From a virus, in the IMG/VR virus record IMGVR_UViG_3300045944_000276, positions 1-64,000 of that record: DNA of 64,000 nucleotides; one strand, written 5' to 3'. A model generated the notes under the pieces. That model did no database searches, was not told where the DNA came from, and worked only from the letters and a program-made list of their open reading frames with translations. A program made the position numbers and the translations under genes. Of the stretch, positions 1 through 64,000 are shown piece after piece (position 1 is the stretch's first letter; each line of letters opens with the position of its first letter).

Positions 1-493
1 GGTTCGAGCCGATCGAGTAGAAAACCTCGCCCGTCTCGGTATCGACATACGGCGCGCAGGTGCCGCGCGGCATCAGGTGCAGGGCGCGCACGGCGAAGCG
101 GTCATCGCGCAGGATCAGGATGAAGGCCTCGCCCTCGAAGAGCTCGGTCGCGATCGCGTTCAGGATGAACTGGGGCCAGGTCTGGTAGTCGTTGGGCTTC
201 CGGAGCACGCGCGAGGCGGGCGAGGTCGTCGAGGCGACGCGCCTGCCGCCGCTGCCTATGACCTTGTGCGCGGGCGGGCAGGTCGCGATCGCCTTGGCGG
301 TCGCCATCACGCACCTATACGCGATCGGCACGCACTGCGCGCTGCGGTGGTCGAGCGTGAGTCCGGCCTGGAAGCCGTCACCGAACGAGACCGGGAAGGG
401 GTTCCCCCAGTGCGAATAGCCGACGGCGGGTCCGCGGTAGCTGCCCTCGACGCCGCCGCCGAAGAAGGACTTGATGCGCTCGACGAGCCCCAT
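1..493 (-). CDS. Portal protein, HK97 family (prophage A), C-terminus outside window
   Basis: This is the N-terminal 164 residues of the portal, the dodecameric head vertex ring through which DNA is packaged and ejected. The reading frame runs off the left edge. It aligns almost residue for residue with the complete portal at 32049-33449, and the DNA of 1-120 is nearly identical to 32960-33079. The start ATG at 493 follows the stop of the upstream small gene by one base, so translation is probably coupled. Family assignment rests on the full-length copy; only the N-terminal third is visible here. Confidence 0.85.
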   Translation of the reverse strand, partial: MGLVERIKSFFGGGVEGSYRGPAVGYSHWGNPFPVSFGDGFQAGLTLDHRSAQCVPIAYRCVMATAKAIATCPPAHKVIGSGGRRVASTTSPASRVLRKPNDYQTWPQFILNAIATELFEGEAFILILRDDRFAVRALHLMPRGTCAPYVDTETGEVFYSIGSN

Positions 494-494
494 G

Positions 495-749
495 TCACTT
501 GCGCGGCGTGGTGCGCGGCTTCGCGGTCATGTCCTTGGTGTCGTATTCCTGCGCGCGCGGCGACAGATCGTAGTTCTCGACTTTCGCCGGCGGCGCGGTC
601 GTGATCTCTTTCAGCGCCAGCCCGCCCACGCGCGGGTCCTGCGCCTTTCCCGATTCGATGAGGAGCGCGGCGAGCGTGTCATCGCACTCGACGAATTCGA
701 GCGCGTTGTTGAGTTCCGGCAGCGGTTGAAATGCCCAGACGAGAGCCAT
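495..749 (-). CDS. Conserved small structural-region protein, 84 aa
   Basis: An unrecognised protein lying between the membrane peptide and the portal. It is conserved with the 81-residue protein at 33446-33691: both share a WAF-PLPELNN segment near the N-terminus and end in a Lys/Pro-rich tail containing YDTK. I chose the ATG at 749 because a GAGGAG ribosome site lies just upstream and because it matches the start of the other copy. No transmembrane segment or catalytic motif is visible. A minor head or portal-associated role is only a guess from position. Confidence 0.65.
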   Translation of the reverse strand: MALVWAFQPLPELNNALEFVECDDTLAALLIESGKAQDPRVGGLALKEITTAPPAKVENYDLSPRAQEYDTKDMTAKPRTTPRK

Positions 750-759
750 GCGCTTCTCC

Positions 760-951
760 TCAGTAACGCGGCCATTTCGGCAGCGGCAGCGCGCCAAAGA
801 TCGCGCCGAGCAGCAACAAAATGAAAATCAGGATGAGAATGACCATCACGATGTTCTTGAAGGGCGGCAGCAGCGGCAGGAGACCCAGCGCGTAATAGAT
901 CAGCCCGAACACCAGGCAGAGAACGAGCAGGTAGACGAGGAACTCAATCAT
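760..951 (-). CDS. Small two-helix membrane protein, 63 aa
   Basis: Nearly all of the protein is hydrophobic: one transmembrane helix at about residues 3-25 and a second at about 33-53, with a short basic/Pro-rich tail. A homologue of exactly the same length sits at 33688-33879. An AAGGA ribosome site precedes the ATG. Its size and topology would suit a holin-like or inner-membrane protein, but it lies among head genes with no endolysin beside it, so I do not assign a lysis role. Confidence 0.65.
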   Translation of the reverse strand: MIEFLVYLLVLCLVFGLIYYALGLLPLLPPFKNIVMVILILIFILLLLGAIFGALPLPKWPRY

Positions 952-1019
952 GCTGTCGTCCTTTCAGAAAAAACGCGGGCGAGCTATCCGGCCAGCTACG
1001 CCCGCGTACCGGGGGAGAG

Positions 1020-1577
1020 TTACTTTGGTTGCGCTGCGGGCGGCGACGGCGGCAACGGCCAGCCCACTGACAGCGACGTGTCGATCACGGTCCAGCGATA
1101 ACCGACGCCAGAGATCGCGACGAGCGCAATCGCCTTGCCCTGCGGCGCATTAGGTCCGAGCGGTGGCCAGATCACGCCGGGAGGGATCGGCAGCGGATTC
1201 CCAGGCGTTGCCGGAAAGATGGGCAGCGTTCCGTGTTGCGGCGGCAGCGCGATCGGCAGCGCGGGTTGTCCGGGTTGATTTCCCGGAACGGTCGGCAGCG
1301 GCGGCAGCGGCTGACCCGCGATTCCTCCAGGAGGCAACGGCTGACCAGGCAGGCCAGGAAAATTCGGCAGGTCTTGACCAGGCAGGCCAGGAAACGGCGG
1401 CAGCGGTTGCCCCGGATGATGACCGGGACCGCCGGGGAGACCTTGACCGGGATAGCCTTGTCCCGGAAAACCACCACCGGGCAGACCTTGCCCCGGATAA
1501 ACCGGCGGGCCGCCGGGCAGACCTTGCGACGGATAGCCGCTACCCAGTTCCGGCAATGGAATAATCAGAGCAATCAT
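1020..1577 (-). CDS. Pro/Gly-rich collagen-like protein, 185 aa
   Basis: Low-complexity protein with many PGQGLPGG and LPGLPGQ type repeats over residues 10-130, then a more ordered C-terminal part containing an IWPPLGP segment followed by ALVAISG and YRWTVID. It occupies the same place (downstream of the capsid gene) as the WGPTDPRP-repeat protein of prophage B at 34409-35047 but shares only the proline-rich character. AGGAG precedes the ATG at a good distance. Proteins of this type are common beside the major capsid gene in tailed phages. A role in head decoration is inference. Confidence 0.65.
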   Translation of the reverse strand: MIALIIPLPELGSGYPSQGLPGGPPVYPGQGLPGGGFPGQGYPGQGLPGGPGHHPGQPLPPFPGLPGQDLPNFPGLPGQPLPPGGIAGQPLPPLPTVPGNQPGQPALPIALPPQHGTLPIFPATPGNPLPIPPGVIWPPLGPNAPQGKAIALVAISGVGYRWTVIDTSLSVGWPLPPSPPAAQPK

Positions 1578-1676
1578 GAATGCACTCCTGTAATGAGGTT
1601 GTGAAAAACTTGCCGCGTTTCGTTCGCTCCCCGTTGTCGGCGCGGCGTCGCGAAACGTCGCGCCGATTTTCTTTTC

Positions 1677-3599
1677 CTACCAAGCAACAGCAGTCAATTC
1701 CTGCACCGGCCCCGGCGTCCTCATCTTTGCCCAGTCAACGTCTAGCAGCATTCTTAAGGCCCATGTGTTCGTCTGGTATAGAGATCGCGTGGGGGCCGCC
1801 ACCACGTTGGGCGTTCCCGTTGCCGAGATCGGCGCGGGCGCGTTGTCCTCGTGCAGCGTCGCTTCCAGACTCGCCATGAACGCGGGCGCACCAATCGCGA
1901 ACGAGTAGTAATCGAAATCAACGAGCAAAACTATTGCCGGGTCCATCGTCGTTGACTGCACGACGGGATAGCCCGCAAGTGTCCCGCTCGTCGTTTCCGG
2001 AAACACTCGCGTTCCCGTCGCTGTTTGCAGCCACGACACGGCGACATAGTTTTTCGGATGCATGAGCCAGCGCGTGTTCGGCCCGCCCATGTTCGCCGTC
2101 GCCAGTGCCGTCAGCATCGCTTTGATGTCGGTCTGGATCGCCGCCGCAGTTGCGCCCGTCGAGGCGCGCGTATCACCGGCAGCGAGCCCTGCGCGAATGC
2201 CAGCGGGCGAGACCGCCGTCGCCGCGCTATTGCTCAGGAAAACCTGATCGAGCAGCGTCGCGGTGTCACTCACCATGCGCCGTTGCAGATAACCCGCGAG
2301 ATCGATAGCAGAGCGCCGCAACATTTCCGCCGTCGCCGTGACGATCACGCCGAGATTCTTTGGCGTCAGCACTGCTGATGCGAACGTCGTGCGCTTCACG
2401 GGAATCGGCGCGCCTTCAGCCCGAAACGCTCCCGACAAGTCAGTCGGCCCGCCCGCAGCAATGGGAATCGTGATCGACATATTCCCTTCGAACGAGTGCG
2501 ACTGTCCCTGCGGCACGATGCGCGGCAGAAGTGCCTGCGCGCGCAGCATGTCCATGAATTGCCCGTAACCCGTGCGCGTCAATTCCTGCGCCCATCCCGC
2601 CACGTTGCTCATCGCGGGATTAACTGCCGCCTTGACGATGGTTTCGACGGCTTGCGAATTCGGAAAGCGCCGCGCCGCTACTGTTTCAACGTCCATCGAC
2701 TTGACGCTGCTCTCGTAGATACAGAGCGCCAGCTTCCCGAAGAGATTCTCCGTGTCCTTCGACTTGTCGCGGAACTGGACGATGTTCGCGCTTCCGACCT
2801 GCTCGCTCACCGGTTGCGCGCCATTCGCCAGGCGGGCCTCGGCGGCTTTCAGCGAAGCGAGCTTGCCGTCGACCGCCTGCAGCTCGGCGTCGATGCCATC
2901 GACGATGGCCTTCTGCGTGGTGAACTCGTCCGTGCCGGCGGCGCTCTCGCCAAGCTTCCCTGATTCGACCGCGAGCCGGTCGACCAGCTCGACTTGCTTT
3001 TCCTGCGTCTCGACGACAAGTTGAGAAATGGTCTTGCCCATTGCTTTACTCCGTTTGGGACTGCTGCTAGCGGCAACTGCCGACGGGGAGGACGACGCCG
3101 GAGCGCCGATCGCGGGCAGCTGCCCTACGGCGTCCAGCGAGAAACCGAATTGCTTGGCGATCTGCACCGCGCGCGGGTGCGCAGGCACGCTGACGATCGA
3201 GGTCTCGAGGAGCTCGAGCTCCCGGAAGTGAAGGCCGCCGATGTCATTCGGCTCGCCCTTGGCGCGGAAGCCGATCGAGGCGCCCAGGGGCACCCCGTCC
3301 GCAATGAGGGTTTTCACCATCTGCGCGAGCGCGGTCGAGGCGAACTTGATCTCGCCAACCAGGGCGCCGGCCTCGACTTTCAGGTTTTGCCAGTAGCCGA
3401 TCGGCTTCTCGCGCTCGTGCTGCCAAAGGGCGATGAGCCGCTTGCGGAGATGCGGCTGGTAGGCGGCCGGGTCGATCGTGTCCTTGACGCGATCGGGCGA
3501 GGAGGCGGAAAGGACGAAGCGCGCGTCGAATTCCGGCGCGGCGGACTTCTCGAGGGTGAGCGGGAAGCTTTTGACTAGGTCAGCGATGGCGGCGGGCAC
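1677..3599 (-). CDS. Fused HK97-type prohead protease and major capsid protein, 640 aa
   Basis: Residues 20-165 are a U35-type prohead protease: His in the LWQHE segment and Ser in LGASIGFR are the expected catalytic pair, followed by the VPAHPRA segment. Residues 185-270 are a charged, coiled-coil delta/scaffold-like linker, and residues 280-640 are an HK97-fold major capsid protein. In HK97 itself these are separate genes; here, as in prophage B (35121-37037), they are one polypeptide. The start is GTG at 3599, matching the GTG start in B. The protease is expected to cleave away the N-terminal part during head maturation. Confidence 0.88.
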   Translation of the reverse strand: MPAAIADLVKSFPLTLEKSAAPEFDARFVLSASSPDRVKDTIDPAAYQPHLRKRLIALWQHEREKPIGYWQNLKVEAGALVGEIKFASTALAQMVKTLIADGVPLGASIGFRAKGEPNDIGGLHFRELELLETSIVSVPAHPRAVQIAKQFGFSLDAVGQLPAIGAPASSSPSAVAASSSPKRSKAMGKTISQLVVETQEKQVELVDRLAVESGKLGESAAGTDEFTTQKAIVDGIDAELQAVDGKLASLKAAEARLANGAQPVSEQVGSANIVQFRDKSKDTENLFGKLALCIYESSVKSMDVETVAARRFPNSQAVETIVKAAVNPAMSNVAGWAQELTRTGYGQFMDMLRAQALLPRIVPQGQSHSFEGNMSITIPIAAGGPTDLSGAFRAEGAPIPVKRTTFASAVLTPKNLGVIVTATAEMLRRSAIDLAGYLQRRMVSDTATLLDQVFLSNSAATAVSPAGIRAGLAAGDTRASTGATAAAIQTDIKAMLTALATANMGGPNTRWLMHPKNYVAVSWLQTATGTRVFPETTSGTLAGYPVVQSTTMDPAIVLLVDFDYYSFAIGAPAFMASLEATLHEDNAPAPISATGTPNVVAAPTRSLYQTNTWALRMLLDVDWAKMRTPGPVQELTAVAW

Positions 3600-3715
3600 C
3601 GGTGAACTCCCGAGGAGCCACCGACCGCTCGCGCGATGGATTTACGCTGTGATTGATCGTCCTGCTTGCGCCGCTCGTCCTCGCGCTCGCGCCTGCCTGG
3701 ACGATTGGAGGTCAT
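3575..3715 (-). CDS. Possible small basic protein upstream of capsid gene, 46 aa
   Basis: A very charged Arg/Gln/Lys-rich peptide whose end overlaps the capsid gene start by 25 bases. An equivalent 45-residue frame exists in prophage B at 37016-37153 (GTG start there), and the two peptides agree over about 35 positions before diverging. The ribosome site is weak (GGGAAGG about 11 bases away). The DNA here is conserved between units anyway, so this may instead be an untranslated leader that is open by chance. Confidence 0.35.
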   Translation of the reverse strand: MTSNRPGRREREDERRKQDDQSQRKSIARAVGGSSGVHRCPPPSLT

Positions 3716-3784
3716 TGGGAGCGGAGCCTTCCCTGCCCCTTGACCCCTGCTTGCCGACGCGCCCTGCGCGCTCCAGGCAAGCCG

Positions 3785-3842
3785 CAGGGGCATTCCTGAT
3801 ATGACTCAGACATGCCCGGGATTGTGCGCGCGAGTCTGGGCG
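3785..3842 (-). promoter_or_regulatory. Conserved noncoding leader block before the capsid gene
   Basis: About 58 bases between the HTH gene and the capsid gene match 37222-37280 of prophage B at roughly 85 percent, although no shared protein frame explains it. It includes an identical GGATTGTGCGCGCGAGTC core. It may be a processing, translational or regulatory leader for capsid mRNA. The function is inferred only from conservation. Confidence 0.4.
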
Positions 3843-3845
3843 CAG

Positions 3846-3863
3846 CACAATCGTATTATTGTG
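3846..3863 (-). promoter_or_regulatory. Inverted repeat with HTH-gene stop codon in its loop (A)
   Basis: CACAAT and ATTGTG arms separated by six bases. Read on the minus strand, the loop region contains the TAA stop of the small HTH gene. Prophage B has a different inverted repeat, CACCCAA/TTGGGTG, at exactly the equivalent place (37287-37306), again with TAA in the loop. The bases changed together, so the pairing seems to be what is kept. Confidence 0.5.
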
Positions 3864-4158
3864 TGATTTTTCCTGCGCTCGATTTCGCATAAAAATACGT
3901 TTCATGTGGAACCTCGCCGCGCAGGCAGTCGAGCACCCTGAGTAGTCGGCGGGCGAGTAGGTCGCGCGGTTCCGCGTTGCGGCCGGAGCGAAGGGCGGCC
4001 AGGGCCGACCACGAAGTTCCGACGGCGCGCGCGAGTTCGGAAGCCCGCAGGCCGCGGGCGTCGATCTCGTTAAGGATCGCCGGCCAGTCGATAGGCGCGG
4101 ACACACTGGCCGCTTCAGCGGCGCGTGTTTCGATTTCGCGTTTTCTGTCCGGGTTCAT
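3856..4158 (-). CDS. Small helix-turn-helix protein between TerL and capsid genes, 100 aa
   Basis: The middle of the protein (about residues 24-62) reads as an XRE-like HTH: IDWPAILNEIDARGL followed by ASELARAVGTS and a recognition-helix-like ALAALRSGR. A 99-residue homologue lies at 37297-37596. The start ATG overlaps the TerL stop (ATGA), so it is translated with the terminase. A DNA-binding protein in the middle of the packaging and head genes is unusual. It could control late expression or act in packaging; neither is shown. Confidence 0.7.
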   Translation of the reverse strand: MNPDRKREIETRAAEAASVSAPIDWPAILNEIDARGLRASELARAVGTSWSALAALRSGRNAEPRDLLARRLLRVLDCLRGEVPHETYFYAKSSAGKITQ

Positions 4159-5675
4159 GCGATCAGGGCGGCGACATCGAACGCTGGCGCCGTAACCATG
4201 AAGACACCTACAGCCATCACCGCGGCCACCAGCGGGTCAATACGCTGTGTCGTGTGCGACTTGTCGAGCTTCCTGTTTCCCGCCGCATCGCGCACCACGA
4301 TCGCGCTGGCGGCCGCCATGTTGAGCAGCGGATGGGCGCCGTGGCGCAGCTTCTGCTGCAAGAGGAGGGTCTCGAAGTGCTCCACGCGCGGGCTCATCGA
4401 CTGGTAGCCCTGGCCGACTTCCAACCAGGTGTTGACTACGAAGCCGTTACGCTCGGCGGCCGACTTCGCCTCGACGATGCGCCAGCGGTCGAACGCGCAA
4501 ACATCGACCCGCACGCCCAGGTCGTCCAGGCGGATGCGCAGCCACTGGAAGAGGAAATCGTAGTCGATCGTGGCGCCCGGCACTGCGACCAGGTGTCCGC
4601 TCGCGACCCAGGCGGTGTACGGTGCCCGGTCCCGGAGCTCGCGTTCGGGCAACCCGCGCTCGGGCGTGAAGACGAACGGCAGGAGGTGGACGCTGCCGGC
4701 GTCGTCCTGGGCGGCCAGCACGCAGGCGGTCAGGTCGTTCCGCTGCGAGAGGTCGAGCCCGGCAGCCACCGTGCGCCCGTCCGCGAAGATCGCCTGATCA
4801 GGAGCGGCGCCGCACGCCTTCCACACGCCGGGGGCCAGCCACTGGTGCTCGAGCGCCACGCGCTGGTTCAACACGTGGTTGCGGTACGCCGCCTCGGCGC
4901 CAGGCAGGCGCTTCGCCTCCGCGGCCTGGCGCAGCATCTCGCCCTGGTTCATGAACTCGCCGAAGTGCGGATTGGCCGCCTTGATCGCCTTCAGCCCGAA
5001 TGGGTCCAGGTCAGCGGCCGCCGTGTAGAGCTCGATCTTCCTCTCCCGCTCCTCCCCGCGCAGCGCGTCGTCGATCAGCACCGACAGGAGATCGGCATCG
5101 CCCGGCGCCTGCGTGCTGATGACGATCGAGAGCGGCCGCGGCTGCTTCGCCTGCGCCGTCTCGAGCGCCTCGTAGAGCTCCGAGCGCGGTCCGCGCACCC
5201 GCCCGAGCTCGTCGTGCACCACGAAGGCCGGCGAGAGCCCGTGCGCCGTCGAGGCGTCCGCGGAGAGCGCCCGGTAGAGCGTCCCGAGTTTCGGGCACGC
5301 CAGCTGTTTCGCGGTCTCGCGCACGACCACCACTGCGGCCAGGTCCACCGACAGGCGCACGCACTTGGCCGCATACCCGAAGAGGATCGCCGCCTGGTCA
5401 CGGGACTGCGCCGCCGAGAAGAGCTGGCTATTGGGCAGCGCTTCGTGACCGCACAGGTGCAGGAGCAGCAGGAACGCCGCGAACGCTGTCTTGGCGTTGC
5501 CCCGTCCCATCGACAGGATGAAGGTCCGCGTCGGCGTGTCGTAGATCCGGCGCAGCCACCGCTTCTGGTGCGCCGTCAGCTTCACCGGCCGGCCGACGAG
5601 CCGGCCCTCCGGTATCCGGCAGTAGTCCTCGATCCAGGCGGCGTTGCGCTGCCCGCGCGTCACTCGCTTGCCCAC
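4155..5675 (-). CDS. terL: Terminase large subunit (prophage A), 506 aa
   Basis: ATPase and nuclease of the DNA-packaging motor. The Walker A segment GRGNAKT is at residues 57-63 and the Walker B FVVHDELG ends in Asp155-Glu156. The C-terminal nuclease half begins around the GLDLS segment (first acidic residue) and has a late DPLVAAVMA acidic position. Length and motifs fit the HK97/YmfN-type (Terminase_1) family, which cuts at cos. It overlaps TerS upstream by 16 bases and starts with GTG. Nearly identical over its whole length to the copy at 37609-39123. Confidence 0.93.
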   Translation of the reverse strand: MGKRVTRGQRNAAWIEDYCRIPEGRLVGRPVKLTAHQKRWLRRIYDTPTRTFILSMGRGNAKTAFAAFLLLLHLCGHEALPNSQLFSAAQSRDQAAILFGYAAKCVRLSVDLAAVVVVRETAKQLACPKLGTLYRALSADASTAHGLSPAFVVHDELGRVRGPRSELYEALETAQAKQPRPLSIVISTQAPGDADLLSVLIDDALRGEERERKIELYTAAADLDPFGLKAIKAANPHFGEFMNQGEMLRQAAEAKRLPGAEAAYRNHVLNQRVALEHQWLAPGVWKACGAAPDQAIFADGRTVAAGLDLSQRNDLTACVLAAQDDAGSVHLLPFVFTPERGLPERELRDRAPYTAWVASGHLVAVPGATIDYDFLFQWLRIRLDDLGVRVDVCAFDRWRIVEAKSAAERNGFVVNTWLEVGQGYQSMSPRVEHFETLLLQQKLRHGAHPLLNMAAASAIVVRDAAGNRKLDKSHTTQRIDPLVAAVMAVGVFMVTAPAFDVAALIA

Positions 5676-6088
5676 GGCAGGCGCCTGGGTTCCTGCTCGA
5701 CGCTCGTCGCCGAGGCCTCGGCGCGATAAAGCGTCACCTGCGCGAGCCGCATCGAGTGCGCCAGCCTTTGCACCGCCCTGGTCTCGGCGAGCAGCAGCCG
5801 GCGCAGGCGCTCGTAGCGCGCGAGCCCTTCGTCGCCCTCCAGGGATGTCGGGTCAACCCGGTCCAACTGCGCGGCGATCACGTCCGCTCCCACGACGTGC
5901 CGGCAGTAATTCGCGAGCAACGGCTCGTGTTCGGGCCCGAACCATTCCGCAGGCCGGGAATTGACCGTGCGCAGCCACACCGCGCGCTCGGCCCCGTGTA
6001 TCAGGCTAGCCGGCGGCCCGAGGCGGGTGACGCCCCGAATATCGGTCGCGACGACCGCCAGCGAAGATTTACGACCCCTCTGCTTCAT
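5660..6088 (-). CDS. terS: Terminase small subunit, P27 family (prophage A), 142 aa
   Basis: DNA-recognition subunit that brings the packaging site to TerL. It matches the 142-residue TerS at 39114-39542, sharing WLRTVN-RPA-WFGPEH, the YCRHVVGAD segment and a C-terminal LA-SMRLT helix. It directly precedes TerL, and the candidate cos region lies just upstream. The ATG start at 6088 has no clear ribosome site but equals the start of the other copy. Confidence 0.85.
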   Translation of the reverse strand: MKQRGRKSSLAVVATDIRGVTRLGPPASLIHGAERAVWLRTVNSRPAEWFGPEHEPLLANYCRHVVGADVIAAQLDRVDPTSLEGDEGLARYERLRRLLLAETRAVQRLAHSMRLAQVTLYRAEASATSVEQEPRRLPWASE

Positions 6089-6094
6089 ACCGAT

Positions 6095-6553
6095 TTAGCG
6101 AAGGAACCTATCGGCCGCCGGTGCGCCGGCTCGCTTCGAGTCGTTCGCTTCCCCCCCGCCGGACTCGGTCGCACTCCCCCGTCGATTTGGCTTCGACCGC
6201 CGCCGCTTTCTCAGATCCGCCAGCATTTCCGTGATGAATTCGTCGCGGCCACGGATCTCCGTCGATAGATTCTCAATCACATAGCCTTCTGCAGTCAGAA
6301 TGCCGATCCTTTGAGTCGAGCACGGCGCATACGCAAGAATCGGCCTCGCTATCCCACATCCGGCATTGAGGTCGTAGTGATCGAACAACCATCCGACGAT
6401 AGGCACCTCATCTTCATGATAGTCGTCGTCATCGAGTAGTGTCACCACAAGCGCAGTATGACCAGTGCATGCGGGGATCATATGCTTCGCCGTCAAGCGC
6501 TCGACCTCGGCCTCACGCAGCTGACGCTCGGTAAGCTCTCTCAAGCGGGTCAT
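6095..6553 (-). CDS. Hypothetical protein, 152 aa
   Basis: Not recognised. The N-terminal 25 residues are helical and charged, the middle is acidic (LLDDDDYHEDE), and the C-terminus is Arg/Gly-rich. The last 25 codons run through the candidate cos region, whose DNA is conserved with prophage B in a different reading frame, so that tail is probably not under protein selection. The ATG at 6553 lies five bases from the HNH stop. The two small genes at the same place in B (39539-39769 and 39766-39999) are not obviously homologous. Confidence 0.55.
   Translation of the reverse strand: MTRLRELTERQLREAEVERLTAKHMIPACTGHTALVVTLLDDDDYHEDEVPIVGWLFDHYDLNAGCGIARPILAYAPCSTQRIGILTAEGYVIENLSTEIRGRDEFITEMLADLRKRRRSKPNRRGSATESGGGEANDSKRAGAPAADRFLR
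6113..6180. other. Candidate cos packaging region (prophage A)
   Basis: These 68 bases agree with 39582-39649 of prophage B at all but about five positions, yet the two units read them in different frames as different amino acids. The DNA itself must therefore be conserved. It lies immediately upstream of terS and downstream of an HNH gene, exactly where cos sits in HK97-type phages, and contains the dyad-like GCCGGCGCACCGGC and a run of seven G/C. The cut positions are not known. Confidence 0.55.
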
Positions 6554-6557
6554 GGCG

Positions 6558-6851
6558 TTATCTCCAACCTGACGGCAGCCCATCGATCGCGACCGGCATG
6601 CGCTCGACATGGTTGCCGCCTTTCGCACTGTGCCGCTTCGCATCGCAGTCTATGCACAACGTGCGCAGGTTCGACAGCACGAGCGCCAGGTCAGGCCGCT
6701 TGCGCCTCGGCTCGACGTGATCAACCCGGCTTTCGCCCTTGCCGCGCACGCTGCGTTCGCAGATCGTGCATTTCCAGTGATCACGCTTGAGCGCCTTGTA
6801 GCGCAGCTCCCGCCAGGCGTTCGAGGAATAGAACGGGTCCGTGCCCTTCAT
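6558..6851 (-). CDS. HNH endonuclease beside terminase genes (prophage A), 97 aa
   Basis: HNH nuclease with a CxxC zinc pair (WKCTICERS), the catalytic DHVEPRRK segment, the SNLRTLC segment and a closing CDAKRHS. HNH proteins next to the terminase genes assist cos cleavage in HK97-like phages (gp74 type). The start ATG at 6851 overlaps the stop of the 43-residue gene. The homologue in prophage B is 40001-40348, with a longer N-terminus. The position suggests a packaging role rather than a homing one. Confidence 0.85.
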   Translation of the reverse strand: MKGTDPFYSSNAWRELRYKALKRDHWKCTICERSVRGKGESRVDHVEPRRKRPDLALVLSNLRTLCIDCDAKRHSAKGGNHVERMPVAIDGLPSGWR

Positions 6852-6979
6852 GATCGTCCTTCCCACACGTCGTTGAGCAGCGCCAATTCTGCGTTCGTCG
6901 GCAGTCTGCCCGCAATTCTGCGAAGTTTCCACGACAGCCACAGGTAGCGGATGTGGCGGATGAGCGGCCAGCGCTTCAC
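6848..6979 (-). CDS. Conserved small basic protein, 43 aa
   Basis: GTG start at 6979 with an AAGGAGAAG ribosome site. Trp/Arg/Leu-rich and nearly identical to the 43-residue product at 40564-40695; only a few residues near RLPTNAELALL differ. The overlapping start/stop with the HNH gene suggests coupled translation. The function is unknown. The conservation shows it is a real gene, not a shadow. Confidence 0.65.
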   Translation of the reverse strand: MKRWPLIRHIRYLWLSWKLRRIAGRLPTNAELALLNDVWEGRS

Positions 6980-7095
6980 GGCTTCTCCTTCCTTCTTCTC
7001 TGGTAATACTTGAAGTGAAGGAAGCCGTGCGACATACCGCACGATCTGTAGCGAACGTGCTTGCCGCAATTACTGCATCGCGTCCGGTATCTCAC
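6976..7095 (-). CDS. Possible small Cys-rich protein, 39 aa
   Basis: GTG start at 7095, basic, with CSNC and a later Cys/His pair (SCGMSHGFLH) that could hold a metal ion. The stop overlaps the start of the next gene in the ATGA/GTGA fashion seen throughout this operon. It occupies the position of the methyltransferase gene in prophage B. No homologue is seen in the window, so the call is tentative. Confidence 0.35.
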   Translation of the reverse strand: MRYRTRCSNCGKHVRYRSCGMSHGFLHFKYYQRRRKEKP

Positions 7096-7123
7096 GCGAG
7101 CACCCACGCCAGCACGTCGGGCT

Positions 7124-7309
7124 TCATCGCTTCCACCACGACGGCAGCACCACGTCAAACCAGTGCGTCCACTGGCGCGTCCTCGTGCCGCACGTTACCG
7201 CGCAACTCCACGTCTTATAGACCTTGCGCTTATGGATGCGGAAACTCGGCATCTGCTGGCGGATGAAGCCGATAAACACACGTCCAGGTAGGCGCATGAT
7301 CCGGATCAT
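7124..7309 (-). CDS. Hypothetical basic protein, 61 aa
   Basis: Starts with ATG at 7309, overlapping the stop of the 31-residue membrane peptide (ATGA). Arg/Trp-rich, with no recognisable motif and no counterpart in prophage B. The overlap fits the operon style. Confidence is limited by small size. Confidence 0.35.
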   Translation of the reverse strand: MIRIMRLPGRVFIGFIRQQMPSFRIHKRKVYKTWSCAVTCGTRTRQWTHWFDVVLPSWWKR

Positions 7310-7401
7310 GCCAGCACCCACGCCAGCACGAAGGCAGAGACCATCAGCACGATCGCCGCGATGACGATGAAGGGCAGGTTGTCCTCCTCGTCGTGTTTCA
7401 T
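7306..7401 (-). CDS. Tiny conserved single-helix membrane peptide, 31 aa
   Basis: Reads MKHDEEDN followed by one transmembrane helix to the end (FVLAWVLA). It is preceded by GGAGG at seven bases. A 32-residue homologue starts identically and ends identically at 41406-41504 in prophage B, at the same place beside the repeat cluster. Conservation across two otherwise exchanged replication blocks argues for a real gene. The function is unknown. Confidence 0.6.
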   Translation of the reverse strand: MKHDEEDNLPFIVIAAIVLMVSAFVLAWVLA

Positions 7402-7413
7402 GCGGCCACCTCC

Positions 7414-7646
7414 GGACCACCTGACGGACCACCTATGCATGACGAGGTGGTCCGTAAATTCACGTTTCGATTCATGGCTTGAACCCACCTAACCCAACTA
7501 ACCCTCCTTTTCTCTATGTGTTCTCCCATATATCTATAACCTCTTTATCCTTTAGGTGGGTTAGGTGGGTTAGGTGGGTAAAGTAGTTGGTTTAAAACCG
7601 GAAATGTGCGGACCACCTACTAACCCACCTGGATGGAGGTGGGTTA
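7414..7646. repeat. Repeat cluster, candidate replication origin (prophage A)
   Basis: Two related repeat families surround an AT-rich stretch (about 7510-7552). GGACCACCT occurs at 7414-7422, 7426-7434 and 7610-7618 and inverted at 7445-7453. TTAGGTGGG occurs as three perfect tandem 9-mers at 7552-7578, with inverted copies near 7484 and 7624 and a hairpin 7621-7646. The cluster lies just downstream of the helicase block. Prophage B has an analogous cluster of other sequence. An iteron-type origin is the likeliest reading; a regulator-binding array is the alternative. Confidence 0.5.
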
Positions 7647-7917
7647 GGTTCGGTGACTCGCGCCGAGTGTATTCCGCCACCCATTTCACCGCCTGGCTGA
7701 CCGCCTGCTCATAGGCAAGTTCGCGCGCCCGGACATTCGGCGCACCGCGAGCCTGCGCCGTCACCATCGCCTGCCACGCCCGCCAGATCCTCACTTCCAG
7801 GCCCGGCACGTTCTTGCCCAACAACTTCCAGCACCGTTTGCACAGGCCATGCCACCGCTGCGAGTGCCCGCAGGGCTCGAGAGTTATCTCGCGCTCTAGC
7901 TCGTCTCGTTCGTCCAT
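7570..7917 (-). CDS. Small Cys/His protein downstream of helicase, 115 aa
   Basis: ATG at 7917 overlaps the end of the helicase gene. Contains a possible zinc-binding cluster CGHSQRWHGLCKRC at about residues 17-30 and a helical WRAWQAMV segment. The final 25 codons are made of the repeat cluster, so they look like a by-product of the repeats. Not recognised and absent from B. Confidence 0.5.
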   Translation of the reverse strand: MDERDELEREITLEPCGHSQRWHGLCKRCWKLLGKNVPGLEVRIWRAWQAMVTAQARGAPNVRARELAYEQAVSQAVKWVAEYTRRESPNLTHLHPGGLVGGPHISGFKPTTLPT

Positions 7918-9257
7918 AGCCGCAGATACCTGCCCTTCTCCCACTGACGGGACTTTCTCCAGCCGTGCGCCGTCAGCACATCGGCCACCCGCATCTGTGC
8001 CTGCTTGTCGAAGTGCTTCACCTCCAGCCCTAGATCCCCCAGCACATCCGGTATCGACACCCGTGTCCTGAGCGAGACGAACGACAGGATCGCGTCTTCC
8101 CACGGATCGGCATGGCGCCGGTCCTCCTGCGCCTGGCGCGTGGCCTCCTCCGGCATCTGCCACCACGGCTCGCCTCGCCGGAAACGCGCCACCGCCTCCG
8201 CGAACAACTGCTCGCGCTGCTCGCGCAGGAGCTCCAGCCGGATCTCTCCGCAGCGCACCGGCCAGAAACGCCGCGCCCCGGTCGCATCGCGCAGGTAGCC
8301 GTTGTCGTTGGTGGTGCCGCAGAACACGGTAAAGCGCGGGTGATCCTGCGAGCGCGCCCCGTAGGGCGAGCGGTAGCGATCGACCCGGCACGTCACCACC
8401 TGTTTCACGCGCGCGGTGTCGGCACGTCCGAAGGCGTCCATCTCGGTGATCTCGACCAGGAGCTTCCCCTGCAACGACAGAAAAAAATCCTTGTCGCGCA
8501 GGCTTTCGTGCGCCTCCGAATACCAATCACCCCCGACCAGGCGCAGCGCGCTCGACTTGCCGATGCCCTGCGCGCCCTCGAGAATCAGCATGTTGTCCAC
8601 CTGGCAGCCTGGCTGGAGCGCCCGAGCGGCGAGCGACAACCAGAAATTGCGCGACGCGCAGCGCGTGTACTCATCATCGGCCGAGCCCATTACGTCGGTC
8701 AGGAAGTGCTCTAGGCGCTCGATGCCGTCGTGATGGAGCGATTCGAGCCAGTTGCGGCATTCGTTCTGGGTGTTCTTGCGCGCGACCAGGTTGACCGCCC
8801 GGCGCACGATGTCTACCCCCATCTTCGGCATCCCGCAGTCGCGCTGCACCCATACCGCGGCCTCGATGTCGTCGGTGTCGAGCCACTGCTCGGGAACGGC
8901 CGCGCCGTTCAGGCGATAGACGCGGCCATGAAATTCATCGAACCAGATCCGCGTTTTCCAGTCCGGGTGGTTCTGCAGCAACTGGCAGGCGTTTCGCTCG
9001 TTGCAGAACGGGACTTGCCTGTCGTTCAATTCAAGGCCGCATTCGCGCCACATCGACAGGCGTTCCACTATCGACTCCACCATTGCCGTGGCCGGCGTGG
9101 GAAAGAGCGCGTTCACTCGACGTTTCTTGCCCCTCGAGGCCTTGCGCTTGGCGAGTACGTTCGCCGCATGATTGACCAGGCTCCCATCGGTGCCGTCGCC
9201 GTAGAAATCGGCAGAGGCCCCCGGGTCCGACGACCCGGGCTTCTGGGACTTGCTCAT
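7896..9257 (-). CDS. VirE/D5-like superfamily 3 helicase (prophage A), 453 aa
   Basis: Replication ATPase of the virulence-associated E type. Walker A is GAQGIGKS (about residue 225), followed by the LVEITEMDAF Walker B-like strand and the TNDNGYLRDATGARRFWPV motif typical of the family. The first 200 residues lack a recognisable primase motif. ATG at 9257 overlaps the stop of the nuclease gene (TAATG). Prophage B has an unrelated primase/helicase here. It probably unwinds phage DNA at the nearby repeat cluster. Confidence 0.85.
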   Translation of the reverse strand: MSKSQKPGSSDPGASADFYGDGTDGSLVNHAANVLAKRKASRGKKRRVNALFPTPATAMVESIVERLSMWRECGLELNDRQVPFCNERNACQLLQNHPDWKTRIWFDEFHGRVYRLNGAAVPEQWLDTDDIEAAVWVQRDCGMPKMGVDIVRRAVNLVARKNTQNECRNWLESLHHDGIERLEHFLTDVMGSADDEYTRCASRNFWLSLAARALQPGCQVDNMLILEGAQGIGKSSALRLVGGDWYSEAHESLRDKDFFLSLQGKLLVEITEMDAFGRADTARVKQVVTCRVDRYRSPYGARSQDHPRFTVFCGTTNDNGYLRDATGARRFWPVRCGEIRLELLREQREQLFAEAVARFRRGEPWWQMPEEATRQAQEDRRHADPWEDAILSFVSLRTRVSIPDVLGDLGLEVKHFDKQAQMRVADVLTAHGWRKSRQWEKGRYLRLWTNETS

Positions 9258-9667
9258 TAACTCCCCAATATCGACAAGGCATCTTCAATACTTCGCGCGA
9301 CACCGGCGACGCCGTGATTGGCCCTGCACTTGGCGAGCATGAATTCCTGCTCGTCGGTGAGCCGTCCCTTTTCCGCCTTGCACTCGATCATCAGGATGCG
9401 CCCGTCCGTCAACTGCCCCAGGAGGTCAGGGCAGCCGGGGAAACCGAAGCGCACGAACCGCCCGTCCGGGGTCTTGTAGGCGCCCGAATTGATTCTCGCG
9501 AACCAGACCACCTTCGGGTGATAGCGCAGCGTCTTCATGACCGCGTTGAGCACGCCCTGCTCCAAGTGTTTGTTCGTTCGTTTAGGCCCAGGATCGTGGG
9601 CACCGATCGCCGTCGGATCACCCCAGAGGAGGCCTGACTGCCACAACTCCCGGTTACTGATCTTCAC
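9257..9667 (-). CDS. VRR-NUC domain nuclease (prophage A), 136 aa
   Basis: Small PD-(D/E)XK-like nuclease. The GFPGCPDLLGQ segment carries the catalytic Asp and IECKAEKGRLTDEQ carries the E-x-K motif, as in VRR-NUC proteins that act on branched DNA or serve as phage replication nucleases. GTG at 9667 overlaps the upstream stop. The homologue in prophage B is 43895-44290. It sits directly upstream of the helicase gene and is likely part of replication. Confidence 0.82.
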   Translation of the reverse strand: MKISNRELWQSGLLWGDPTAIGAHDPGPKRTNKHLEQGVLNAVMKTLRYHPKVVWFARINSGAYKTPDGRFVRFGFPGCPDLLGQLTDGRILMIECKAEKGRLTDEQEFMLAKCRANHGVAGVARSIEDALSILGS

Positions 9668-9906
9668 GCCTTCAGGTCCTCGAGCAGCACCACGACCCCA
9701 CACGTCTTACACGCCACCTCCTGCGCGCACGTCACGTCCTGGAACTCACTTCCATCGCAATGTGGGCAGTGCGGGACATTGATCCCGAGCGCGACATACT
9801 GATACGAGCCCTTCTCATCCCAATGCGTGACGAGGCGCTCGGGGACGGTGACGGGGATGGGCTCCTCGGTGCCGTACAGACGCACGGTGACGGGCTCCTC
9901 GGTCAT
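9664..9906 (-). CDS. Zinc-ribbon protein, 80 aa
   Basis: Residues 1-45 form a beta-rich part. Then come CPHC (about 47-50) and CKTC (about 68-71), a classic zinc-ribbon spacing. ATG at 9906 overlaps the stop of the preceding gene. No enzymatic motif. Present only in prophage A within this window. Probably a nucleic-acid or protein-binding accessory of the replication block. Confidence 0.6.
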   Translation of the reverse strand: MTEEPVTVRLYGTEEPIPVTVPERLVTHWDEKGSYQYVALGINVPHCPHCDGSEFQDVTCAQEVACKTCGVVVLLEDLKA

Positions 9907-10091
9907 GCGGCCCTCCTCCGCGCCTGCCGGCACGCGGTGCACCGGCTCTGGCCGTTGGCATCGACCCAGGTGTTGTACGCCCTGGCGTGACCGCAACCGA
10001 AGGTTTCGATCACGATCACGCGGACCGGGCGCTTGCCGGCCAGGCGCTCGAGGAGTTCGCGGTGGAGCTGCTCGCGGGTCGTGCGGTTCAT
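9903..10091 (-). CDS. Small Cys-containing basic protein, 62 aa
   Basis: Homologous to the product of 44287-44481; both share LLDRLAGKRPVRVIVI-type and FGCGHARAYNTWVDANGQ segments. Conserved Cys/His (GCGHA) and C-terminal CTAC may bind zinc. It is the first gene after Cro in A, so it is probably among the first expressed from the leftward promoter. Confidence 0.65.
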   Translation of the reverse strand: MNRTTREQLHRELLERLAGKRPVRVIVIETFGCGHARAYNTWVDANGQSRCTACRQARRRAA

Positions 10092-10118
10092 CGCCTAGCC
10101 TTCCGTGCCCAGGGCTTG

Positions 10119-10361
10119 CTAGGGATGCCCGACCAGGTCGCCGGCGGTGAGGGCGACCGCTTTCGCGTGCGCGAGCTTTAGAAGCGTCCAGTGATATTTC
10201 GCCGGGATGAGCCCCGCGCCACCCTTGCTTATCTGCCATTTGCTGACGGCAGAGGGGTCGAGGCTGAGCTCGCGCGCGAGGGCGCGCACGCCGCCGAACT
10301 TGGCGATGACCGAGGCGGCCGGCTCGCACCGCTGGCCGGTCATTTTTCCCGTCTGATTCAT
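10119..10361 (-). CDS. Cro-like HTH regulator (prophage A), 80 aa
   Basis: HTH of the YdaS/Cro type: VIAKFGGVRALARELSLD then PSAVSKWQ recognition helix (about residues 17-45). Divergent from the repressor gene at 10513, the usual immunity arrangement. ATG at 10361 follows no strong ribosome site. Expected to act at the same operators as the repressor to allow lytic growth. Confidence 0.75.
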   Translation of the reverse strand: MNQTGKMTGQRCEPAASVIAKFGGVRALARELSLDPSAVSKWQISKGGAGLIPAKYHWTLLKLAHAKAVALTAGDLVGHP

Positions 10362-10370
10362 GCAGTTAGT

Positions 10371-10383
10371 GCCATATAATGGC
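10371..10383. promoter_or_regulatory. Short dyad GCCAT-N3-ATGGC in Cro/repressor intergenic region
   Basis: Perfect five-base arms just upstream of the cro start. It includes a TATAAT-like segment. Possibly an operator or part of a promoter; seen once only. Confidence 0.3.
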
Positions 10384-10447
10384 TCTGTTGACCGATTCGC
10401 TACGAAAAGGCACAATGGTATGAATCGTAGAGTTAAGCGCAATTATA

Positions 10448-10462
10448 TTGAGAAAACCTCAA
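10448..10462. promoter_or_regulatory. Operator candidate TTGAG-N5-CTCAA (left site, prophage A)
   Basis: A perfect inverted repeat between cro and the repressor gene. The same TTGAG-N5-CTCAA occurs at 11184-11198 upstream of the early operon, on the other side of the repressor gene. Two identical dyads flanking a repressor gene fit left and right operators. Confidence 0.6.
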
Positions 10463-10512
10463 CGCGCAACCGCCGAATACGGGGTGGAGGAAAAAAGAAG
10501 GGAAACCGCCGT

Positions 10513-11112
10513 ATGAGCAGAGGACGATTCGATAGATTATGGTTTCAGCAGCGCTTTCGCGAATGTGGCCTCCTGACGCAACGCAGCGTCGCGAAGCTAC
10601 TCGGTTGCGATCCCGCGTCGGTCTCCATGCTGTACCAGGGCAAGCGCGCGCTGCGCATCGACGAGGCGCGCATCATCTCGGCCCAGATCGGGAGAGGCGT
10701 GCAGGAAGTGCTCAAGCGCGCGGGCATCGACATCGCGCCACAGGTGAAACTCATTGGACGGGTCGAGAGCGACGGCGCTGTGACCCTGCTCGCGAAGGGC
10801 GACGAGGCCGAGGTCGACGCGCCGCGCGACCTGCCGCAAGGAGCCTATGCGCTCCAGGTGCGCACGCATTTCTCCCGCCTCGCCGCCTTCGATCGCTGGA
10901 TCTTGTTCGTCTCGGGCTTGCGCGAGGAGCCGGCGCAACTGCTGAATCGGCTCGCGCTGATCGGCGAGCACGACGGCAAGATGTGGCTCGGCTATCTGAC
11001 CGAAGGCTACAAGAGCGGCACCGTAAGCATCCAGCTCGCCGACAATATCCGCCAGAATGTGACGGCGATCTGGGCCATGCGCGTGCTCTCTGCAGACGGC
11101 CCTCGGAGTTAG
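10513..11112 (+). CDS. Phage repressor (CI-like), prophage A, 199 aa
   Basis: N-terminal HTH: TQRSVAKLLGCDPASVSMLYQGK (about residues 18-41). The C-terminal half begins GRVESDGAVTLL and has a GAYALQV strand reminiscent of the S24/LexA-like domain, but I do not see the expected catalytic Ser and Lys contexts, so self-cleavage is doubtful. I chose ATG at 10513 (GAAGGG about ten bases upstream), because the longer frame upstream crosses the operator. It should maintain lysogeny by binding the TTGAG-N5-CTCAA sites. Confidence 0.7.
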   Translation: MSRGRFDRLWFQQRFRECGLLTQRSVAKLLGCDPASVSMLYQGKRALRIDEARIISAQIGRGVQEVLKRAGIDIAPQVKLIGRVESDGAVTLLAKGDEAEVDAPRDLPQGAYALQVRTHFSRLAAFDRWILFVSGLREEPAQLLNRLALIGEHDGKMWLGYLTEGYKSGTVSIQLADNIRQNVTAIWAMRVLSADGPRS

Positions 11113-11183
11113 GCAACGAATGACCCCCTTTCCCCTGGAGGCCCGCGGCGGGTCCGTGACGCTTCCCTTTTTTCTGCATTGCG

Positions 11184-11198
11184 TTGAGCATGTCTCAA
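11184..11198. promoter_or_regulatory. Operator candidate TTGAG-N5-CTCAA (right site, prophage A)
   Basis: Second perfect copy of the dyad seen at 10448-10462, here 48 bases before the first early gene. A possible promoter follows (TTGGCG at 11204, GATAAT at 11225, short 15-base spacing), so a bound repressor would block the rightward operon. Confidence 0.6.
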
Positions 11199-11245
11199 TG
11201 ACGTTGGCGTTATCACAATCTCCCGATAATCCTCGGAGGTGCCCC

Positions 11246-11503
11246 ATGACCCGCAACCGCAGCCTGGTGGAGAAACTCAAGGTCCGAGAACGCCGGCGCC
11301 CGGCTAAGAGCGACACCCCCAGGGTGGACAACTTCGTGGCGCAGTTGCCGGCGCTGGTCCTCGACCCTGCCGATCTCGCCGACCACAACGCCTTAGTGCG
11401 CACAACGGTACGGATACGCGAGCAAATGATCTGGTGGGCCGAATTCGCCCGCCAGCTCGAGCGCGAGCTCATGCAGTCAACGCCCAGGGAGTGGAAGAAG
11501 TGA
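11246..11503 (+). CDS. Early conserved protein, intact form, 85 aa
   Basis: First gene of the rightward operon, with GGAGG a few bases before ATG. The N-terminus is very basic (TRNRSLVEKLK, RRRPAKSD) and the rest is helical (DNFVAQLP, LDPADLA, IREQM-WWAEFARQLERE). In prophage B the same protein is split into two genes by an inserted zinc-binding segment (47916-48452 and 48436-48639). Function unknown. Confidence 0.65.
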   Translation: MTRNRSLVEKLKVRERRRPAKSDTPRVDNFVAQLPALVLDPADLADHNALVRTTVRIREQMIWWAEFARQLERELMQSTPREWKK

Positions 11504-11745
11504 GCGCAAAGCGAGGGAGCTACGACTCCCGCTGCCACGACCTCGCGCTCTGCTTCCTCGACGACGAGGACTTGCCTACGGAGATCTTGGTTGATGCCGC
11601 GAACGTCCTGGCGCAGCACATTCAGAGAGCCATAGAAGACTTCCTGGAATTCGACCTGGCCGAGATTCGCAAGGATCTCGAGGACCGCGACGAGCATCTG
11701 AAGGAAGAGGCCGCGCTGCTGAAGCGGCAGGAGCGTCGGCCGTGA
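11500..11745 (+). CDS. Hypothetical acidic helical protein, 81 aa
   Basis: GTG start overlapping the previous stop (GTGA). A mainly helical, acidic protein with a charged coiled-coil-like C-terminal half (EIRKDLEDRDEHLKEEAA). No counterpart in B. Not recognised. Confidence 0.5.
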   Translation: MSAKRGSYDSRCHDLALCFLDDEDLPTEILVDAANVLAQHIQRAIEDFLEFDLAEIRKDLEDRDEHLKEEAALLKRQERRP

Positions 11746-11846
11746 CCTGGCTAGAGGTCGCCCTCCTCGTCGTCGTGTTCGCTCTGCTCAGGGCCTGCTA
11801 CGTCGCCACGCGCGAGATCGACGCCGAGAGGAAGGGGAAGTCATGA
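11742..11846 (+). CDS. Tiny membrane peptide, 34 aa
   Basis: GTG at 11742 overlaps the preceding stop, and the stop overlaps the next ATG. One hydrophobic helix (residues 3-18) then a charged tail ERKGKS. It is too short to recognise. The chain of overlaps on both sides supports translation. Confidence 0.4.
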   Translation: MTWLEVALLVVVFALLRACYVATREIDAERKGKS

Positions 11847-12055
11847 CAGACATTCCGGCATTTCCGAGACCGTTTGGCGGACCCACGGGGCATGAGGGCA
11901 TGAGCCTGCGCGATTACTTCGCGGCAGCGGCGCTAACCGGTTTCTGCGGAAACACGGATCTGGATACCAGGGAAGAGAAGGCTGCAGCATTTGCAAACGA
12001 CGCTTATGCCTTCGCCGACGCCATGCTGGCCGAGCGGTTGAAGACGAAGAAATGA
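11843..12055 (+). CDS. Conserved phage early protein with HEGMSLRDYFAA motif, 70 aa
   Basis: GGGGAAG lies just before the ATG. The HEGMSLRDYFAAAAL segment is frequent in small phage proteins of unknown function. The stop overlaps the next start (ATGA). No counterpart in B. Confidence 0.6.
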   Translation: MTDIPAFPRPFGGPTGHEGMSLRDYFAAAALTGFCGNTDLDTREEKAAAFANDAYAFADAMLAERLKTKK

Positions 12056-12189
12056 CCCTCCGCATCGCGCTTTACTTGGCGTTCGTCCTGGCTGCGTTCG
12101 CCATCGCCGGCGCGGTCGACCTGGCCGAGGAGGAAAGGCTGTCGTTCCCCGGCTATCTGGCCGAGCGCGTCGAGCTCGCCACACACTGA
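12052..12189 (+). CDS. Small membrane protein, 45 aa
   Basis: One transmembrane helix (residues 4-21) followed by DLAEEERLS-x3-YLAER. The same tail occurs in the 50-residue protein at 47767-47919 of prophage B, so this short gene is conserved. It sits just before recT here. Function unknown. Confidence 0.6.
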   Translation: MTLRIALYLAFVLAAFAIAGAVDLAEEERLSFPGYLAERVELATH

Positions 12190-12202
12190 ATAGGAGACCC
12201 TC

Positions 12203-13069
12203 ATGGCCGCAGCAGACAGGAACTTCCCGGCGTTGCTCGAGCAGCAGAAGGCGCAGATCGCACTCGCGCTGCCCAAGCACCTCAACGCCGATCGCATGAC
12301 GCGCATCGCCCTCACCTGCTACCGCATGACGCCCCAGCTCGCCCAGTGCGACCCTACATCCGTCTTCGCCGCGGTCATCCAGGCCGCGCAGCTCGGGCTC
12401 GAGCCGGGACTGAACGGCCGCTGCTACTTGATTCCCTACGGCAACGTCTGCCAGTTCGTGCCCGGCTGGAAGGGTCTGGTGGAGCTCGCCAACCGCTCGG
12501 GGCGCGCGTCAGTGTGGACCGGGGTCATCTACGAGGGGCAGAAATTCGAGTACCAGCAGGGCGACTCGCCCATGCTCAAGGTGACCGAGATCACGCGGGA
12601 GGAAGACCCCACGCGCATCGCCTACGCCTACGCCGTCGGGCGCGTCAAAGGCTCGGACTGGCCGGTCATCGAGCTCTGGTCGGCCGGGCGCATCAGGAAG
12701 CACCGCGACCGCTTCAACAAGATCGGCAAGAAGCACTACAGCTTCGAGAACTGGGAGATGTACGCGCGCAAGGTGCCGCTCCTGCAGGTGCTGAAGTACC
12801 TGCCGGCGACACCGGAGCTCGAGGCCGCGATCATCCTGCACGATAGCGCCGAAGTGGGCACCCAGCGCCTCACCATCCAGGACGCGATCGACGGGACGTT
12901 CGTGCCGGTGGCGCCCGAGGACGTGGTGAACGAACACGACGGGCTCAGGGCGGCGAAGTCGGTGAAGGAGCTGGCGCAGATCTTCCAGGGCCTCACCCCG
13001 GAGGAGAAGAAGACCTACAAGACTTTCTACGACGTGCGCCACGCCGAGTTTACCGAGGCGGCGGCGTGA
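12203..13069 (+). CDS. recT: RecT single-strand annealing recombinase (prophage A), 288 aa
   Basis: Canonical RecT. The core runs from LTCYRMTPQLAQCDP through AAQLGLEPGLNGRCYLIPYG and QFVPGWKGLVELANRSG to the KKHYSFENWEMYARKVPLLQVLKYLP helix. It anneals complementary strands during phage recombination. AGGAG precedes ATG. The next gene is its exonuclease partner, with overlapping stop/start. Confidence 0.93.
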   Translation: MAAADRNFPALLEQQKAQIALALPKHLNADRMTRIALTCYRMTPQLAQCDPTSVFAAVIQAAQLGLEPGLNGRCYLIPYGNVCQFVPGWKGLVELANRSGRASVWTGVIYEGQKFEYQQGDSPMLKVTEITREEDPTRIAYAYAVGRVKGSDWPVIELWSAGRIRKHRDRFNKIGKKHYSFENWEMYARKVPLLQVLKYLPATPELEAAIILHDSAEVGTQRLTIQDAIDGTFVPVAPEDVVNEHDGLRAAKSVKELAQIFQGLTPEEKKTYKTFYDVRHAEFTEAAA

Positions 13070-13701
13070 GCATCGAGCTGGCCCAGGGCAGCCCCGAGTG
13101 GTTCGTCGCGCGCTGCGGCTACTGTACCGCGAGCCGCTTCGCCGACGTGCTGGCGACAATCAGGAGCGGCGAGGCGGCGACCCGGAGGAACTACCGCGCC
13201 GAGGTCGTGTGCGAGCGTTTGACCGGCGTGCCGGCCGAGCACTTCCAGTCAGCCGAGATGCGCTTCGGCACGGAACAGGAACCGTATGCGAGGATCGCCT
13301 ACGAAAGCACGACCGGCAACATGGTCTCGCAGTGCGGGTTCCTGAAGCACCCGCAGCTCGCGGCCGGCGCCTCGCCCGACGGATTGATCGGGTCGGACGG
13401 CGGCCTCGAGATCAAGGTGCCCAATACCGCGACCCACCTTGACGCGCTTCTCAAAGGCATGGACCGCGGCCACCTGCCACAGATCCAGGGCGGCCTGTGG
13501 ATAACCGGGCGCCGGTGGTGGGACTTCGTCTCCTACGACCCGCGCATGCCCGAGCGCTTCCAGCTCTACGTGCAGCGGGTCGAGCGCGACCAGGCCTACA
13601 TCGACAACCTGGAGCGCGAGGTACGCAAGTTTCTGGCGGAAGTCGAGGACGTCATCGGGCAGCTTGAGCGCCTGGGGGACGTGACCAGGGCGGCCGCATA
13701 G
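13066..13701 (+). CDS. YqaJ/lambda-type exonuclease (prophage A), 211 aa
   Basis: Begins QGSPEWFVARCGYCTASRF, the usual YqaJ opening. Catalytic acids lie in AGASPDGLIG and LEIKVPN (E-x-K), followed by the QIQGGLWITG segment. It digests 5' ends to give the 3' tails that RecT coats. GTG start overlapping recT. Prophage B has no counterpart. Confidence 0.93.
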   Translation: MSIELAQGSPEWFVARCGYCTASRFADVLATIRSGEAATRRNYRAEVVCERLTGVPAEHFQSAEMRFGTEQEPYARIAYESTTGNMVSQCGFLKHPQLAAGASPDGLIGSDGGLEIKVPNTATHLDALLKGMDRGHLPQIQGGLWITGRRWWDFVSYDPRMPERFQLYVQRVERDQAYIDNLEREVRKFLAEVEDVIGQLERLGDVTRAAA

Positions 13702-13717
13702 GAGAAGGGACAACGCA

Positions 13718-13975
13718 ATGACGAACGAGAGCTCACTGCTCACGCCTTCCGAGCTCGTGGAACTGACCGGCAAGCGCCGCTACAAGGCGCAGCAGCGCGT
13801 GCTTTCGAAGATGGGTGTGCGCCATGCCGTACGCCCGGACGGCTCGCCGGTTGTCTCGCGAGCCCTCGTCGCCGCCATGCTGGCGCGCTTTAGCGAGACG
13901 CCGCCCGAGCCCGCGAGCGCCGAGCCTGTACTGAACCTCGGGGCGCTGGCCGGGAAGCGGTCCCGCGGCGGCTGA
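13718..13975 (+). CDS. DUF4224-like protein before integrase, 85 aa
   Basis: Opens LLTPSELVELTGKRRYKAQQRVLSKMGV, a winged-helix-like segment typical of small DUF4224 proteins that precede tyrosine integrases. It probably acts as an excisionase or DNA-binding partner. AGAAGGGA ribosome site. Prophage B uses a different small protein at this place (49609-49905). Confidence 0.65.
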   Translation: MTNESSLLTPSELVELTGKRRYKAQQRVLSKMGVRHAVRPDGSPVVSRALVAAMLARFSETPPEPASAEPVLNLGALAGKRSRGG

Positions 13976-13998
13976 GTTATTTCTAACGAAAGGGCAAC

Positions 13999-15027
13999 AT
14001 GGCACGACCACGCAAACCCGGAAACGCCGGACTCCCGCGCTACGTGCATCAAAAGCACGGCGCGTTTCACTACGTCTACAAAGGCAAGTGGACGCGGCTC
14101 GCAACCAACATCGCGGATGCATTCCTCGCCCTCTCGAAGGTAATTGCGGCCCAGGGCGGGCAACGCGAGGGCCCGATGTCGATGCCGCAATTGCTGGCGC
14201 ACGCGCTGCCGGTCATTACCGCCGGCAAGTCGAAGGGCACGGAGATCCAGTACGCCTGGGCGATCAAGACACTCACGGCCAGCTTCGAGAAGTTCACCGT
14301 CGAGCAGGTCGAGCCGAAGCACATCTATGCGATGCGCCGGCAGCTACGCGGCCAGCCGGCGAAGTTCAACCTATACCTGAGCGTCATCCGGCTCGCGCTG
14401 GAGCTCGCGGTCGAGGATGGCGTGATCAAGTCGAGCCCGGCCCTCGAGGTGAGCCCGCTGCAAACCGTCCGGCGCGATCGCTACATCACGCACGAGGAGT
14501 ACGCGACGATCTACCGCCAGGCCTCGCCGCTCCTGCAGATCGTCATGGAGCTCGCCTACCGCACCGGCCAGCGCATCCAGGACGTGCTGCGCATCGAGCT
14601 CGCCCAGCTGGTCGATCAGGGCATCTGGTTCCTGCCGCAGAAGACCAGGCGCATGGGGAAGAAGATCATCGTCGCCTGGACCCCGGAGCTCCGCGAGGCG
14701 GTGCAGCGCGCCCGGGATCTGTCCGGCAAGGTCCAGCCGATCACGCGCTACCTGCTGCCCATGCGCAAGGGCCAGGCCATGCGCTACGACATGTTGCGCA
14801 CCGAGTGGGCGCAGACCGTCGCCGCCTCTGGCGTGCCCAAGGCGAACTTGAACGACCTGCGAGCTAAGGCAGCGAGCGATCTTGAGACCGAGGCTGGATT
14901 GCTGCCGGGTCAGGGACTCGCGAACGCGCAGGCATTGCTCGCGCACTCGGCGAGCTCGACGACGAAGATTTACACGCGCAACCGGCAGGCCACGCTCGTG
15001 CATGGACCGCGAGGCAAGGCGGGCTGA
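13999..15027 (+). CDS. int: Tyrosine integrase (prophage A), 342 aa
   Basis: Site-specific recombinase. The C-terminal catalytic domain has Arg in YRTGQRIQDVLR, Arg in LNDLRAKAASD, His in LLAHSASS and the nucleophile Tyr in TKIYTRN. N-terminal arm-binding and core-binding regions cover about residues 1-150. Not closely similar to the B integrase. The repeat cluster immediately downstream is the probable attachment region. Confidence 0.92.
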   Translation: MARPRKPGNAGLPRYVHQKHGAFHYVYKGKWTRLATNIADAFLALSKVIAAQGGQREGPMSMPQLLAHALPVITAGKSKGTEIQYAWAIKTLTASFEKFTVEQVEPKHIYAMRRQLRGQPAKFNLYLSVIRLALELAVEDGVIKSSPALEVSPLQTVRRDRYITHEEYATIYRQASPLLQIVMELAYRTGQRIQDVLRIELAQLVDQGIWFLPQKTRRMGKKIIVAWTPELREAVQRARDLSGKVQPITRYLLPMRKGQAMRYDMLRTEWAQTVAASGVPKANLNDLRAKAASDLETEAGLLPGQGLANAQALLAHSASSTTKIYTRNRQATLVHGPRGKAG

Positions 15028-15042
15028 ATGACACTGGAATAG

Positions 15043-15251
15043 GAATAATAGACAATTATAGACAAAACGAGCCTAAGTACTTGATTCTAAGTTACTCCAT
15101 AAAAGGTGACATTCTACTTCAAAATGAAGATAAACGACTGATACTCAGGCGTTTTTGGTCGTCGAGTGTCTATTATTCTGGCGCTATGAACGCGGAGTTC
15201 TCAGCCCATAACCCTTTGATCGAACAGATAGCGGAAAATGAGTAATAGACA
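15043..15251. other. Candidate att region with four TAATAGACA-type repeats (A/B junction)
   Basis: GAATAATAGACA at 15043-15054, TTATAGACA at 15056-15064, the exact inverse TGTCTATTATTC at 15167-15178 and TAATAGACA at 15243-15251. They lie in AT-rich noncoding DNA directly after the integrase gene. Such repeats resemble arm-type integrase sites. A core is not proven; the stretch at 15072-15100 is the candidate. No other gene is seen in 15028-15272. Confidence 0.5.
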
Positions 15252-15272
15252 GTTTCCGGTGCCGGCCGCGAC

Positions 15273-15524
15273 ATGAGACCGACTCGCAAACTGACTGACA
15301 GCCGCTGCCAGTGCTCGGGCGGCGGGGAGTACTTCAGTTCGGACGCCGCCTTCGACATGCACCGGGTCGGGCGCTTTGGCGTGGACCGGCGCTGCATGAC
15401 GCCGGCTGACATGCGCGCCGCCGGCATGGCAAAGACGTCTGATGATTGGTGGGTTACCAGGCCCTACGATGGCCCCGTGCGCTCCGACGGTGACGCGCAG
15501 GACGCATTGGTAGGGGCCGGGTAG
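15273..15524 (+). CDS. Small Cys/His zinc-finger-like protein, 83 aa
   Basis: Contains C-x-C near residue 13, FDMHR, then RRCMTPADM and WWVT-PYDG. The copy at 51557-51811 agrees over most of its length (CQCSGC, AFDMHR, RRCMTPAEM). The Cys/His spacing suggests a single zinc finger. In both copies it is close to the integrase/att end of a prophage. Here the att-like repeats lie before it, whereas in the other copy they lie after it. Confidence 0.65.
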   Translation: MRPTRKLTDSRCQCSGGGEYFSSDAAFDMHRVGRFGVDRRCMTPADMRAAGMAKTSDDWWVTRPYDGPVRSDGDAQDALVGAG

Positions 15525-15585
15525 CCCTACCCCACAGCCCCCCCCCGGCCGGCGCGGCTTTTAAAGGCTCGGGGACACTGCACCT

Positions 15586-16575
15586 CTATGTCGCTTCGTT
15601 CAGGGGCAACTCAAGCGTGCTGCCTTTCTTCGGTGAGGCACGGTTGAGCATAACCAGAAAGGACTTCCATCCGTCGGCAGCATCCATCAGGAACATCAAG
15701 TTCAGGATGTGCTGCTTCAGTTCGGGGATGCCATAGTCAGTAGTAAAAAACTGGTGATGCTTTTCCTTTCTGTATCCCTTCTCAGTCCTCGGGTTTAGCT
15801 CGTCCAGTTTGTCCAGCACTCCCGGCGCAAGCCGGTCATAGACGATGTTGTTGGTGAGCTTGCCGACCAAAGGCGGGCGCTTTACCGACATGGGGTTGTA
15901 TTCCCATTTCCGGAGCCGGAATAGCTTCTTATAGAAATCATCGGGAAAGGTCTTTGCCCACTTCGCTTTCTCGGCGGTCAGGTACTTGTCGAGGATTGCT
16001 TGGAGGGCCTGCCGGTCCCGTACATCCTGGTAGCCGGTCGCCTCGTCAACGAGCGCGACTATGCCGATCTTGGAGAGGCTACGCACCAATATCTCAGCCT
16101 GAGCGGCTGTTGGCATTTGCCCCGGAGTCAAAGCGCCACCTTCGGCCCTTGCAGCGAGGTACACATCGCAGACCAGCGGGAGTAATTCAGCGCGATAACC
16201 CAAGATCTTCTTGCCCTTGATCGGCTGGTATTCAATGGGCTGCAGTACATCACGCAACTCTTGATTTATGAACGGTAAGAGGTTACTTGCGCCGATAAAA
16301 TTGGGCAGTCCGGTACGCTTGTAAGTGCCCTTCCACGGACGGCCCAGCGCAGTCATTAACGCCTTGCTGGTGAGCACGCGAACGCCTCCCGACAGCACCG
16401 CGACCGGCAGTTGTAGTTCTCCTATCTTCAGATTCCCTTCGTGAGTTGCCTTGGGCACTGACGCATCCCACCGCGCTTGGGCAGCTTTGGCGGCAATCTC
16501 GGATCGCTGCTCCGGAGTTAGCGCCTCCGCCCGCGCTACCCCACCCCTTGCCCTGCCTGTAACTTCGTCTTCCAT
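15586..16575 (-). CDS. P63C-domain protein, 329 aa
   Basis: The body matches the P63C family of phage and plasmid proteins of unknown function: LTSKALMTALGR, then GYRAELLPLVCDVYLAAR and the long LFRLRKWEYN and KEKHHQFFTTDYGIPEL segments. I start at ATG 16575 because GAGGAG lies nine bases upstream; longer starts run into the promoter. GC content is lower than in the phage genes around it, suggesting separate acquisition. Four phased repeats in its promoter (16574-16649) suggest tight, perhaps self, regulation. Confidence 0.75.
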   Translation of the reverse strand: MEDEVTGRARGGVARAEALTPEQRSEIAAKAAQARWDASVPKATHEGNLKIGELQLPVAVLSGGVRVLTSKALMTALGRPWKGTYKRTGLPNFIGASNLLPFINQELRDVLQPIEYQPIKGKKILGYRAELLPLVCDVYLAARAEGGALTPGQMPTAAQAEILVRSLSKIGIVALVDEATGYQDVRDRQALQAILDKYLTAEKAKWAKTFPDDFYKKLFRLRKWEYNPMSVKRPPLVGKLTNNIVYDRLAPGVLDKLDELNPRTEKGYRKEKHHQFFTTDYGIPELKQHILNLMFLMDAADGWKSFLVMLNRASPKKGSTLELPLNEAT

Positions 16576-16649
16576 GCTTGCATTCTCCTCATGAAGTGCT
16601 TGCATTATTACTGTGTACATGCAAGCATGTCAACTCAGAATGCAAGCAT
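16574..16649. repeat. Four phased ATGCWWGCAT operator repeats at the P63C promoter
   Basis: Copies at 16574-16583, 16596-16605 (one mismatch), 16619-16628 and 16640-16649. Start-to-start distances are 22, 23 and 21 bases, so all lie on one face of the helix. They overlap the start codon, the -10 edge, the spacer and the upstream edge of the promoter. Confidence 0.7.
16605..16633 (-). promoter_or_regulatory. Sigma-70 promoter of the P63C gene
   Basis: On the minus strand TTGACA (16633-16628), 17 bases, then TAATAA (16610-16605): close to consensus with ideal spacing. It lies 30 bases before the chosen start codon and inside the repeat array. Confidence 0.7.
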
Positions 16650-16758
16650 AGGACTTCAGGGGAGCCCACAGACGTCCGACTCGATCCTCAACGCTCGACC
16701 CTAAGCGTGGAAACTCCCTGTGAGTCGTGCTTCGCAATGCACGGACAGGAGAACCGAC

Positions 16759-17220
16759 ATGAAACGCACTCTTTTTGCCTCAACAAGGATCGCACGTACC
16801 GCCGCTATCACCGGAGTGCTCGCGATCACAATGGCTGGTTGTGCACCCACCACTGCGGTTGGTGTGCGGGAAATGGGGCCGGAGCGACGCTATGAATTCG
16901 TCGCGCCCGAAAACTATCAGCCGGTCTACCGAAAAATTCTTGAACAGGCCCGAAAGTGCCACCAAACCGGCTTGATCACCGCACAAATGGTGGTTCAAGG
17001 TGATCTCTATCACGACACTAAGAGCGGAACGATTACTGTCGCGCTCCATGGTGGACTCGGCGTAGACACCTATCAGGTAATAGACGTAGCTGCGATCGAC
17101 GAACAGCAAACGAGAGTGGTTGGACACTACTCTCTCGGTCCCGTGGAGAAGATCGGCGACACGCTAAAGGAATGGGTGCTCGAAAATTCGAAAGAATGTG
17201 CACCCAAGAAAAAGCAATAG
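16759..17220 (+). CDS. Putative lipoprotein, 153 aa
   Basis: ATG at 16759 has AGGAG eight bases upstream. The signal peptide has Lys/Arg at the start, a hydrophobic stretch and a lipobox ending AGC at about residue 28. The mature part has a YEFVAPENYQPVY segment and a Cys near each end. Not recognised beyond envelope lipoprotein. It is followed by its own terminator, so it is a single-gene unit, as expected for a lysogenic-conversion (moron) gene. Confidence 0.65.
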   Translation: MKRTLFASTRIARTAAITGVLAITMAGCAPTTAVGVREMGPERRYEFVAPENYQPVYRKILEQARKCHQTGLITAQMVVQGDLYHDTKSGTITVALHGGLGVDTYQVIDVAAIDEQQTRVVGHYSLGPVEKIGDTLKEWVLENSKECAPKKKQ

Positions 17221-17241
17221 CGAGTCCCGGCCGTGACCATG

Positions 17242-17264
17242 GCCCCGCTTCGGTGGGGCTTTTT
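17242..17264 (+). terminator. Rho-independent terminator after lipoprotein gene
   Basis: GCCCCGC stem, TTCG loop, GTGGGGC, then TTTTT. It lies 22 bases after the lipoprotein stop. Confidence 0.85.
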
Positions 17265-17411
17265 ATTTCCAGCAAGGCGCTATCGCCAAATGTCCGGCTC
17301 AGTGGCGCAATCGGTCAAACGAATGGCGCGGGAGGGAAAGCGCCCTGGGGCGCTGGCCCCTATAGTCCCCGAGTCGGCAATGGGCCGGATGACCAAGGAG
17401 CGATTACTTTT

Positions 17412-18026
17412 ATGGGGTCCAACTTTTTTACGCGGCAGGCCGGGCAATACCGCAATCAACTCGTGCAATCCTGCAGCGAGCTCCTGGGCGTTGCTGAAGG
17501 GCTAATCATCGATCGCAACCTGAGCGACGATGAAATCAAATTTCTTGATCGCTGGCTCGAGACTCACTCGGTCGTGTCATGCGACTGGCCAGGAGACGTT
17601 CTGCACGCCCGCGTCAAGGCCGTTCTAGCAGATGGCATCATTGCCGACGTCGAGCGCGACCACCTGCTGGAAACGCTGCGCCAGATCATCGGGGGGAGAC
17701 TCGACGCTATTGCCGAGTCTCCCCGAGTGAACGAACTCGCCCTGGATAAGGTATCGAGCATCACCTTCGAAGGGGCAAGCTTCTGCATGACCGCAGAATT
17801 CCTGTTTGGACCGCGCACAATCTGCGAGGCAGCGACCGTTAAACGTGGCGGGGTCATCAGCAAAGGTGTGAACAAGCGCCTGACCTACCTCGTGGTAGGC
17901 GGCCTGGGCAGCGACGAGTGGAAGCACGGCAGTTGGGGCACCAAGATCGATAAGGCAATGAAACACAAGCGCAACGGCGTCCCGCTGCAAATCATCCACG
18001 AAGACGTTTGGGCAGCATCAATGTAG
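17412..18026 (+). CDS. BRCT-domain protein, 204 aa
   Basis: The N-terminal half (about 1-110) is helical and acidic with no recognised motif (EGLIIDRNLSDDEI-like). The C-terminal half is a BRCT domain: ITFEGASFCMTAEF, then EAATVKRGGVISKGVNKRLTYLVVG and a closing GVPLQIIHEDVW, as in DNA ligase A. GGAG lies ten bases before ATG. It probably binds DNA ends or partners in repair. It is cargo rather than a core phage gene, since the B/C junction lacks it. The 150 bases before it hold no gene I can see. Confidence 0.75.
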   Translation: MGSNFFTRQAGQYRNQLVQSCSELLGVAEGLIIDRNLSDDEIKFLDRWLETHSVVSCDWPGDVLHARVKAVLADGIIADVERDHLLETLRQIIGGRLDAIAESPRVNELALDKVSSITFEGASFCMTAEFLFGPRTICEAATVKRGGVISKGVNKRLTYLVVGGLGSDEWKHGSWGTKIDKAMKHKRNGVPLQIIHEDVWAASM

Positions 18027-18036
18027 CGATTGTCGG

Positions 18037-18252
18037 CTACTCCGGCGCGCTCCCCGGCGCGACGCGGGTGTGCTCCAGGGTGCTGCCGGGCTCGCACTGG
18101 TAGGAGGTCTCGACCGTCCGCGTATAGGTGCAGGCGCCCTCCACCTTGAGCGATGAGCAGCCGGTCATCGCCATCACGACGAACGCGAGCACAAGCGCGA
18201 CGACCGCGACGGCCCACAGCGGCGGCTCGCCGCGTTCATCCTCGCGCTTCAT
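18037..18252 (-). CDS. Small lipoprotein at left end of prophage B, 71 aa
   Basis: A transmembrane/signal segment (about residues 12-29) runs into a lipobox-like MTGC, followed by a conserved VEGACTY-RTV-TSYQC part with two further Cys. The homologue in C is 52075-52272. It is the last gene of the late operon. An outer-membrane spanin-like or exclusion lipoprotein is possible, but no partner gene is seen. Confidence 0.65.
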   Translation of the reverse strand: MKREDERGEPPLWAVAVVALVLAFVVMAMTGCSSLKVEGACTYTRTVETSYQCEPGSTLEHTRVAPGSAPE

Positions 18253-18409
18253 GCGGTGGCCCCGGCACCGTCGGCGAGTTCGGTCCCACCTTCACGACTT
18301 CCTGTCCCGTCAGCTTGAGCCACAGCGGCAGCGCCTCGCCGAGCGGGCGGGTCGTCAGCACCTGCACCAGGTAGGCGACCTCCTGGTCCTCGAGCTTGCC
18401 GTTGGTCAT
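18236..18409 (-). CDS. Conserved small protein after tail fibre, 57 aa
   Basis: ATG at 18409 overlaps the fibre stop. Shares EQEVAYLVQVL-RPL-E-LPLWLKLTGQEV-type sequence with the 56-residue product of 52277-52447 in prophage C. Helical, acidic N-terminus, Pro-rich C-terminus. It could be a fibre assembly helper. Function unknown. Confidence 0.6.
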   Translation of the reverse strand: MTNGKLEDQEVAYLVQVLTTRPLGEALPLWLKLTGQEVVKVGPNSPTVPGPPHEARG

Positions 18410-19875
18410 GCGGGCGCGCCCTCCAGTGTCTTGAGTCGTGTATCGAGCTCGCGGATCGCCTCGATGATCGGCGCGGCGAGCGCCATGTAATTCAGCGACG
18501 CGAATTTGCGACTCGGCTGATCCGCTTCGAGCGGAGCGGGTTCGTTATTGAAAACGAGTTCAGGAAATTCCGGTTCCACGTCCTGCGCGACTAGACCGAT
18601 ATCTTCACGCTGCGAAAACGGATTGAAATAACGAATGCCATGCAAGCGCAGCACCTTGTCCAGCGATGGACCCAATGAACGAATGTTCTGTTTAAGACTG
18701 CGATCCGAAACCGGATTGACTGAACCGACAGTCAGTTGACCCGTTCCTCCCGTGAGATACATATCCCATCCGCCAGCGGGACCGTTTGCAGACGAACGTC
18801 CCCAATACATGCCGCCGGTCTGAGTGTGTATCGACCACGAAACAATTCCGGGTTCCAGAAAACCTATCGAAGGTTGCCCGCCGCTGACGCCTTCGAGCAA
18901 CAACGGCGCTTGATCGTTGAGGGCTATGGAGCCAGCCCAATTCCCAAGTATCCTGACTTGCGGATGCCCAGACGCGACTCTCCGTATGGACATGTCACCG
19001 GCAGTGTTGAACGAGCCTGTGCGATTGATAGTGAATCGTATGCTGCCGGTATTGGTCGCAGTTTCTACCAGATCGATTCCGGCATAGACCGTTCCGAGCG
19101 TTTGATGAAATGTTTTCAGCGAAGCGCCTGCATTGCCGCCATCATATGCGCCGCCCTGAACAAGCAAGCAAGCGCCGCCGGACAGATTGCCGAACGTGTG
19201 ATCGCCGTTAGATGATCCGGCACCTATGGGAACCCATGCATACGGCGTCACTACACCGAGGCCTCGCAGATTGCTCGTTGACTTGAGCCTTATAGGACCA
19301 AATATGTTTGAGCTCCCACTACAAAATTCCACGGAATCGTTCCAGACGCCGACACCGGGAACATCCGGCACCTGCGTTCCAGTGCTATACATGCCATTCA
19401 GTCTGTTGAATCCATTCGCAGTCAAAGTGCCCGTCACGTTTGCCGGGCCGTTGAGCGTAGTGGCGATCCCGGTCCCAGTAGCCAACGCCGTCGCTGTAAC
19501 GCCTAACACGCCGACGCCGCTCACGATCATTTGCATCGAACCCGCAGCGGAACGGATGATGCCCATCGTCGGCTCGTTCGCCCATGTGATACCGGGCGCA
19601 GCGATCGTGCCGTCAGGAAATGGCTGCGGTATGCCGATGTTCGTCGTCGGATTCATGCCGCCGATGATCACGTCGCCGGTTGCCGTCGCCATCTTCAATC
19701 GCCAATCCGTGCTGCTGACTTGATCGACCCACAGCATTCCGGGCGTCGCATACGGGGGACGCGCTGCGCCCGCGTGCGTGGAGTGCAGCGCCGTGCGCCA
19801 CTGATTCAGATCGGCGGCGAGTTGCGTGCCGGTCTTTACGTTTGGATCAATCGTGCCGAAATCGAATTGACTCAT
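18406..19875 (-). CDS. Tail fibre with S74 intramolecular chaperone (prophage B), 489 aa
   Basis: The first 80 residues (MSQFDFGTIDPNVKTGTQL onward) are an attachment part shared with the fibre of prophage C. A variable, glycine-rich beta region follows. The last about 110 residues form a peptidase S74 chaperone with SDRSLKQNI (Ser and Lys of self-cleavage) and DIGLVAQDV. It trims itself after trimer folding, so the C-terminal part is lost from the mature fibre. It should bind the host receptor. Start ATG 19875 overlaps the stop of the tail-hub gene. Confidence 0.85.
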   Translation of the reverse strand: MSQFDFGTIDPNVKTGTQLAADLNQWRTALHSTHAGAARPPYATPGMLWVDQVSSTDWRLKMATATGDVIIGGMNPTTNIGIPQPFPDGTIAAPGITWANEPTMGIIRSAAGSMQMIVSGVGVLGVTATALATGTGIATTLNGPANVTGTLTANGFNRLNGMYSTGTQVPDVPGVGVWNDSVEFCSGSSNIFGPIRLKSTSNLRGLGVVTPYAWVPIGAGSSNGDHTFGNLSGGACLLVQGGAYDGGNAGASLKTFHQTLGTVYAGIDLVETATNTGSIRFTINRTGSFNTAGDMSIRRVASGHPQVRILGNWAGSIALNDQAPLLLEGVSGGQPSIGFLEPGIVSWSIHTQTGGMYWGRSSANGPAGGWDMYLTGGTGQLTVGSVNPVSDRSLKQNIRSLGPSLDKVLRLHGIRYFNPFSQREDIGLVAQDVEPEFPELVFNNEPAPLEADQPSRKFASLNYMALAAPIIEAIRELDTRLKTLEGAPA

Positions 19876-22800
19876 GCTGCCCTCCGTGTGATGACGCGTC
19901 GCGCTGGTTGCCGCGCGCCCTTGACCGTAAGCGCGTCGATCACGCGCGTTGATTCCATGCCGTAGCCCTTCGCTAGCCAATCGAACTGCCGCGCGACCGA
20001 TCCTGCGCCGTTCAGGAACTCGATGTCGAAGCCGTTCCTGTCGGCGTTGCTGATGACGTGCCGATCCCCCACGCTCACGGTGTCGCCCGTGATCCCGAGC
20101 GCGGGCCGTTCCTTGAACGCGGGCTGATAAAGAACGCGCATGCCGCCAGCGGGACAGGCTACGTCGTATTGACCGTCAACCCTGTCCGTCATATCGATCT
20201 CGATCCACGCCTCGCCGATCAGCGCGCCCACGTCGGGCACGGCATCCGGCCCGATGTATTCAGCGACGAGACGGAACTGGAATTGCTGCCCGATGTAGTC
20301 GCCGACCTGGAAACGCCGCCACGCGCCGAAGTTCGATTCGCCTAGTCCGATTGGGATCGCCGATGCGAGCGGTGTCCATTCCGACATCGTGCCCTCGGCG
20401 GTTACCCATCTGATCTCGTGCCACACGTCCACGAGTTCCGCGATTGCGGATACCGCGCCCGTGTCGAGCACGACCGAGCCGCCGATGGGCGTCGCGCTCG
20501 CAAGCGGAAGCCACGTTGCCATGACCGAATTCGCCGCGACTGCGCCGCCCGCAATCTTGCTCGTGAAGCGCGTCTGGAAGATCGCGCCGCCGTCGTAGAG
20601 GTCCGCGTAGTAATACTCCGCGCGCTGCGCGTAGGTTCCCGGCGTAAGCTGCTCCGTCTCTAACGCGCCGCCCGCGAGCTTGAAATTGCTCTTGCTCCCC
20701 GGCCAGCCCTCTGGCTTGTCGTCCCACGTGGCGATTACGTTCAGTTGCCAGATGTTCTCCCCCGGCGTGAACGAGCTCGCGAATTCATCCGAGCGGTTGC
20801 CGCTCGTGTCGATGGTCTTGATGTAATACGTTCCCAATCTGCTCGGCACATCCATCGAGCGCGTCGGGTAAGCGATCTGCGGCGCGAGAAGCGTCGATGC
20901 GCCATACGTCGCGCCATCGACGCGCGGATCGTAGCGGACCTCGTAGAAGTCGATATCCGGATCGCCGGGGTGCTCCCAGTTGAGCGTGATGGAATCGCGC
21001 TTCAAATCGAGATCGAAGATAGGCGGCGCATTGGGCTTCGTGAAATCGCCAATCAGGTTGTCACACGTAGCGGGCGTCTCGGCGAGCGTGCGCTTCGCGC
21101 CGAAGGCATTGACGCCGAGAACCCACACGCAGAAGTGCGTGCCGGGATAGGAGCGCAGCACGGACAAGTCGATGTCCTGCAGCCACTCCAGGTGCGGCGC
21201 ATTGGAGCGCCCGAGGAGGACCGGCGTGCCGCCCTCGTGCAGATCCCACGCGAGCCACACTTCGTAGTTGACGTGCGTCGGCGCTACGTAGTCGCGCCAG
21301 TCGAAGGAGACCGTCAGGAGCGGCCGGCGATTCGCGTAGACGATTTTCTGCAGGATCGTGACGCGCGCGATCGGCGGGGGCGCGATGATGGACAGGTCGT
21401 GATCGACGACCGGATCGTAGGGCGGGATCGCGCCGGTGTCCGCGCCGAAGATCGCCGCGCCCGCGTAGGGCACGAGCGTGAGCGACGCCGCCAGGTCGGG
21501 CTGCGGATTGATCGCGGCGACCAGGAACGGGTAAGTGACGCGGGACATTTCTCCCCACACGTGGAGATCGCCGACTCTGACGTTGCCCGTCGGGACCGGC
21601 GCCTGGGGAACGACGGTGTAGGCGTCAACTTGCGCGCCGTATTGCCCCTGGTGGATGAGTCCGTCCTGCGCGCGGATCGTGAATCCGAAAGCGTTCGGCG
21701 TGCCCCCAAAATCGACCGGCTCCGTCAGCGTCCACTGATCGGCATATCCATCGCCGTTGTAGTGGACGTCTTTCAGACGCGACGGCAGTCCGCCGAGCAT
21801 GGGCACGTCGTGCGCGACATGCACGAGATCGCCACGCGTGCAGATGAGGTTCTCGAGGTCCACGTCGAGCGTCCATGACTCCTGCCGGTGGATGCCCTGC
21901 GCCATGCGGTAGCGCGCATCGCACCATACCTGGTAGTCGCGCGTGACGCCGGGGAACTCGATCTGCTCGAATACGCTCGCATTGCCGAAGTTGTAGCCGT
22001 CGTTGTAGACGACGAACTCCTCGACCTTCCAGGTGTGCCGGTTCATGAACTTCGCGCGGAACGCGTGCGGCGCTTCGATGAAGGTGCGCGTCCCTTGGAA
22101 GCCCCTGGAGTTGTGCGGCGTGAATACCTGAACCGGCGTCGTCCTGGGCTGGTCGATGATGACGCGCAGTCTCCCGTCTCCCGGCGTGAGCGTCGCGCGC
22201 CCCGCGGCCGTGATGGTCTGCGCGAGCGCGAAGATCGTCGTGTTGTAGTCCACGACGTGATCGAACTTCGCGCGCATGTTGCCCGTCGCCGGATGGATGG
22301 AATCGCAGTAGTCGGCCCAATCGATGAAACTCTGCCAGTCGATCTTCGCGTCCGTGATGGGGCGCTTGTTCTGCTTTCCGCGCAGCACCTCGAGGAGACA
22401 CCACGCCGGATTGTTGGAGATTTCGTAGCGCCACGCCCCGGCGCGATACACCATTAGATACGACTGCGCGAAGCATGAGAGCTCCTCCAGGACGCCGCTC
22501 ACCTGGTCATTCGCCTTCACGCGCAGTTCGAGCAACGTGTGCTCGGTTCGCAGATTGATCGCGGGCACGGTTGCGAGGATCGTCGTCACGCCCGCAAGGA
22601 TCATGTCGCCGTAGACCGTGCGGTCGTCGCCGAAGCCCGCCGCTTGCAGCGCGCGGATCGTGTAGCGCCGGCCCGTAACCATTTCCGCCGTCGGGCGCAC
22701 CGTGACCGAGAGCGCCAATTGCTGGATGCGTGAGTCGCGGATTTCGTAAGTGCCGCCGACATCGTAGAGCGTGACGAGCGGCGGCGAAGCGTAGGTCTCC

Positions 22801-24203
22801 GTCGTGTATCCATCCTCGCCCGTTACGTTGAGATATACCTGCGTCACGATTTCCGTTTGCAGCGGCGGCGATATGCCGACCATGACGGGCGTCGTGCCGA
22901 CGTTCCCCTGTATCGTGTAAGTCGTGCCGTTGTATGCGAAGTGCGCGCCAGCGCCCATCGCGAAGGTCGTCGCGCGCAGCGTGATCGCTGTCGTGCCGAC
23001 TGGGTAGCCGTCCGTGGAAGTGTAGGTGCGCGGCCGGATCACGCGCTCCCCAACGCGCGGCACGCGCAGGTCGCCACCGTCCGTTCGATCTGGCGGCGGT
23101 CCTCCCCATGATCCCTCCGGGTCATCCGGATTGGGGCTGGCGGAATAATCCGAGCGCAGTTGTTGGCCGCCCGTCACTTCCGCATTCGTGCCCGACGCCT
23201 GATTGATCGGGCGCGAGGACCACCACTGATAGGAACCCTCGACGGGTCGCCAGTTCTCCTGTTCGTAGTCGGCATATTGCAGGTAGAACTTGACGATGTT
23301 CTGGAGCGCCCCGCCGCTCGCCTGGTCGATTGCCGCGACGCCCTGCGGGAATACGAACGTGACGACGAAGTAGCCTGCATCCGTCACGGTATCGACCTGA
23401 TGCCACGCGCCGTCACTCAATTGCAGGTTGTATTGGTCGTCGTGACGCGCGCCCCAATACCATGCGAGACCCGGCGTCCTGGTGTTGCGGTGGACGTAGT
23501 AGCTCGCGTTCTGGAAATAGCTGATGTGGCTCGCGCCGATGCGAACGTCGCTCACTTCGTAGTCGCCCGCGCCGATGTCGTAGAGCGTCGTCATGTATTG
23601 ATCGTCGCCGTAGACTTCCACGATGGGACGACCGACGACGACCGGCCAGACGCGATGCGTGCCGAATACGCGGCGCACCGGCCCGAACGGATCGAGGACG
23701 TTACTTTGCCCCTGCAGCGAGTAGGTCGGCGACGCGGACGCGCTGCTGGTGGATGCGCTCGCCGCCGAGATCGACGGCGTCGAGGGCTTGAAGAGCGCGC
23801 CCAATGCGAGGTTCGCCGCCATGCCGATCGCCCCGCTCAGCGCCGCCGTGTAGGTGACGCCGAAGGCGATCGTCGCTCCTCCGGCGTAGGCCGTTCCCGC
23901 GAGCAGCGCGCCCGCCACATACGGCGCGACGACGGCAATCGCAATCGAGGCGATCAGCGCAAGCGCGTTCTTTTTACCGCCACCGCCCTTGCCCGGGACG
24001 ATGGCGACGATGACCGTCGCGTGTGCCTTCGGCGTGACGCTCGGCCACCACTCGCGCGGGATCTCGACGCCGTTCACCGCGACGACGATGAACTCCGCGT
24101 CGATCGACGGGGCGAAAGCCTCGACCAGTTGCGCACAGGTCATGCCCTCCTCGGCGAAGCCTCTCGAGCGACGCTTGTCGAGCCGCTGCGTTAGAACTTC
24201 CAC
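19872..24203 (-). CDS. Central tail hub/tip protein, I-J-like fusion (prophage B), 1443 aa
   Basis: Residues 1-60 look like the ubiquitin-like fold of lambda gpI (VVAVNGVEIPREWW), followed by hydrophobic segments at about 78-130. The rest is a giant J-like tip attachment protein, including a fibronectin-III-like module around residues 1060-1150 (NWEHPGDPDIDFYEVRYD). It forms the tail tip and contacts the host. The prophage C copy (53562-57878) agrees over its entire length. It overlaps the NlpC/P60 gene start by 13 bases. Confidence 0.88.
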   Translation of the reverse strand: MEVLTQRLDKRRSRGFAEEGMTCAQLVEAFAPSIDAEFIVVAVNGVEIPREWWPSVTPKAHATVIVAIVPGKGGGGKKNALALIASIAIAVVAPYVAGALLAGTAYAGGATIAFGVTYTAALSGAIGMAANLALGALFKPSTPSISAASASTSSASASPTYSLQGQSNVLDPFGPVRRVFGTHRVWPVVVGRPIVEVYGDDQYMTTLYDIGAGDYEVSDVRIGASHISYFQNASYYVHRNTRTPGLAWYWGARHDDQYNLQLSDGAWHQVDTVTDAGYFVVTFVFPQGVAAIDQASGGALQNIVKFYLQYADYEQENWRPVEGSYQWWSSRPINQASGTNAEVTGGQQLRSDYSASPNPDDPEGSWGGPPPDRTDGGDLRVPRVGERVIRPRTYTSTDGYPVGTTAITLRATTFAMGAGAHFAYNGTTYTIQGNVGTTPVMVGISPPLQTEIVTQVYLNVTGEDGYTTETYASPPLVTLYDVGGTYEIRDSRIQQLALSVTVRPTAEMVTGRRYTIRALQAAGFGDDRTVYGDMILAGVTTILATVPAINLRTEHTLLELRVKANDQVSGVLEELSCFAQSYLMVYRAGAWRYEISNNPAWCLLEVLRGKQNKRPITDAKIDWQSFIDWADYCDSIHPATGNMRAKFDHVVDYNTTIFALAQTITAAGRATLTPGDGRLRVIIDQPRTTPVQVFTPHNSRGFQGTRTFIEAPHAFRAKFMNRHTWKVEEFVVYNDGYNFGNASVFEQIEFPGVTRDYQVWCDARYRMAQGIHRQESWTLDVDLENLICTRGDLVHVAHDVPMLGGLPSRLKDVHYNGDGYADQWTLTEPVDFGGTPNAFGFTIRAQDGLIHQGQYGAQVDAYTVVPQAPVPTGNVRVGDLHVWGEMSRVTYPFLVAAINPQPDLAASLTLVPYAGAAIFGADTGAIPPYDPVVDHDLSIIAPPPIARVTILQKIVYANRRPLLTVSFDWRDYVAPTHVNYEVWLAWDLHEGGTPVLLGRSNAPHLEWLQDIDLSVLRSYPGTHFCVWVLGVNAFGAKRTLAETPATCDNLIGDFTKPNAPPIFDLDLKRDSITLNWEHPGDPDIDFYEVRYDPRVDGATYGASTLLAPQIAYPTRSMDVPSRLGTYYIKTIDTSGNRSDEFASSFTPGENIWQLNVIATWDDKPEGWPGSKSNFKLAGGALETEQLTPGTYAQRAEYYYADLYDGGAIFQTRFTSKIAGGAVAANSVMATWLPLASATPIGGSVVLDTGAVSAIAELVDVWHEIRWVTAEGTMSEWTPLASAIPIGLGESNFGAWRRFQVGDYIGQQFQFRLVAEYIGPDAVPDVGALIGEAWIEIDMTDRVDGQYDVACPAGGMRVLYQPAFKERPALGITGDTVSVGDRHVISNADRNGFDIEFLNGAGSVARQFDWLAKGYGMESTRVIDALTVKGARQPARRVITRRAA

Positions 24204-24589
24204 CGATAGGCTCCGTAGAAGCGATCGCGCCAGCGCACTGACCCTATCGGCTCGATGACCGAGCCGTGTCCCTCGTCCGTGTGCAGCATGCGCCCGCCGT
24301 CCAGGAAAATCCCCGTGTGCCAGGGCGCGCGCGTGATGCGGAATACCAGCACGTCGCCAAAGAGCGGCGGATCGACCGCCACCCAGTCGGGGATCGCGCG
24401 CACGATGGCGCCGCTCGCTTCCTCGAAGCTCAAAGAGGAGCGGTAGAACGCCATGTAATCGGGGATCGTCTTGCCGAGCTCCTCGCGGTAGAAGAAGCGC
24501 ACCAGTTGCCAGCAGTCGAGGCCGCGCGCGGGATCGGCTCCCTTGTCCACGTAAGGAATGCCGACGTATTGACTGAGATCGCGCATCAC
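24191..24589 (-). CDS. NlpC/P60 tail-tip peptidase, lambda K-like (prophage B), 132 aa
   Basis: Catalytic Cys in GLDCWQLVR (about residue 26) and His in WHTGIFLDGG (about residue 92) with the DVLVFRI strand between, the NlpC/P60 pattern. As in lambda gpK, it lies between the L-like and I/J-like genes and probably opens peptidoglycan during DNA entry. ATG overlaps the upstream stop. Confidence 0.85.
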   Translation of the reverse strand: MMRDLSQYVGIPYVDKGADPARGLDCWQLVRFFYREELGKTIPDYMAFYRSSLSFEEASGAIVRAIPDWVAVDPPLFGDVLVFRITRAPWHTGIFLDGGRMLHTDEGHGSVIEPIGSVRWRDRFYGAYRWKF

Positions 24590-25059
24590 GCGAAGACGCT
24601 CGGAAACTGCGCCGGGTCGTAGCTGTCGGCGGGATAAGGCGCGTTCAAGAGATCGCCCGAGATCAACCGCCCGCTGATCGACTGCATGTCGTAGCTGATG
24701 TCGATGATCTGCAGGTCCTCGAGCCGCATCTCGATCACGTCGGGCTGAGTGCTGAGAACCAGGTAGAGATTGATCGAGGGCGCACTCGGTAGCCCGCGGA
24801 TGACCTCGATCAGCATCCGGTCGACGTTGTCGAACTTGACCTCGACGCTCGGGATGGTCTGCCCGTCATCGACGGCGAGCGTCAATTCGAACGGATACGC
24901 GGTCCAGAGATTGCCGAGCGCAACCACGTTTTGGGTGTTGTTGACGAACAGATACGGCGTGGGCAATTCCGGATGATGAATGCTAATCAGGAAAAACCAC
25001 GCGCTGCCGGTCTGGAGTGCATTAAGCGATGCGACCGCCTGCCCGGATAGCGTCCTCAC
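24586..25059 (-). CDS. Minor tail protein, DUF1833/lambda L-like (prophage B), 157 aa
   Basis: Pattern typical of DUF1833 tail-tip proteins: LISIHHPEL, a VNNTQNVVALG strand, PFELTLAVDDG and DYDMQSISGRL-like end. I use GTG at 25059, overlapping the gpM-like stop, since the longer frame has no homologous support. Homologue in C: 58759-59235. Confidence 0.78.
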   Translation of the reverse strand: MRTLSGQAVASLNALQTGSAWFFLISIHHPELPTPYLFVNNTQNVVALGNLWTAYPFELTLAVDDGQTIPSVEVKFDNVDRMLIEVIRGLPSAPSINLYLVLSTQPDVIEMRLEDLQIIDISYDMQSISGRLISGDLLNAPYPADSYDPAQFPSVFA

Positions 25060-25412
25060 GGCAGCGCTTCCAGCCGGAACGCCGCGCGCCAGGCGATGCC
25101 GAGCGCGGAGAACTGCGGCGGCGCGGCGAAGCGAAAGGAGGTCTGCACCCCGGTGATCGGGTGCGGCATCAGGATCGTGTCGGTGCCGCCCTGGCAGATG
25201 ATGTAGTAGAAGTCGCGGAGCTTCTGATACTCGGCGGCGTTCCGCAGCACGATCGAGCACTCGTAGGTGCGCACCGGGTTGATGAATCGCCGGCGCACCT
25301 TGGGCGGGCCGGTGTCCATGTCGGTGCGGATGGTGACTTCCTGCGGCGTCTCGCTGAACGCGTCGGAGGTGAACGCCTTGCTGATCTCGGGGGGCCAGGG
25401 GTTATTGGGCAT
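25056..25412 (-). CDS. Minor tail protein, lambda M-like (prophage B), 118 aa
   Basis: Compact beta-rich protein beginning MPNNPWPPEISKAF, with VRTYECSIVLRNAAEYQ and DFYYIICQGGTD. It lies between tape measure and DUF1833 genes, the place of lambda M. Homologue 59232-59588 is nearly identical. Confidence 0.72.
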   Translation of the reverse strand: MPNNPWPPEISKAFTSDAFSETPQEVTIRTDMDTGPPKVRRRFINPVRTYECSIVLRNAAEYQKLRDFYYIICQGGTDTILMPHPITGVQTSFRFAAPPQFSALGIAWRAAFRLEALP

Positions 25413-27433
25413 CAGCGCGCTCCCTGGCGGTTCAGTCCGTAGGTCGTGCCCATCACGCCGTCGAACGCGCCCGAGCGGAATCCCGCGCTGACGGCGTCCT
25501 TGACCATCAACTCGATGATTCGCCGGCCGTTAACGTCGCTCCGCGTCTGCGTCGTCACTTCCGCCTTGGACTCGTTGTAAACATTGACGATGACGCCCGA
25601 GCCGCTCGCGTCCACGCCGAGCGAGCCGTCGGCCCCGCGTTTCAACGGCATGATCGCTTCCGGCCCCGCCTCGGCGAATACGCCGGCGCCCTGCGCGAAC
25701 TTGAAAAGACGCGGGCTGTCGTAGACCCCGCCCGAGTAGCGCGAGAGCGAGGCCGAGTTGTAGACCCCGCCGAGCGCACTCGGCGTCAACATGCCGCCGG
25801 CGCCCCCTTTGATCCAGCCCTTGAATCCGGCCATCAGCGGCTCGATCAAGAGCATCTGCGTTGCCATCTTTGCCAGGTCTCGCAGGATCGAGGTCGCCAT
25901 GTCGCTGAACGACTTCTTCGCGTCGTCCGCCCCGCTCGCGAAGTCGACCAGGGAATCGCTGATGGACTTCGCGTAGCCGTCCACCTTGTCGGCGAGCGTC
26001 TCGAGCATCCGTTCCATGTCGCTCGTGGTCTTGGTCGTCTCGCGCGTGATGCGGTTTATCCGGTCGAGTCCGTTCTCATACATCTGCAGCGTGATCTCGC
26101 CGTTGAAGTAAGCCTCATCGAGGAGTGTCGTCAGTTCGATCAGCTTCACCACGCCGGCCGCGCCCGTGAGCTCGTCGAGCGTCCTCTTCCGTTTCTCCTC
26201 CTCGATCCGCATCGCCTCGGTGCCGCTCTTGCCGTCGTTCAGCGCGAGGCCCAGCTCGCGCTCGGCAGCGATCTGCAGGTCGATGCTCTCGACGAGCGAC
26301 CTGATGCCCTCCTCGCGCTCCCTCCTCTGCCGCTCCGCTTCCTTTCTCGCTTCCTCTGCCGCCTTCCTGGCCGCGTCACCGCTTCCCGGCTTCCTGAAGT
26401 CGAGTTCCTTATCGCCCGTTTCCATGCCGCGCGTATCGCGGCGCTGATGCGGCGGCAGGAGCGCGAGCGCCTGCTCCTGCGACTGCATCTTGAGGAATTC
26501 AATCTGCCGCTTGATCGCTGCGTTCTGCGCCTCGTAGGCAGGAATTACGCCCGCTCGCCCCTGCGAGATGGCTTTCGCCATCAGTTGTTGATTCTTCTCC
26601 AGACGCTCGTTCAGCGACTTGATGTTCTCCTGCGGATTCTTGAACGGGTTGATCGTGCCGAACTCGAACAGCGATCGCCAGAAACCGCCAGAGATTTGGA
26701 TGCCTTTCTGCATCTCGTCGGTCGCCTTTTGCAGCATCGGGATCAATTCGCGCGCGAGCGCCTGCGCGCCCTCGATCCACGAGTTCTCCAGACGGCGCAT
26801 CGACTTCTGCAATTCCTCCGCGGCCGCCGCCTGCTCTTTCGTCACCTTCGCGGTCACGCCCTGCTCGGTCGCCAGGTCGCGCATGAAAGGCAGCGCTTCC
26901 TGCGCGCTCTTACCCGTGAGCGCCATGATCGCCGCCGTCTTGGCCCCGCTGTCCGCGAACTGGTTGAACGCGAGGGCGACCTGCTTCATGGCATCGGCCG
27001 GGTCCATCGCGCGCAGTTCCGCGACCGAGAGGCCGACCGCCTTCAGCGCAGCGGCGCCGGCCTTGCCTTCCTCGTCGGACTCGTGCAGTGCCTTGTTGAG
27101 CTTCACCAGGAAGTCCTCGACGACGCCCATGTCGGTGCCCGATATGCGCGCGACCTGCTGGAGCACCGACAGGTTCTCCACGCTCGCGCCGGTTTTCTCT
27201 GAGAGGTCGTCGAGCGCCGCCGCAGCGTCGATGCTCTTATTCACAAACGCAGTCAACGCGCCGACGGAGAGCGCGGGGAGGAGCGCCAGGGCAAAGCCCT
27301 GGACCGCGTTCGTCATGGCGGAAATCTGCTTCTCTATCGCCCCGGTGGACGACTGCAGCTTCTTCAGCTGCGCGAGGGAGTCCTGCGCGAGCTTTACCTG
27401 GAGCTCGTAGATCCGGGTCGTGGTCTCGGCCAT
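25412..27433 (-). CDS. Tail tape measure protein (prophage B), 673 aa
   Basis: N-terminal coiled coil (EIQVKLAQDSLAQLKKLQ-like), hydrophobic helices, a phage-tail minimal domain around residues 70-230 (ALDDLSEKTGAS, VENLSVLQQVARISGTD) and a C-terminal lambda H-like part (SFSDMATSILRDLAKMATQML). Family rule of about 1.5 angstrom per residue predicts a tail near 100 nm. The prophage C protein is 665 aa. Confidence 0.9.
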   Translation of the reverse strand: MAETTTRIYELQVKLAQDSLAQLKKLQSSTGAIEKQISAMTNAVQGFALALLPALSVGALTAFVNKSIDAAAALDDLSEKTGASVENLSVLQQVARISGTDMGVVEDFLVKLNKALHESDEEGKAGAAALKAVGLSVAELRAMDPADAMKQVALAFNQFADSGAKTAAIMALTGKSAQEALPFMRDLATEQGVTAKVTKEQAAAAEELQKSMRRLENSWIEGAQALARELIPMLQKATDEMQKGIQISGGFWRSLFEFGTINPFKNPQENIKSLNERLEKNQQLMAKAISQGRAGVIPAYEAQNAAIKRQIEFLKMQSQEQALALLPPHQRRDTRGMETGDKELDFRKPGSGDAARKAAEEARKEAERQRREREEGIRSLVESIDLQIAAERELGLALNDGKSGTEAMRIEEEKRKRTLDELTGAAGVVKLIELTTLLDEAYFNGEITLQMYENGLDRINRITRETTKTTSDMERMLETLADKVDGYAKSISDSLVDFASGADDAKKSFSDMATSILRDLAKMATQMLLIEPLMAGFKGWIKGGAGGMLTPSALGGVYNSASLSRYSGGVYDSPRLFKFAQGAGVFAEAGPEAIMPLKRGADGSLGVDASGSGVIVNVYNESKAEVTTQTRSDVNGRRIIELMVKDAVSAGFRSGAFDGVMGTTYGLNRQGAR

Positions 27434-28161
27434 CAGTGCCCCCGCCCGCGCACTTTCATGCAGACCTTGATCGCCGGTATCCGGTCGACGCTAGTGCGCC
27501 CGCCCACGTTGAGATTCGACACCTGGACGTAGATGTCCTTCACGTCCAGGCTCGGGTAGCGCCGCTGCACCTGCTTCGCGCTCGTCTCGAATACGGATTT
27601 CGAGACCATGCGCACCTTGCCCGTGCCCCTTTCATAGCGCCGCTTCTTGTCGCGCGAGCGGCGCATGCCGCGCTCGCCGCTCTTCGTGAGCCACTGCCAC
27701 TTGCGCACATGCACGATCGGGAGCGCTACGTAGAGATCGAGCGCGGCAGGATTCTGCACCGACATGGCAATCGCCCGCGGCTCACCCGGCGTGATCCCTC
27801 GTTCCTTGCCGATGCTGTAGTAGAACTTGAGCGCGCCAAGCGTTGCGCCGGTCACGCGCCGCCCGTTCGCCATCAGGGCCTCGCGCGCGGCTATCGTGGC
27901 ATTGGCGAGCGCCTGGCGGTCGGCGAACCACACGCGCACCGAGCGCTCGACCTCTTCGATGTCCTTCCCGCGCCGGCCGTCCACGAGCATGCCGGTCGGC
28001 TTGTTGCCCATGTCGGACTGCGCGGCGACCTCCTGCAGCGCGATCGTGCGCAGGACGTGTCTGTAGTCGCGCTCGGCGACCTGCAGGATGTCCTTGTAGA
28101 CCAAGCCGCGCTGCGCCGAGCTAATTACGGGGATTGCCGCTACCGCGGGGAGTGCTTGCAC
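27433..28161 (-). CDS. Conserved tail-region protein, 242 aa
   Basis: Not confidently recognised. Residues 90-180 are rich in Arg/Lys with KWQWLTKSG and a basic RRSRDKKRR stretch; the end is beta-rich (DIYVQVSNLNVGG). It lies between the chaperone pair and the tape measure and overlaps both. GTG start at 28161. Homologue at 61587-62321. Possibly a tail assembly factor. Confidence 0.65.
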   Translation of the reverse strand: MQALPAVAAIPVISSAQRGLVYKDILQVAERDYRHVLRTIALQEVAAQSDMGNKPTGMLVDGRRGKDIEEVERSVRVWFADRQALANATIAAREALMANGRRVTGATLGALKFYYSIGKERGITPGEPRAIAMSVQNPAALDLYVALPIVHVRKWQWLTKSGERGMRRSRDKKRRYERGTGKVRMVSKSVFETSAKQVQRRYPSLDVKDIYVQVSNLNVGGRTSVDRIPAIKVCMKVRGRGH

Positions 28162-28854
28162 GCTTTGCCTTCCTCAGTTGTTTCTGGTGATCCTCAAGCA
28201 TCGACGCCGCGCGCCGCAGCACCGGCAGCAACCATTCGAGTTCTATCCCGTAGTAGTCACCCCACTCGCGGATCGGCATCCACTCGACGTTGCCGCCAAG
28301 GTCGCGCCACGCATCGAGCGCCGGCACGAGCCACAGCGGCACATCCGGGCGCGCCTCGAGCGCCGGCACTCTCTTGCCGCGCGCTTGCGCCTTCTCCAGT
28401 TCTTCAATGTGTTCGCCATATTGCTCATGCCAGATCAGGATTTTCCCAACTGCTCGCCGTCCTCCCGCACGGTCACGAGCCGGAAGCGCGCCTCGTCGAG
28501 CGCGGCCTCCTTGATCCTTTCCCAGATCCTCGGACAATCCTGCATCAGCTCGATGCAGTTCTGACGGTTGAATTCCAGCGGCTGGTCGTGGCCGTTGGTG
28601 ACGTTGCGCCAGCCGATGATCACGCTCTCCGCGAACGCCTCGATCAGGATGTCCTCGATCACCGCGTGCGCCCGCGCGCCGCCGGCGTTCAACTCGGCCC
28701 GGCGCTTGTCCGCGGCGAGCGCTCTCGCATAGTTGTATTGGCGATTGATCTCGAGCGACGAGCGGACGATGAACTCCCACTCGTCGAACTGGACGACCGC
28801 GCCCGCCTTTTCGGCCTCGCGGTCAACGCCATACTTGTCGCGCGGATTGCTCAT
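28121..28854 (-). CDS. Tail assembly chaperone GT, made by -1 frameshift (prophage B)
   Basis: The longer product of the gene below. At 28447-28441 the minus strand reads GGGAAAA with the zero frame as G-GGA-AAA, an ideal slippery heptamer. Slipping back one base joins the G part to a second frame beginning ILIWHEQYGE and ending at 28121 (total about 244 residues). The same heptamer and extension occur in prophage C. As in lambda, G and GT would hold tube and tape measure subunits during tail assembly. Confidence 0.8.
28435..28854 (-). CDS. Tail assembly chaperone G (unshifted product, prophage B), 139 aa
   Basis: Starts MSNPRDKYGVDREAEKAG; ATG at 28854 overlaps the tube gene stop. It contains the FDEWEFIVRS and WRNVTNGHDQPLEF segments and ends QLGKS just after the slippery site. 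Most ribosomes should stop here, giving G in excess over GT. Confidence 0.78.
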   Translation of the reverse strand: MSNPRDKYGVDREAEKAGAVVQFDEWEFIVRSSLEINRQYNYARALAADKRRAELNAGGARAHAVIEDILIEAFAESVIIGWRNVTNGHDQPLEFNRQNCIELMQDCPRIWERIKEAALDEARFRLVTVREDGEQLGKS

Positions 28855-29843
28855 GCGGTAGCGAATTGCACCTGCAACTCGGGCTGGACTGTCGCAGCAG
28901 TGACGATGCTCGCTCCGCGCGTGACCTTGACCGTGCATTGCTCGGTCTCGTCGTAGAGCGCCTGCACTTCCATTGCGACCGTCACGTCGGTGTCGGTGCC
29001 CGGTGCCGTGACCGGCGCGGCAGTCATCTTGCAGCGCGGGAAGTCGAAGAGATATTCCAGCACGCCCGCCGCATCGTTCAACTGGACCGAGACCGGAAAT
29101 TCCGACTGGTCGATCAACGCCTGGACCGGCTCATTAGTGGCGTAGTAGAGCGTCGCGCTGATCGTCGCGTTCAAGCGCCCGCGCACGGTCTCTTTCGTCC
29201 CGAGCGTGCCGATGCATTGGATGGAACGCGAGTTGGAATCGAAGCTCATCTCCACCGCGTTGAAGCACGCCGTTGCCGCGATACCGCCCATCGAGACGAC
29301 GACATTCTGCGGCACCAGCACCGGCTCGACGCCGGGGTCGGGATAGGTCGCGCCCGTGATGATCGTGCTCCCGAGCGTGAGTTCGCCGCCGATCGTGCCC
29401 ACGCTCCCGGTGATCGGTTCGGCCGGCGCGATCGAGATCGTCATCGTGGCGAACGCGGTCTTGTCGAAGCGGTGATAGGAGTCCGTGCCCGCCGTCGGAA
29501 TGTCGGGGAAGGTCTTCTCGAGCAGATACTGGCGCAGCGTCGAGCCGTTCTTGAGCACGTCCGCGGTCCACGCGCCGCCGAGCACGGCTTGCAGATACGC
29601 CTCGAACGCATCATGGTCGGACAACTCCAGCGACAGGTCGCCGGTCGACTCCCCGCCCGTCAGGATGGAATCGCGGATGTTGCCGCTCGCGTCGAACTCC
29701 TGCGAGGTCGTCACGGTCGGCGCGAAGGCGACGCCCTCGCCCGTCAAACGCGCGACGGTGAATACCGGGGTGGCGGGCACGGCGGGCGGCGCACCGGTCA
29801 TTTCGACGAATGCAACTCTTACCAGGTCAGCGGCGAGGGGCAT
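28851..29843 (-). CDS. Major tail tube protein (prophage B), 330 aa
   Basis: Abundant tube subunit. Residues 1-210 are the tube fold (GNIRDSILTGGESTGDLSLELSD, FEAYLQAVLGG, YHRFDKTAFATMTISI). The last about 80 residues look like an added beta domain. AGGAG before ATG at 29843. Homologue of 321 aa at 63011-63976. Located directly before G/GT. Confidence 0.85.
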   Translation of the reverse strand: MPLAADLVRVAFVEMTGAPPAVPATPVFTVARLTGEGVAFAPTVTTSQEFDASGNIRDSILTGGESTGDLSLELSDHDAFEAYLQAVLGGAWTADVLKNGSTLRQYLLEKTFPDIPTAGTDSYHRFDKTAFATMTISIAPAEPITGSVGTIGGELTLGSTIITGATYPDPGVEPVLVPQNVVVSMGGIAATACFNAVEMSFDSNSRSIQCIGTLGTKETVRGRLNATISATLYYATNEPVQALIDQSEFPVSVQLNDAAGVLEYLFDFPRCKMTAAPVTAPGTDTDVTVAMEVQALYDETEQCTVKVTRGASIVTAATVQPELQVQFATA

Positions 29844-29853
29844 GATGGAGCTC

Positions 29854-30258
29854 CTATACGTAGTAGTCGTGCGCAAACGCGAAATCGACGGCACAGATGA
29901 GCCATCTGCCATCAGAGAAATCGGACGGCGCGGGCGGGATCGCGCCCATGACGCGAATCCCGTTCATGCGAAATCTGCGGAAGTGCGCGAGGACCGCGCT
30001 CGCCTGGTCGATGATCGCGACCTCGCCGGCGCCGGTCTTGCCGACGACGTAGACGCGGAACGTGCCCATTTCGCGACAGCAGGTCGGCGTGCCGATGGCG
30101 ACCGCGTTGTCCGAGATCGGAATGAAGTCCGTCGTGGCCCACAGGTCGGGCAGCAGCGTGTTGTCCACGCGCACGCCCAGGGTGTCGTACTGCGGCAGCG
30201 CCGGGAAGGCGGCGGCGAGTTCGGCGCGGAAGGCGATACGTGCGGTGGCCGAGCTCAT
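29854..30258 (-). CDS. Putative tail terminator protein, 134 aa
   Basis: Position (between neck and tube genes) and size fit the tail terminator/completion ring. Mixed alpha-beta, with RAELAAAFP near the start and DGRWLICAVDFAFAHDY at the end. No certain family motif. Confidence 0.55.
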   Translation of the reverse strand: MSSATARIAFRAELAAAFPALPQYDTLGVRVDNTLLPDLWATTDFIPISDNAVAIGTPTCCREMGTFRVYVVGKTGAGEVAIIDQASAVLAHFRRFRMNGIRVMGAIPPAPSDFSDGRWLICAVDFAFAHDYYV

Positions 30259-30614
30259 CAGTTGCCCCGGATGGAAGCGATCAGGAGCGGCAAGTGGTCT
30301 TCCGCCGTCACCGGATGCACTTCGAGGATCGTGTAGATGCGCTTGAACCCGTCGACATCAAGAGTCAGCGTGTCGAATTGCTGCGGCATCCGATTGGGCG
30401 CAACGAAGTCACCCGGCGATAGCACCGCCTTGGCGCTCTCGCTGTTCAAGTCCTGCAAGAGAGCCGCCGGGTCGGTGTCGCGATAGATGTAGGTTTTCAG
30501 CAGGCGCCCGCTCGCAGCGCCCTGCTCGGTAAATGTGACCGTCGAGCCGGCGAACGCGATCAGCTCGCGCGCGCGCGCCTTGATCTCGTTCCAATCGATC
30601 GCCGGGAGCGCCAT
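30258..30614 (-). CDS. Putative head-tail joining (neck) protein, 118 aa
   Basis: Small beta-rich protein after the connector, with WNEIKARARELIAFAG at the start and YTILEVHPV near the end, as in head-closure proteins of HK97-like phages. Overlaps the connector stop. Assignment is mainly by position. Confidence 0.58.
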   Translation of the reverse strand: MALPAIDWNEIKARARELIAFAGSTVTFTEQGAASGRLLKTYIYRDTDPAALLQDLNSESAKAVLSPGDFVAPNRMPQQFDTLTLDVDGFKRIYTILEVHPVTAEDHLPLLIASIRGN

Positions 30615-31276
30615 CAGACGTAGTCCTTCACCCGGTAGCCCTCGAGCGTGTAGAGGTAGGGCGCGAGGAGCGGGGGCACGCTGCTGGTGTCGTAGCTCGA
30701 GCGCGCCGCGGTGCCCGTGTCGAAGGCGACGGTCAACGCCCCCGAGCCCAGGCCGAGGCTCTTAAGCGGCGCGCCCCCGCCGCTGCTGGAACTCGACCCG
30801 GCATAGGACACGCCCGCGAGATCGGCGCTGCAGCGCGCGAAGGCGAGCGCCAGATCGGCGGGCACCTCGTCCTCGGGATAACCGCCCGAGTAGGTGACGC
30901 GCGCGAAGCCGCCCCACCAGGTACCCCAGCCCGGTCCCGTGTAGGGACGGCCTCCATACGGCCACGTCGAATACGGATAGATGAAGCCGCGCGCCTGGTC
31001 GAGTTGCGGCGGAACGGGCGCCGGATCGAGCGCGGCGCCGTCGATCGCGAGCTCCACGACCGCATCGACCGGAAACCGGAAGAGCGGCAGGCGCTCGACC
31101 GCGACGATGCGGCTCTCCTCCACGACCGGGTCCACGTAGGCGAGCCCGCGCCTGCAGTGGTTCTCGAAATACGCAGTGATGACCGGCAGCGCCGCGGTAA
31201 GCGCGTCGTCCTCGTCGGTGCCGCTGATCCCGAGGAGCACCTTCACCATCTCGAGCGGGAGCAGAACCGGGCTCAC
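30614..31276 (-). CDS. Head-tail connector, gp6-like, 220 aa
   Basis: GTG at 31276 overlaps the upstream stop (GTGA). The N-terminal VLLPLEMVKVLLGI-GTDEDDALTAALPVITAYFENHC is the usual helical start of gp6-like adaptors. A Gly/Pro/Trp/Tyr-rich insert (about 105-130) is unusual. It joins portal to neck. Confidence 0.75.
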   Translation of the reverse strand: MSPVLLPLEMVKVLLGISGTDEDDALTAALPVITAYFENHCRRGLAYVDPVVEESRIVAVERLPLFRFPVDAVVELAIDGAALDPAPVPPQLDQARGFIYPYSTWPYGGRPYTGPGWGTWWGGFARVTYSGGYPEDEVPADLALAFARCSADLAGVSYAGSSSSSGGGAPLKSLGLGSGALTVAFDTGTAARSSYDTSSVPPLLAPYLYTLEGYRVKDYV

Positions 31277-32052
31277 GGCTGCCTCGGCGGTGGCAACGGT
31301 TTGCGATTCTGCGGGTCTGGCAGCGGCGGCAAATGACCAGTCATGAGTTCGCTCCGCAGTTCGGCGAGCGCGTCGCGCAGAACTTCGCGAATTGCGGGAC
31401 CGAAATCCGCCTCGATGTGATCGATCGCCCCGTCGGCGTCCTGCTGCACCAGGACGAGTTTGAATCCCTGCACCTGCGCGCCGATGATCGTCCCCCCGTC
31501 GCGCCCGTCCCTGCCCGGTGCGCCATGCGGGCCGCGCTCGCCTGGCTTGCCGAGCGCCCCGCGCCCCGCCAGCAGCACGGGCGTCCCGCGCACGACGCAG
31601 AAGGTGCCGTAGTCCTTGACGTAGAGGTCGCCGTCCAGGTACCGCGCGTCGGCGTCGAAGGCGCCGCGATGGCGGAAGCCCCACGAGCCGATGCGCTCCC
31701 AGTGCGCCTCGTCGTCGGTCGGGCTCGCCGTGTCGCGCTTCGCGACGAAGTGCTGGCCCAAGTTCGCCACCACGACCGAACCCTCCCGGTACACCGCGCC
31801 CGGCTCCCACTGCGGGGCGGCGATGCCAGCGCCGTCCGCGCCATTGGCGCCGTCCCTGCCCGGCGCGCCCAGGAGCTTGCCGACGAAGGCGTCATTCGCC
31901 GCCAGGCGCTGCGCCACGAGGTCGGGATCGGCATCCTGCCCCGGTGCGCCCTGCGGGCCGGGCGTGAGTTGAAGCGCCGCGACCTGCTTTTCCAACCTGA
32001 CGATGTCGTCGACCAACGGTTCGACCGCCGCCGCGATCACTTTCTCGATCAT
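31273..32052 (-). CDS. Collagen-like structural protein beside portal, 259 aa
   Basis: A helical start (MIEKVIAAAVEPLVDDIVRLE), collagen-type Gly-X-Y runs at about 31-37 and 62-75 and again at 165-185, and between them a beta module (WEPGAVYREGSVV, DARYLDGDLYV). Proteins of this build next to the portal gene are known from many phages; they may be head fibres or surface adhesins. Overlaps the portal stop. Confidence 0.65.
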   Translation of the reverse strand: MIEKVIAAAVEPLVDDIVRLEKQVAALQLTPGPQGAPGQDADPDLVAQRLAANDAFVGKLLGAPGRDGANGADGAGIAAPQWEPGAVYREGSVVVANLGQHFVAKRDTASPTDDEAHWERIGSWGFRHRGAFDADARYLDGDLYVKDYGTFCVVRGTPVLLAGRGALGKPGERGPHGAPGRDGRDGGTIIGAQVQGFKLVLVQQDADGAIDHIEADFGPAIREVLRDALAELRSELMTGHLPPLPDPQNRKPLPPPRQP

Positions 32053-33449
32053 GCGGCCCTCCGCTTGTAGTCACGCATGTCGATGACGATCGCCTTCGCG
32101 ACAATCGCCTTTCGCTCGACGTCTTCCTCCGCGGAGGGCTCCTCGGGATCCTCTGGCAGTTCAGGCTGCTGGGCAGCGGCGGCCGCTGGCCTGTTCTTCG
32201 CGGCGATGGTCGCGGCGTGGAGCTCGGCGAGCATGTCGATCGACACCATCTGCTGCTGCAGGAAAACCGTGTCACCGCCCGCGACGGGCGGCAGGCCTTC
32301 GCCGAAGCGCCCCTCGTTCGGGGCCATCACGCCGCCTTGTATCGCCTTGGTGATGGCGTCGATGCGCACCACGTAGTCCATGCGCAGCAGAGCGCTCTCG
32401 TCGAACTCGATGTATTCGTCGGCGGGCAGGTTGAAGCCGGCGTCGAAGCTCCTCTCGAGGTTCTCCAGGAGCGAGCCCAGGTCGAACGCGAGCCAGGAGT
32501 TGATCGTCGCCTCGACGTTGGTCATGGTCGCCTTGGAGAGGTCGCCGTAGAGCGGCGGCGGCACTCCGAAACAGCGCCCCACGTCCTCGATCGACATCCT
32601 CTGCGCCTCGATGAGTTGCGCGTCCTGCGAGCTGATGCCCATCGGGGAGAACGCGAGCCCGGCGGACAGCACCGGGATTTTCCCGGCGTTCATGCCATGC
32701 GCCTGTTCGTCGAACGCCTCGCGCAGTTGCCTCATCTGATCGCGCGTGAGGATTTCCTTGGTCGAGAGAATCCCGCTCGGGCGGTTCATGTTCGTGTAGA
32801 ACGCCGCCTGGTTACCCGAGAGCGCGACGTTGACGCCCAGCGCCAGGGCCGCCGCCTTGATCGGCGACTCACCGATCAGCGGATGGCGCGGCGTGTGCTG
32901 GCGCAGGTGAATCACGTCGCGCGCGGGCGCCAGGAGCGAGATCATCGCGGGCATCATCGGGTTCGAGCCGATCGAGTAGAAAACCTCGCCCGTCTCGGTA
33001 TCGACATACGGCGCGCAGGTGCCGCGCGGCATCAGGTGCAGGGCGCGCACGGCGAAGCGGTCATCGCGCAGAATCAGGATGAATGCCTCGCCCTCGAAGA
33101 GCTCGGTCGCGATCGCGTTAAGGATGAACTGCGGCCAGGTCTGGTAGCTGTTCGGCCGGCGCAGCACGCGCGAGGCGGGCGAGGTCGTCGAGGCGACGCG
33201 CCTGCCGCCGGCGCCGAGGACCTTGTGCGCGGGCGGGCAGGTCGCGATCGCCTTGGCGGTCGCCATCACGCACCTATACGCGATCGGCACGCACTGCGCG
33301 CTGCGGGCGTCGAGCGTGAGCCCCGCCTGGTAGCCATCGCCGAACGGGACCGGGAAGGGATTCCCCCGGTGCGACCAACCGACCGCCGGGCCGCGGTAGC
33401 TACCCTCCGCGCCAAAGAGCCAGGACTTGATGCGGTCGACGAGGATCAT
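32049..33449 (-). CDS. Portal protein, HK97 family (prophage B), 466 aa
   Basis: Full-length portal of usual size. It has the family segments RCVMATAKAIATCP, SRVLRRPNSYQTWPQF, DVIHLRQHTPRHPLIGESPI and the late GRCFGVPPPLYGD. The C-terminal 60 residues are charged and variable. It forms the packaging/ejection ring. The fragment at 1-493 is the A copy. Confidence 0.93.
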   Translation of the reverse strand: MILVDRIKSWLFGAEGSYRGPAVGWSHRGNPFPVPFGDGYQAGLTLDARSAQCVPIAYRCVMATAKAIATCPPAHKVLGAGGRRVASTTSPASRVLRRPNSYQTWPQFILNAIATELFEGEAFILILRDDRFAVRALHLMPRGTCAPYVDTETGEVFYSIGSNPMMPAMISLLAPARDVIHLRQHTPRHPLIGESPIKAAALALGVNVALSGNQAAFYTNMNRPSGILSTKEILTRDQMRQLREAFDEQAHGMNAGKIPVLSAGLAFSPMGISSQDAQLIEAQRMSIEDVGRCFGVPPPLYGDLSKATMTNVEATINSWLAFDLGSLLENLERSFDAGFNLPADEYIEFDESALLRMDYVVRIDAITKAIQGGVMAPNEGRFGEGLPPVAGGDTVFLQQQMVSIDMLAELHAATIAAKNRPAAAAAQQPELPEDPEEPSAEEDVERKAIVAKAIVIDMRDYKRRAA

Positions 33450-33691
33450 TTGCGCGATGCCGGCGGCTTTGGCCTCATCACCTTGGTGTCGTATTCCAGC
33501 GGCGGCGGCGCCTCGGGTTTCGCGGGCGGCACGGTGGTGCGTTCGCGCATCAGGAGGAGTCCGATCTGCGGGTCCTGCACGAGGTCGGCGCGGAGCAGGC
33601 GCTCGGCGAGCTCGTCATCGCCGCACTCGACGAAGCCCGTCTGGTTGTTCAGTTCCGGCAGCGGTCGAAACGCCCACACGGTGCGGCTCAT
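33446..33691 (-). CDS. Conserved small structural-region protein (prophage B), 81 aa
   Basis: Counterpart of 495-749 with the WAFRPLPELNN opening. ATG 33691 overlaps the membrane-peptide stop, and its own stop overlaps the portal start, so all three are probably translated as one coupled series. Function unknown. Confidence 0.65.
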   Translation of the reverse strand: MSRTVWAFRPLPELNNQTGFVECGDDELAERLLRADLVQDPQIGLLLMRERTTVPPAKPEAPPPLEYDTKVMRPKPPASRK

Positions 33692-33879
33692 GGATGCCCC
33701 CACCGCGGCGGCGGGAGGAGCCCCAGGAAGCCGCCGAGAATCACCAGGACGAAGACGAGGAGGACGGCGATCATCGCGATCTTGCGGAACGGCTCGGGCA
33801 GCGGCAGCAGCGTGACGATGTAATAAATCAGGCTAAACACCACGCACAAAATCAGCAGGTAAATAAGGAAATCAATCAC
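33688..33879 (-). CDS. Small two-helix membrane protein (prophage B), 63 aa
   Basis: Same length and topology as 760-951 in A: helices at about 3-25 and 33-54. Its upstream end overlaps the inserted HNH gene by eight bases. Function unknown. Confidence 0.65.
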   Translation of the reverse strand: MIDFLIYLLILCVVFSLIYYIVTLLPLPEPFRKIAMIAVLLVFVLVILGGFLGLLPPPRWGHP

Positions 33880-34297
33880 CGACGTGTCTCCAAATTGTTC
33901 GGCGACAAATGGCTGAAATGTTTGTCTGATTAACCTTGAAGCGATGTGCTATCTCTGTTTGATTCAACCCGTTCGCCCACAAGCGGCGAATTTCTTTGAT
34001 GTCCGTCGGCGTCAAGGTGGACTTGCCTAGACGCTCCCCTTTCGCCTGTCGCCCTCGGGTCTGCCTATCAACAACATTCTGCTGATGCGTGCCCACATAG
34101 AGGTGATCTGGATTGATACAGCGCGGATTGTCGCAACGGTGCAGCACCCACATGCCTTCAGGTATCGGACCGTTCGCCTGCTCCCACGCCAAGCGATGCT
34201 CGCGCACCGTTCGCCACCGGCCAGCACGGTCTTTAATGTGCAATAGACCGTAGCCGTCTTGGTCCTGATTGCCTGTCCCCACAATGCAGGGTGTCAT
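33872..34297 (-). CDS. HNH homing-type endonuclease with C-terminal HTH, 141 aa
   Basis: The HNH_3 motif HRCDNPRCINPDHLYVGTH lies at about residues 53-71; the catalytic His is within REHRLAWE and the N in INPDHL. The C-terminal TDIKEIRRLWANGLNQTEIAHRF is an HTH that would place the enzyme on DNA. AGGAG before ATG. Absent from the same interval in prophage A (952-1019), so it is a mobile intron-less homing gene. Confidence 0.88.
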   Translation of the reverse strand: MTPCIVGTGNQDQDGYGLLHIKDRAGRWRTVREHRLAWEQANGPIPEGMWVLHRCDNPRCINPDHLYVGTHQQNVVDRQTRGRQAKGERLGKSTLTPTDIKEIRRLWANGLNQTEIAHRFKVNQTNISAICRRTIWRHVGD

Positions 34298-34408
34298 GGT
34301 CTCGACTCCTGGCGCATGAAAGCCAGATCAGAAGCACCGCGCCGGGGCATCATTTCCCGGCCTGAGCGACCCTCGCCTCGCAACGCGGGAGCGGTGCATT
34401 GAGCTAGC

Positions 34409-35047
34409 TCACTTGGGACCAGGCTCTCCCGGTGCCGGGAAGTACCCCCAGCCGTAGTCCGGGTGATAGCCCCAACCGCCGTCCGGCGGTGGCGGCTTCC
34501 CGCCCTGCCCGCCTTCTGGCGGCTTCGGGAAGTCCACGGGCGGACCAGGAAGGTGAATCGGTGGATTCGGCCGCGGATCAGTCGGGCCCCAGATGTGCGG
34601 CGGCTTGGGCGGCTCACCGGGTTTCATGGGCGGCAGGAAAATCGGCGGCGTGGGGCGTGGATCGGTCGGGCCCCAAATGACGATGGGCGGCTCACCCGGC
34701 CCGTCCGGTTTCTGCGGAGGGATGAAGATCGGCGGCGTGGGCCGTGGATCGGTCGGGCCCCAAATGTGAACCGGCTGTGACGGGATGAATATCGGCGGCG
34801 TCGGCCTCGGATCGGTCGGGCCCCAGATCACCACTGGCGGCTTCGGCGTGTCGCCCGGTTTCATGGGCGGCAGGTAGATCGGTGGCGTGGGCCTCGGGTC
34901 TGTCGGCCCCCAGATAACCACGGGCGGCTGCGGTTGGTCCGGAAGATGAATCGGGTGACTCGGGCGCGGATCGGTCGGCCCCCAGATACCGGGCGGACCA
35001 GACTCAACCGGCGTTACATCTACTACGCCTTGAATGTGGGCTTTCAT
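34409..35047 (-). CDS. WGPTDPRP-repeat protein, 212 aa
   Basis: Six copies of an IWGPTDPRPTPPI-type unit, separated by 10-25 Pro-rich residues, run from about residue 21 to 150. A Pro/Gly tail ending WGYHPDYGWGYFPAPG follows. Proteins with this signature occur beside capsid genes in many phages. It replaces the collagen-like protein of prophage A. The extended polyproline form suggests a rod or tether, perhaps a head decoration. Confidence 0.7.
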   Translation of the reverse strand: MKAHIQGVVDVTPVESGPPGIWGPTDPRPSHPIHLPDQPQPPVVIWGPTDPRPTPPIYLPPMKPGDTPKPPVVIWGPTDPRPTPPIFIPSQPVHIWGPTDPRPTPPIFIPPQKPDGPGEPPIVIWGPTDPRPTPPIFLPPMKPGEPPKPPHIWGPTDPRPNPPIHLPGPPVDFPKPPEGGQGGKPPPPDGGWGYHPDYGWGYFPAPGEPGPK

Positions 35048-35061
35048 GCGAGGTCTCCTTT

Positions 35062-35105
35062 AAAAAAAACGGAGAGCAGCGCGGGGGAGGTTGCGCCGCT
35101 CTCCG
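35062..35105 (-). terminator. Rho-independent terminator after capsid gene (prophage B)
   Basis: On the minus strand CGGAGAGCGGCGC pairs with GCGCTGCTCTCCG around a ten-base loop and is followed by eight T. It lies between capsid and the Pro-rich gene, so much late transcription may stop there, which would favour capsid production. No comparable T-run follows the capsid gene of A. Confidence 0.8.
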
Positions 35106-35120
35106 GTTACTGCTCGTTGC

Positions 35121-37037
35121 TTACCAGGCGACGCCGGTCAGCTCCTGCACCGGACCCACCGAATTGAGCTTCACCCAGTCAACGTCGAGGATCATGCGCA
35201 GCGCCCAGGTGTATGTCTGGAAGAGCGAGCGCACGGGTGCCGCCACCACGTTGGGCGTGCCCGCCGAAGAAATCGGCAGCGGCGTCGTGTTTTCCTCGTG
35301 CAGCGTCGCGACGTTGCTCGTCACGAAATTGGGATTGCCCATCGAGAAGGCGTATTGATTGAAGTCGATCAAGAGCACGATGTTGGTGGGCATCGTCACC
35401 GACTGCACGACCGGAATCCCCGCGAGGTTCCCCGCTGCGGTCTCGGGGAACTGCGGCGAGCCGGTTGCCGTCAGCAGCATCGACACGGCGAACCAGTTCT
35501 TGGGGTGCATGATCCAGCGCGGATTGGCGCCCATGTTCTGCGTCGCCATGGCGGTCAGCATGACCTTGATATCGGTCACGATGTTCGCCGCGGTCGCGCC
35601 CGAGCTCGCGCGCGTGTCGCCGGCCACGAGACCATTCCTCGCGCCTGCCGGGGCTGTGGCGCTGCCGGCGGTGTTGCTGATGAAGAGCGTATCGAGCGCC
35701 AGGCCGGTGTCCTGCACGATCGCGTTCTGGAAATAGCTCGCGAGGTCGATCGTCGAGCGCGCCAGCATCTCTTCGGTCGCCGTCAGGATGACCGCGCACG
35801 ATTTCGGCGTGAGCGACTTCGAGGTGAACGTGAGCCCGCCAACGCGTATCGGCGCGCCTTCCGCGCGGAACGCGCCTGCCGCATCGGTCAGCGTGCCCGC
35901 GCGAACCGGCACGTAGATCGAATTCGCGCCGGCGAACGAGTAGCTATTCGCCGCCGGGATGACGCGCGGCAGGATCGCCGCCGGGCGCAGCATCTCCTGC
36001 AGTTGCGCGTAGCTGATCCGGGTCAGCTCCTGCGCGTAGCCGGGGACGGTCGTCATCGCCGGGTTCTGCGCCGCCTTCACCATCGTCTCGATCGCCTGCG
36101 AGCCGGGGAAGCGCGTCTCGGCGACGCGCTCCATCGCCATCGACTTCACGCGCGACTCATAGGTGACGAGCGCCATCTTCCCGAGCAGGTTCTCGGTGTC
36201 CTTCGCGTTGTCGCGCTTGACGAGCGCGGCCGCGGCCGGTCCGTCCTGGGCCCCGCGTGCGAGTCGCGCTTCGGAGCTCTTCAGCGTCGTCAACTTCCCC
36301 TCGAGCGCCTGCACTTCGGCGTCGAGCTGGTCGGTGACCGCCTTCTGTCCGGTGAATTCGTCCGTGGCGATGTCGATCTCGCCCAGTTTCTGCGTTGCCT
36401 CGATCAGCCTGTCGCGCGCTGCCACCAGCGCGGCCTGGGTATCGACGACGAGTTCTGAAACGGTCTTCATGGGGTTTGCCTTGGATTTGGAACTGCTAAC
36501 GGCAAGTGCCGGGGGTTGCTTCTGCTGCATGGAATCGGCGCTCGCTGACAGGTGTCCGGCGTCGTTCCACGTGAAACCGAGAGACTTCGCAATCTGCATC
36601 GCGCGCGGGTGCGCCGGCGCCGTGACGAGGGAAACCTCGAGGAGATCGATGTCATTGAAATGCATCCCGCCGTTCTCCTGGAGATCGCCCTTGCCCCTGA
36701 AGCCGATGGACGCGCCCAGGGGCACGCCCTCGTCGAGCCAGGTCTTCACGAGCTGCGCGAGCGGCGTCGAGACGAACCTGATGCCGCCGACCAGCGTGTC
36801 GCCGACGACCTTCAGCGCGTCCCAGTAGCCTATGACCTTGCCGTGCTCGTGCTCGAGGAGCGCGGGCAGGCGCTTGCCGACCCAGCGCTTGTAGGCCTTC
36901 GGGTCGATCGTGTCCCTGACCCGGTCGGGCGTTGCGGCGGAGAGGATGAAGCGCGCGTCGTCTTCCGGCGCGGCGGACTTCTCGATGAGAAGCGGGTGGT
37001 GCCTGGTTGCGCTGTCTACGACAACTTCGGGCGGCAC
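35121..37037 (-). CDS. Fused HK97-type prohead protease and major capsid protein (prophage B), 638 aa
   Basis: Same layout as the A copy: protease (His in LLEHEHGK, Ser in LGASIGFRGKG) at about 20-165, a Lys/Gln-rich then coiled linker to about 275, HK97 capsid fold to the end. The start is GTG at 37037 with CCGGAG six bases upstream. The protease-capsid sequence diverges most in the linker. Confidence 0.88.
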   Translation of the reverse strand: MPPEVVVDSATRHHPLLIEKSAAPEDDARFILSAATPDRVRDTIDPKAYKRWVGKRLPALLEHEHGKVIGYWDALKVVGDTLVGGIRFVSTPLAQLVKTWLDEGVPLGASIGFRGKGDLQENGGMHFNDIDLLEVSLVTAPAHPRAMQIAKSLGFTWNDAGHLSASADSMQQKQPPALAVSSSKSKANPMKTVSELVVDTQAALVAARDRLIEATQKLGEIDIATDEFTGQKAVTDQLDAEVQALEGKLTTLKSSEARLARGAQDGPAAAALVKRDNAKDTENLLGKMALVTYESRVKSMAMERVAETRFPGSQAIETMVKAAQNPAMTTVPGYAQELTRISYAQLQEMLRPAAILPRVIPAANSYSFAGANSIYVPVRAGTLTDAAGAFRAEGAPIRVGGLTFTSKSLTPKSCAVILTATEEMLARSTIDLASYFQNAIVQDTGLALDTLFISNTAGSATAPAGARNGLVAGDTRASSGATAANIVTDIKVMLTAMATQNMGANPRWIMHPKNWFAVSMLLTATGSPQFPETAAGNLAGIPVVQSVTMPTNIVLLIDFNQYAFSMGNPNFVTSNVATLHEENTTPLPISSAGTPNVVAAPVRSLFQTYTWALRMILDVDWVKLNSVGPVQELTGVAW

Positions 37038-37153
37038 GGGTAGCTCCGGAGAGAGCCACCGACCGCTTGCGCGATGGATTTACGCTGTGATTGATCGTCC
37101 TGCTTGCGCCGTTCTTCCTCGCGCTCGCGCCTGCCGGGCCGATTGGAGGTCAC
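37016..37153 (-). CDS. Possible small basic protein upstream of capsid gene (prophage B), 45 aa
   Basis: Counterpart of 3575-3715, GTG start, Arg/Glu/Gln-rich, overlapping the capsid start by 22 bases. GGAAGG lies ten bases upstream. Real translation is uncertain. Confidence 0.35.
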   Translation of the reverse strand: MTSNRPGRREREEERRKQDDQSQRKSIAQAVGGSLRSYPCRPKLS

Positions 37154-37221
37154 TTGGGGCGGGGCCTTCCACTCCCCTTACCCGGTGCCCGCCGAGGCGT
37201 CCTGGGCGCTTCAGGCGAGGC

Positions 37222-37280
37222 GCAGGGGCATCGCTGATATGTCCTGAACATGCGCGGGATTGTGCGCGCGAGTCCGGGCG
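37222..37280 (-). promoter_or_regulatory. Conserved noncoding leader block (prophage B)
   Basis: Matches 3785-3842 of A at about 85 percent with no shared protein frame. Part of the interval between the HTH gene and the capsid gene. Confidence 0.4.
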
Positions 37281-37286
37281 CCGCGC

Positions 37287-37306
37287 CACCCAAGAATTAT
37301 TGGGTG
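37287..37306 (-). promoter_or_regulatory. Inverted repeat with HTH-gene stop codon in its loop (B)
   Basis: CACCCAA and TTGGGTG arms around six bases. The counterpart in A (3846-3863) has other bases in both arms but keeps pairing and position. Confidence 0.5.
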
Positions 37307-37596
37307 TGCGGCTCACTCGCCGGGCCAGAAGCAGAAACCACAGAAAAATAGGGTTCACGTGGAACACTGCACAGCCAGTCGCGCACGGCCAGGATGCGCC
37401 GGGCGGAACGATCGCGCGGTTCCTGCGTGCGGCCGCAGCGGATCGCGGCGATGGCCTGCTCGGAGACTCCCACGGCGCGCGCGAGCTCGGCCATCGTTAG
37501 ACCGAGGGAGTCTATTTCATCGACGACCGCCGGCCAGTCGACAGCATCGCAGGAGAGCGCCGCCCTGGCTGCACCCAGTTCGATTTCGCGTGGCAT
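37297..37596 (-). CDS. Small helix-turn-helix protein between TerL and capsid genes (prophage B), 99 aa
   Basis: HTH at about residues 20-60: DWPAVVDEIDSLGL, TMAELARAVGVSEQAIAAIR. Similar over its length to 3856-4158. GAGGATC precedes ATG, 12 bases after the terL stop. Its role among packaging genes is unknown. Confidence 0.7.
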   Translation of the reverse strand: MPREIELGAARAALSCDAVDWPAVVDEIDSLGLTMAELARAVGVSEQAIAAIRCGRTQEPRDRSARRILAVRDWLCSVPREPYFSVVSASGPASEPHTQ

Positions 37597-37608
37597 CTGA
37601 TCCTCCCG

Positions 37609-39123
37609 TCAGGCAATCAGTGCACCAACGTCGAACGCAGGCGCCGTCACCATGAAGACACCTACAGCCATCACCGCGGCGACCAGCGGGTCGATCCGCT
37701 GCGTCGTGTGCGACTTGTCGAGCTTCCTGTTTCCCGCCGCATCGCGCACCACGATCGCGCTGGCGGCCGCCATGTTGAGCAGCGGATGGGCGCCGTGGCG
37801 GATGCGCCCCTGCAGGAGGAGCGTCTCGAAGTGCTCCACGCGCGGACTCATCGACTGGTAGCCCTGGCCGACCTCGGACCAGGTGCTAACGACGAAGCCG
37901 TTACGCTCGGCGGCGCTCTTCGCCTCGACGATGCGCCAGCGGTCGAACGCGCACACATCGACCCGTACGCCCATGTCGTCCAGGCGGATCCTCAGCCACT
38001 GGAAGAGGAAGTCGTAGTCGATCGTGGCACCTGGCACCGCGATCAGGTGCCCGCTTCCGACCCAGGCGGTGTATGGTGCCCGGTCCCGGAGCTCGCGTTC
38101 GGGCAACCCGCGCTCGGGCGTGAAGACGAACGGCAGGAGGTGCACGCTGCCGGCGTCGTCCTGGGCGGCCAGCACGCACGCGGTAAGGTCGTTACGTTGC
38201 GAGAGGTCGAGCCCGGCGGCCACCGTGCGCCCGTCCGCGAAGATCGCCTGATCAGGAGCGGCGCCGCATGCCTTCCACACCGCCGGGGCGAGCCACTGGT
38301 GCTCAAGCGCCACGCGCTGGTTGAGGACGTGGTTGCGGTACGCCGCCTCGGCGCCAGGCAGGCGCTTCGCCTCAGCCGCCTGGCGCAGCATCTCGCCTTG
38401 GTTCATGAACGCGCCGAAATGCGGATTGGCGGCCTTGATCGCCTTCACCCCGAACGGGTCCGTATCGACCGGCGCCGTGTAGAGCTCGATCTTGCGCTCC
38501 CGCTCTTCCCCGCGCAGCGCGTCGTCGATCAGCACCGACAGAAGATCGGCATCGCCCGGCGCCTGCGTGCTGATGATGATCGACAGCGGCTCCGGCTGCT
38601 TCGCCTGCGCCGTCTCGAGCGCCTCGTAGAGCTCGGAGCGCGGCCCGCGCACTCGCCCGAGCTCGTCGTGCACCACGAAGGCCGGCGACAGCCCGTGCGC
38701 CGTCGAGGCGTCCGCCGACAACGCCCGGTACAGCGTCCCGAGCTCGGGACAGGCGAGCTGCTTGGCCGTATCGCGGATCACGACGCTCCCGTCCAGGTCC
38801 GGAGAGAGCCGCACGCACTTCGCCGCGTAGCCGAATAGAATCCCCGCCTGGTCGCGCGACTGCGCCGCTGAGAACAACTGGCTGTTCCGCCGCGCTTCGT
38901 GACCGCACAGGTGCAGGAGCAGCAGGAACGCCGCAAATGCCGTCTTCGCGTTGCCGCGGCCCATCGACAGGATGAAGGTCCGCGTCGGCGTGTCGTAGAT
39001 CCGGCGCAGCCAGCGCTTCTGGTGCGCCGTCAGCTTGACCGGCTGCCCGACGAGCCTACCCTCCGGTATCCGACAGTAAGTCTCGATCCACCCGGCATTG
39101 CGCTGCCCGCGCGTTATTCCCAC
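37609..39123 (-). CDS. terL: Terminase large subunit (prophage B), 504 aa
   Basis: Same motifs as in A: GRGNAKT Walker A, FVVHDELG Walker B, GLDLSQRND nuclease start. GTG start at 39123, overlapping terS by ten bases. The sequence is over 90 percent identical in protein to the A copy by eye, so the two packaging systems should be interchangeable. Confidence 0.93.
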   Translation of the reverse strand: MGITRGQRNAGWIETYCRIPEGRLVGQPVKLTAHQKRWLRRIYDTPTRTFILSMGRGNAKTAFAAFLLLLHLCGHEARRNSQLFSAAQSRDQAGILFGYAAKCVRLSPDLDGSVVIRDTAKQLACPELGTLYRALSADASTAHGLSPAFVVHDELGRVRGPRSELYEALETAQAKQPEPLSIIISTQAPGDADLLSVLIDDALRGEERERKIELYTAPVDTDPFGVKAIKAANPHFGAFMNQGEMLRQAAEAKRLPGAEAAYRNHVLNQRVALEHQWLAPAVWKACGAAPDQAIFADGRTVAAGLDLSQRNDLTACVLAAQDDAGSVHLLPFVFTPERGLPERELRDRAPYTAWVGSGHLIAVPGATIDYDFLFQWLRIRLDDMGVRVDVCAFDRWRIVEAKSAAERNGFVVSTWSEVGQGYQSMSPRVEHFETLLLQGRIRHGAHPLLNMAAASAIVVRDAAGNRKLDKSHTTQRIDPLVAAVMAVGVFMVTAPAFDVGALIA

Positions 39124-39542
39124 GGCCTGCTACCCGAGCCGTGCCGCTCCACGGCCCGCGACGCCTTCTGCGCCTGGTAGAGCGAATGATGCGTGAGCCG
39201 CATGGAGCGCGCCAGGTGCAGCACGGCCGTCGTCTCGTCACGCATCATCTTGCGCAGGCGCTCGTGTCGCCGGAAGCCGTCCGGGTCGGCGAGTACCTGC
39301 GACGTGACCTCGGCCAACTGGCCCGCGATCTGGTCTGCTCCCACTACGTGCCGGCAATAACTGACCAGCAATGGCACGTGTTCAGGTCCAAACCAGTCCG
39401 CAGGCCTCGCATTCACCGTGCGCAGCCAGACCGCCCGCTCGGCCTCAAGTTTCAACTCTGGAGGCGGCTCCGGACGCGAAATGCCGCGGATCGGGACGGC
39501 GATCGCCAGCGAAGCCGCCGATTTACGACCGTTCTGCCTCAT
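39114..39542 (-). CDS. terS: Terminase small subunit, P27 family (prophage B), 142 aa
   Basis: Shares WLRTVNARPADWFGPEH and YCRHVVGAD with the A copy; the first 35 residues and the loop after QLAEV differ. ATG overlaps the preceding stop. The candidate cos lies 40 bases upstream. Confidence 0.85.
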   Translation of the reverse strand: MRQNGRKSAASLAIAVPIRGISRPEPPPELKLEAERAVWLRTVNARPADWFGPEHVPLLVSYCRHVVGADQIAGQLAEVTSQVLADPDGFRRHERLRKMMRDETTAVLHLARSMRLTHHSLYQAQKASRAVERHGSGSRPWE

Positions 39543-39769
39543 GTTGACTCTGGCTCATATCGACTTAGAAACGGCGTCAACCGGCCGCCGGTGCGCCGGC
39601 CCGCTTCGAGTCGCTCGCTTCCCCCCCGCCGCACTCGATCGCACTCCCGATACACTCTCGCCGCTTCCACTGCGTCACTGCGAACGACATACCACTGATA
39701 GCGGCGATCGGGATAACGCATGACGAGGCGATAGAACCTATACGCCTTCTTTGCCCGGTCCCCTTTCAT
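39539..39769 (-). CDS. Hypothetical basic protein, 76 aa
   Basis: ATG 39769 overlaps the preceding stop (ATGA). The front half is Tyr/Arg-rich (YRFYRLVMRYPDRRYQWYVV). The back half is encoded by the candidate cos region and is read in another frame from that used in A, so it is likely unconstrained. Not recognised. Confidence 0.5.
   Translation of the reverse strand: MKGDRAKKAYRFYRLVMRYPDRRYQWYVVRSDAVEAARVYRECDRVRRGGSERLEAGRRTGGRLTPFLSRYEPEST
39582..39649. other. Candidate cos packaging region (prophage B)
   Basis: The B partner of 6113-6180: about five differences in 68 bases despite a shifted reading frame. Lies directly upstream of terS, with an HNH gene on its other side. Confidence 0.55.
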
Positions 39770-39999
39770 GCTGCGTGGTCCATCTCGATGTAGAACGTAG
39801 GCTCGATCAGGGCGGCTGCGTGCTCCCACTCAAACGTCACGTTCTGCGTTGAGAAAACCAGTGCGCGGTCGCGGTCGGTAGTCAGGCGTGCGTGCCACTG
39901 CCCGTCGCGATGCTGCTCGAAATATTCAATCCAGATGGGGACAGGGATGCGGTAGACCTTGCCACTCACTTCGAGCCCTTGTATGCGAATGCGTGTCAT
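39766..39999 (-). CDS. Hypothetical protein, 77 aa
   Basis: GGTGGAGAT precedes ATG 39999. Beta-rich front (RIQGLEVSGKVYRIPVPIW) and a His/Asp-rich middle. Present in B only. Not recognised. Confidence 0.5.
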   Translation of the reverse strand: MTRIRIQGLEVSGKVYRIPVPIWIEYFEQHRDGQWHARLTTDRDRALVFSTQNVTFEWEHAAALIEPTFYIEMDHAA

Positions 40000-40000
40000 G

Positions 40001-40348
40001 CTATCTCCACCCTGCCGGCAACCCATCGATGGCCACGGGCTGACGCTCGACATGGTTACCGCCTTTCGCGCTGTGCCGCTTCGCATCGCAACCCACGCAC
40101 AGGGTTCTGATATTCGACAGCACCAGCGCCAGGTCAGGCCGCTTGCGCCTGTGCTCGATGTGATCGACCCTGCTTGCGCCCTTCATGCGCACACTGCGCT
40201 CGCATACTGTGCATTTCCAGTGATCACGCTCAAGCGCCTTGTAGCGCAGTTCCCGCCAAGCGCTCGAGGAATAGAAGGGATCGGTCCCCTTGCGCTCTCG
40301 CCACTGCTCGCCGAGGAGTTTCTGCACCAGACCGCGGTTTCCGCTCAT
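40001..40348 (-). CDS. HNH endonuclease beside terminase genes (prophage B), 115 aa
   Basis: Homologue of 6558-6851 with the same CxxC, DHIEHRRK, SNIRTLC and CDAKRHS segments and about 18 additional N-terminal residues. Likely assists terminase in cos cutting, as shown for HK97-type HNH proteins. Confidence 0.85.
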   Translation of the reverse strand: MSGNRGLVQKLLGEQWRERKGTDPFYSSSAWRELRYKALERDHWKCTVCERSVRMKGASRVDHIEHRRKRPDLALVLSNIRTLCVGCDAKRHSAKGGNHVERQPVAIDGLPAGWR

Positions 40349-40351
40349 GGC

Positions 40352-40567
40352 TCATTCTTCTCCCGCGCGTATGCGCTCGTTTTCGCGTGCGACGAATTTC
40401 ATTCCACGGATGAATGCGAACTTTAAAACATCGAATTGCTGTTCGGTCAGCTTTCGTCGGGTTGTTTCCCATTCGCATATGGCGAGACCGATAGCCTTAA
40501 TCATCCGCTCGTGAATCCGCTTATCGAACTCTTCCCTGTCTATCGCGTCCTCGTTCAGTGTGTTCAT
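40352..40567 (-). CDS. Hypothetical helical protein, 71 aa
   Basis: Charged, helical throughout (MNTLNEDAIDREEFDKRIHE). ATG 40567 overlaps the stop of the 43-residue gene. Present only in B. Not recognised. Confidence 0.5.
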   Translation of the reverse strand: MNTLNEDAIDREEFDKRIHERMIKAIGLAICEWETTRRKLTEQQFDVLKFAFIRGMKFVARENERIRAGEE

Positions 40568-40695
40568 GCGCGTCCTTCCCACACATCGTTGAGTAACGCC
40601 AGTTCCTCCTGCGATGGCAGCCTGCCCGCAATTCTACGGAGCTTCCACGAGAGCCACAGATAGCGGATGTGGCGGATGAGCGGCCAGCGTTTCAT
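40564..40695 (-). CDS. Conserved small basic protein (prophage B), 43 aa
   Basis: Almost identical to 6848-6979 of A. Lies directly after the broken methyltransferase, whose stop overlaps its start. Confidence 0.65.
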   Translation of the reverse strand: MKRWPLIRHIRYLWLSWKLRRIAGRLPSQEELALLNDVWEGRA

Positions 40696-41409
40696 GTGCC
40701 GTAGTCCAGCGTAGATTGCGCGTATACGTCGCGCACGGGTTCAGGGAATAGCTTCTGCTGCCGGTAGGCGTTCTCGATCCGCTCGCAGGCGATGTCGAAA
40801 TAAGGCCCATAGATCTCGATGCCGACAAAGGGCTGTCCGGCTTGCGTAGCAGCTACGCCTGCGCCTCCGGTCCCCATGTAGGGGTCAAGCCATACCTCGT
40901 ATGGTTCCAAGGCCGCCTGCGTCATGCACCACGCCATTAGGGCTATTGGCTTCTGTGTGGGATGGGTCCGAGCCTCGCCGCGCTCTGACGCCTTGAGCAT
41001 GCCGTTCCAGTAGTGGCGGAAGATGCGCGCTTGGCCTGGAAGGTTTCGTCCATGCGAGTTCACAATCCGCAAACGACAGGGATGACTCGGCCTCCCGCTT
41101 GTCCCAGACGAGCCACTTATCGACGTCCGGTAGCTTGCTGCCGTAGTGGTTCGCGCCCCACAGAATTACCTTGGGAAAGTCCAGCCACGGGGAAGGGTCG
41201 AAGGGCTTCTCGTCACCGATGACTTTATGGCCAGCAAAGGCAGTTTTATACTTGCCGCCACCAATGCCTTTCACGTCTTGACCGTGGTGCGAAAACGCAA
41301 TCCCATACGGCGGGTCGGTAATCACTGCATCGACCTTGCCGAGCGTCGGCAGAATCTCCAGACAGTCGCCCAGGTATAACGTCGCCTCGCCGATGCGCTC
41401 GACTCTCAC
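40692..41409 (-). pseudogene. DNA methyltransferase (adenine/cytosine-N4 type), frameshifted
   Basis: The first part (GTG 41409) has the catalytic TDPPYG motif ([16 protein letters not shown]) and runs to about 41046. There the frame is lost, and the rest continues in the next frame: [22 protein letters not shown] and the SAM-binding DPYMGTGGAGVAA down to 40692. Removing one A from the AAA run at 41044-41046 restores one protein of about 238 residues. Either a recent mutation or a sequencing error. If intact it would shield phage DNA from host restriction. Confidence 0.75.
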
Positions 41410-41504
41410 GCGAGCACCCACGCCAGCACGAACGCGGAGACGATGACCACGATCGCCGCCAGGACGATGAATGGCGTGTTGTCGTCCTCGTCGTCGTGCT
41501 TCAT
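41406..41504 (-). CDS. Tiny conserved single-helix membrane peptide (prophage B), 32 aa
   Basis: MKHDDEDN, then one transmembrane helix to the FVLAWVLA end, as in 7306-7401 of A. Sits at the same place, just inside the repeat cluster and before the methyltransferase. Function unknown. Confidence 0.6.
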
Positions 41505-41549
41505 GTTGCGTACTCTTTGAGCAATTCGCTGCCTCTTAGCCAACACATA

Positions 41550-41659
41550 CCCTAACCAACCCTAACGTCCCTAACAGTTAGGGTAGTTGTGTGTACATAC
41601 TCAAAAGGGGCCGTTTTAGGGCTATTTTCGTTAGGGTCGGTATACCCTAACCGTTAGGG
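41550..41659. repeat. Repeat cluster, candidate replication origin (prophage B)
   Basis: CCCTAAC at 41550, 41560, 41569 and 41645, and inverted GTTAGGG at 41577, 41630 and 41653, with a dyad ACCCTAAC-C-GTTAGGGT at 41644-41660. Lies downstream of the primase/helicase gene in noncoding DNA 41505-41718, the place of the different cluster in A. Likely an iteron-like origin. Confidence 0.5.
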
Positions 41660-41718
41660 TCGGAAGGCTGACGCATCAAAGGTCCCACCTTACGAATCCG
41701 TCGGGTTGAGGCTCCGGT

Positions 41719-43410
41719 TTAGTCTCCGTTCGGGTAGTACTTGCCGGCGTAGACGCGCATTGCGCCCTTGCCGACGATTGCCTGCAGCGCCTCATGCGCA
41801 GCCGGCTTGCTGATGACGCGCAGCTTGGCGAGCGTGGTGGGCGTCAAGAACCCCTCGTCCCTGGCCGACTGTACGATGGCCTGCTGTGTGTGGGTGAGCG
41901 AGACGCCCTCTGAGAGCCCGACCTGGCGCCAGCCTTCCTGCGCCACGAACTCCCACAGGAAGTCGTGGTCCCACGAGGCCCAGTCCCGGCCGTCGACGTG
42001 GGCGATCCATTGATCCTTGTCGCTGCCCTTTCGCAGAATGATGTAGGCATCCGCAGCCCCGGCGATGGCGAAGGTGCCGTTCAGGGCCTCGACCGGGTCC
42101 TCCACCACGCCCTTGCGCACATGGTGCACGACCAGCAGTGTCATGCCGTCATGGCGTTGGGTGACGCCATGCAATAGCCCCATCGTCTGGTAGTCCCCGT
42201 CATAGGCCGATACCTTTGGGTCGCGCGCGCCGCGGAAGCGCTGCAAGACATCCACGATGACGAGGCCGGTGTCCGGGTATTGGTCCATCCAGCGGTTTAA
42301 CTTTTCCACGCCCTCGAGTCCGCTGGGCCACTCATACACCAGGTGCAGGTTATCGGGCGCCTGCCCAGGTTGCAGCCCAAAGAACTCGAGCCGTTGCCGC
42401 ATGCGCCGGTCGTTGTCTTCGAGCGCAATGTACAGCACGCGGCATGGCGGTACCATCATGTGCATGAACCTACCGCCAGCCGCTTTCGCAATGGCGAGCT
42501 GCAGCGCATACCAGGATTTTCTCGCCTTGGGCCTGCCGCCGATGATGACGAGACCGCACGGGACTCTACCCTCGACACAGTACTTTGCCGGGGTAACCGG
42601 CGCCGCCATGATCGTGCTCGCCGTACGGACTGCGGCGAACTCATCGGCCGGCAGCTCGTAGCGCCCGATCGATTTCGCGATATTGGCAACCTCGCGCTCG
42701 GCGAGCGGCGGGCTGCACCGTTCCAGGTTAATTTTCTGCAGCGCCGCCTCGATCACCGCAGCGCTCTGCCCCGTACGCCGAAGCTTGCCCGCCTCCCGGG
42801 ACAGGAAATCGTTGCGGCGCCCCTCGACTACGCCACCCGCTGCGTCAGGGGTGTCTTTCTTCGGACGCCCGGCGCCGAATGCCCGGTCAGTGAGCCACTT
42901 GGGTGCCACGCTGATCTGCGGCACGCCATCGGTGAGCGGGTCCCAGTCCTGGAACGAATAGCCCGAGCCGTTGACGCGCGAGCCCTCAACGCAGACATAG
43001 CCGCCATGGCCGCGAACATCGATCCCCGGCCCGACCTTGCCGGCACTGTTGCGCGCATCTGGCGATGGGTGGAAGTAGTAGTGAACGCCACCCGATGGCG
43101 TCTTTGCCGTCAGCGTTTCAGGGATCTCGCCGTGCGCATCCTCGAGCGCCGCGAGCGCCTCGTGGCCGCCGTGACGCGGATCGATGTCGAGCACCCAGAA
43201 ATGGGCCCCGCAAGGCACGCCGATATTGGCGCGCGGGTTCTCACGCCACAGCTTCTGGATCATCTCCCCATCCGTCGTCGCTGCGTGAAGTCCCCGCTCC
43301 ACCAAGGGTCGCTTGTCGTTCTCGCGGCATGGGAATACTGACCAACCCAGGGCGGCGTATCTCAGGGCGAACTGCACCGGGGTCGTCGTCAGTTTCTCCG
43401 CCGTGCTCAT
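41719..43410 (-). CDS. Primase-polymerase/RepA-like helicase fusion (prophage B), 563 aa
   Basis: Residues 1-170 are a bifunctional primase/polymerase domain: ALRYAALGWSVFPCRENDKRP, the metal-binding FWVLDIDPRHGG and the KTPSGGVHYYF segment. Residues 270-480 are an AAA_25/RepA helicase: GGRPKARKSWYALQLA Walker A, VLYIALEDNDRRM, LVIVDVLQRF Walker B, LLVVHHVRKG. The C-terminus is a winged-helix-like tail. It supplies priming and unwinding in one protein, replacing the VirE helicase of A. ATG 43410 is likely; ATG 43446 is possible. Confidence 0.88.
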   Translation of the reverse strand: MSTAEKLTTTPVQFALRYAALGWSVFPCRENDKRPLVERGLHAATTDGEMIQKLWRENPRANIGVPCGAHFWVLDIDPRHGGHEALAALEDAHGEIPETLTAKTPSGGVHYYFHPSPDARNSAGKVGPGIDVRGHGGYVCVEGSRVNGSGYSFQDWDPLTDGVPQISVAPKWLTDRAFGAGRPKKDTPDAAGGVVEGRRNDFLSREAGKLRRTGQSAAVIEAALQKINLERCSPPLAEREVANIAKSIGRYELPADEFAAVRTASTIMAAPVTPAKYCVEGRVPCGLVIIGGRPKARKSWYALQLAIAKAAGGRFMHMMVPPCRVLYIALEDNDRRMRQRLEFFGLQPGQAPDNLHLVYEWPSGLEGVEKLNRWMDQYPDTGLVIVDVLQRFRGARDPKVSAYDGDYQTMGLLHGVTQRHDGMTLLVVHHVRKGVVEDPVEALNGTFAIAGAADAYIILRKGSDKDQWIAHVDGRDWASWDHDFLWEFVAQEGWRQVGLSEGVSLTHTQQAIVQSARDEGFLTPTTLAKLRVISKPAAHEALQAIVGKGAMRVYAGKYYPNGD

Positions 43411-43894
43411 CCTCGTGTTCCCCCAGTACGCCCGCGGCATAGGCAACCGCAGCGTGTAGCAGTATGGAAAGGTCCAGGAGTCTCTCCGAATTGCCGATCT
43501 TGTGCGCGAAGTCGTTGCAGGCGTGGCAGCTCGGGACGATGTTCGCTGGGTGATTGCGGATATCCGGCAGACTGTGCAGTGTGTGATAGGGGACTATGTG
43601 GCCGTCCACGAGCTCCTCGCCATAGTCCTTGAGCGCATGCGCACTGATGCCGCACCACGCGCAGCGATGGCCCCAGCGCGCAAGCATCTCGCTTCGCGAG
43701 ACCGATCCCTTGCGCCGGCGTTCAGTCCTGGAAAGGCCCAGTTCGAAGCGGCTGAACCAGCGCTTTTCCTTCAGGCAGTCGCGGCACTTGCCGCCGATAT
43801 TGGGGCCGACCTGGAAGAAGTTGCAGAACGTGGTGCAGCCGCACGCGCAGGGCTTGGTCGGGACGACTGCGAATTCTGGTAACTCGACGTCCAT
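43241..43894 (-). CDS. HNH endonuclease with N-terminal zinc cluster, 217 aa
   Basis: N-terminal CACGC and CRDC form a zinc-binding part. The HNH core is CAWCG, VDGHIVPYHTLH, NIVPSCHACND (about residues 80-130). The last 57 codons overlap the primase start by 170 bases, so the C-terminal tail is probably not native and the gene looks inserted between nuclease and primase genes. No counterpart in A. Confidence 0.75.
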   Translation of the reverse strand: MDVELPEFAVVPTKPCACGCTTFCNFFQVGPNIGGKCRDCLKEKRWFSRFELGLSRTERRRKGSVSRSEMLARWGHRCAWCGISAHALKDYGEELVDGHIVPYHTLHSLPDIRNHPANIVPSCHACNDFAHKIGNSERLLDLSILLHAAVAYAAGVLGEHEDEHGGETDDDPGAVRPEIRRPGLVSIPMPRERQATLGGAGTSRSDDGWGDDPEAVA

Positions 43895-44290
43895 CTAACC
43901 CTCCACGATCTTGAGCGCATCCGCGATCGATCTCGCCACGCCCGAGACGCCGCCATTTGCCCGGACCTTCGCGATAAAGAACTCCTGGTCATCCGTAAGA
44001 CGGCCCTTCGCAGCCTTGACCTCAAGAGCGAGGAAGCGGCCGTCGACCATCTGACCCAAAATATCCGAGCAGCCGGCGAACCCGAAGCGCACGAACTGGC
44101 CCCGCGCGTCCTTGAAACCTCCAGTGTTGAACCGCGCGCACCAGGCCACGTTCGGGTGATAGCTCAGCACCTTCAACACGGCATTCAACACGCCCTGCTC
44201 CTCGTGCCGGTTGAATCGCTTCGGCACGACCGGCGCCGGATCGGCCCGGAAGAGGCAGGCCTGCCAGCGCTGGTGCAGCGTTGGCCTCAT
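43895..44290 (-). CDS. VRR-NUC domain nuclease (prophage B), 131 aa
   Basis: Same fold and motifs as 9257-9667: GFAGCSDILGQ and LEVKAAKGRLTDDQ. The start ATG overlaps the stop of the preceding small gene. Divergent in its first 40 residues. Confidence 0.82.
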   Translation of the reverse strand: MRPTLHQRWQACLFRADPAPVVPKRFNRHEEQGVLNAVLKVLSYHPNVAWCARFNTGGFKDARGQFVRFGFAGCSDILGQMVDGRFLALEVKAAKGRLTDDQEFFIAKVRANGGVSGVARSIADALKIVEG

Positions 44291-44481
44291 GCCGCCTTCC
44301 GCCGCGCCTGCCGGCACATCACGCACCGACTCTGCCCATTGGCATCGACCCAGGTGTTGTACGCCCTGGCGTGCCCGCAGCCGAATGTGTCGATCACGAT
44401 GACGCGTACCGGTCGCTTGCCGGCCAGGCGGTCGAGGAGCTCGCGATGCAGACGCTCACGGGTCCGGAGCTGACGGCTCAT
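44287..44481 (-). CDS. Small Cys-containing basic protein (prophage B), 64 aa
   Basis: Homologue of 9903-10091 with the same GCGHARAYNTWVDANGQ segment and a C-terminal CVMCRQARRK. ATG 44481 chosen; GTG 44487 possible. Function unknown. Confidence 0.65.
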   Translation of the reverse strand: MSRQLRTRERLHRELLDRLAGKRPVRVIVIDTFGCGHARAYNTWVDANGQSRCVMCRQARRKAA

Positions 44482-44490
44482 TACCACTAC

Positions 44491-44694
44491 CTATCGCTTG
44501 CTACCGGAAGTTGTCGCGCGCGATAGCCGCTCAGCCAATATCTTGATTGCATGAGCCTTGCCCAGCAGAACTTCGGTCAGCATTTCTCGAGCAACCTCGC
44601 CCATGTCCTTGTCGCTCGCATCCGCAACGATGCGCAGTGCCTCATAGGCATCGGTAGAGAGGCGTACTTGAACGGGCTTGAGCTCGAGGCTCAT
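44491..44694 (-). CDS. Ribbon-helix-helix-like protein, 67 aa
   Basis: KPVQVRLSTDAYEALRIVADASDKDMGEVARE reads as a strand followed by two helices, the RHH pattern of small regulators. ATG overlaps the cro stop. Found only in B. Confidence 0.6.
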   Translation of the reverse strand: MSLELKPVQVRLSTDAYEALRIVADASDKDMGEVAREMLTEVLLGKAHAIKILAERLSRATTSGSKR

Positions 44695-44888
44695 GCGCAG
44701 GCCCTGTCCGTATCCAGTGCCGTCGTGTCGGCCCGCAGGCGCCCTCTGGTTCGCCGCTGGATGTCGAGTTGCCGTAGAGGTGGAATACCGCGTTTTTTCC
44801 ATTCCGAGATGGACGGTTGCTTGAGGCCGAGGGACCGCGCGGCTTCCGCCTGACTGCCGAAATGGTCGATTAATTCATCGTAGGTCAT
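44691..44888 (-). CDS. Cro-like HTH regulator (prophage B), 65 aa
   Basis: HTH at about residues 5-33: LIDHFGSQAEAARSLGL, KQPSISEWKKRG, close to the YdaS/Cro type. Divergent from the repressor at 44971, with TAGG-N4-CCTA sites between. Not homologous to the Cro of A except in fold. Confidence 0.75.
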   Translation of the reverse strand: MTYDELIDHFGSQAEAARSLGLKQPSISEWKKRGIPPLRQLDIQRRTRGRLRADTTALDTDRACA

Positions 44889-44900
44889 GGTCGTCCATTA

Positions 44901-44945
44901 TAGGTCGACCTAACGACCGGTCAAGATGATGCTTAGTCCTGCCTA
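44901..44945. promoter_or_regulatory. Operator cluster between cro and repressor (prophage B)
   Basis: TAGG-TCGA-CCTA at 44901-44912 is a perfect dyad, and TAGT-CCTG-CCTA at 44934-44945 differs at one position. The same TAGG-N4-CCTA pattern recurs twice at the early promoter (45356-45393). Also here: TCCTGCC/GGCAGGA arms at 44937-44960. Confidence 0.65.
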
Positions 44946-44970
44946 TTGCCACTGGCAGGATAATGGTCCT

Positions 44971-45309
44971 ATGCTTCTACCTTACGATCCCACGGCCATC
45001 GTGCGCCTGCGCGAGGCCAAGCAATGGAGCCAGGCCGAGCTCGCCCGACGTTCCGGGCTATCACAGCCCAGTGTCCACGACTTGGAAAAAGGCAATACAA
45101 AAATGCCCAAGTACACGACCCTGAAGGCCATTGCCGACGCTCTAGGCGTGCCGATGACTGAGATCCTCGCTCGGCGCCCCAAAGGCGAATCAGCGCAGGC
45201 CCTCGAGCACTCCTTGCGCGAGACCTTCGGCGCGCTATCCCAGGACAACAAGGCGAATCTTTACGCCATAGCCCTCTCGCTATTGGCGCAGCAAAAGTCC
45301 CGCAAGTAA
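44971..45309 (+). CDS. Phage repressor, short HTH form (prophage B), 112 aa
   Basis: XRE HTH: IVRLREAKQWSQAELARRSGLSQPSVHDLEKG (about residues 9-40). The remainder (LEHSLRETFGALSQDNKANLYAIALSLL) is a short helical dimerisation part. No S24 protease domain, so RecA-driven self-cleavage is not expected. ATG at 44971 sits just after the operator dyads. Confidence 0.75.
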   Translation: MLLPYDPTAIVRLREAKQWSQAELARRSGLSQPSVHDLEKGNTKMPKYTTLKAIADALGVPMTEILARRPKGESAQALEHSLRETFGALSQDNKANLYAIALSLLAQQKSRK

Positions 45310-45354
45310 CCCTGGGTTTTCCCTACAGCGTGGACGCTTCCTGCCCTGGATATT

Positions 45355-45397
45355 AATAGGCTCGCCTATTGACAATGGTCTTAGGGCCACCTATAGT
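45355..45397 (+). promoter_or_regulatory. Early rightward promoter with two operators (prophage B)
   Basis: TTGACA at 45369-45374, 17 bases, TATAGT at 45392-45397: near-consensus sigma-70. The dyad AATAGGC-TC-GCCTATT at 45355-45370 abuts the -35 box and contains TAGG-N4-CCTA (45356-45367). TAGG-GCCA-CCTA at 45382-45393 overlaps the -10 box. A bound repressor would shut the promoter. Confidence 0.8.
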
Positions 45398-45459
45398 TGC
45401 GCCAGGGCATCACGCCCGACGCGTGCTCGACGCTATTCGAGATCAACGATGAGGGATTT

Positions 45460-46458
45460 ATGGACAGTAGTAACAAGGTAGTGAGCATCAAAGAGAACGT
45501 CGCCGATCAGGTTCTTGCCGAGATCCGCGCCGTGGCCGAGAAGGCGCCCGCGGAAGACAAGAAGCTGGCGGCTGACATCATGGCGAAGGCGAAGACCGGC
45601 AAGAAGGAAACAGAGATCCTGACGCTTACCCCGGGGGCGAGCGCCATCCTGTTTCTGGGCAGCAACATCCACAACCGGGAGTGGCGCCCGGAGCTTTCCC
45701 GCGAATACGCCCGGCGGATGACCGCAGGCCAGTGGCAGTTCAACAACGCGACGATCGGCTTCTACGGCGACGGCGCGCTGGAAGACGGCCAGCACCGGCT
45801 GGGCGGTTCCGCGATCGCCTCCTACGCGCTCTCGAACGTGGTGGTGTACGGCATCTCCCGTACCGCGATTGCCACCGTGGACGATGTCAAGGTCCGGCAC
45901 GCTTCCGACGCGGTCACGCTCGAAGGCGTCACGGAAGCGAAGGCGAAGCAGACCATCATCCGGCTCGCTTCTTCCTATCTCGTCAAGACGGGCGACAAGT
46001 CGGCCGCGCTCAAGTCGGAAGTGGACGTGGCCGTCGCGATCAGGAGCAACAACAACCTGCTCGATCTCGCCATGTCCGTCGGCGAGGGCTCGCGGCAGGG
46101 AATCGCCGATCCGGTGCTGAAGGCCACCCAGGCCCACACCGTTTCGTACCTGATGCTGACGGGCGGATGGTCCGAGCAGCGCGTGCGCGAGAAGCTCGCG
46201 CTCTTCCAGACCGGCGTATCGGCTGATGGCGAGAAGACGCCCTACTTCGTCGCGGCCGAGATCATCAAGAACGCGCGGAACCGCTGGCAGGCGCGGGAGC
46301 GTCTGAGCTCTCTCAAGGAGCTCGGTGTCGTGGTGAGCGCGATGCTCGCCGCGGAGCGGGGTACCAAGGCGATGAGCGCCAGCACCCTGAAAACAGCAGT
46401 CAAGAAAGAGCTTCCGAAGCCTGGCTATCCGGCCGAACTGACTTCGGAAGCGGCGTAA
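45460..46458 (+). CDS. ParB-like DGQHRL-domain protein, 332 aa
   Basis: First gene of the B early operon. Residues 75-130 carry MTAGQWQFNNATIGFYGDGALEDGQHRLGG, a ParB/sulfiredoxin-like fold segment often found in phage and plasmid proteins. The rest is helical with Lys-rich ends. Start ATG 45460 chosen by homology of the body, since the first 21 residues of the longer frame look unnatural. Possible DNA-binding or modification role; not certain. Absent from A. Confidence 0.6.
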   Translation: MDSSNKVVSIKENVADQVLAEIRAVAEKAPAEDKKLAADIMAKAKTGKKETEILTLTPGASAILFLGSNIHNREWRPELSREYARRMTAGQWQFNNATIGFYGDGALEDGQHRLGGSAIASYALSNVVVYGISRTAIATVDDVKVRHASDAVTLEGVTEAKAKQTIIRLASSYLVKTGDKSAALKSEVDVAVAIRSNNNLLDLAMSVGEGSRQGIADPVLKATQAHTVSYLMLTGGWSEQRVREKLALFQTGVSADGEKTPYFVAAEIIKNARNRWQARERLSSLKELGVVVSAMLAAERGTKAMSASTLKTAVKKELPKPGYPAELTSEAA

Positions 46459-46471
46459 GGCAGCACCCTAT

Positions 46472-46500
46472 GGGCGGGACTGCAGCCCGCCCGTTTTTTT
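46472..46500 (+). terminator. Rho-independent terminator inside the early operon (prophage B)
   Basis: GGGCGGG and CCCGCCC arms around a seven-base loop, then seven T. It lies between the ParB-like gene and the next early gene, so downstream genes need readthrough or another promoter. Confidence 0.85.
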
Positions 46501-46513
46501 CGAGGATATCACA

Positions 46514-47761
46514 GTGACAGACACCACCAACGTCGTACCGATGCCCACCCCGATGAACGTGCTCGCGGATCGCATCCGTTCGGCATACGAGCGCACCGTG
46601 CACGGTCACCAGGAGTGGATAGAGGGAACACTGGAGCTCGCCGTCGCGCTCGCCGAAGCGAGGGAGCGGTTCCCCGCTGACCGCGACTTCTCCGTCTGGC
46701 TCGCGCAGAACGATCTCGACAGGCTTGGCGCCAATGATCGCGCGTCACTCATCAACATGGCAGAGCGTCCTGACTTGCTTCGGGAAGTACTCATCGAACA
46801 GCAGGACAAGCTGCAACCAGATTCACTCTGGCGCAAACACAAAGAGAGGTTTGGGAAGCTTCCCAAACCGGACGTCGTTTCCGAAAACGCTGAGATTTCT
46901 CCCGCAGAGCCGGCGCCGGAGCAAAAACCTTCCGCGGAAAGTGCGCCAACGAACAACCAGGATCAGTCAGTCACGATCAGGCACAACAGTCCGTTCTACG
47001 GTTTTCTGAGAGCGGACGAAGTATTCGCCATGTACGACAACACGCACGGACGAACCACAATCGGCAAGGCAATCCGCGAACGCGGAGGTAAGGATCTGTG
47101 GTCCCTGATTCTGCAGGCGCTCGACGAGAAGCTCCTCACTCGCAACAGCATCGACTTTCGGACCCTCCCGCTTCGCGTTCTGTTCCCGTGGGGACCGAAG
47201 GCCTATTGCGCCCGCTTCGATCTTTCGACCGCGAAGACCAGACAGCACGTGCGCGAGCACATCATGCCGGCAGTGGTAGCCCATCGCGAGGAGCTCCTGG
47301 CCGCGCCGGAAACGTTGGAAGCCGTGGTGTCCCGGTACTGGAAGCAGAAGGAGGACGCCAAACGCAAGGCGAGCGAAGAGAAGAAGGCGACCGATGCACT
47401 GAGCGCGATGCCGGCCGATCAGCAGGAGATCGTGGTGTACGGCGTGCGCGTGTGGCCCCTCACCGACTTCCGGCTAGGCAGCTACGACTACTACCAGATC
47501 TGCACCGCCGTCTGGTACTTCCGCGACCTCGACAATCTGCTGCAGACCCGCAACGACAACAGTCCCGGGTCGCGCGCGATCCTGATCCGGTTCTCGACGA
47601 AGTGGCTTGAACTCTACCTGAAGCGCACGCACGAACCGGCGGAACGCGTCAGGCTGCAGCGGGTATATCAGGTGATCAACATGCTGGCCGGCCTTCTTGA
47701 GAAGAACCCGGACGCAGAATGCATGATCCCTTCAGTTCCTATGGTCGAAGGACAGTGGTAA
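46514..47761 (+). CDS. Hypothetical early protein, 415 aa
   Basis: GTG start with GAGG eight bases upstream. About residues 15-110 are helical (IRSAYERTVHGHQEWIEGTLELAVALAEAR), then a Pro/Glu linker, then a mixed part with Lys-rich helices (KQKEDAKRKASEEKKA). The front half resembles the helical, DNA-binding type found in some phage replication proteins, but I do not recognise it. Absent from A. Confidence 0.55.
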   Translation: MTDTTNVVPMPTPMNVLADRIRSAYERTVHGHQEWIEGTLELAVALAEARERFPADRDFSVWLAQNDLDRLGANDRASLINMAERPDLLREVLIEQQDKLQPDSLWRKHKERFGKLPKPDVVSENAEISPAEPAPEQKPSAESAPTNNQDQSVTIRHNSPFYGFLRADEVFAMYDNTHGRTTIGKAIRERGGKDLWSLILQALDEKLLTRNSIDFRTLPLRVLFPWGPKAYCARFDLSTAKTRQHVREHIMPAVVAHREELLAAPETLEAVVSRYWKQKEDAKRKASEEKKATDALSAMPADQQEIVVYGVRVWPLTDFRLGSYDYYQICTAVWYFRDLDNLLQTRNDNSPGSRAILIRFSTKWLELYLKRTHEPAERVRLQRVYQVINMLAGLLEKNPDAECMIPSVPMVEGQW

Positions 47762-47766
47762 AGGCG

Positions 47767-47919
47767 ATGACCAATTACCCTTCCTGGCCGCTCATCGTGA
47801 TCTACCTCGTGCTGATCCTCGGCGCCTTCGGCGCCGCCGGCGCCATCGACCTGGCCGAAGAGGAGCGGCTTTCCGTACGCAACTACGTGGCCGAACGCCT
47901 CGCAAAGGAGTGCCCATGA
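47767..47919 (+). CDS. Small membrane protein (prophage B), 50 aa
   Basis: One transmembrane helix (about 8-25), then DLAEEERLSVRNYVAERLA, matching the tail of 12052-12189. Its stop overlaps the next ATG. Confidence 0.6.
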   Translation: MTNYPSWPLIVIYLVLILGAFGAAGAIDLAEEERLSVRNYVAERLAKECP

Positions 47920-48452
47920 AACGCAACCGTAACCTTGTTCAGAAACTAAAGGATCAGCGCAGCCGGCGCCCGGCGCCGGACACCCTCGTGAGAATCAAAG
48001 ACGTCACCGATGAGGTGCTGCCTAAGCAGCGACGCCGGAGCCCGGCCAAGAGCGACACGGAAAAAGCTGAGGCGCATGAACGACGACTTGCCGCGAGTAG
48101 AGAATACAAGCGGAAGCATCGCGACGAGGTTCTCGCGTGGCAGAAAGCCCACAACGCGGCGATTCTCGCCGACCCGGAAAAGCATGCAAAGAGGTTGCAG
48201 CAGGATCGGGACTCCGCGAAGCGCAATTACGAGAAGCGACGCACTTACGACAAGGCGCGGGACAAGACGAAAGTGCTGGCCCGCAATCTGGTGCGAACCC
48301 ATATCGCACGCGGGAAATTGCACCGGCAACCGTGCGAAGTATGCGGTGCGCTCGCCCACGCACATCACGAAGACTATTCGCGACCGCTTGAGGTGCGGTG
48401 GCTTTGTGCTGTTCACCATGCGAAGGAGCATCGCCATGTCGAAAACGCCTAG
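47916..48452 (+). CDS. Early protein N-part fused to an HNH-like zinc segment, 178 aa
   Basis: The first 50 residues (KRNRNLVQKLKDQRSRRPA and RRSPAKSDT) match the N-terminus of the 85-residue protein at 11246-11503. Then comes a Lys/Arg/Glu-rich helical part and a C-terminal CEVCG, HHEDYSRPLEVRWLC, VHHAKEH zinc cluster of HNH-like type. AAAGGAG before ATG. It seems to have invaded the original gene; the displaced C-part continues at 48436. Confidence 0.7.
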   Translation: MKRNRNLVQKLKDQRSRRPAPDTLVRIKDVTDEVLPKQRRRSPAKSDTEKAEAHERRLAASREYKRKHRDEVLAWQKAHNAAILADPEKHAKRLQQDRDSAKRNYEKRRTYDKARDKTKVLARNLVRTHIARGKLHRQPCEVCGALAHAHHEDYSRPLEVRWLCAVHHAKEHRHVENA

Positions 48453-48639
48453 AACCGACAACTTCGTCGCGCAGCTACCGGCGATCGTCCTCGATCCTGC
48501 CGATCTCGCCTACCGTAACGGCCTGGTGCGGGCAACGATACAGATCCGCGAGCAGATGGTGGCGTGGGCTGAGTTCGCCCGCACGCTCGAGCGCGAGTTG
48601 AACATGAGCGTGCCCAGAGAATGGACGGAGAGGAAATGA
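48436..48639 (+). CDS. Displaced C-part of the early protein, 67 aa
   Basis: Corresponds to residues 25-85 of the intact A protein (DNFVAQLPAIVLDPADLA, IREQM-AWAEFARTLERE). It has gained its own ATG with AAGGAG eight bases upstream, inside the end of the invading gene. Probably still made. Confidence 0.68.
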   Translation: MSKTPRTDNFVAQLPAIVLDPADLAYRNGLVRATIQIREQMVAWAEFARTLERELNMSVPREWTERK

Positions 48640-49595
48640 ACACCAGTACGTCGCTAGTCCCGCTGCAGGACATGCAGCGCATGGCAGAGGCGATCGCCAA
48701 GTCGCAGCTCTTCGGCATGAAGACCGCCGACCAGGCGCTCGCGTTGATGATCGTCGCGCAGGCCGAGGGCCGGCACCCTGGAAGCGTCGCTTCCGACTAC
48801 CACATCATCCAGGGCCGGCCGGCGCTGAAGGCCGACGCGATCCTCGGGCGCTTCCAGGATTCCGGGGGCATCGTCAAGTGGACCGCCTACACCGATACCA
48901 AGGTGTGCGGCCAGTTCAGCCATCCGAAGAGCCCGACCCCGGTGACAGTGGAGTGGACGATCGACATGGCGCGCCGCGCCAACCTCGCCAACAAGGAAAA
49001 CTGGAAAACCTACCCGCGCGCGATGCTGCGCTCGCGCGTCATCAGCGAGGGTGTGCGAACCTGCTTCCCGTCGGTTTGCAGCGGTGTCTACACGCCGGAG
49101 GAAGTGCGGGATTTCACCAGCGTCGAGCACGACATCACCCCGGAGGTGCCGTTGCCGTCCGCCCCGATCACGCCCACGACCGGCGCCCTGGATGCACTGA
49201 CCGCCGAGCGCCAGGAAGTAGTCATGGCGACCGCGGCGGGAATCCGCACGTGCTTGTCCGAGTCCCGCCCGATGGACGCCTACGCGCTCTGCGAGACCTC
49301 CGGCTTCGACAACGACGAGAAGGTCGCGCTCTGGTCGCTCCTCGACAGCAAGGCGCGCGCGGCCATCAAGCGCATGGCCGCCGCGGAGAAGGCGGCCGAG
49401 CGCGGCGCCATCAGCGAGCCGCAGAAAAAGCGCCTGGAGGCGCTGGTGAAGGAATACCAGCTCGACCGCGAGAAGGTGAAGGACTACTGCAAGAAGGCCT
49501 ACGGGAAGGAGCACTTCGGCGACCTGACGCCGGCCGAGTACACGGACCTCGAGCAAACGCTGAAGGCGCTGAAGGAAGATCAGGAAGCGGCGTAA
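48636..49595 (+). CDS. RecT-like recombination protein (prophage B), 319 aa
   Basis: Residues 10-180 have AEAIAKSQLFGMKTADQALALM, the LKADAILGRFQDSGG segment, TVEWTIDMARRANLA and RAMLRSRVISEGVRTCFPS, a pattern of the broad RecT/Red-beta group though far from the RecT of A. The C-terminal 130 residues are charged helices. ATG overlaps the preceding stop. No exonuclease gene accompanies it. Confidence 0.65.
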   Translation: MNTSTSLVPLQDMQRMAEAIAKSQLFGMKTADQALALMIVAQAEGRHPGSVASDYHIIQGRPALKADAILGRFQDSGGIVKWTAYTDTKVCGQFSHPKSPTPVTVEWTIDMARRANLANKENWKTYPRAMLRSRVISEGVRTCFPSVCSGVYTPEEVRDFTSVEHDITPEVPLPSAPITPTTGALDALTAERQEVVMATAAGIRTCLSESRPMDAYALCETSGFDNDEKVALWSLLDSKARAAIKRMAAAEKAAERGAISEPQKKRLEALVKEYQLDREKVKDYCKKAYGKEHFGDLTPAEYTDLEQTLKALKEDQEAA

Positions 49596-49608
49596 GGAGC
49601 GCGAGATC

Positions 49609-49905
49609 ATGGCAATCTGGAAAGACGCAGAAGCAGCCGACAAGGCTCTGGCGGTTCTGCAGACCTTCGTCCAGCGCGGCGCCCCGGCGCCCGAAGCGGT
49701 GACGCACGTGCACCTGAACCCGGTACGCTACGTGCTGGTCCACCTGGCCGCGGCCGTCACCGGATACACGGAAGCGGCAATACGCCGCAAGATCCACGAG
49801 GGGGTGTGGCGCGAGGGCCGCGAATGGGTGCGCGCGCCCGATGAGAGAATTCTGATAGACCTGGAAGGGGTCACTAAATGGGTAGTCGAAGAACGGTCAA
49901 GGTAG
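49609..49905 (+). CDS. Excisionase-like protein (prophage B), 98 aa
   Basis: The C-terminal half, TGYTEAAIRRKIHEGVWREGREWVRAPDERILID, is the winged-HTH pattern of excisionases, directing integrase to excise. It overlaps the integrase gene by 28 bases. The N-terminal half is unremarkable. Confidence 0.7.
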   Translation: MAIWKDAEAADKALAVLQTFVQRGAPAPEAVTHVHLNPVRYVLVHLAAAVTGYTEAAIRRKIHEGVWREGREWVRAPDERILIDLEGVTKWVVEERSR

Positions 49906-51146
49906 ATGTCCGTGCAAAAAGCATTCGCCTGATCTTTACGTGGGAGGGGGTTCAACGCTTCGAGTCCTTGCCAGGCGGCATCACCCCGCCCGAGCAGCGC
50001 GCGGCGCGTCGAGTGGCTGCGCAGTTGCTGCGCGCGCTCGAGTCGGGCACGTTTTCCTATCACGAGTTCTTCCCCGATTCGCCGAACGCAGGTGCAAGCG
50101 GCGAGCGCACGGTGCGCCACTACGGGGAGCTCTGGCACGCCTCCAAGGGCGCGCTCGCGGAAGCCACGCGCTACCAGTACCAGGGGGCGCTCGATTTCTG
50201 GTATGCGCAGCCGCTTGATCCGGGGCGGACGAGATTTCTCCTTGGAGATGCGGAGGTCACGCGCGTGCGCCACAGCCAGCTGGCCGCGCTCGTGGGGCGT
50301 CATCCATGGCCGTCAAACCGCATGATGAACAATCGACTGATACCGTTACGGGGGCTTTTCGAAATGGCATCCAAGGACTGCGGAGTATCCGATCCGTCCG
50401 ATGGCATCAAGGCCGGGCGCGTGCAGAAGGCGCCGCCCGATCCGTTGGACGGCGAGGAGCGCGAGATCATCCTGGCCGATCTGGCCGAGCACTATCAGCC
50501 AAACATCGTGAACTACTTCGAGTTCGCCTTCCTGACGGGGCTGCGCCCGGAGGAAGAGGTGGCGCTTCTGTGGCGCGACTACGAGGCGCGTCGCGGCTCG
50601 GTGCGCGTTGAGCGCGCGCGGAGCTTCCGGGGGCGGGTCAAGCCCACGAAGACCTACGAGGTCCGGGATCTCGAGTTGACCACCAGGGCGCGCGCCGTGC
50701 TCGAGCGCCAGCGCGTGCTGACCGGGAAGAGCGCCCACGGCCACATCTTCGAGAACCCGCAGACGGGGAACCCCTGGTATGACGGCCGGAGCCAGCGCGA
50801 GGAGTACTGGGATCGCGTCTTCGAGCGGGTCGGAATCCGCGCGCGCGTGCCCTACCAGACGCGCCACACGTACGCGACGCTCGCGCTGATGGGCGGGGTG
50901 AATCCCGCCTACATCGCGCGCCAGCTCGGGCACAAGAACACCAAGATGCTGTACGAGACCTACGCCAAGTGGATCGACGGCGCCGATCGCGGGCGCGAGC
51001 TGGCGAAACTGGAGGACGTGCACGGAGCCGTACCGGTGCGTGAGTACGTGCCGGTGCCGGCCGGGCGGCCGGCCAAGCCTGGCGCGAAGCGCTCAGATGC
51101 GAAGTTGAAACTCGTCCGCGGCGCGTTGAAGGGACCGAAGGATTGA
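49878..51146 (+). CDS. int: Tyrosine integrase with DUF3596 arm domain (prophage B), 422 aa
   Basis: N-terminal DUF3596-like arm-binding part (SIRLIFTWEGVQRFESLPG), central core-binding region, and catalytic domain: Arg in LTGLRPEEEVALLW, RHTYATLAL with Arg/His, His in QLGHKN and Tyr in LYETYAKW. Longer than and different from the A integrase. The ATTATGCC repeat cluster 0.7 kb downstream is its likely target. Confidence 0.92.
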   Translation: MGSRRTVKVDVRAKSIRLIFTWEGVQRFESLPGGITPPEQRAARRVAAQLLRALESGTFSYHEFFPDSPNAGASGERTVRHYGELWHASKGALAEATRYQYQGALDFWYAQPLDPGRTRFLLGDAEVTRVRHSQLAALVGRHPWPSNRMMNNRLIPLRGLFEMASKDCGVSDPSDGIKAGRVQKAPPDPLDGEEREIILADLAEHYQPNIVNYFEFAFLTGLRPEEEVALLWRDYEARRGSVRVERARSFRGRVKPTKTYEVRDLELTTRARAVLERQRVLTGKSAHGHIFENPQTGNPWYDGRSQREEYWDRVFERVGIRARVPYQTRHTYATLALMGGVNPAYIARQLGHKNTKMLYETYAKWIDGADRGRELAKLEDVHGAVPVREYVPVPAGRPAKPGAKRSDAKLKLVRGALKGPKD

Positions 51147-51148
51147 CG

Positions 51149-51538
51149 ATGAGTGAGCTGAAAGACCCGAAAACACTGGAAGCGATCGACAAGATACGCG
51201 CGATCCTCACCGAGTATGACCTATGGGGCTGCATAAGCGTATGTAGCACGACGCGCACGCACTGGGCCTACCACTTCGAGTCAAGCTGGTCTTGCCTGCA
51301 TTTCGACCCGGAAACCGGGGCGGCACGCGTACGCGCCAAGCGCGCCGACTTCCAGAGCGCCACTGGACAGCATTACGTCGTCGAACAGACGGTCGGCGCG
51401 ATCTTCAACACGCGCGATTACGCTGCGATGCTGTTCAAGCACATGGATATGATGGCCGAGCTGCTCGACAAGCAGGGGCTCGGCATCGAGCATCACCCAT
51501 TCCAAGACGTGCAATTCGTGCCGCCGAAGAAGCCCTGA
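51149..51538 (+). CDS. Hypothetical protein after integrase, 129 aa
   Basis: ATG three bases after the integrase stop. A helical front (LEAIDKIRAILTEYD), a beta middle with Trp/Cys (HWAYHFESSWSCLHF) and a helical HMDMMAELLDKQG. Not recognised. Absent after the A integrase. Confidence 0.55.
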   Translation: MSELKDPKTLEAIDKIRAILTEYDLWGCISVCSTTRTHWAYHFESSWSCLHFDPETGAARVRAKRADFQSATGQHYVVEQTVGAIFNTRDYAAMLFKHMDMMAELLDKQGLGIEHHPFQDVQFVPPKKP

Positions 51539-51556
51539 CGCGCGGCGCGCTGAAGG

Positions 51557-51811
51557 ATGAGACCCACTCGCAAGCTGACCGACAGCCGCTGCCAGTGCTC
51601 GGGCTGTAACGAGTATTTCAACTCCGATACCGCCTTCGACATGCACCGCACTGGTGAGTTTGGGAAAGACCGGCGTTGCATGACACCGGCTGAGATGTTG
51701 AAAGCCGGGATGGCCAAGAACGCGGACGATTGGTGGATCACCGAACCCTACGACGGATGGGCCAGGGAGCCGCGGGAGGACGCGCAGGACGCGTTGGAAG
51801 GCAACGGTTGA
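51557..51811 (+). CDS. Small Cys/His zinc-finger-like protein (prophage B), 84 aa
   Basis: Counterpart of 15273-15524: CQCSGC, FDMHRTGEFG, RRCMTPAEM, WWITEPYDG. GAAGG lies directly before ATG. Followed by a strong terminator. Confidence 0.65.
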   Translation: MRPTRKLTDSRCQCSGCNEYFNSDTAFDMHRTGEFGKDRRCMTPAEMLKAGMAKNADDWWITEPYDGWAREPREDAQDALEGNG

Positions 51812-51831
51812 GGGGTAGGTCTACCCGCACC

Positions 51832-51857
51832 GCCCGGACGCGCTCCGGGCTTTTTTT
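51832..51857 (+). terminator. Rho-independent terminator at the right end of prophage B
   Basis: GCCCGGA stem, CGCGC loop, TCCGGGC, then seven T. It ends the rightward early/integrase transcription before the att region. Confidence 0.88.
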
Positions 51858-51865
51858 CGCGGGCC

Positions 51866-52048
51866 ATTATGCCAGTATTATGCCAGACGCTCGTAAGTCA
51901 TTGATTTTATGGTAGGCGCGATTGGAATCGAATCATTAAATCAAGGACTTAGCGATATTTCCGGGTTATCGCTTCATAGATAAACAGGGATGTTCGACTA
52001 CCCCCGATAACCGGGTTTTTTTGGCCATTATGCCGGCCATTATGCCAG
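51866..52048. other. attP-like junction of prophages B and C with tRNA-like core
   Basis: ATTATGCCAG direct repeats at 51866-51875 and 51877-51886 on the left, and ATTATGCCGG at 52027-52036 and ATTATGCCAG at 52039-52048 on the right. Between them 51911-51933 reads, on the minus strand, TCCAATCGCGCCTACCA preceded by TTCGAT, which resembles the T-loop and acceptor end of a tRNA gene (tRNA-Val from memory), flanked by the inverted AAGTCATTGATTT (51895-51907) and AAATCAAGGACTT (51938-51950). Two arm pairs around one core fit a restored attP between tandem lysogens. Confidence 0.6.
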
Positions 52049-52074
52049 AGGGCCGATCGTTCCACGTGTAACCC

Positions 52075-52272
52075 TCACGGCTCCGGCCCGCCGGGCGCGA
52101 CGCGGTAGTGCTCGAGCTGGCCGTCGGGCTGGCACTGGTAGCTCGTCGTGACGGTGCGCTCGTAGGTGCAGGCGCCCTCGACCTTGAACCCGCTGCAGCC
52201 GGCGAGGATCATCAGGACGAACGCGATCCCGATCAGCACGAGCCCGAGCGCGACCACGTAACGGAACCACAT
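52075..52272 (-). CDS. Small lipoprotein at left end of prophage C, 65 aa
   Basis: Signal/transmembrane segment at about 5-23, lipobox ILAGC, then VEGACTYERTVTTSYQC as in 18037-18252. Last gene of the late operon, right beside the att region. Confidence 0.65.
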   Translation of the reverse strand: MWFRYVVALGLVLIGIAFVLMILAGCSGFKVEGACTYERTVTTSYQCQPDGQLEHYRVAPGGPEP

Positions 52273-52276
52273 TGGT

Positions 52277-52447
52277 TCACCCGGCGGGCGGCGGCGCGGG
52301 CGGTCCCGCCTTCACGATTTCCTGGCCTGTCAATTTCAACCAGAGCGCCAACGATTCGGCGAGCGGACGTTGCGCCAGAACTTGCGCCACGTATTCCACT
52401 TCCTGTTCCGTCATCGTCCCATTCGTTCCGTTCGGCTTGTCGCTCAT
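52277..52447 (-). CDS. Conserved small protein after tail fibre (prophage C), 56 aa
   Basis: Counterpart of 18236-18409 (EQEVEYVAQVLAQRPL, LALWLKLTGQEIV). ATG overlaps the fibre stop. Confidence 0.6.
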   Translation of the reverse strand: MSDKPNGTNGTMTEQEVEYVAQVLAQRPLAESLALWLKLTGQEIVKAGPPAPPPAG

Positions 52448-53565
52448 TGTTTCGCCTCTAGCGCCTTGATCCGCGCGATAAGTCTAGGGATCACGGAATT
52501 AATGCGTTGTTGCAGCCGGTGACTGTATACGGCGCGCGTGCCCTCTACCGTCGTCACCAGCGATTGATCGAGTGCTTCCAGCTCCTGCGCGATAACGTCG
52601 TCCGTTTCGTAGGTCGGATCGCTCACGTAGCTGAACCGTTTGAACTGCAACTGCTCGACGAACGCGGTGTAATCAGGCGAGGGAACGATGTTCTGTTTCA
52701 CGTTGGCATCGCTCCAGTTGGAGTTAGCAGACTGATTGTTATAGATGCCGCTGTTTGACATGACGCCAAACCTGTATCCCGCGCTGTTGGCACCCGTAAT
52801 GAAATTACAGGAACTATTATCGCCCACGCTCGGCAACATCAAATGAATTCCGTGACCACTAGTCGGCGCGCTGTTCCTGACGCGAAGCCCATACAAGCCG
52901 CCATCAACATTATTGTTGAATTCGTGCTCACTAACTCCGGCTGCTGGGGCCTGATTGCCCACCGCTTTGAACGCGCCGGTAGCGCGAAAGATTAAGAGCG
53001 TAGTGCCAAGATCATTGCCAGCGTCACCGAATCGGTTTAGCTGAAAATCGGAACCAGCATTGCCAGATGACTCAGCGTCGCCGTTCCCAAACATCATTCT
53101 CCAGCGCATTGAAGTGTTTGTATAACTGCGAATCTGACACGTTTTCCCGCTGCCATCATTCTGAATATCAATAAATGCGTGCCCGTTGCCGTTAGCCTTT
53201 AACGTCAGAAAGTTGGCAGCAATATTCATGGACCCCTGGCCGGACCTATAAATCCCCAATCCCGGCTCGCTCGCGAACGCAATCGACGGCGCGGCGAACG
53301 TGCCGTCAGGGAATCGCGACACGGAAACATTCGTCGTCGGATTGATCCCGCCGATGATCGTGTCGCCGGTCGCCGTCGCGAGTTTCAGTTTCCAATCCGA
53401 CGCGCTCGTCTGATCGACCCACAGCATACCTGGCGAAGCATAGGAGGGCCGCGCTGCGCCTGCATGGGTGGAGTGGACTGCAGTGCGCCACTGATTCAGG
53501 TCGGAGGCGAGCTGCGTCCCTGTCTTGACGTTGGGGTCGATGGTTCCGAAATCGAATTGACTCAT
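52444..53565 (-). CDS. Tail fibre with S74-type end (prophage C), 373 aa
   Basis: The first 80 residues match the fibre of B. The rest is different and shorter. The end has SDANVKQNI followed by a helical trimerisation tail (LQQRINSVIPRLIARIKALE), an S74-like chaperone of another subtype. It implies a different receptor from B. DNA composition in the variable part is richer in AT. Confidence 0.78.
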   Translation of the reverse strand: MSQFDFGTIDPNVKTGTQLASDLNQWRTAVHSTHAGAARPSYASPGMLWVDQTSASDWKLKLATATGDTIIGGINPTTNVSVSRFPDGTFAAPSIAFASEPGLGIYRSGQGSMNIAANFLTLKANGNGHAFIDIQNDGSGKTCQIRSYTNTSMRWRMMFGNGDAESSGNAGSDFQLNRFGDAGNDLGTTLLIFRATGAFKAVGNQAPAAGVSEHEFNNNVDGGLYGLRVRNSAPTSGHGIHLMLPSVGDNSSCNFITGANSAGYRFGVMSNSGIYNNQSANSNWSDANVKQNIVPSPDYTAFVEQLQFKRFSYVSDPTYETDDVIAQELEALDQSLVTTVEGTRAVYSHRLQQRINSVIPRLIARIKALEAKQ

Positions 53566-56500
53566 GCTGCTCTCCTTGTGATGACGCGCTGTGCAGCCCC
53601 TCGCGTGCCCCTGCGTGTCAGCGCATCTATCACGCGTGTTGACTCCATGCCATAGCCCTTCGCGAGCCAGTCGAACTGGCGCGCAACCGATCCCGCGCCG
53701 TTGAAGAACTCGAGATCGAAGCCGTTACGGTCGGCGTTGCTGATGACGTGCCGATCCCCAACGCTCACGTTGTCGCCAGTGATCCCGAGCGCCGGGCGCT
53801 CCTTGAATGCAGGCTGATAGAGGATGCGCATCCCGCCGGCAGGACAGTGCACATCGTATTGACCGTCCACGCGGTCGGTCATGTCGATGTCGATCTGCGC
53901 CCCGCCGATTAACGCGCCCACGTCGGCGACGACATCCGGCCCGATGTATTCCGCGATCAGGCGAAACTGGAATTGCTGCCCGATGTAGTCGCCGACCTGG
54001 AAGCGCCGCCAGGCCCCGAAGTTGGCCTCCCCCACGCCGATCGGATCGGCGCTCGCCAGTGGCTCCCAATCGGACATCGTGCCCTCGACCGTCACCCAGC
54101 GGATCTCGTGCCACACGTCCACGAGCTCGGCAATCGATTCGACCGTGCCCGAGTCGAGGACGACCGAGCCGCCGATCGGCGCCGCCGCCGCCAACGGAAT
54201 CCAGAATGCCATCGTGGAATTCGCGCTCACCGCACCGCCCGTGATCTTGGAAGTGAAGCGCGTCTGAAAGATCGCGCCCCCGTCGTAGATGTCGGCGTAG
54301 TAATACTCCGCGCGCCGCACGTATTCGCCTGGCGTCGTCTGCACCGTCTCGAGCGCGCCGTCCGTCACCTTGAAATTGCTCTTGATCCCGTGCCAGCCCT
54401 CCGGCTTGTCGTCCCACGTATCGATCACGTTCAACTGCCAGATGTTCTCCCCCGGCGTGAACGAGCTCGCGAACTCGTCCGAGCGGTTGCCGCTCGTATC
54501 GATCGTCTTGATGTAATACGTCCCCAGCCTGCTCGGGACATCCATGGAGCGCGTCGGGTAAGCGATCTGCGGCGCGAGGAGCGTCGATGCGCCATAGGCC
54601 GCGCCAGCGACGCGCGGGTCGTAGCGCACCTCGTAGAAGTCCACGTCCGGGTTGTCCGGATGCTCCCAGTTGAGCGTGATGGTGTCGCGCTTGAGATCGA
54701 GCTCGAACATCGGCGGCGCGCTGGGCTTGGTGAAGTCCCCGATCAGGTTGTCGCACGTCGCGGGCGTCTCGTAGATCGTGCGCTTCGCGCCGAAGGCGTT
54801 GACGCCGAGCACCCACACGCAGAAATGCGTCCCCGGATACGAGCGCAGCACGGAGAGATCCACGTCCTGCAGCCATTGCATGTTCGGCGCATTGGAGCGC
54901 CCGAGCAGGAACGGCGTGCCGCCCTCGTGAAGATCCCACGCCACCCAGACCTCGTAGGTAACAGCCGTGGGCGCTACGTAGTCGCGCCAATCGAATGACA
55001 CAGTGAGCAGCGGGCGACGGTTCGCGTAGACGATCTTCTGCAGCACCGTGACGCGCGATATCGCTGGCGGCGCAATCAGCGACAGGTCCGAATCGACTAC
55101 CGGATCGTAGGGCGGGATCGCGCCCGTGTCCGCGCCGTGGATCGCCGCGCCCGCGTAGGGAACGAGCGTCAACGAGGCCGCCAGGTCCGGCTGCGGGTTG
55201 ATCGCCGCGACCAGGAACGGATAGGTCACGCGCGACATCTCTCCCCAGACATGGAGATCCCCGATCTCGACGTTCCCGATCGGAACGGCCGGCCGCACGG
55301 TGTAGGGATCGATCTGCTCGGCAAACTGCCCCTGCTGGATGACGCCAGCGATCGAGCGCATCGTGAAGCCGTAGGCGCCCGGATTCCCGCCGAAGTCCAC
55401 GGGCTCGGTCAGCGTCCACTGAACGGCGACGTTCCCGCTGTAGACGACATCCTTGATGCGCGAGGGGAGTCCGCCGAGCATCGGCACGTCGTGCGCGACG
55501 TGAACGAGATCGCCGCGCGTGCAGATCAAGTTCTCCAGGTCCACGTCGAGCGTCCACGTCTCCTGGCGATGGATGGCCTGCGCCATGCGGTAGCGCGCGT
55601 CGCACCAGACCTGGTAGTCGCGCGTGACGCCGGGGAACTCGATCTGCTCGAATACGGCTGCGTTGCTGAAGTCATAGCCGTCGTTGTAGACGACGAACTC
55701 CTCGATCTTCCAGGTGTGCCGGTTCATGAACTTCGCGCGGAAGCCGTGCGGCGCCTCGATGAAGGTGCGCGTCCCGCTGAAGCTTCTGGAGTTGTGCGGC
55801 GTGAATACCTGCACAGGCGTGGACTTCGGCTGATCGATGATGACGCGCAGCTTCCCGTCGCCGGGCGTAAGCGTCGCGCGCCCGCTCGCCGTGATCGTCT
55901 GGGCCAGAGCGAAGATCGTCGTGTTGTAATCGACGACGTGATCGAACTTGGCGCGCATCTGTCCCGTCGCCGGGTGCGTGGAGTCGCAGTAGTCGGCCCA
56001 GTCGATGAAGCTCTGCCAGTCGATCTTGGCGTCCGCTATGGGGCGCTTGTTCATCTTCCCGCGCAGCACCTCGAGCAGACACCAGGCGGGATTGTTGGAG
56101 ATTTCGTAGCGCCACGCCCCGGCCCGATAGACCGTGAGATACGACTGCGCGAAGCACGAGAGCTCCTCCAGGACGCCGCTCACCTGGTCGTTGGCCTTCA
56201 CGCGGAGCTCGAGGAGCGTGTGCTCGTTTCGCAGGTTGATGGTGGGCACGTTGCCGAGGATCGTCGTCACGCTCGCGAGCAGCATGTCGCCGTAGGTCGT
56301 GCGGTCGTCGCCGGCCCCCATCGTCTGCATGGCGCGGATGGAGTAACGCTTGCCACCTACCCATGAATCGTAGACCGGGCGCACCGAGACCGAGAGCGCC
56401 AGTTGCTGGATGCGCGAGTCGCGGACCTCGTAGGCGCCGCTGGTATCGTAGAGCGTGACCAGAGGCGGCGATGCGTATGTTTCGCTCTCCCCTCCGTCCT

Positions 56501-57878
56501 CGCCCGTCGTAACGAGCCATACCTGCGTGATGATTTCCGTCTGCAGCGGCGGCGAGATACTGTGCGACTGTGCCGTGGTCGTCACCGTGCCGTTCACGGT
56601 ATAGGTCGTGCCGTTGTGGGCGAACTTCGACCCGTAAGGCATCGTGATGCTGGTCGAGCGCAGCACGAGCGATGTCGCGCCGACCGGGTAGCCGTCCGTT
56701 TTCGTATAGGTGCGTTGCCTGACTATGCGCGGCCCCACGCGCGGCACGCGCAGGTCGCCGCCTTGTCCATCGTCCGGCGGGCCTCCCCAGTTGCCCTCGG
56801 AGTCGTCCGGATTCGGTGAGGAGCCGTCATAGTCGGAACGCAACTGCTGCCCGCCACTGACTTCGGCATTCGCTCCCGATGGCTGATTGATCGGGCGCGA
56901 ACTCCACCACTGATAGGCGCCCTCGACCGGTCGCCAGTTCTCCTGTCCGTAGTCGGCATACTGCAGATGGAACTTGACGATGTTCTGAAGAGTCGCGCCG
57001 GTATTCTGGTCGATCGCCGCGATGCCGGTCGGAAACAGGAACGTAACGATGAAGTAGCCGGCGTCGATGACGGTATCGACCTGACTCCACGCCGAGCTCG
57101 AGAGCTTCAGGTTATAGGCGTCGTCGTGACGCGCGCCCCAATACCAGGAGAGGGTCGGCGTCTTGGTGTTGCGGTGAACGTTGTAGCTCGCATTCTGGAA
57201 GTAGCCGATGTGCGAGGCGCCGATGCGAACATCGGACACTTCGTAGTCGCCCGCCCCGATGTCGTAGAGCGTCGTCATGTATTGATCGTCGCCGTAGACC
57301 TCCACGATCGGGCGGCCGACGACAGTGGGCCAGATGCGGTGCGTCCCGAAGATCCGGCGCACCGGGCCGAACGGGTCGATCAGGTTCGACTGTCCCTGCA
57401 GCGAGTAAGTCGGCGAGGCGCCCGCACTGCTGGTCGATGCGCTCGCGGCAGAGATCGACGGCTGCGAGGGCTTGAAGAGCGCGCCCAACGCCAGGTTAGC
57501 GACCATGCCGATGCCGGCGGCGAGCACCTGTCCGTAGGTGACCCCGAACGCGATCGTTGTGCCTGCCGATGCCCCGAGTATCGCGCCCGCCGCGACCGGA
57601 GCGACGACTGCAATCGCAATCGAGGCGATCAACGCCAGCGCGTTCTTCTTCCCGCCCCCGCCCTTGCCGGGGACGATGGCAACGATGACGGTCGTGTGCT
57701 CCTTGGGCGTGACGCTCGGCCACCACTCGCGCGGGACATCGACGCCGTTCACGGTGACGACGATGAACTCGTGGTCGATCGCGGGCGCGAAGGCCTCCAC
57801 CAGGTCAGCGCACGTCTTGCCCTCTTCGGCGAAGCCGCGCGAGCGCCGCCGGTCGAGCCGCTGCGTCAGAACTTCCAT
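53562..57878 (-). CDS. Central tail hub/tip protein, I-J-like fusion (prophage C), 1438 aa
   Basis: Matches 19872-24203 throughout, including the gpI-like start, the hydrophobic part at about 78-125 and the fibronectin-like module. Most differences fall at about residues 330-480 and in the beta segments near the tail of the protein. Confidence 0.88.
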   Translation of the reverse strand: MEVLTQRLDRRRSRGFAEEGKTCADLVEAFAPAIDHEFIVVTVNGVDVPREWWPSVTPKEHTTVIVAIVPGKGGGGKKNALALIASIAIAVVAPVAAGAILGASAGTTIAFGVTYGQVLAAGIGMVANLALGALFKPSQPSISAASASTSSAGASPTYSLQGQSNLIDPFGPVRRIFGTHRIWPTVVGRPIVEVYGDDQYMTTLYDIGAGDYEVSDVRIGASHIGYFQNASYNVHRNTKTPTLSWYWGARHDDAYNLKLSSSAWSQVDTVIDAGYFIVTFLFPTGIAAIDQNTGATLQNIVKFHLQYADYGQENWRPVEGAYQWWSSRPINQPSGANAEVSGGQQLRSDYDGSSPNPDDSEGNWGGPPDDGQGGDLRVPRVGPRIVRQRTYTKTDGYPVGATSLVLRSTSITMPYGSKFAHNGTTYTVNGTVTTTAQSHSISPPLQTEIITQVWLVTTGEDGGESETYASPPLVTLYDTSGAYEVRDSRIQQLALSVSVRPVYDSWVGGKRYSIRAMQTMGAGDDRTTYGDMLLASVTTILGNVPTINLRNEHTLLELRVKANDQVSGVLEELSCFAQSYLTVYRAGAWRYEISNNPAWCLLEVLRGKMNKRPIADAKIDWQSFIDWADYCDSTHPATGQMRAKFDHVVDYNTTIFALAQTITASGRATLTPGDGKLRVIIDQPKSTPVQVFTPHNSRSFSGTRTFIEAPHGFRAKFMNRHTWKIEEFVVYNDGYDFSNAAVFEQIEFPGVTRDYQVWCDARYRMAQAIHRQETWTLDVDLENLICTRGDLVHVAHDVPMLGGLPSRIKDVVYSGNVAVQWTLTEPVDFGGNPGAYGFTMRSIAGVIQQGQFAEQIDPYTVRPAVPIGNVEIGDLHVWGEMSRVTYPFLVAAINPQPDLAASLTLVPYAGAAIHGADTGAIPPYDPVVDSDLSLIAPPAISRVTVLQKIVYANRRPLLTVSFDWRDYVAPTAVTYEVWVAWDLHEGGTPFLLGRSNAPNMQWLQDVDLSVLRSYPGTHFCVWVLGVNAFGAKRTIYETPATCDNLIGDFTKPSAPPMFELDLKRDTITLNWEHPDNPDVDFYEVRYDPRVAGAAYGASTLLAPQIAYPTRSMDVPSRLGTYYIKTIDTSGNRSDEFASSFTPGENIWQLNVIDTWDDKPEGWHGIKSNFKVTDGALETVQTTPGEYVRRAEYYYADIYDGGAIFQTRFTSKITGGAVSANSTMAFWIPLAAAAPIGGSVVLDSGTVESIAELVDVWHEIRWVTVEGTMSDWEPLASADPIGVGEANFGAWRRFQVGDYIGQQFQFRLIAEYIGPDVVADVGALIGGAQIDIDMTDRVDGQYDVHCPAGGMRILYQPAFKERPALGITGDNVSVGDRHVISNADRNGFDLEFFNGAGSVARQFDWLAKGYGMESTRVIDALTRRGTRGAAQRVITRRAA

Positions 57879-58264
57879 CGGTAGGCGCCGTAGAAACGGT
57901 CGCGCCAGCGCAGCGACGATACCGGCTCGATGACCGAGCCGTGGCCTTCGTCGGTGTGCAGCATCTGCCCGTCGTCCAGACAGATCGCCGTGTGCCAGGG
58001 CGAACGCGTGATGCGGAATACCAGAACGTCACCGTATGCCGGCGGCTCGACCGGATTCCAGTCGGGGATCGCGCGCACGATGGCACCGCTCGCCTCCACG
58101 ATGCTGAGAGAGGAGCGGTAGAACGCCATGTAGTCGGGGATCGTCTTCCCGAGCTCCTCGCGGTAGAAGAGGCGCACGAGCTGCCAGCAGTCGAGCCCGG
58201 TCTCGGGATCGCTTCCCTTGTCGCGATACGGTATGCCGACGTAGCGGGCAAGGTCGCGCATCAT
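57866..58264 (-). CDS. NlpC/P60 tail-tip peptidase, lambda K-like (prophage C), 132 aa
   Basis: Cys in GLDCWQLVR and His in WHTAICLDDG. Same length as the B copy. Its ATG now overlaps the stop of the inserted HNH gene instead of the DUF1833 gene. Confidence 0.85.
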   Translation of the reverse strand: MMRDLARYVGIPYRDKGSDPETGLDCWQLVRLFYREELGKTIPDYMAFYRSSLSIVEASGAIVRAIPDWNPVEPPAYGDVLVFRITRSPWHTAICLDDGQMLHTDEGHGSVIEPVSSLRWRDRFYGAYRWKF

Positions 58265-58755
58265 CGTCCGTGCCGTGACGTGAACCCATGCTGCGCTTCC
58301 GCCGACTTGCGGGCGCAGCAGGCTTCAAAGTAATCGGGATAGGTGCCAATGTAGACCGTGTGATTGTTCAGGCTCACATGTGCCCGCCACGATTTTCCCT
58401 TTCTGTGAACCCCACAGATGCCGCTGCCGTTCCCACGCGGGACATTGCGCATGTTTAGTTCCTGCGGAACCACGCGCAGATTCTCGATGCGGTTGTCGGC
58501 TCTGTCGCCGTTGATGTGATCGATCTGATATCCCTTTGGGATAGCTCCGTGATGCATCGTCCAGACGACGCGATGAACTAACACCAATCCTCCGAACTCT
58601 TTGACTCCCACTACGAGATAGCCGCCGCCGTGCGGAGTGCGCACCTGCCGTCCAATCCAAATGCCCCTGCGCGACACCTTCCAGAACAGCCTGCCATCGC
58701 GATACTCGAACAGTTCGAGCGCCAGTTGTTGATCGATATGCTTGGCCGTTTTCAT
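58261..58755 (-). CDS. HNH homing endonuclease with AP2-like domain, 164 aa
   Basis: HNH core VLVHRVVWTMHHG, IDHINGDRADNRIENLRVV (about residues 60-105), then a C-terminal AP2-like DNA-binding part (GVHRKGKSWRAHVSLNNHTVYIGTY). Lies between the DUF1833 and NlpC genes, which in B overlap directly (24586-24589). The HNH stop recreates the ATGA overlap with the NlpC start. Confidence 0.9.
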   Translation of the reverse strand: MKTAKHIDQQLALELFEYRDGRLFWKVSRRGIWIGRQVRTPHGGGYLVVGVKEFGGLVLVHRVVWTMHHGAIPKGYQIDHINGDRADNRIENLRVVPQELNMRNVPRGNGSGICGVHRKGKSWRAHVSLNNHTVYIGTYPDYFEACCARKSAEAQHGFTSRHGR

Positions 58756-58758
58756 GGG

Positions 58759-59235
58759 TTACGCGAACACCGAAGGGAATTGGCTCGGGTCATAACTATC
58801 CGCAGGCCATGGGGCGTTGAGCAAATCCCCGCTGATGAGCCGCCCGCTGATCGACTGCATGTCGTAGGTGATGTCCATGATCGTCATGTCGAGGAGGCTC
58901 ATCTCGATCACGTTCGGCTGCGTCGAGAGCACCACATACACGTCGAGCGTCGGCGCGCTGGGGAGTCCCCGGATCACCTCGATCAGGGCGCGGTTCACGT
59001 TGTCGAAGCGGACCTCCACGCTCGGATTCGTCTGTCCGTCATCAACCGCGAGCGTGAGATCGAACGGATACCCGACCCAGGTGTGACCGAGCGCGACAAC
59101 ATCGGTCGTGTTATTGACGAAGCGATGCGGCGTATCCAGCTCCGGGTGCTGGATATGGACCAGGACGAACCACGCCGCCCCGGTCGAGAGCGAGTTGAGC
59201 GACAGGACTGCCTGCGCGGAGAGCGTGCGGCTCAC
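58759..59235 (-). CDS. Minor tail protein, DUF1833/lambda L-like (prophage C), 158 aa
   Basis: Same protein as 24586-25059, GTG start at 59235 overlapping the gpM-like stop. It is followed by the inserted HNH gene. Confidence 0.78.
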   Translation of the reverse strand: MSRTLSAQAVLSLNSLSTGAAWFVLVHIQHPELDTPHRFVNNTTDVVALGHTWVGYPFDLTLAVDDGQTNPSVEVRFDNVNRALIEVIRGLPSAPTLDVYVVLSTQPNVIEMSLLDMTIMDITYDMQSISGRLISGDLLNAPWPADSYDPSQFPSVFA

Positions 59236-59588
59236 GGCAGCGCCTCGAGCCGGAACGCCGCGCGCCAGGCGATGCCGAGCGCGGAGAACTGCGGCGGCGA
59301 GGCGAAGCGGAACGAGGTCGCGACGCCCGTGATCGGGTGCGCCATCAGGATCGTGTCGGTGCCGCCCTGGCAGATGACGTAGTAGAAGTCGCGAAGCTCC
59401 GCATACTCGGCGGCATTCCGGAGCACGATATTGCACTCGTAGGTGCGCACCGGGTTCAAGAACCGCCGGCGCACCTTCGGCGGACCGGTGTCCATGTCGG
59501 TGCGGATCGTGACTTCCTGCGGGCTCTCGCTGAAGGCGTCGGAGGTGAACGCCTCGCTGATGCCGGGCGGCCAGGGGTTATTTGGCAT
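59232..59588 (-). CDS. Minor tail protein, lambda M-like (prophage C), 118 aa
   Basis: Nearly identical to 25056-25412. Placed between the tape measure and DUF1833 genes. Confidence 0.72.
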   Translation of the reverse strand: MPNNPWPPGISEAFTSDAFSESPQEVTIRTDMDTGPPKVRRRFLNPVRTYECNIVLRNAAEYAELRDFYYVICQGGTDTILMAHPITGVATSFRFASPPQFSALGIAWRAAFRLEALP

Positions 59589-59589
59589 G

Positions 59590-61587
59590 TCAGCGCGCTC
59601 CCTGGCGGTTCAACCCGTAGGTCGTGCCCATGACGGAATCGAACGCACCCGAGCGGAAGCCTGCGGCGACGGCGTCCTTGACCATGAGCTCGATGATCCG
59701 GTTGCCGTTGATGTCGCTGCGCGAGCTCGTCGTGACCTCCGCCTTCGATTCGTTGTAGACGTTGACGACGACGCCCGAGCCGCTCGCATCCACGCCGAGC
59801 GAGCCGTCGGACCCGCGCTTTAACGGCATGATCGCTTCCGGCCCGGCTTCGGCGAATACGCCGCCCTGGGCGAAGCTGAAGAGCTTGGGCTTGTCGTAGA
59901 CGCCGCCCGAGTATTTCGAGAGCGAGGGCGAATCGTAGACGCCGCCCAAAGCGTTCGCCGTGAAGAGGCTCCCGCCGCTCGTCTTCAGCCAGCCCTTGAA
60001 CCCCGTCATGAGCGGCTCGATCAAGAGCATCTGCGTCGCCATCTTTGCCATATCACGCAGGATCGAGGTCGCCATGTCGCTGAACGATTTCGCCGCGTCG
60101 TCCGCCCCGCTCGCGAAGTCGACCAGCGAATCACTGATGGACTTCGCGTAGCCGTCCACCTTGTCGGCAATGGACTCGAGCATCTTTTCCAGATCGGTCG
60201 CGGGTTTCTCGACCTGCTTCATCGTCGTTTGCATCCGCGTGAGCGCGGTCATGTATTCCTCGAGCGAGATTTCGCCCTTTGTGTAGGCGTCATCGAGCAG
60301 CGCGATCTGGTCGATGAGCTTCTGCGTCCCGGCGTGGCCGGTCAGCTCGTCGAGCTGCTTTTGTCTTTTCTCCGTCTCCAGGCGCATCGCTTCCGTGCCG
60401 CTCTTGCCGTCGTTCAGCGCAAGCCCCAGTTCGCGCTCTGCATCGATTTGCACATCGATCGACTCGACGAGCGATTTAATTCCCGCCTCGCGCTCCTTGC
60501 GCTGGCGCTCCGCTTCCTTCTTCGCCTCCGCGTCGCTCCCCGGCTTTTGAAACTTGAGTTCCTTGTCGCCCGTCTCCATTCCGCGCGTATCGCGGCGCTG
60601 GTGCGGCGGCAGCAACGCGAGCGCCTGCTCCTGCGATTGCATCTTCAGGAACTCGATCTGCCGCTTGATCGCTGCGTTCTGCGCCTCGTAGCCGGGAATA
60701 ACGCCTGTGCGGCCTTGCGAAATGGCTTTCGCCATCAGTTGCTGATTCTTTTCCAGACGCTCGTTCAGCGACCTGATGTTCTCCTGCGGATTCTTGAACG
60801 GGTTGATCGTCCCGAACTCGAAGAGCGAGCGCCAGAAGCCGCCGGAAATCTGGATGCCTTTCTGCATCTCGTCGGTCGCCTTCTGCAGCATCGGGATCAG
60901 TTCGCGCGCGAGCGCCTGCGCGCCCTCGATCCACGAGTTCTCCAGGCGGCGCATCGACTTCTGCAATTCCTCGGCCTGCGCCGCCTGTTCCTTCGTCACC
61001 GTCGCCGCGATCCCCTGCTCGGTCGCGAGATCGCGCATGAAAGGGAGCGCCTCGGCGGCATTCTTGCCGGTCAGCGCCATGATGGCGGCGGTCTTCGCCC
61101 CGCTGTCGGCGAACTGGTTGAACGCGAGGGCGACCCTCTTCATCGCCTCGGCCGGGTCCATCGCGCGCAGCTCCGCGAGGGAAAGACCGACCGCCTTCAG
61201 CGCCGCGGCGCCGTCCTTTCCCGCCTCGTCGGACTCGTGCAGGGCCTTGTTGAGCTTCACGAGGAAGCCTTCGACTACGCCCATGTCGGTGCCGGATATG
61301 CGCGCGACCTGCTGGAGGACCGACAGATTCTCCACGCTCGCGCCGGTTTTCTCTGAGAGGTCGTCGAGCGCCGCCGCCGCCTCGATGCTCTTGCTAACGA
61401 ACGCGGTCAACGCGCCAACGGAGAGCGCCGGAAGGAGCGACTTGGCGAATCCCTCGACCGCGCTCGACGCAGCAGAGAATTGCTTCTCTATCGCCGCCGT
61501 GGACGATTGCACCCTCTTCAACTGGGCGAGAGAGTCCTGCGCGAGCTTGACCTGGAGCTCGTAAATCCGGGTCGTGGTCTCGGCCAT
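59590..61587 (-). CDS. Tail tape measure protein (prophage C), 665 aa
   Basis: Same build as 25412-27433. Differences cluster in the central charged helices (about residues 355-450). Predicted tail length is practically the same. Confidence 0.9.
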   Translation of the reverse strand: MAETTTRIYELQVKLAQDSLAQLKRVQSSTAAIEKQFSAASSAVEGFAKSLLPALSVGALTAFVSKSIEAAAALDDLSEKTGASVENLSVLQQVARISGTDMGVVEGFLVKLNKALHESDEAGKDGAAALKAVGLSLAELRAMDPAEAMKRVALAFNQFADSGAKTAAIMALTGKNAAEALPFMRDLATEQGIAATVTKEQAAQAEELQKSMRRLENSWIEGAQALARELIPMLQKATDEMQKGIQISGGFWRSLFEFGTINPFKNPQENIRSLNERLEKNQQLMAKAISQGRTGVIPGYEAQNAAIKRQIEFLKMQSQEQALALLPPHQRRDTRGMETGDKELKFQKPGSDAEAKKEAERQRKEREAGIKSLVESIDVQIDAERELGLALNDGKSGTEAMRLETEKRQKQLDELTGHAGTQKLIDQIALLDDAYTKGEISLEEYMTALTRMQTTMKQVEKPATDLEKMLESIADKVDGYAKSISDSLVDFASGADDAAKSFSDMATSILRDMAKMATQMLLIEPLMTGFKGWLKTSGGSLFTANALGGVYDSPSLSKYSGGVYDKPKLFSFAQGGVFAEAGPEAIMPLKRGSDGSLGVDASGSGVVVNVYNESKAEVTTSSRSDINGNRIIELMVKDAVAAGFRSGAFDSVMGTTYGLNRQGAR

Positions 61588-62321
61588 CAGCGCCCCCGTC
61601 CGCGAACAGCCAGACGCACCTTGATCGCCGGTATGCGGTCCACGGCGGTTTTCCCGCCGAGGTTGAGATTCGAGACGCTGAGGTATATGTCCTTTACGTC
61701 GAGCGAGCGGAAGCGCCGCTGGACCTGCTTCGCGCTCGTTTCAAACACGGACTTGGAAACCATCTGCGCCTTCTGCCCGGTCGCCCTGGCGTAGCGCAAT
61801 AAGAGCTTGTTGCGGGTGCGACGCTGCCCGCGCGTGCCGCTCTTCGTGAGCCACTGCCACTTGCGCACGTGCGCGAGCGGCAGCGCCACGTAGAGGTCGA
61901 GCGCCGCGGGGTTCGGCATCGCAGCGGTGATCGCCGTCGGATCACACGGCGCAACAGTGCCGCCCTTGCCGATGCTGTAGTAGAACGCGAGCGCGCCGAG
62001 CGTGCGCCCGGTCGCGCGACGGCCGTTCTGCACGAGCGCGTCGCGCGCCGCGATAATGGCATCGGCCATCGCCTTGCGATCGGCGAACCAGACGCGCACC
62101 GAGCGTTGCGCCGCGCCGATGTCCTGGCTGCGCCGGCCGTCCACGAGCATCCCGGTCGGCTTGTTGCCCATGCTCGACTGGACGCTTATTTCCTGCAGCG
62201 CGATCGAGCGCAGCACGTGCTGGTAGTCGCGCTCGGCGACCTGCAGGATATCCCTGTAGATCGCGCCGCGCTGCGTGGAGCTAATTACGGGGATCGGGGT
62301 TACGGCGGGCAGGGCTTGCAC
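61587..62321 (-). CDS. Conserved tail-region protein (prophage C), 244 aa
   Basis: Homologue of 27433-28161 with the KWQWLTKSG segment. GTG start, overlapping the GT frame. Function unknown. Confidence 0.65.
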   Translation of the reverse strand: MQALPAVTPIPVISSTQRGAIYRDILQVAERDYQHVLRSIALQEISVQSSMGNKPTGMLVDGRRSQDIGAAQRSVRVWFADRKAMADAIIAARDALVQNGRRATGRTLGALAFYYSIGKGGTVAPCDPTAITAAMPNPAALDLYVALPLAHVRKWQWLTKSGTRGQRRTRNKLLLRYARATGQKAQMVSKSVFETSAKQVQRRFRSLDVKDIYLSVSNLNLGGKTAVDRIPAIKVRLAVRGRGR

Positions 62322-63014
62322 GTTTCTGCTTCCTCAGCTTGGCCGTATGCTCGTCGAGCATCGCGCCCGCGCGCCGCAGGACGGGCCAGAGCCACTCGAG
62401 ATCGACGCCGTAGTGATCGCACCATTCGCGCACCCTCCACCACGGTGCGCTCGTGCCGAGATCACCGCACACGTCGAGACCTGGCAGGAGCCACATCGGC
62501 ACATCGGGGCGCGCATCGAGCGCCGGAACTTTCCTTCCGCGTGCCCGCGCCTTCTCCAGCTCCTCGACGTGCTCGCCATAGTCGTTTTGCCAGATCAGGA
62601 TTTTCCCAACTGGTCGCCGTCCTCCTTCGTCAGCGGGAACCGCTTCGAATTGGCCGCGGCGTCTTTTAGTTCGTCCCACAGTTGCGGGCAGTCGCGCAGC
62701 AGCGCGATCATGTTCTCGGGCGTGAACTCCAGCGGCGCACCGTGGCCGTTCGTGACGTTCTTCCAGCCGACCGCCACGTAGCGCGCAAAGGCTTCCATTT
62801 GCAGATCGTCTTGCAGCGCGAGCGCTTGCGGCGATTCGCCGAGCGCGAGCAGTTCATCGCGCCGGTTTCGATACAGTAGCCCGAGCCCGTAGCGATATTC
62901 CCGGTTGACGTTCGACGCCGAACGCAGGATGAACTCCCACTCGTCGAAGACGACGGGCGCGCCAGCCTTCTCGGCAAGGCGGTCAACGCCATACTTGTCG
63001 CGCGGGTTGCTCAT
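62281..63014 (-). CDS. Tail assembly chaperone GT, made by -1 frameshift (prophage C)
   Basis: The slippery GGGAAAA lies at 62607-62601 in the same codon phase as in B. The shifted frame continues ILIWQNDYGEHVEELEKAR to 62281. The extension protein differs at many positions from that of B while the heptamer is unchanged. Confidence 0.8.
62595..63014 (-). CDS. Tail assembly chaperone G (prophage C), 139 aa
   Basis: Zero-frame product, starting MSNPRDKYGVDRLAEKAG and ending QLGKS. Same length as in B. Confidence 0.78.
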   Translation of the reverse strand: MSNPRDKYGVDRLAEKAGAPVVFDEWEFILRSASNVNREYRYGLGLLYRNRRDELLALGESPQALALQDDLQMEAFARYVAVGWKNVTNGHGAPLEFTPENMIALLRDCPQLWDELKDAAANSKRFPLTKEDGDQLGKS

Positions 63015-63976
63015 GCAGCGACAGTGGCCGCAGTGACCACGCTCGCGCCGCGCGTGACCTTGACCGTGCACTGCTCGGTCTCATCAAAGAGCGCCTGTGC
63101 CTGCATGGCGACCGTCACGTCGGAATTGGTTCCCGGCAACGTGACCGGCGCCGCCATCATCTTGCAGCGCGGGAAACTGAACTCATACTCGAGCGCGCCG
63201 GCGGCATCGTTCAACGTGACCGTGATCGGGAATTCCGTCTGGTCGATCAGAGCCTGCAGCGGGTCATCGGACGCAAAGTAGAGCGTCGCACTGATCTGAG
63301 CGTTCAAGCGCCCGCGCACGGTCTCCCGCGTGCCAAGCGTGCCGATGCACTGGATGCCGCGACTCGAGGAATCGAAGGAGAGCTCCACCGCGTTGAAGCA
63401 CGCGGTCGCCGCGATGCCGCCCACCGAGATCACAACGTCCTGTGGCACCAGCACCGGCTCCACGCCGGGGTCGGGATAGGTCGCTCCCGCTATTGCGGCA
63501 GTATCCAGAGTCATCGGGCCGCCCAGGACGCCCACACTGCCGGTGATCGGCGTCGCCGGCTCGATCGAGATCGTCATCGTCGAGAACGCGGTCTTATCGA
63601 AGCGGTGATAGGCGTCGGCGCCCGCGGCAGGGATGTCGGGGAAGGTCTCCTCGAGCAGATACTGGCGCAGCGTCGAGCCATTCTTGAGCACGTCCGCCGT
63701 CCAGGCGCCACCGAGCACGGCCTGCAGATACGCTTCGAAGGCGTCGTGGTCCGAGACTTCGAGCGAGAGATCGCCGGTCGTTTCGCCACCGGTCAGGATC
63801 GAGTCGCGGATATTGCCGGAAGCGTCGAACTCGTTCGACGCGGTGACGCTTGGCGAAAAGGCGGGCGTTGCGGCCGTAAGCCGCCCGACCGTGAAAACAG
63901 GCGTTGCGGGAATCGCGGGCGGCGAACCGGTCAATTCGACGAACGCAACTCTTACCAGGTCAGCGGCTAGCGGCAT
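63011..63976 (-). CDS. Major tail tube protein (prophage C), 321 aa
   Basis: Complete. Starts MPLAADLVRVAFVELTG after ATAGGAG; body as in 28851-29843. The remaining 24 bases to the window edge hold only its ribosome site, and the rest of prophage C continues beyond. Confidence 0.85.
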   Translation of the reverse strand: MPLAADLVRVAFVELTGSPPAIPATPVFTVGRLTAATPAFSPSVTASNEFDASGNIRDSILTGGETTGDLSLEVSDHDAFEAYLQAVLGGAWTADVLKNGSTLRQYLLEETFPDIPAAGADAYHRFDKTAFSTMTISIEPATPITGSVGVLGGPMTLDTAAIAGATYPDPGVEPVLVPQDVVISVGGIAATACFNAVELSFDSSSRGIQCIGTLGTRETVRGRLNAQISATLYFASDDPLQALIDQTEFPITVTLNDAAGALEYEFSFPRCKMMAAPVTLPGTNSDVTVAMQAQALFDETEQCTVKVTRGASVVTAATVAA

Positions 63977-64000
63977 GGTGAACTCCTATGAGAAATGGTC

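Follow-up and report, generated by a model that had tools for sequence, protein, structure and literature searches.

What keeps a short stretch of DNA nearly constant at two places in one viral record, where the reading frames that cross it are otherwise unrelated? The window analysed here, a stretch of 64,000 nucleotides, contains such a block twice, each time between a gene for an HNH endonuclease and terS. It forms part of a 66,513-bp IMG/VR record, which consists of the window (1-64000) and a remaining portion (64001-66513). An earlier reading of the sequence had proposed the block as a probable cos. Judging from sequence comparison, we conclude that the block is almost certainly the cos of two related temperate phages, P and Q, of the HK97 packaging type (3' cos).

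A record probably assembled from two phages

Phage P extends from 66513 to 39592, joined to 39591 to ~32.7 kb. Phage Q extends from 6122 to 1, continues through an extension provided by another contig (L005), and then runs from ~32.7 kb to 6123. Both genomes are ~33.5 kb long and have a near-identical portal segment in common, in which stretches of 311 and 197 bp match exactly. Both ends of the record lie inside this shared segment, and contig L005/L030 runs from the left end of the record into it. The record is probably a figure-of-eight assembly of two circularised genomes and not a tandem array. An arrangement as tandem prophages was considered and set aside, as the record begins and ends in the portal repeat common to both phages and the integrases differ in their domains.

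The integrase genes (13999-15024 and 49878-51143, both on the + strand) are distinct, the one of P encoding an Arm-DNA-bind_2 domain. The replication genes differ as well (VapE-like in Q, Prim-Pol/AAA in P) and stand beside closely related structural genes. A further record, IMGVR 3300045944_000167, is a long contig that extends from the cos end of one phage and crosses a second cos near 27452. Past this internal cos it carries a different TerS family, followed by a similar downstream region. This arrangement reflects either an assembly effect of the same kind or mosaicism among packaging modules.

Packaging genes and the conserved block

In both copies, the minus strand reads HNH gene, block, terS, and terL (Table 1). 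The TerL proteins belong to the HK97 family (phrog_9, PF03354, PF20441), and the HNH protein of P shows a local 36% match to HK97 gp74 (E=3e-6). The TerS proteins, assigned to phrog_12559, have no detectable homology to HK97 gp1 (hhalign probability 0.14%), and their profile has no match in the PDB. The label "HK97-like" therefore suits TerL and the geometry of the cut described below, and does not extend to TerS.

The best local alignment of the two copies is ungapped and pairs 6078-6178 of Q with 39548-39648 of P at an offset of 33470. Within its core (6112-6178 and 39582-39648), 63 of 67 bases are identical. The near-identity claimed in the original prediction, about five differences in 68 bases against 39582-39649, thus holds, with the partner placed one base off; read literally, at an offset of 33469, 47 of the 68 positions differ. 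The two open reading frames that cross the block, neither of which has a family match, read it in phases 1 and 2, in agreement with the earlier claim that the block is read in different frames. On the HNH side, BLASTN finds no similarity to the other copy between 6178 and 6545, and the alignment resumes only at 6545. Against named phages, a BLASTN search with the block returns chance matches only.

Table 1 Positions of packaging genes, predicted cos elements and crossing reading frames in phages Q and P (window coordinates).
Feature	Phage	Position	Strand	Match or basis
terS, 142 aa	Q	5660-6088	-	phrog_12559
terS, 142 aa	P	39114-39542	-	phrog_12559
terL, HK97 TerL type	Q	4155-5675	-	HK97 TerL structure, PDB 6z6d, E=7e-123
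terL	P	37609-39123	-	Family matches
HNH endonuclease gene	Q	6558-6941	-	PF01844, phrog_144
HNH endonuclease gene	P	40001-40348	-	PF01844, phrog_144
cosN, predicted 3' overhang CGGCGGCCGA(T), 10-11 nt	Q	6110-6120	-	Homologous to the 11 bases between L019 and L129
cosN, predicted 3' overhang CGGCGGCCGG(T), 10-11 nt	P	39580-39590	-	L019 ends at 39591, L129 starts at 39579
Right cos flank	Q	6121-6178	-	Conserved with 39591-39648; ORFs across it in different frames
Right cos flank	P	39591-39648	-	Conserved with 6121-6178; L019 stops at the inner edge of this flank
G7 tract, 30 nt upstream of right-end cut	Q	6151-6157	-	G-run recurs in relatives
G7 tract, 30 nt upstream of right-end cut	P	39621-39627	-	G-run recurs in relatives
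GCTAAATCGG box, 10 nt inside left end, candidate terminase/TerS recognition box	Q	6090-6099	-	Contig starts of relatives; HK97 TerS site
TCTAAGTCGA box, 10 nt inside left end	P	39560-39569	-	L129 starts at 39579
ORF through cos block, unrelated to P ORF	Q	6095-6643	-	No family match
ORF through cos block, other frame	P	39539-39829	-	No family match

Across the aligned parts of P and Q, 11.5% of 67-base windows (39 places) reach at least 62/67, so what carries weight is that the block is isolated and read in shifted frames, not how similar its copies are. Of the four substitutions in the core, three are silent in one frame; with so few changes, the frame argument is suggestive and insufficient alone to establish selection on DNA. 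To call the block a clean sign of such selection was too strong for one pair of sequences, and it is the contig ends and the relatives that make the case.

These figures bear directly on the possibility that the block has no function of its own and was passed between P and Q as a short segment in a recent recombination event. The two phages do share recently exchanged DNA, as the exact repeats of the portal region attest, and equally similar windows are as common as just stated. Such an exchange would nevertheless explain neither the contigs from other samples that terminate within the block nor the presence of the same layout of tract, AC cut and box in HK97, 16-3, PAJU2, and distant relatives. 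We regard it as very improbable.

Contig ends at the site

Two contigs from one metagenome, both 100% identical to the window, delimit the site in phage P. L019 (IMGVR 3300045941_000360, 20,159 bp) stops on the HNH side, and L129 (3300045941_000436) starts on the terS side; 11 bases, CGGCGGCCGGT, are absent from both. In phage Q, L005 (IMGVR 3300045930_000140, 6,679 bp), 99.98% identical to window positions 6122-1, stops at 6122 inside the block. This terminus lies 12-13 nt before the predicted left end, with the overhang and AC included, and is thus approximate.

According to the PhageTerm paper (PMC5557969), contigs tend to terminate at true DNA ends, and during end repair a 5' overhang is filled in whereas a 3' overhang is degraded. 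Since 3' overhangs are trimmed in this way, the 11-base gap in P points to a 3' overhang of about 10-11 nt, and it is from this gap between contig ends that we infer the polarity. A near-blunt cut, suggested by a 2-bp overlap of L005 and L019, was also considered; it is ruled out by the gap of 10-11 nt seen with L129 and in the sister group.

The closest relative, 3300045931_000164 (G017; 27,263 bp), has a TerS 93% identical to that of P and represents a whole linear genome with both ends at homologous points. It starts with GCCTTTTTTTCCTAA, 10 nt before a CCTAA box, and at the other end 30 nt follow GGGGGG, the last three being GAC. Its HNH gene lies just inside the right end, with ~70 nt in between and no room for another gene. 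In the sister group, left contigs start with CCTGTT and the right-end contig L122 ends with GGACAC, while contigs spanning the site contain exactly 10 nt (CGAGCGCGTG) between the left and right ends. Judged from contig ends only, the linear ends therefore occupy a constant position, flanked by the HNH gene and terS, namely 39591, 39579, 6122, and both termini of G017.

The compact right end of G017 also bears on a coding explanation, in which the block would encode the conserved C-terminal tail of a small protein whose gene lies between HNH and terS. The frame 2 peptide is nearly equal in both copies (ECDRVRRGGSERLEA[S/G]RRTGG), and this is the frame in which three of the four substitutions are silent. 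However, the long ORFs across the block lie in different frames and are otherwise unrelated, the open stretch of frame 2 in Q covers only 6272 to 6108, and G017 lacks the peptide as well as the space for it. We find this explanation scarcely credible.

Similarly, there is only the slightest chance that the block is a pac site or a transcription signal (possible hairpin GCCGGCGCACCGGC), with headful packaging in place of cos. A GC-rich inverted repeat at the cut and the intergenic position would suit it. Headful packaging, however, yields at most one defined end, whereas here two ends are fixed, separated by 10-11 nt in P as well as in the sister group, and G017 likewise has two fixed ends; the hairpin is not at the cut in relatives, and there is no T-run. 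Neither headful packaging nor ends elsewhere, the outcomes named as contrary to the original prediction, is seen, as the contig ends fall at the block.

A probable cos between the HNH and terS genes, as first proposed, is thus supported by contig ends and relatives, and its position is sharpened to within a base. Its extent changes: the cut falls at one edge of the 68-base block, most of which (6121-6180) forms the right flank with the G-tract, and the left flank and the likely terminase box lie outside the block.

A layout shared with relatives

AC precedes the overhang of Q, an arrangement shared by HK97, PAJU2, and relatives, and the P/Q consensus of the overhang on the minus strand is CGGCGGCCGR. 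Alignment of the region in related phages, proposed earlier as a check, reveals a recurring layout of G-tract, AC cut, and box. In P, Q, HK97, 16-3, PAJU2, and ~15 uncultured relatives, a G-tract is followed after ~32 (30-35) nt by AC and the 10-11 nt overhang, and after a further 10-13 nt by a YTAA box.

We compared 80 viral contigs that encode a related TerS. In 36 of them an end lies 31-110 nt upstream of the start of terS, where random ends would give 0.67. Exactly 10 nt separate the start of 23 of these 36 from an N[CTA]TAA box, a word that occurs at 2.4% of offsets; the 23 include near-duplicates and represent 16 distinct start sequences. A run of at least four G ending 31-39 nt before the cut is present at 17 of 18 loci against a background of 2.2%, a comparison that ignores kinship among the loci. 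A search with a single TerS protein against genome contigs yielded one locus (L140), and an HNH protein search of the contigs gave no contig beyond the one already known.

On both strands of the 66.5-kb record, a search with the layout pattern recovers the two flagged sites and nothing else, against 0.11 matches expected in a random genome of equal dinucleotide composition; the pattern was shaped after viewing P and Q together with their relatives and is not fully independent of them. With a weight matrix trained on the relatives alone, the Q site has the top score of the record (19.3) and the P site the fourth highest (11.3), with shuffled genomes reaching 18.6.

Two further features lie close to the cut. 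The inverted repeat GCCGGCGCACCGGC spans the right-hand cut at 6117-6130 and 39587-39600, and is absent from the cut in more distant relatives. The first eight residues of TerS (MKQRGRKS; 6065-6088 in Q) are nearly invariant, with the rest of the family ~35% identical. This N-terminus likely reflects either a DNA contact or a constraint on the DNA near cos.

Proposed course of cutting

In HK97, the HNH protein gp74 acts with TerL in making the staggered cut (PMC9410871). For P and Q, we infer a comparable course, including which enzyme would cut which strand and what the G-tract and the box would bind. TerS would bind inside the left end, and TerL together with TerS, probably helped by the neighbouring HNH nuclease, would cut concatemeric DNA in a staggered manner, at a point between the HNH gene and terS. 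This would leave 3' overhangs of 10-11 nt (Table 1), and these tails would anneal after injection. The HNH-side flank has the G7 tract three helical turns from the cut, and the terS-side flank has the YTAA box at about the place where HK97 TerS binds its own cos.

We further put forward, as a tentative idea held with less than even confidence, that HK97-type cos sites share a fixed three-part layout even where their TerS families are unrelated, and that the G-tract may be a recognition element for terminase or HNH, similar to cosQ and not yet described for 3'-cos phages. In the literature searched, whose reach did not extend to Kala 2014 and Quiles-Puchalt 2014 on HNH and cos packaging, we found no description of the conserved G-tract. 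The type of site is already known as the HK97-type 3' cos, and the G-tract is the sole part for which no published description was found. Its partner, possibly HNH or terminase, could be tested in the HK97 in vitro system.

As a whole, the analysis places the genome ends of two uncultured phages to within a base or so and shows that a cos can be mapped from where contigs stop in public viromes, with no need of reads. The comparison also provides a consensus for seeking HK97-type cos sites in sequence.

Comparison with known phages

Pseudomonas phage PAJU2 (Detrevirus) is the nearest named relative, with 57% identity in TerL and 46% in TerS. Its record ends with GAC and starts at the presumed overhang, and the spacing to the box is as in P and Q; in contrast, its overhang is CGCGCCCGAA(A) and other small genes lie beside cos. 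In the record of Rhizobium phage 16-3, a 10-nt cohesive end is annotated at the right terminus, and the layout is that of P and Q. This phage differs in that the final 800 bp of its record carry no HNH gene annotation and the box lies 13 nt inside the end.

Escherichia phage HK97 (gp1 TerS, gp2 TerL, gp74 HNH) provides the reference system. Its TerL is homologous to those of P and Q (44% identity), the HNH gene lies upstream of cos, and terS follows ~50 nt downstream. AC precedes the known 10-nt 3' overhang, CGCCGCCAAA, and a G-tract is located 32 nt upstream of the cut. In contrast to P and Q, where the box is 10-11 nt inside the left end, that of HK97 is 13 nt inside, and the overhang sequences differ. 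HK97 TerS is not detectably homologous to the TerS proteins of P and Q. Its minimal site, +15 to +29 (PMC11331095), begins with CTAA, thus placing this motif at the TerS-binding position, and the conserved YTAA box of P and Q lies at about +11 to +15. Even with TerS proteins that lack detectable homology, this correspondence makes the YTAA box the best candidate for the terminase recognition site.
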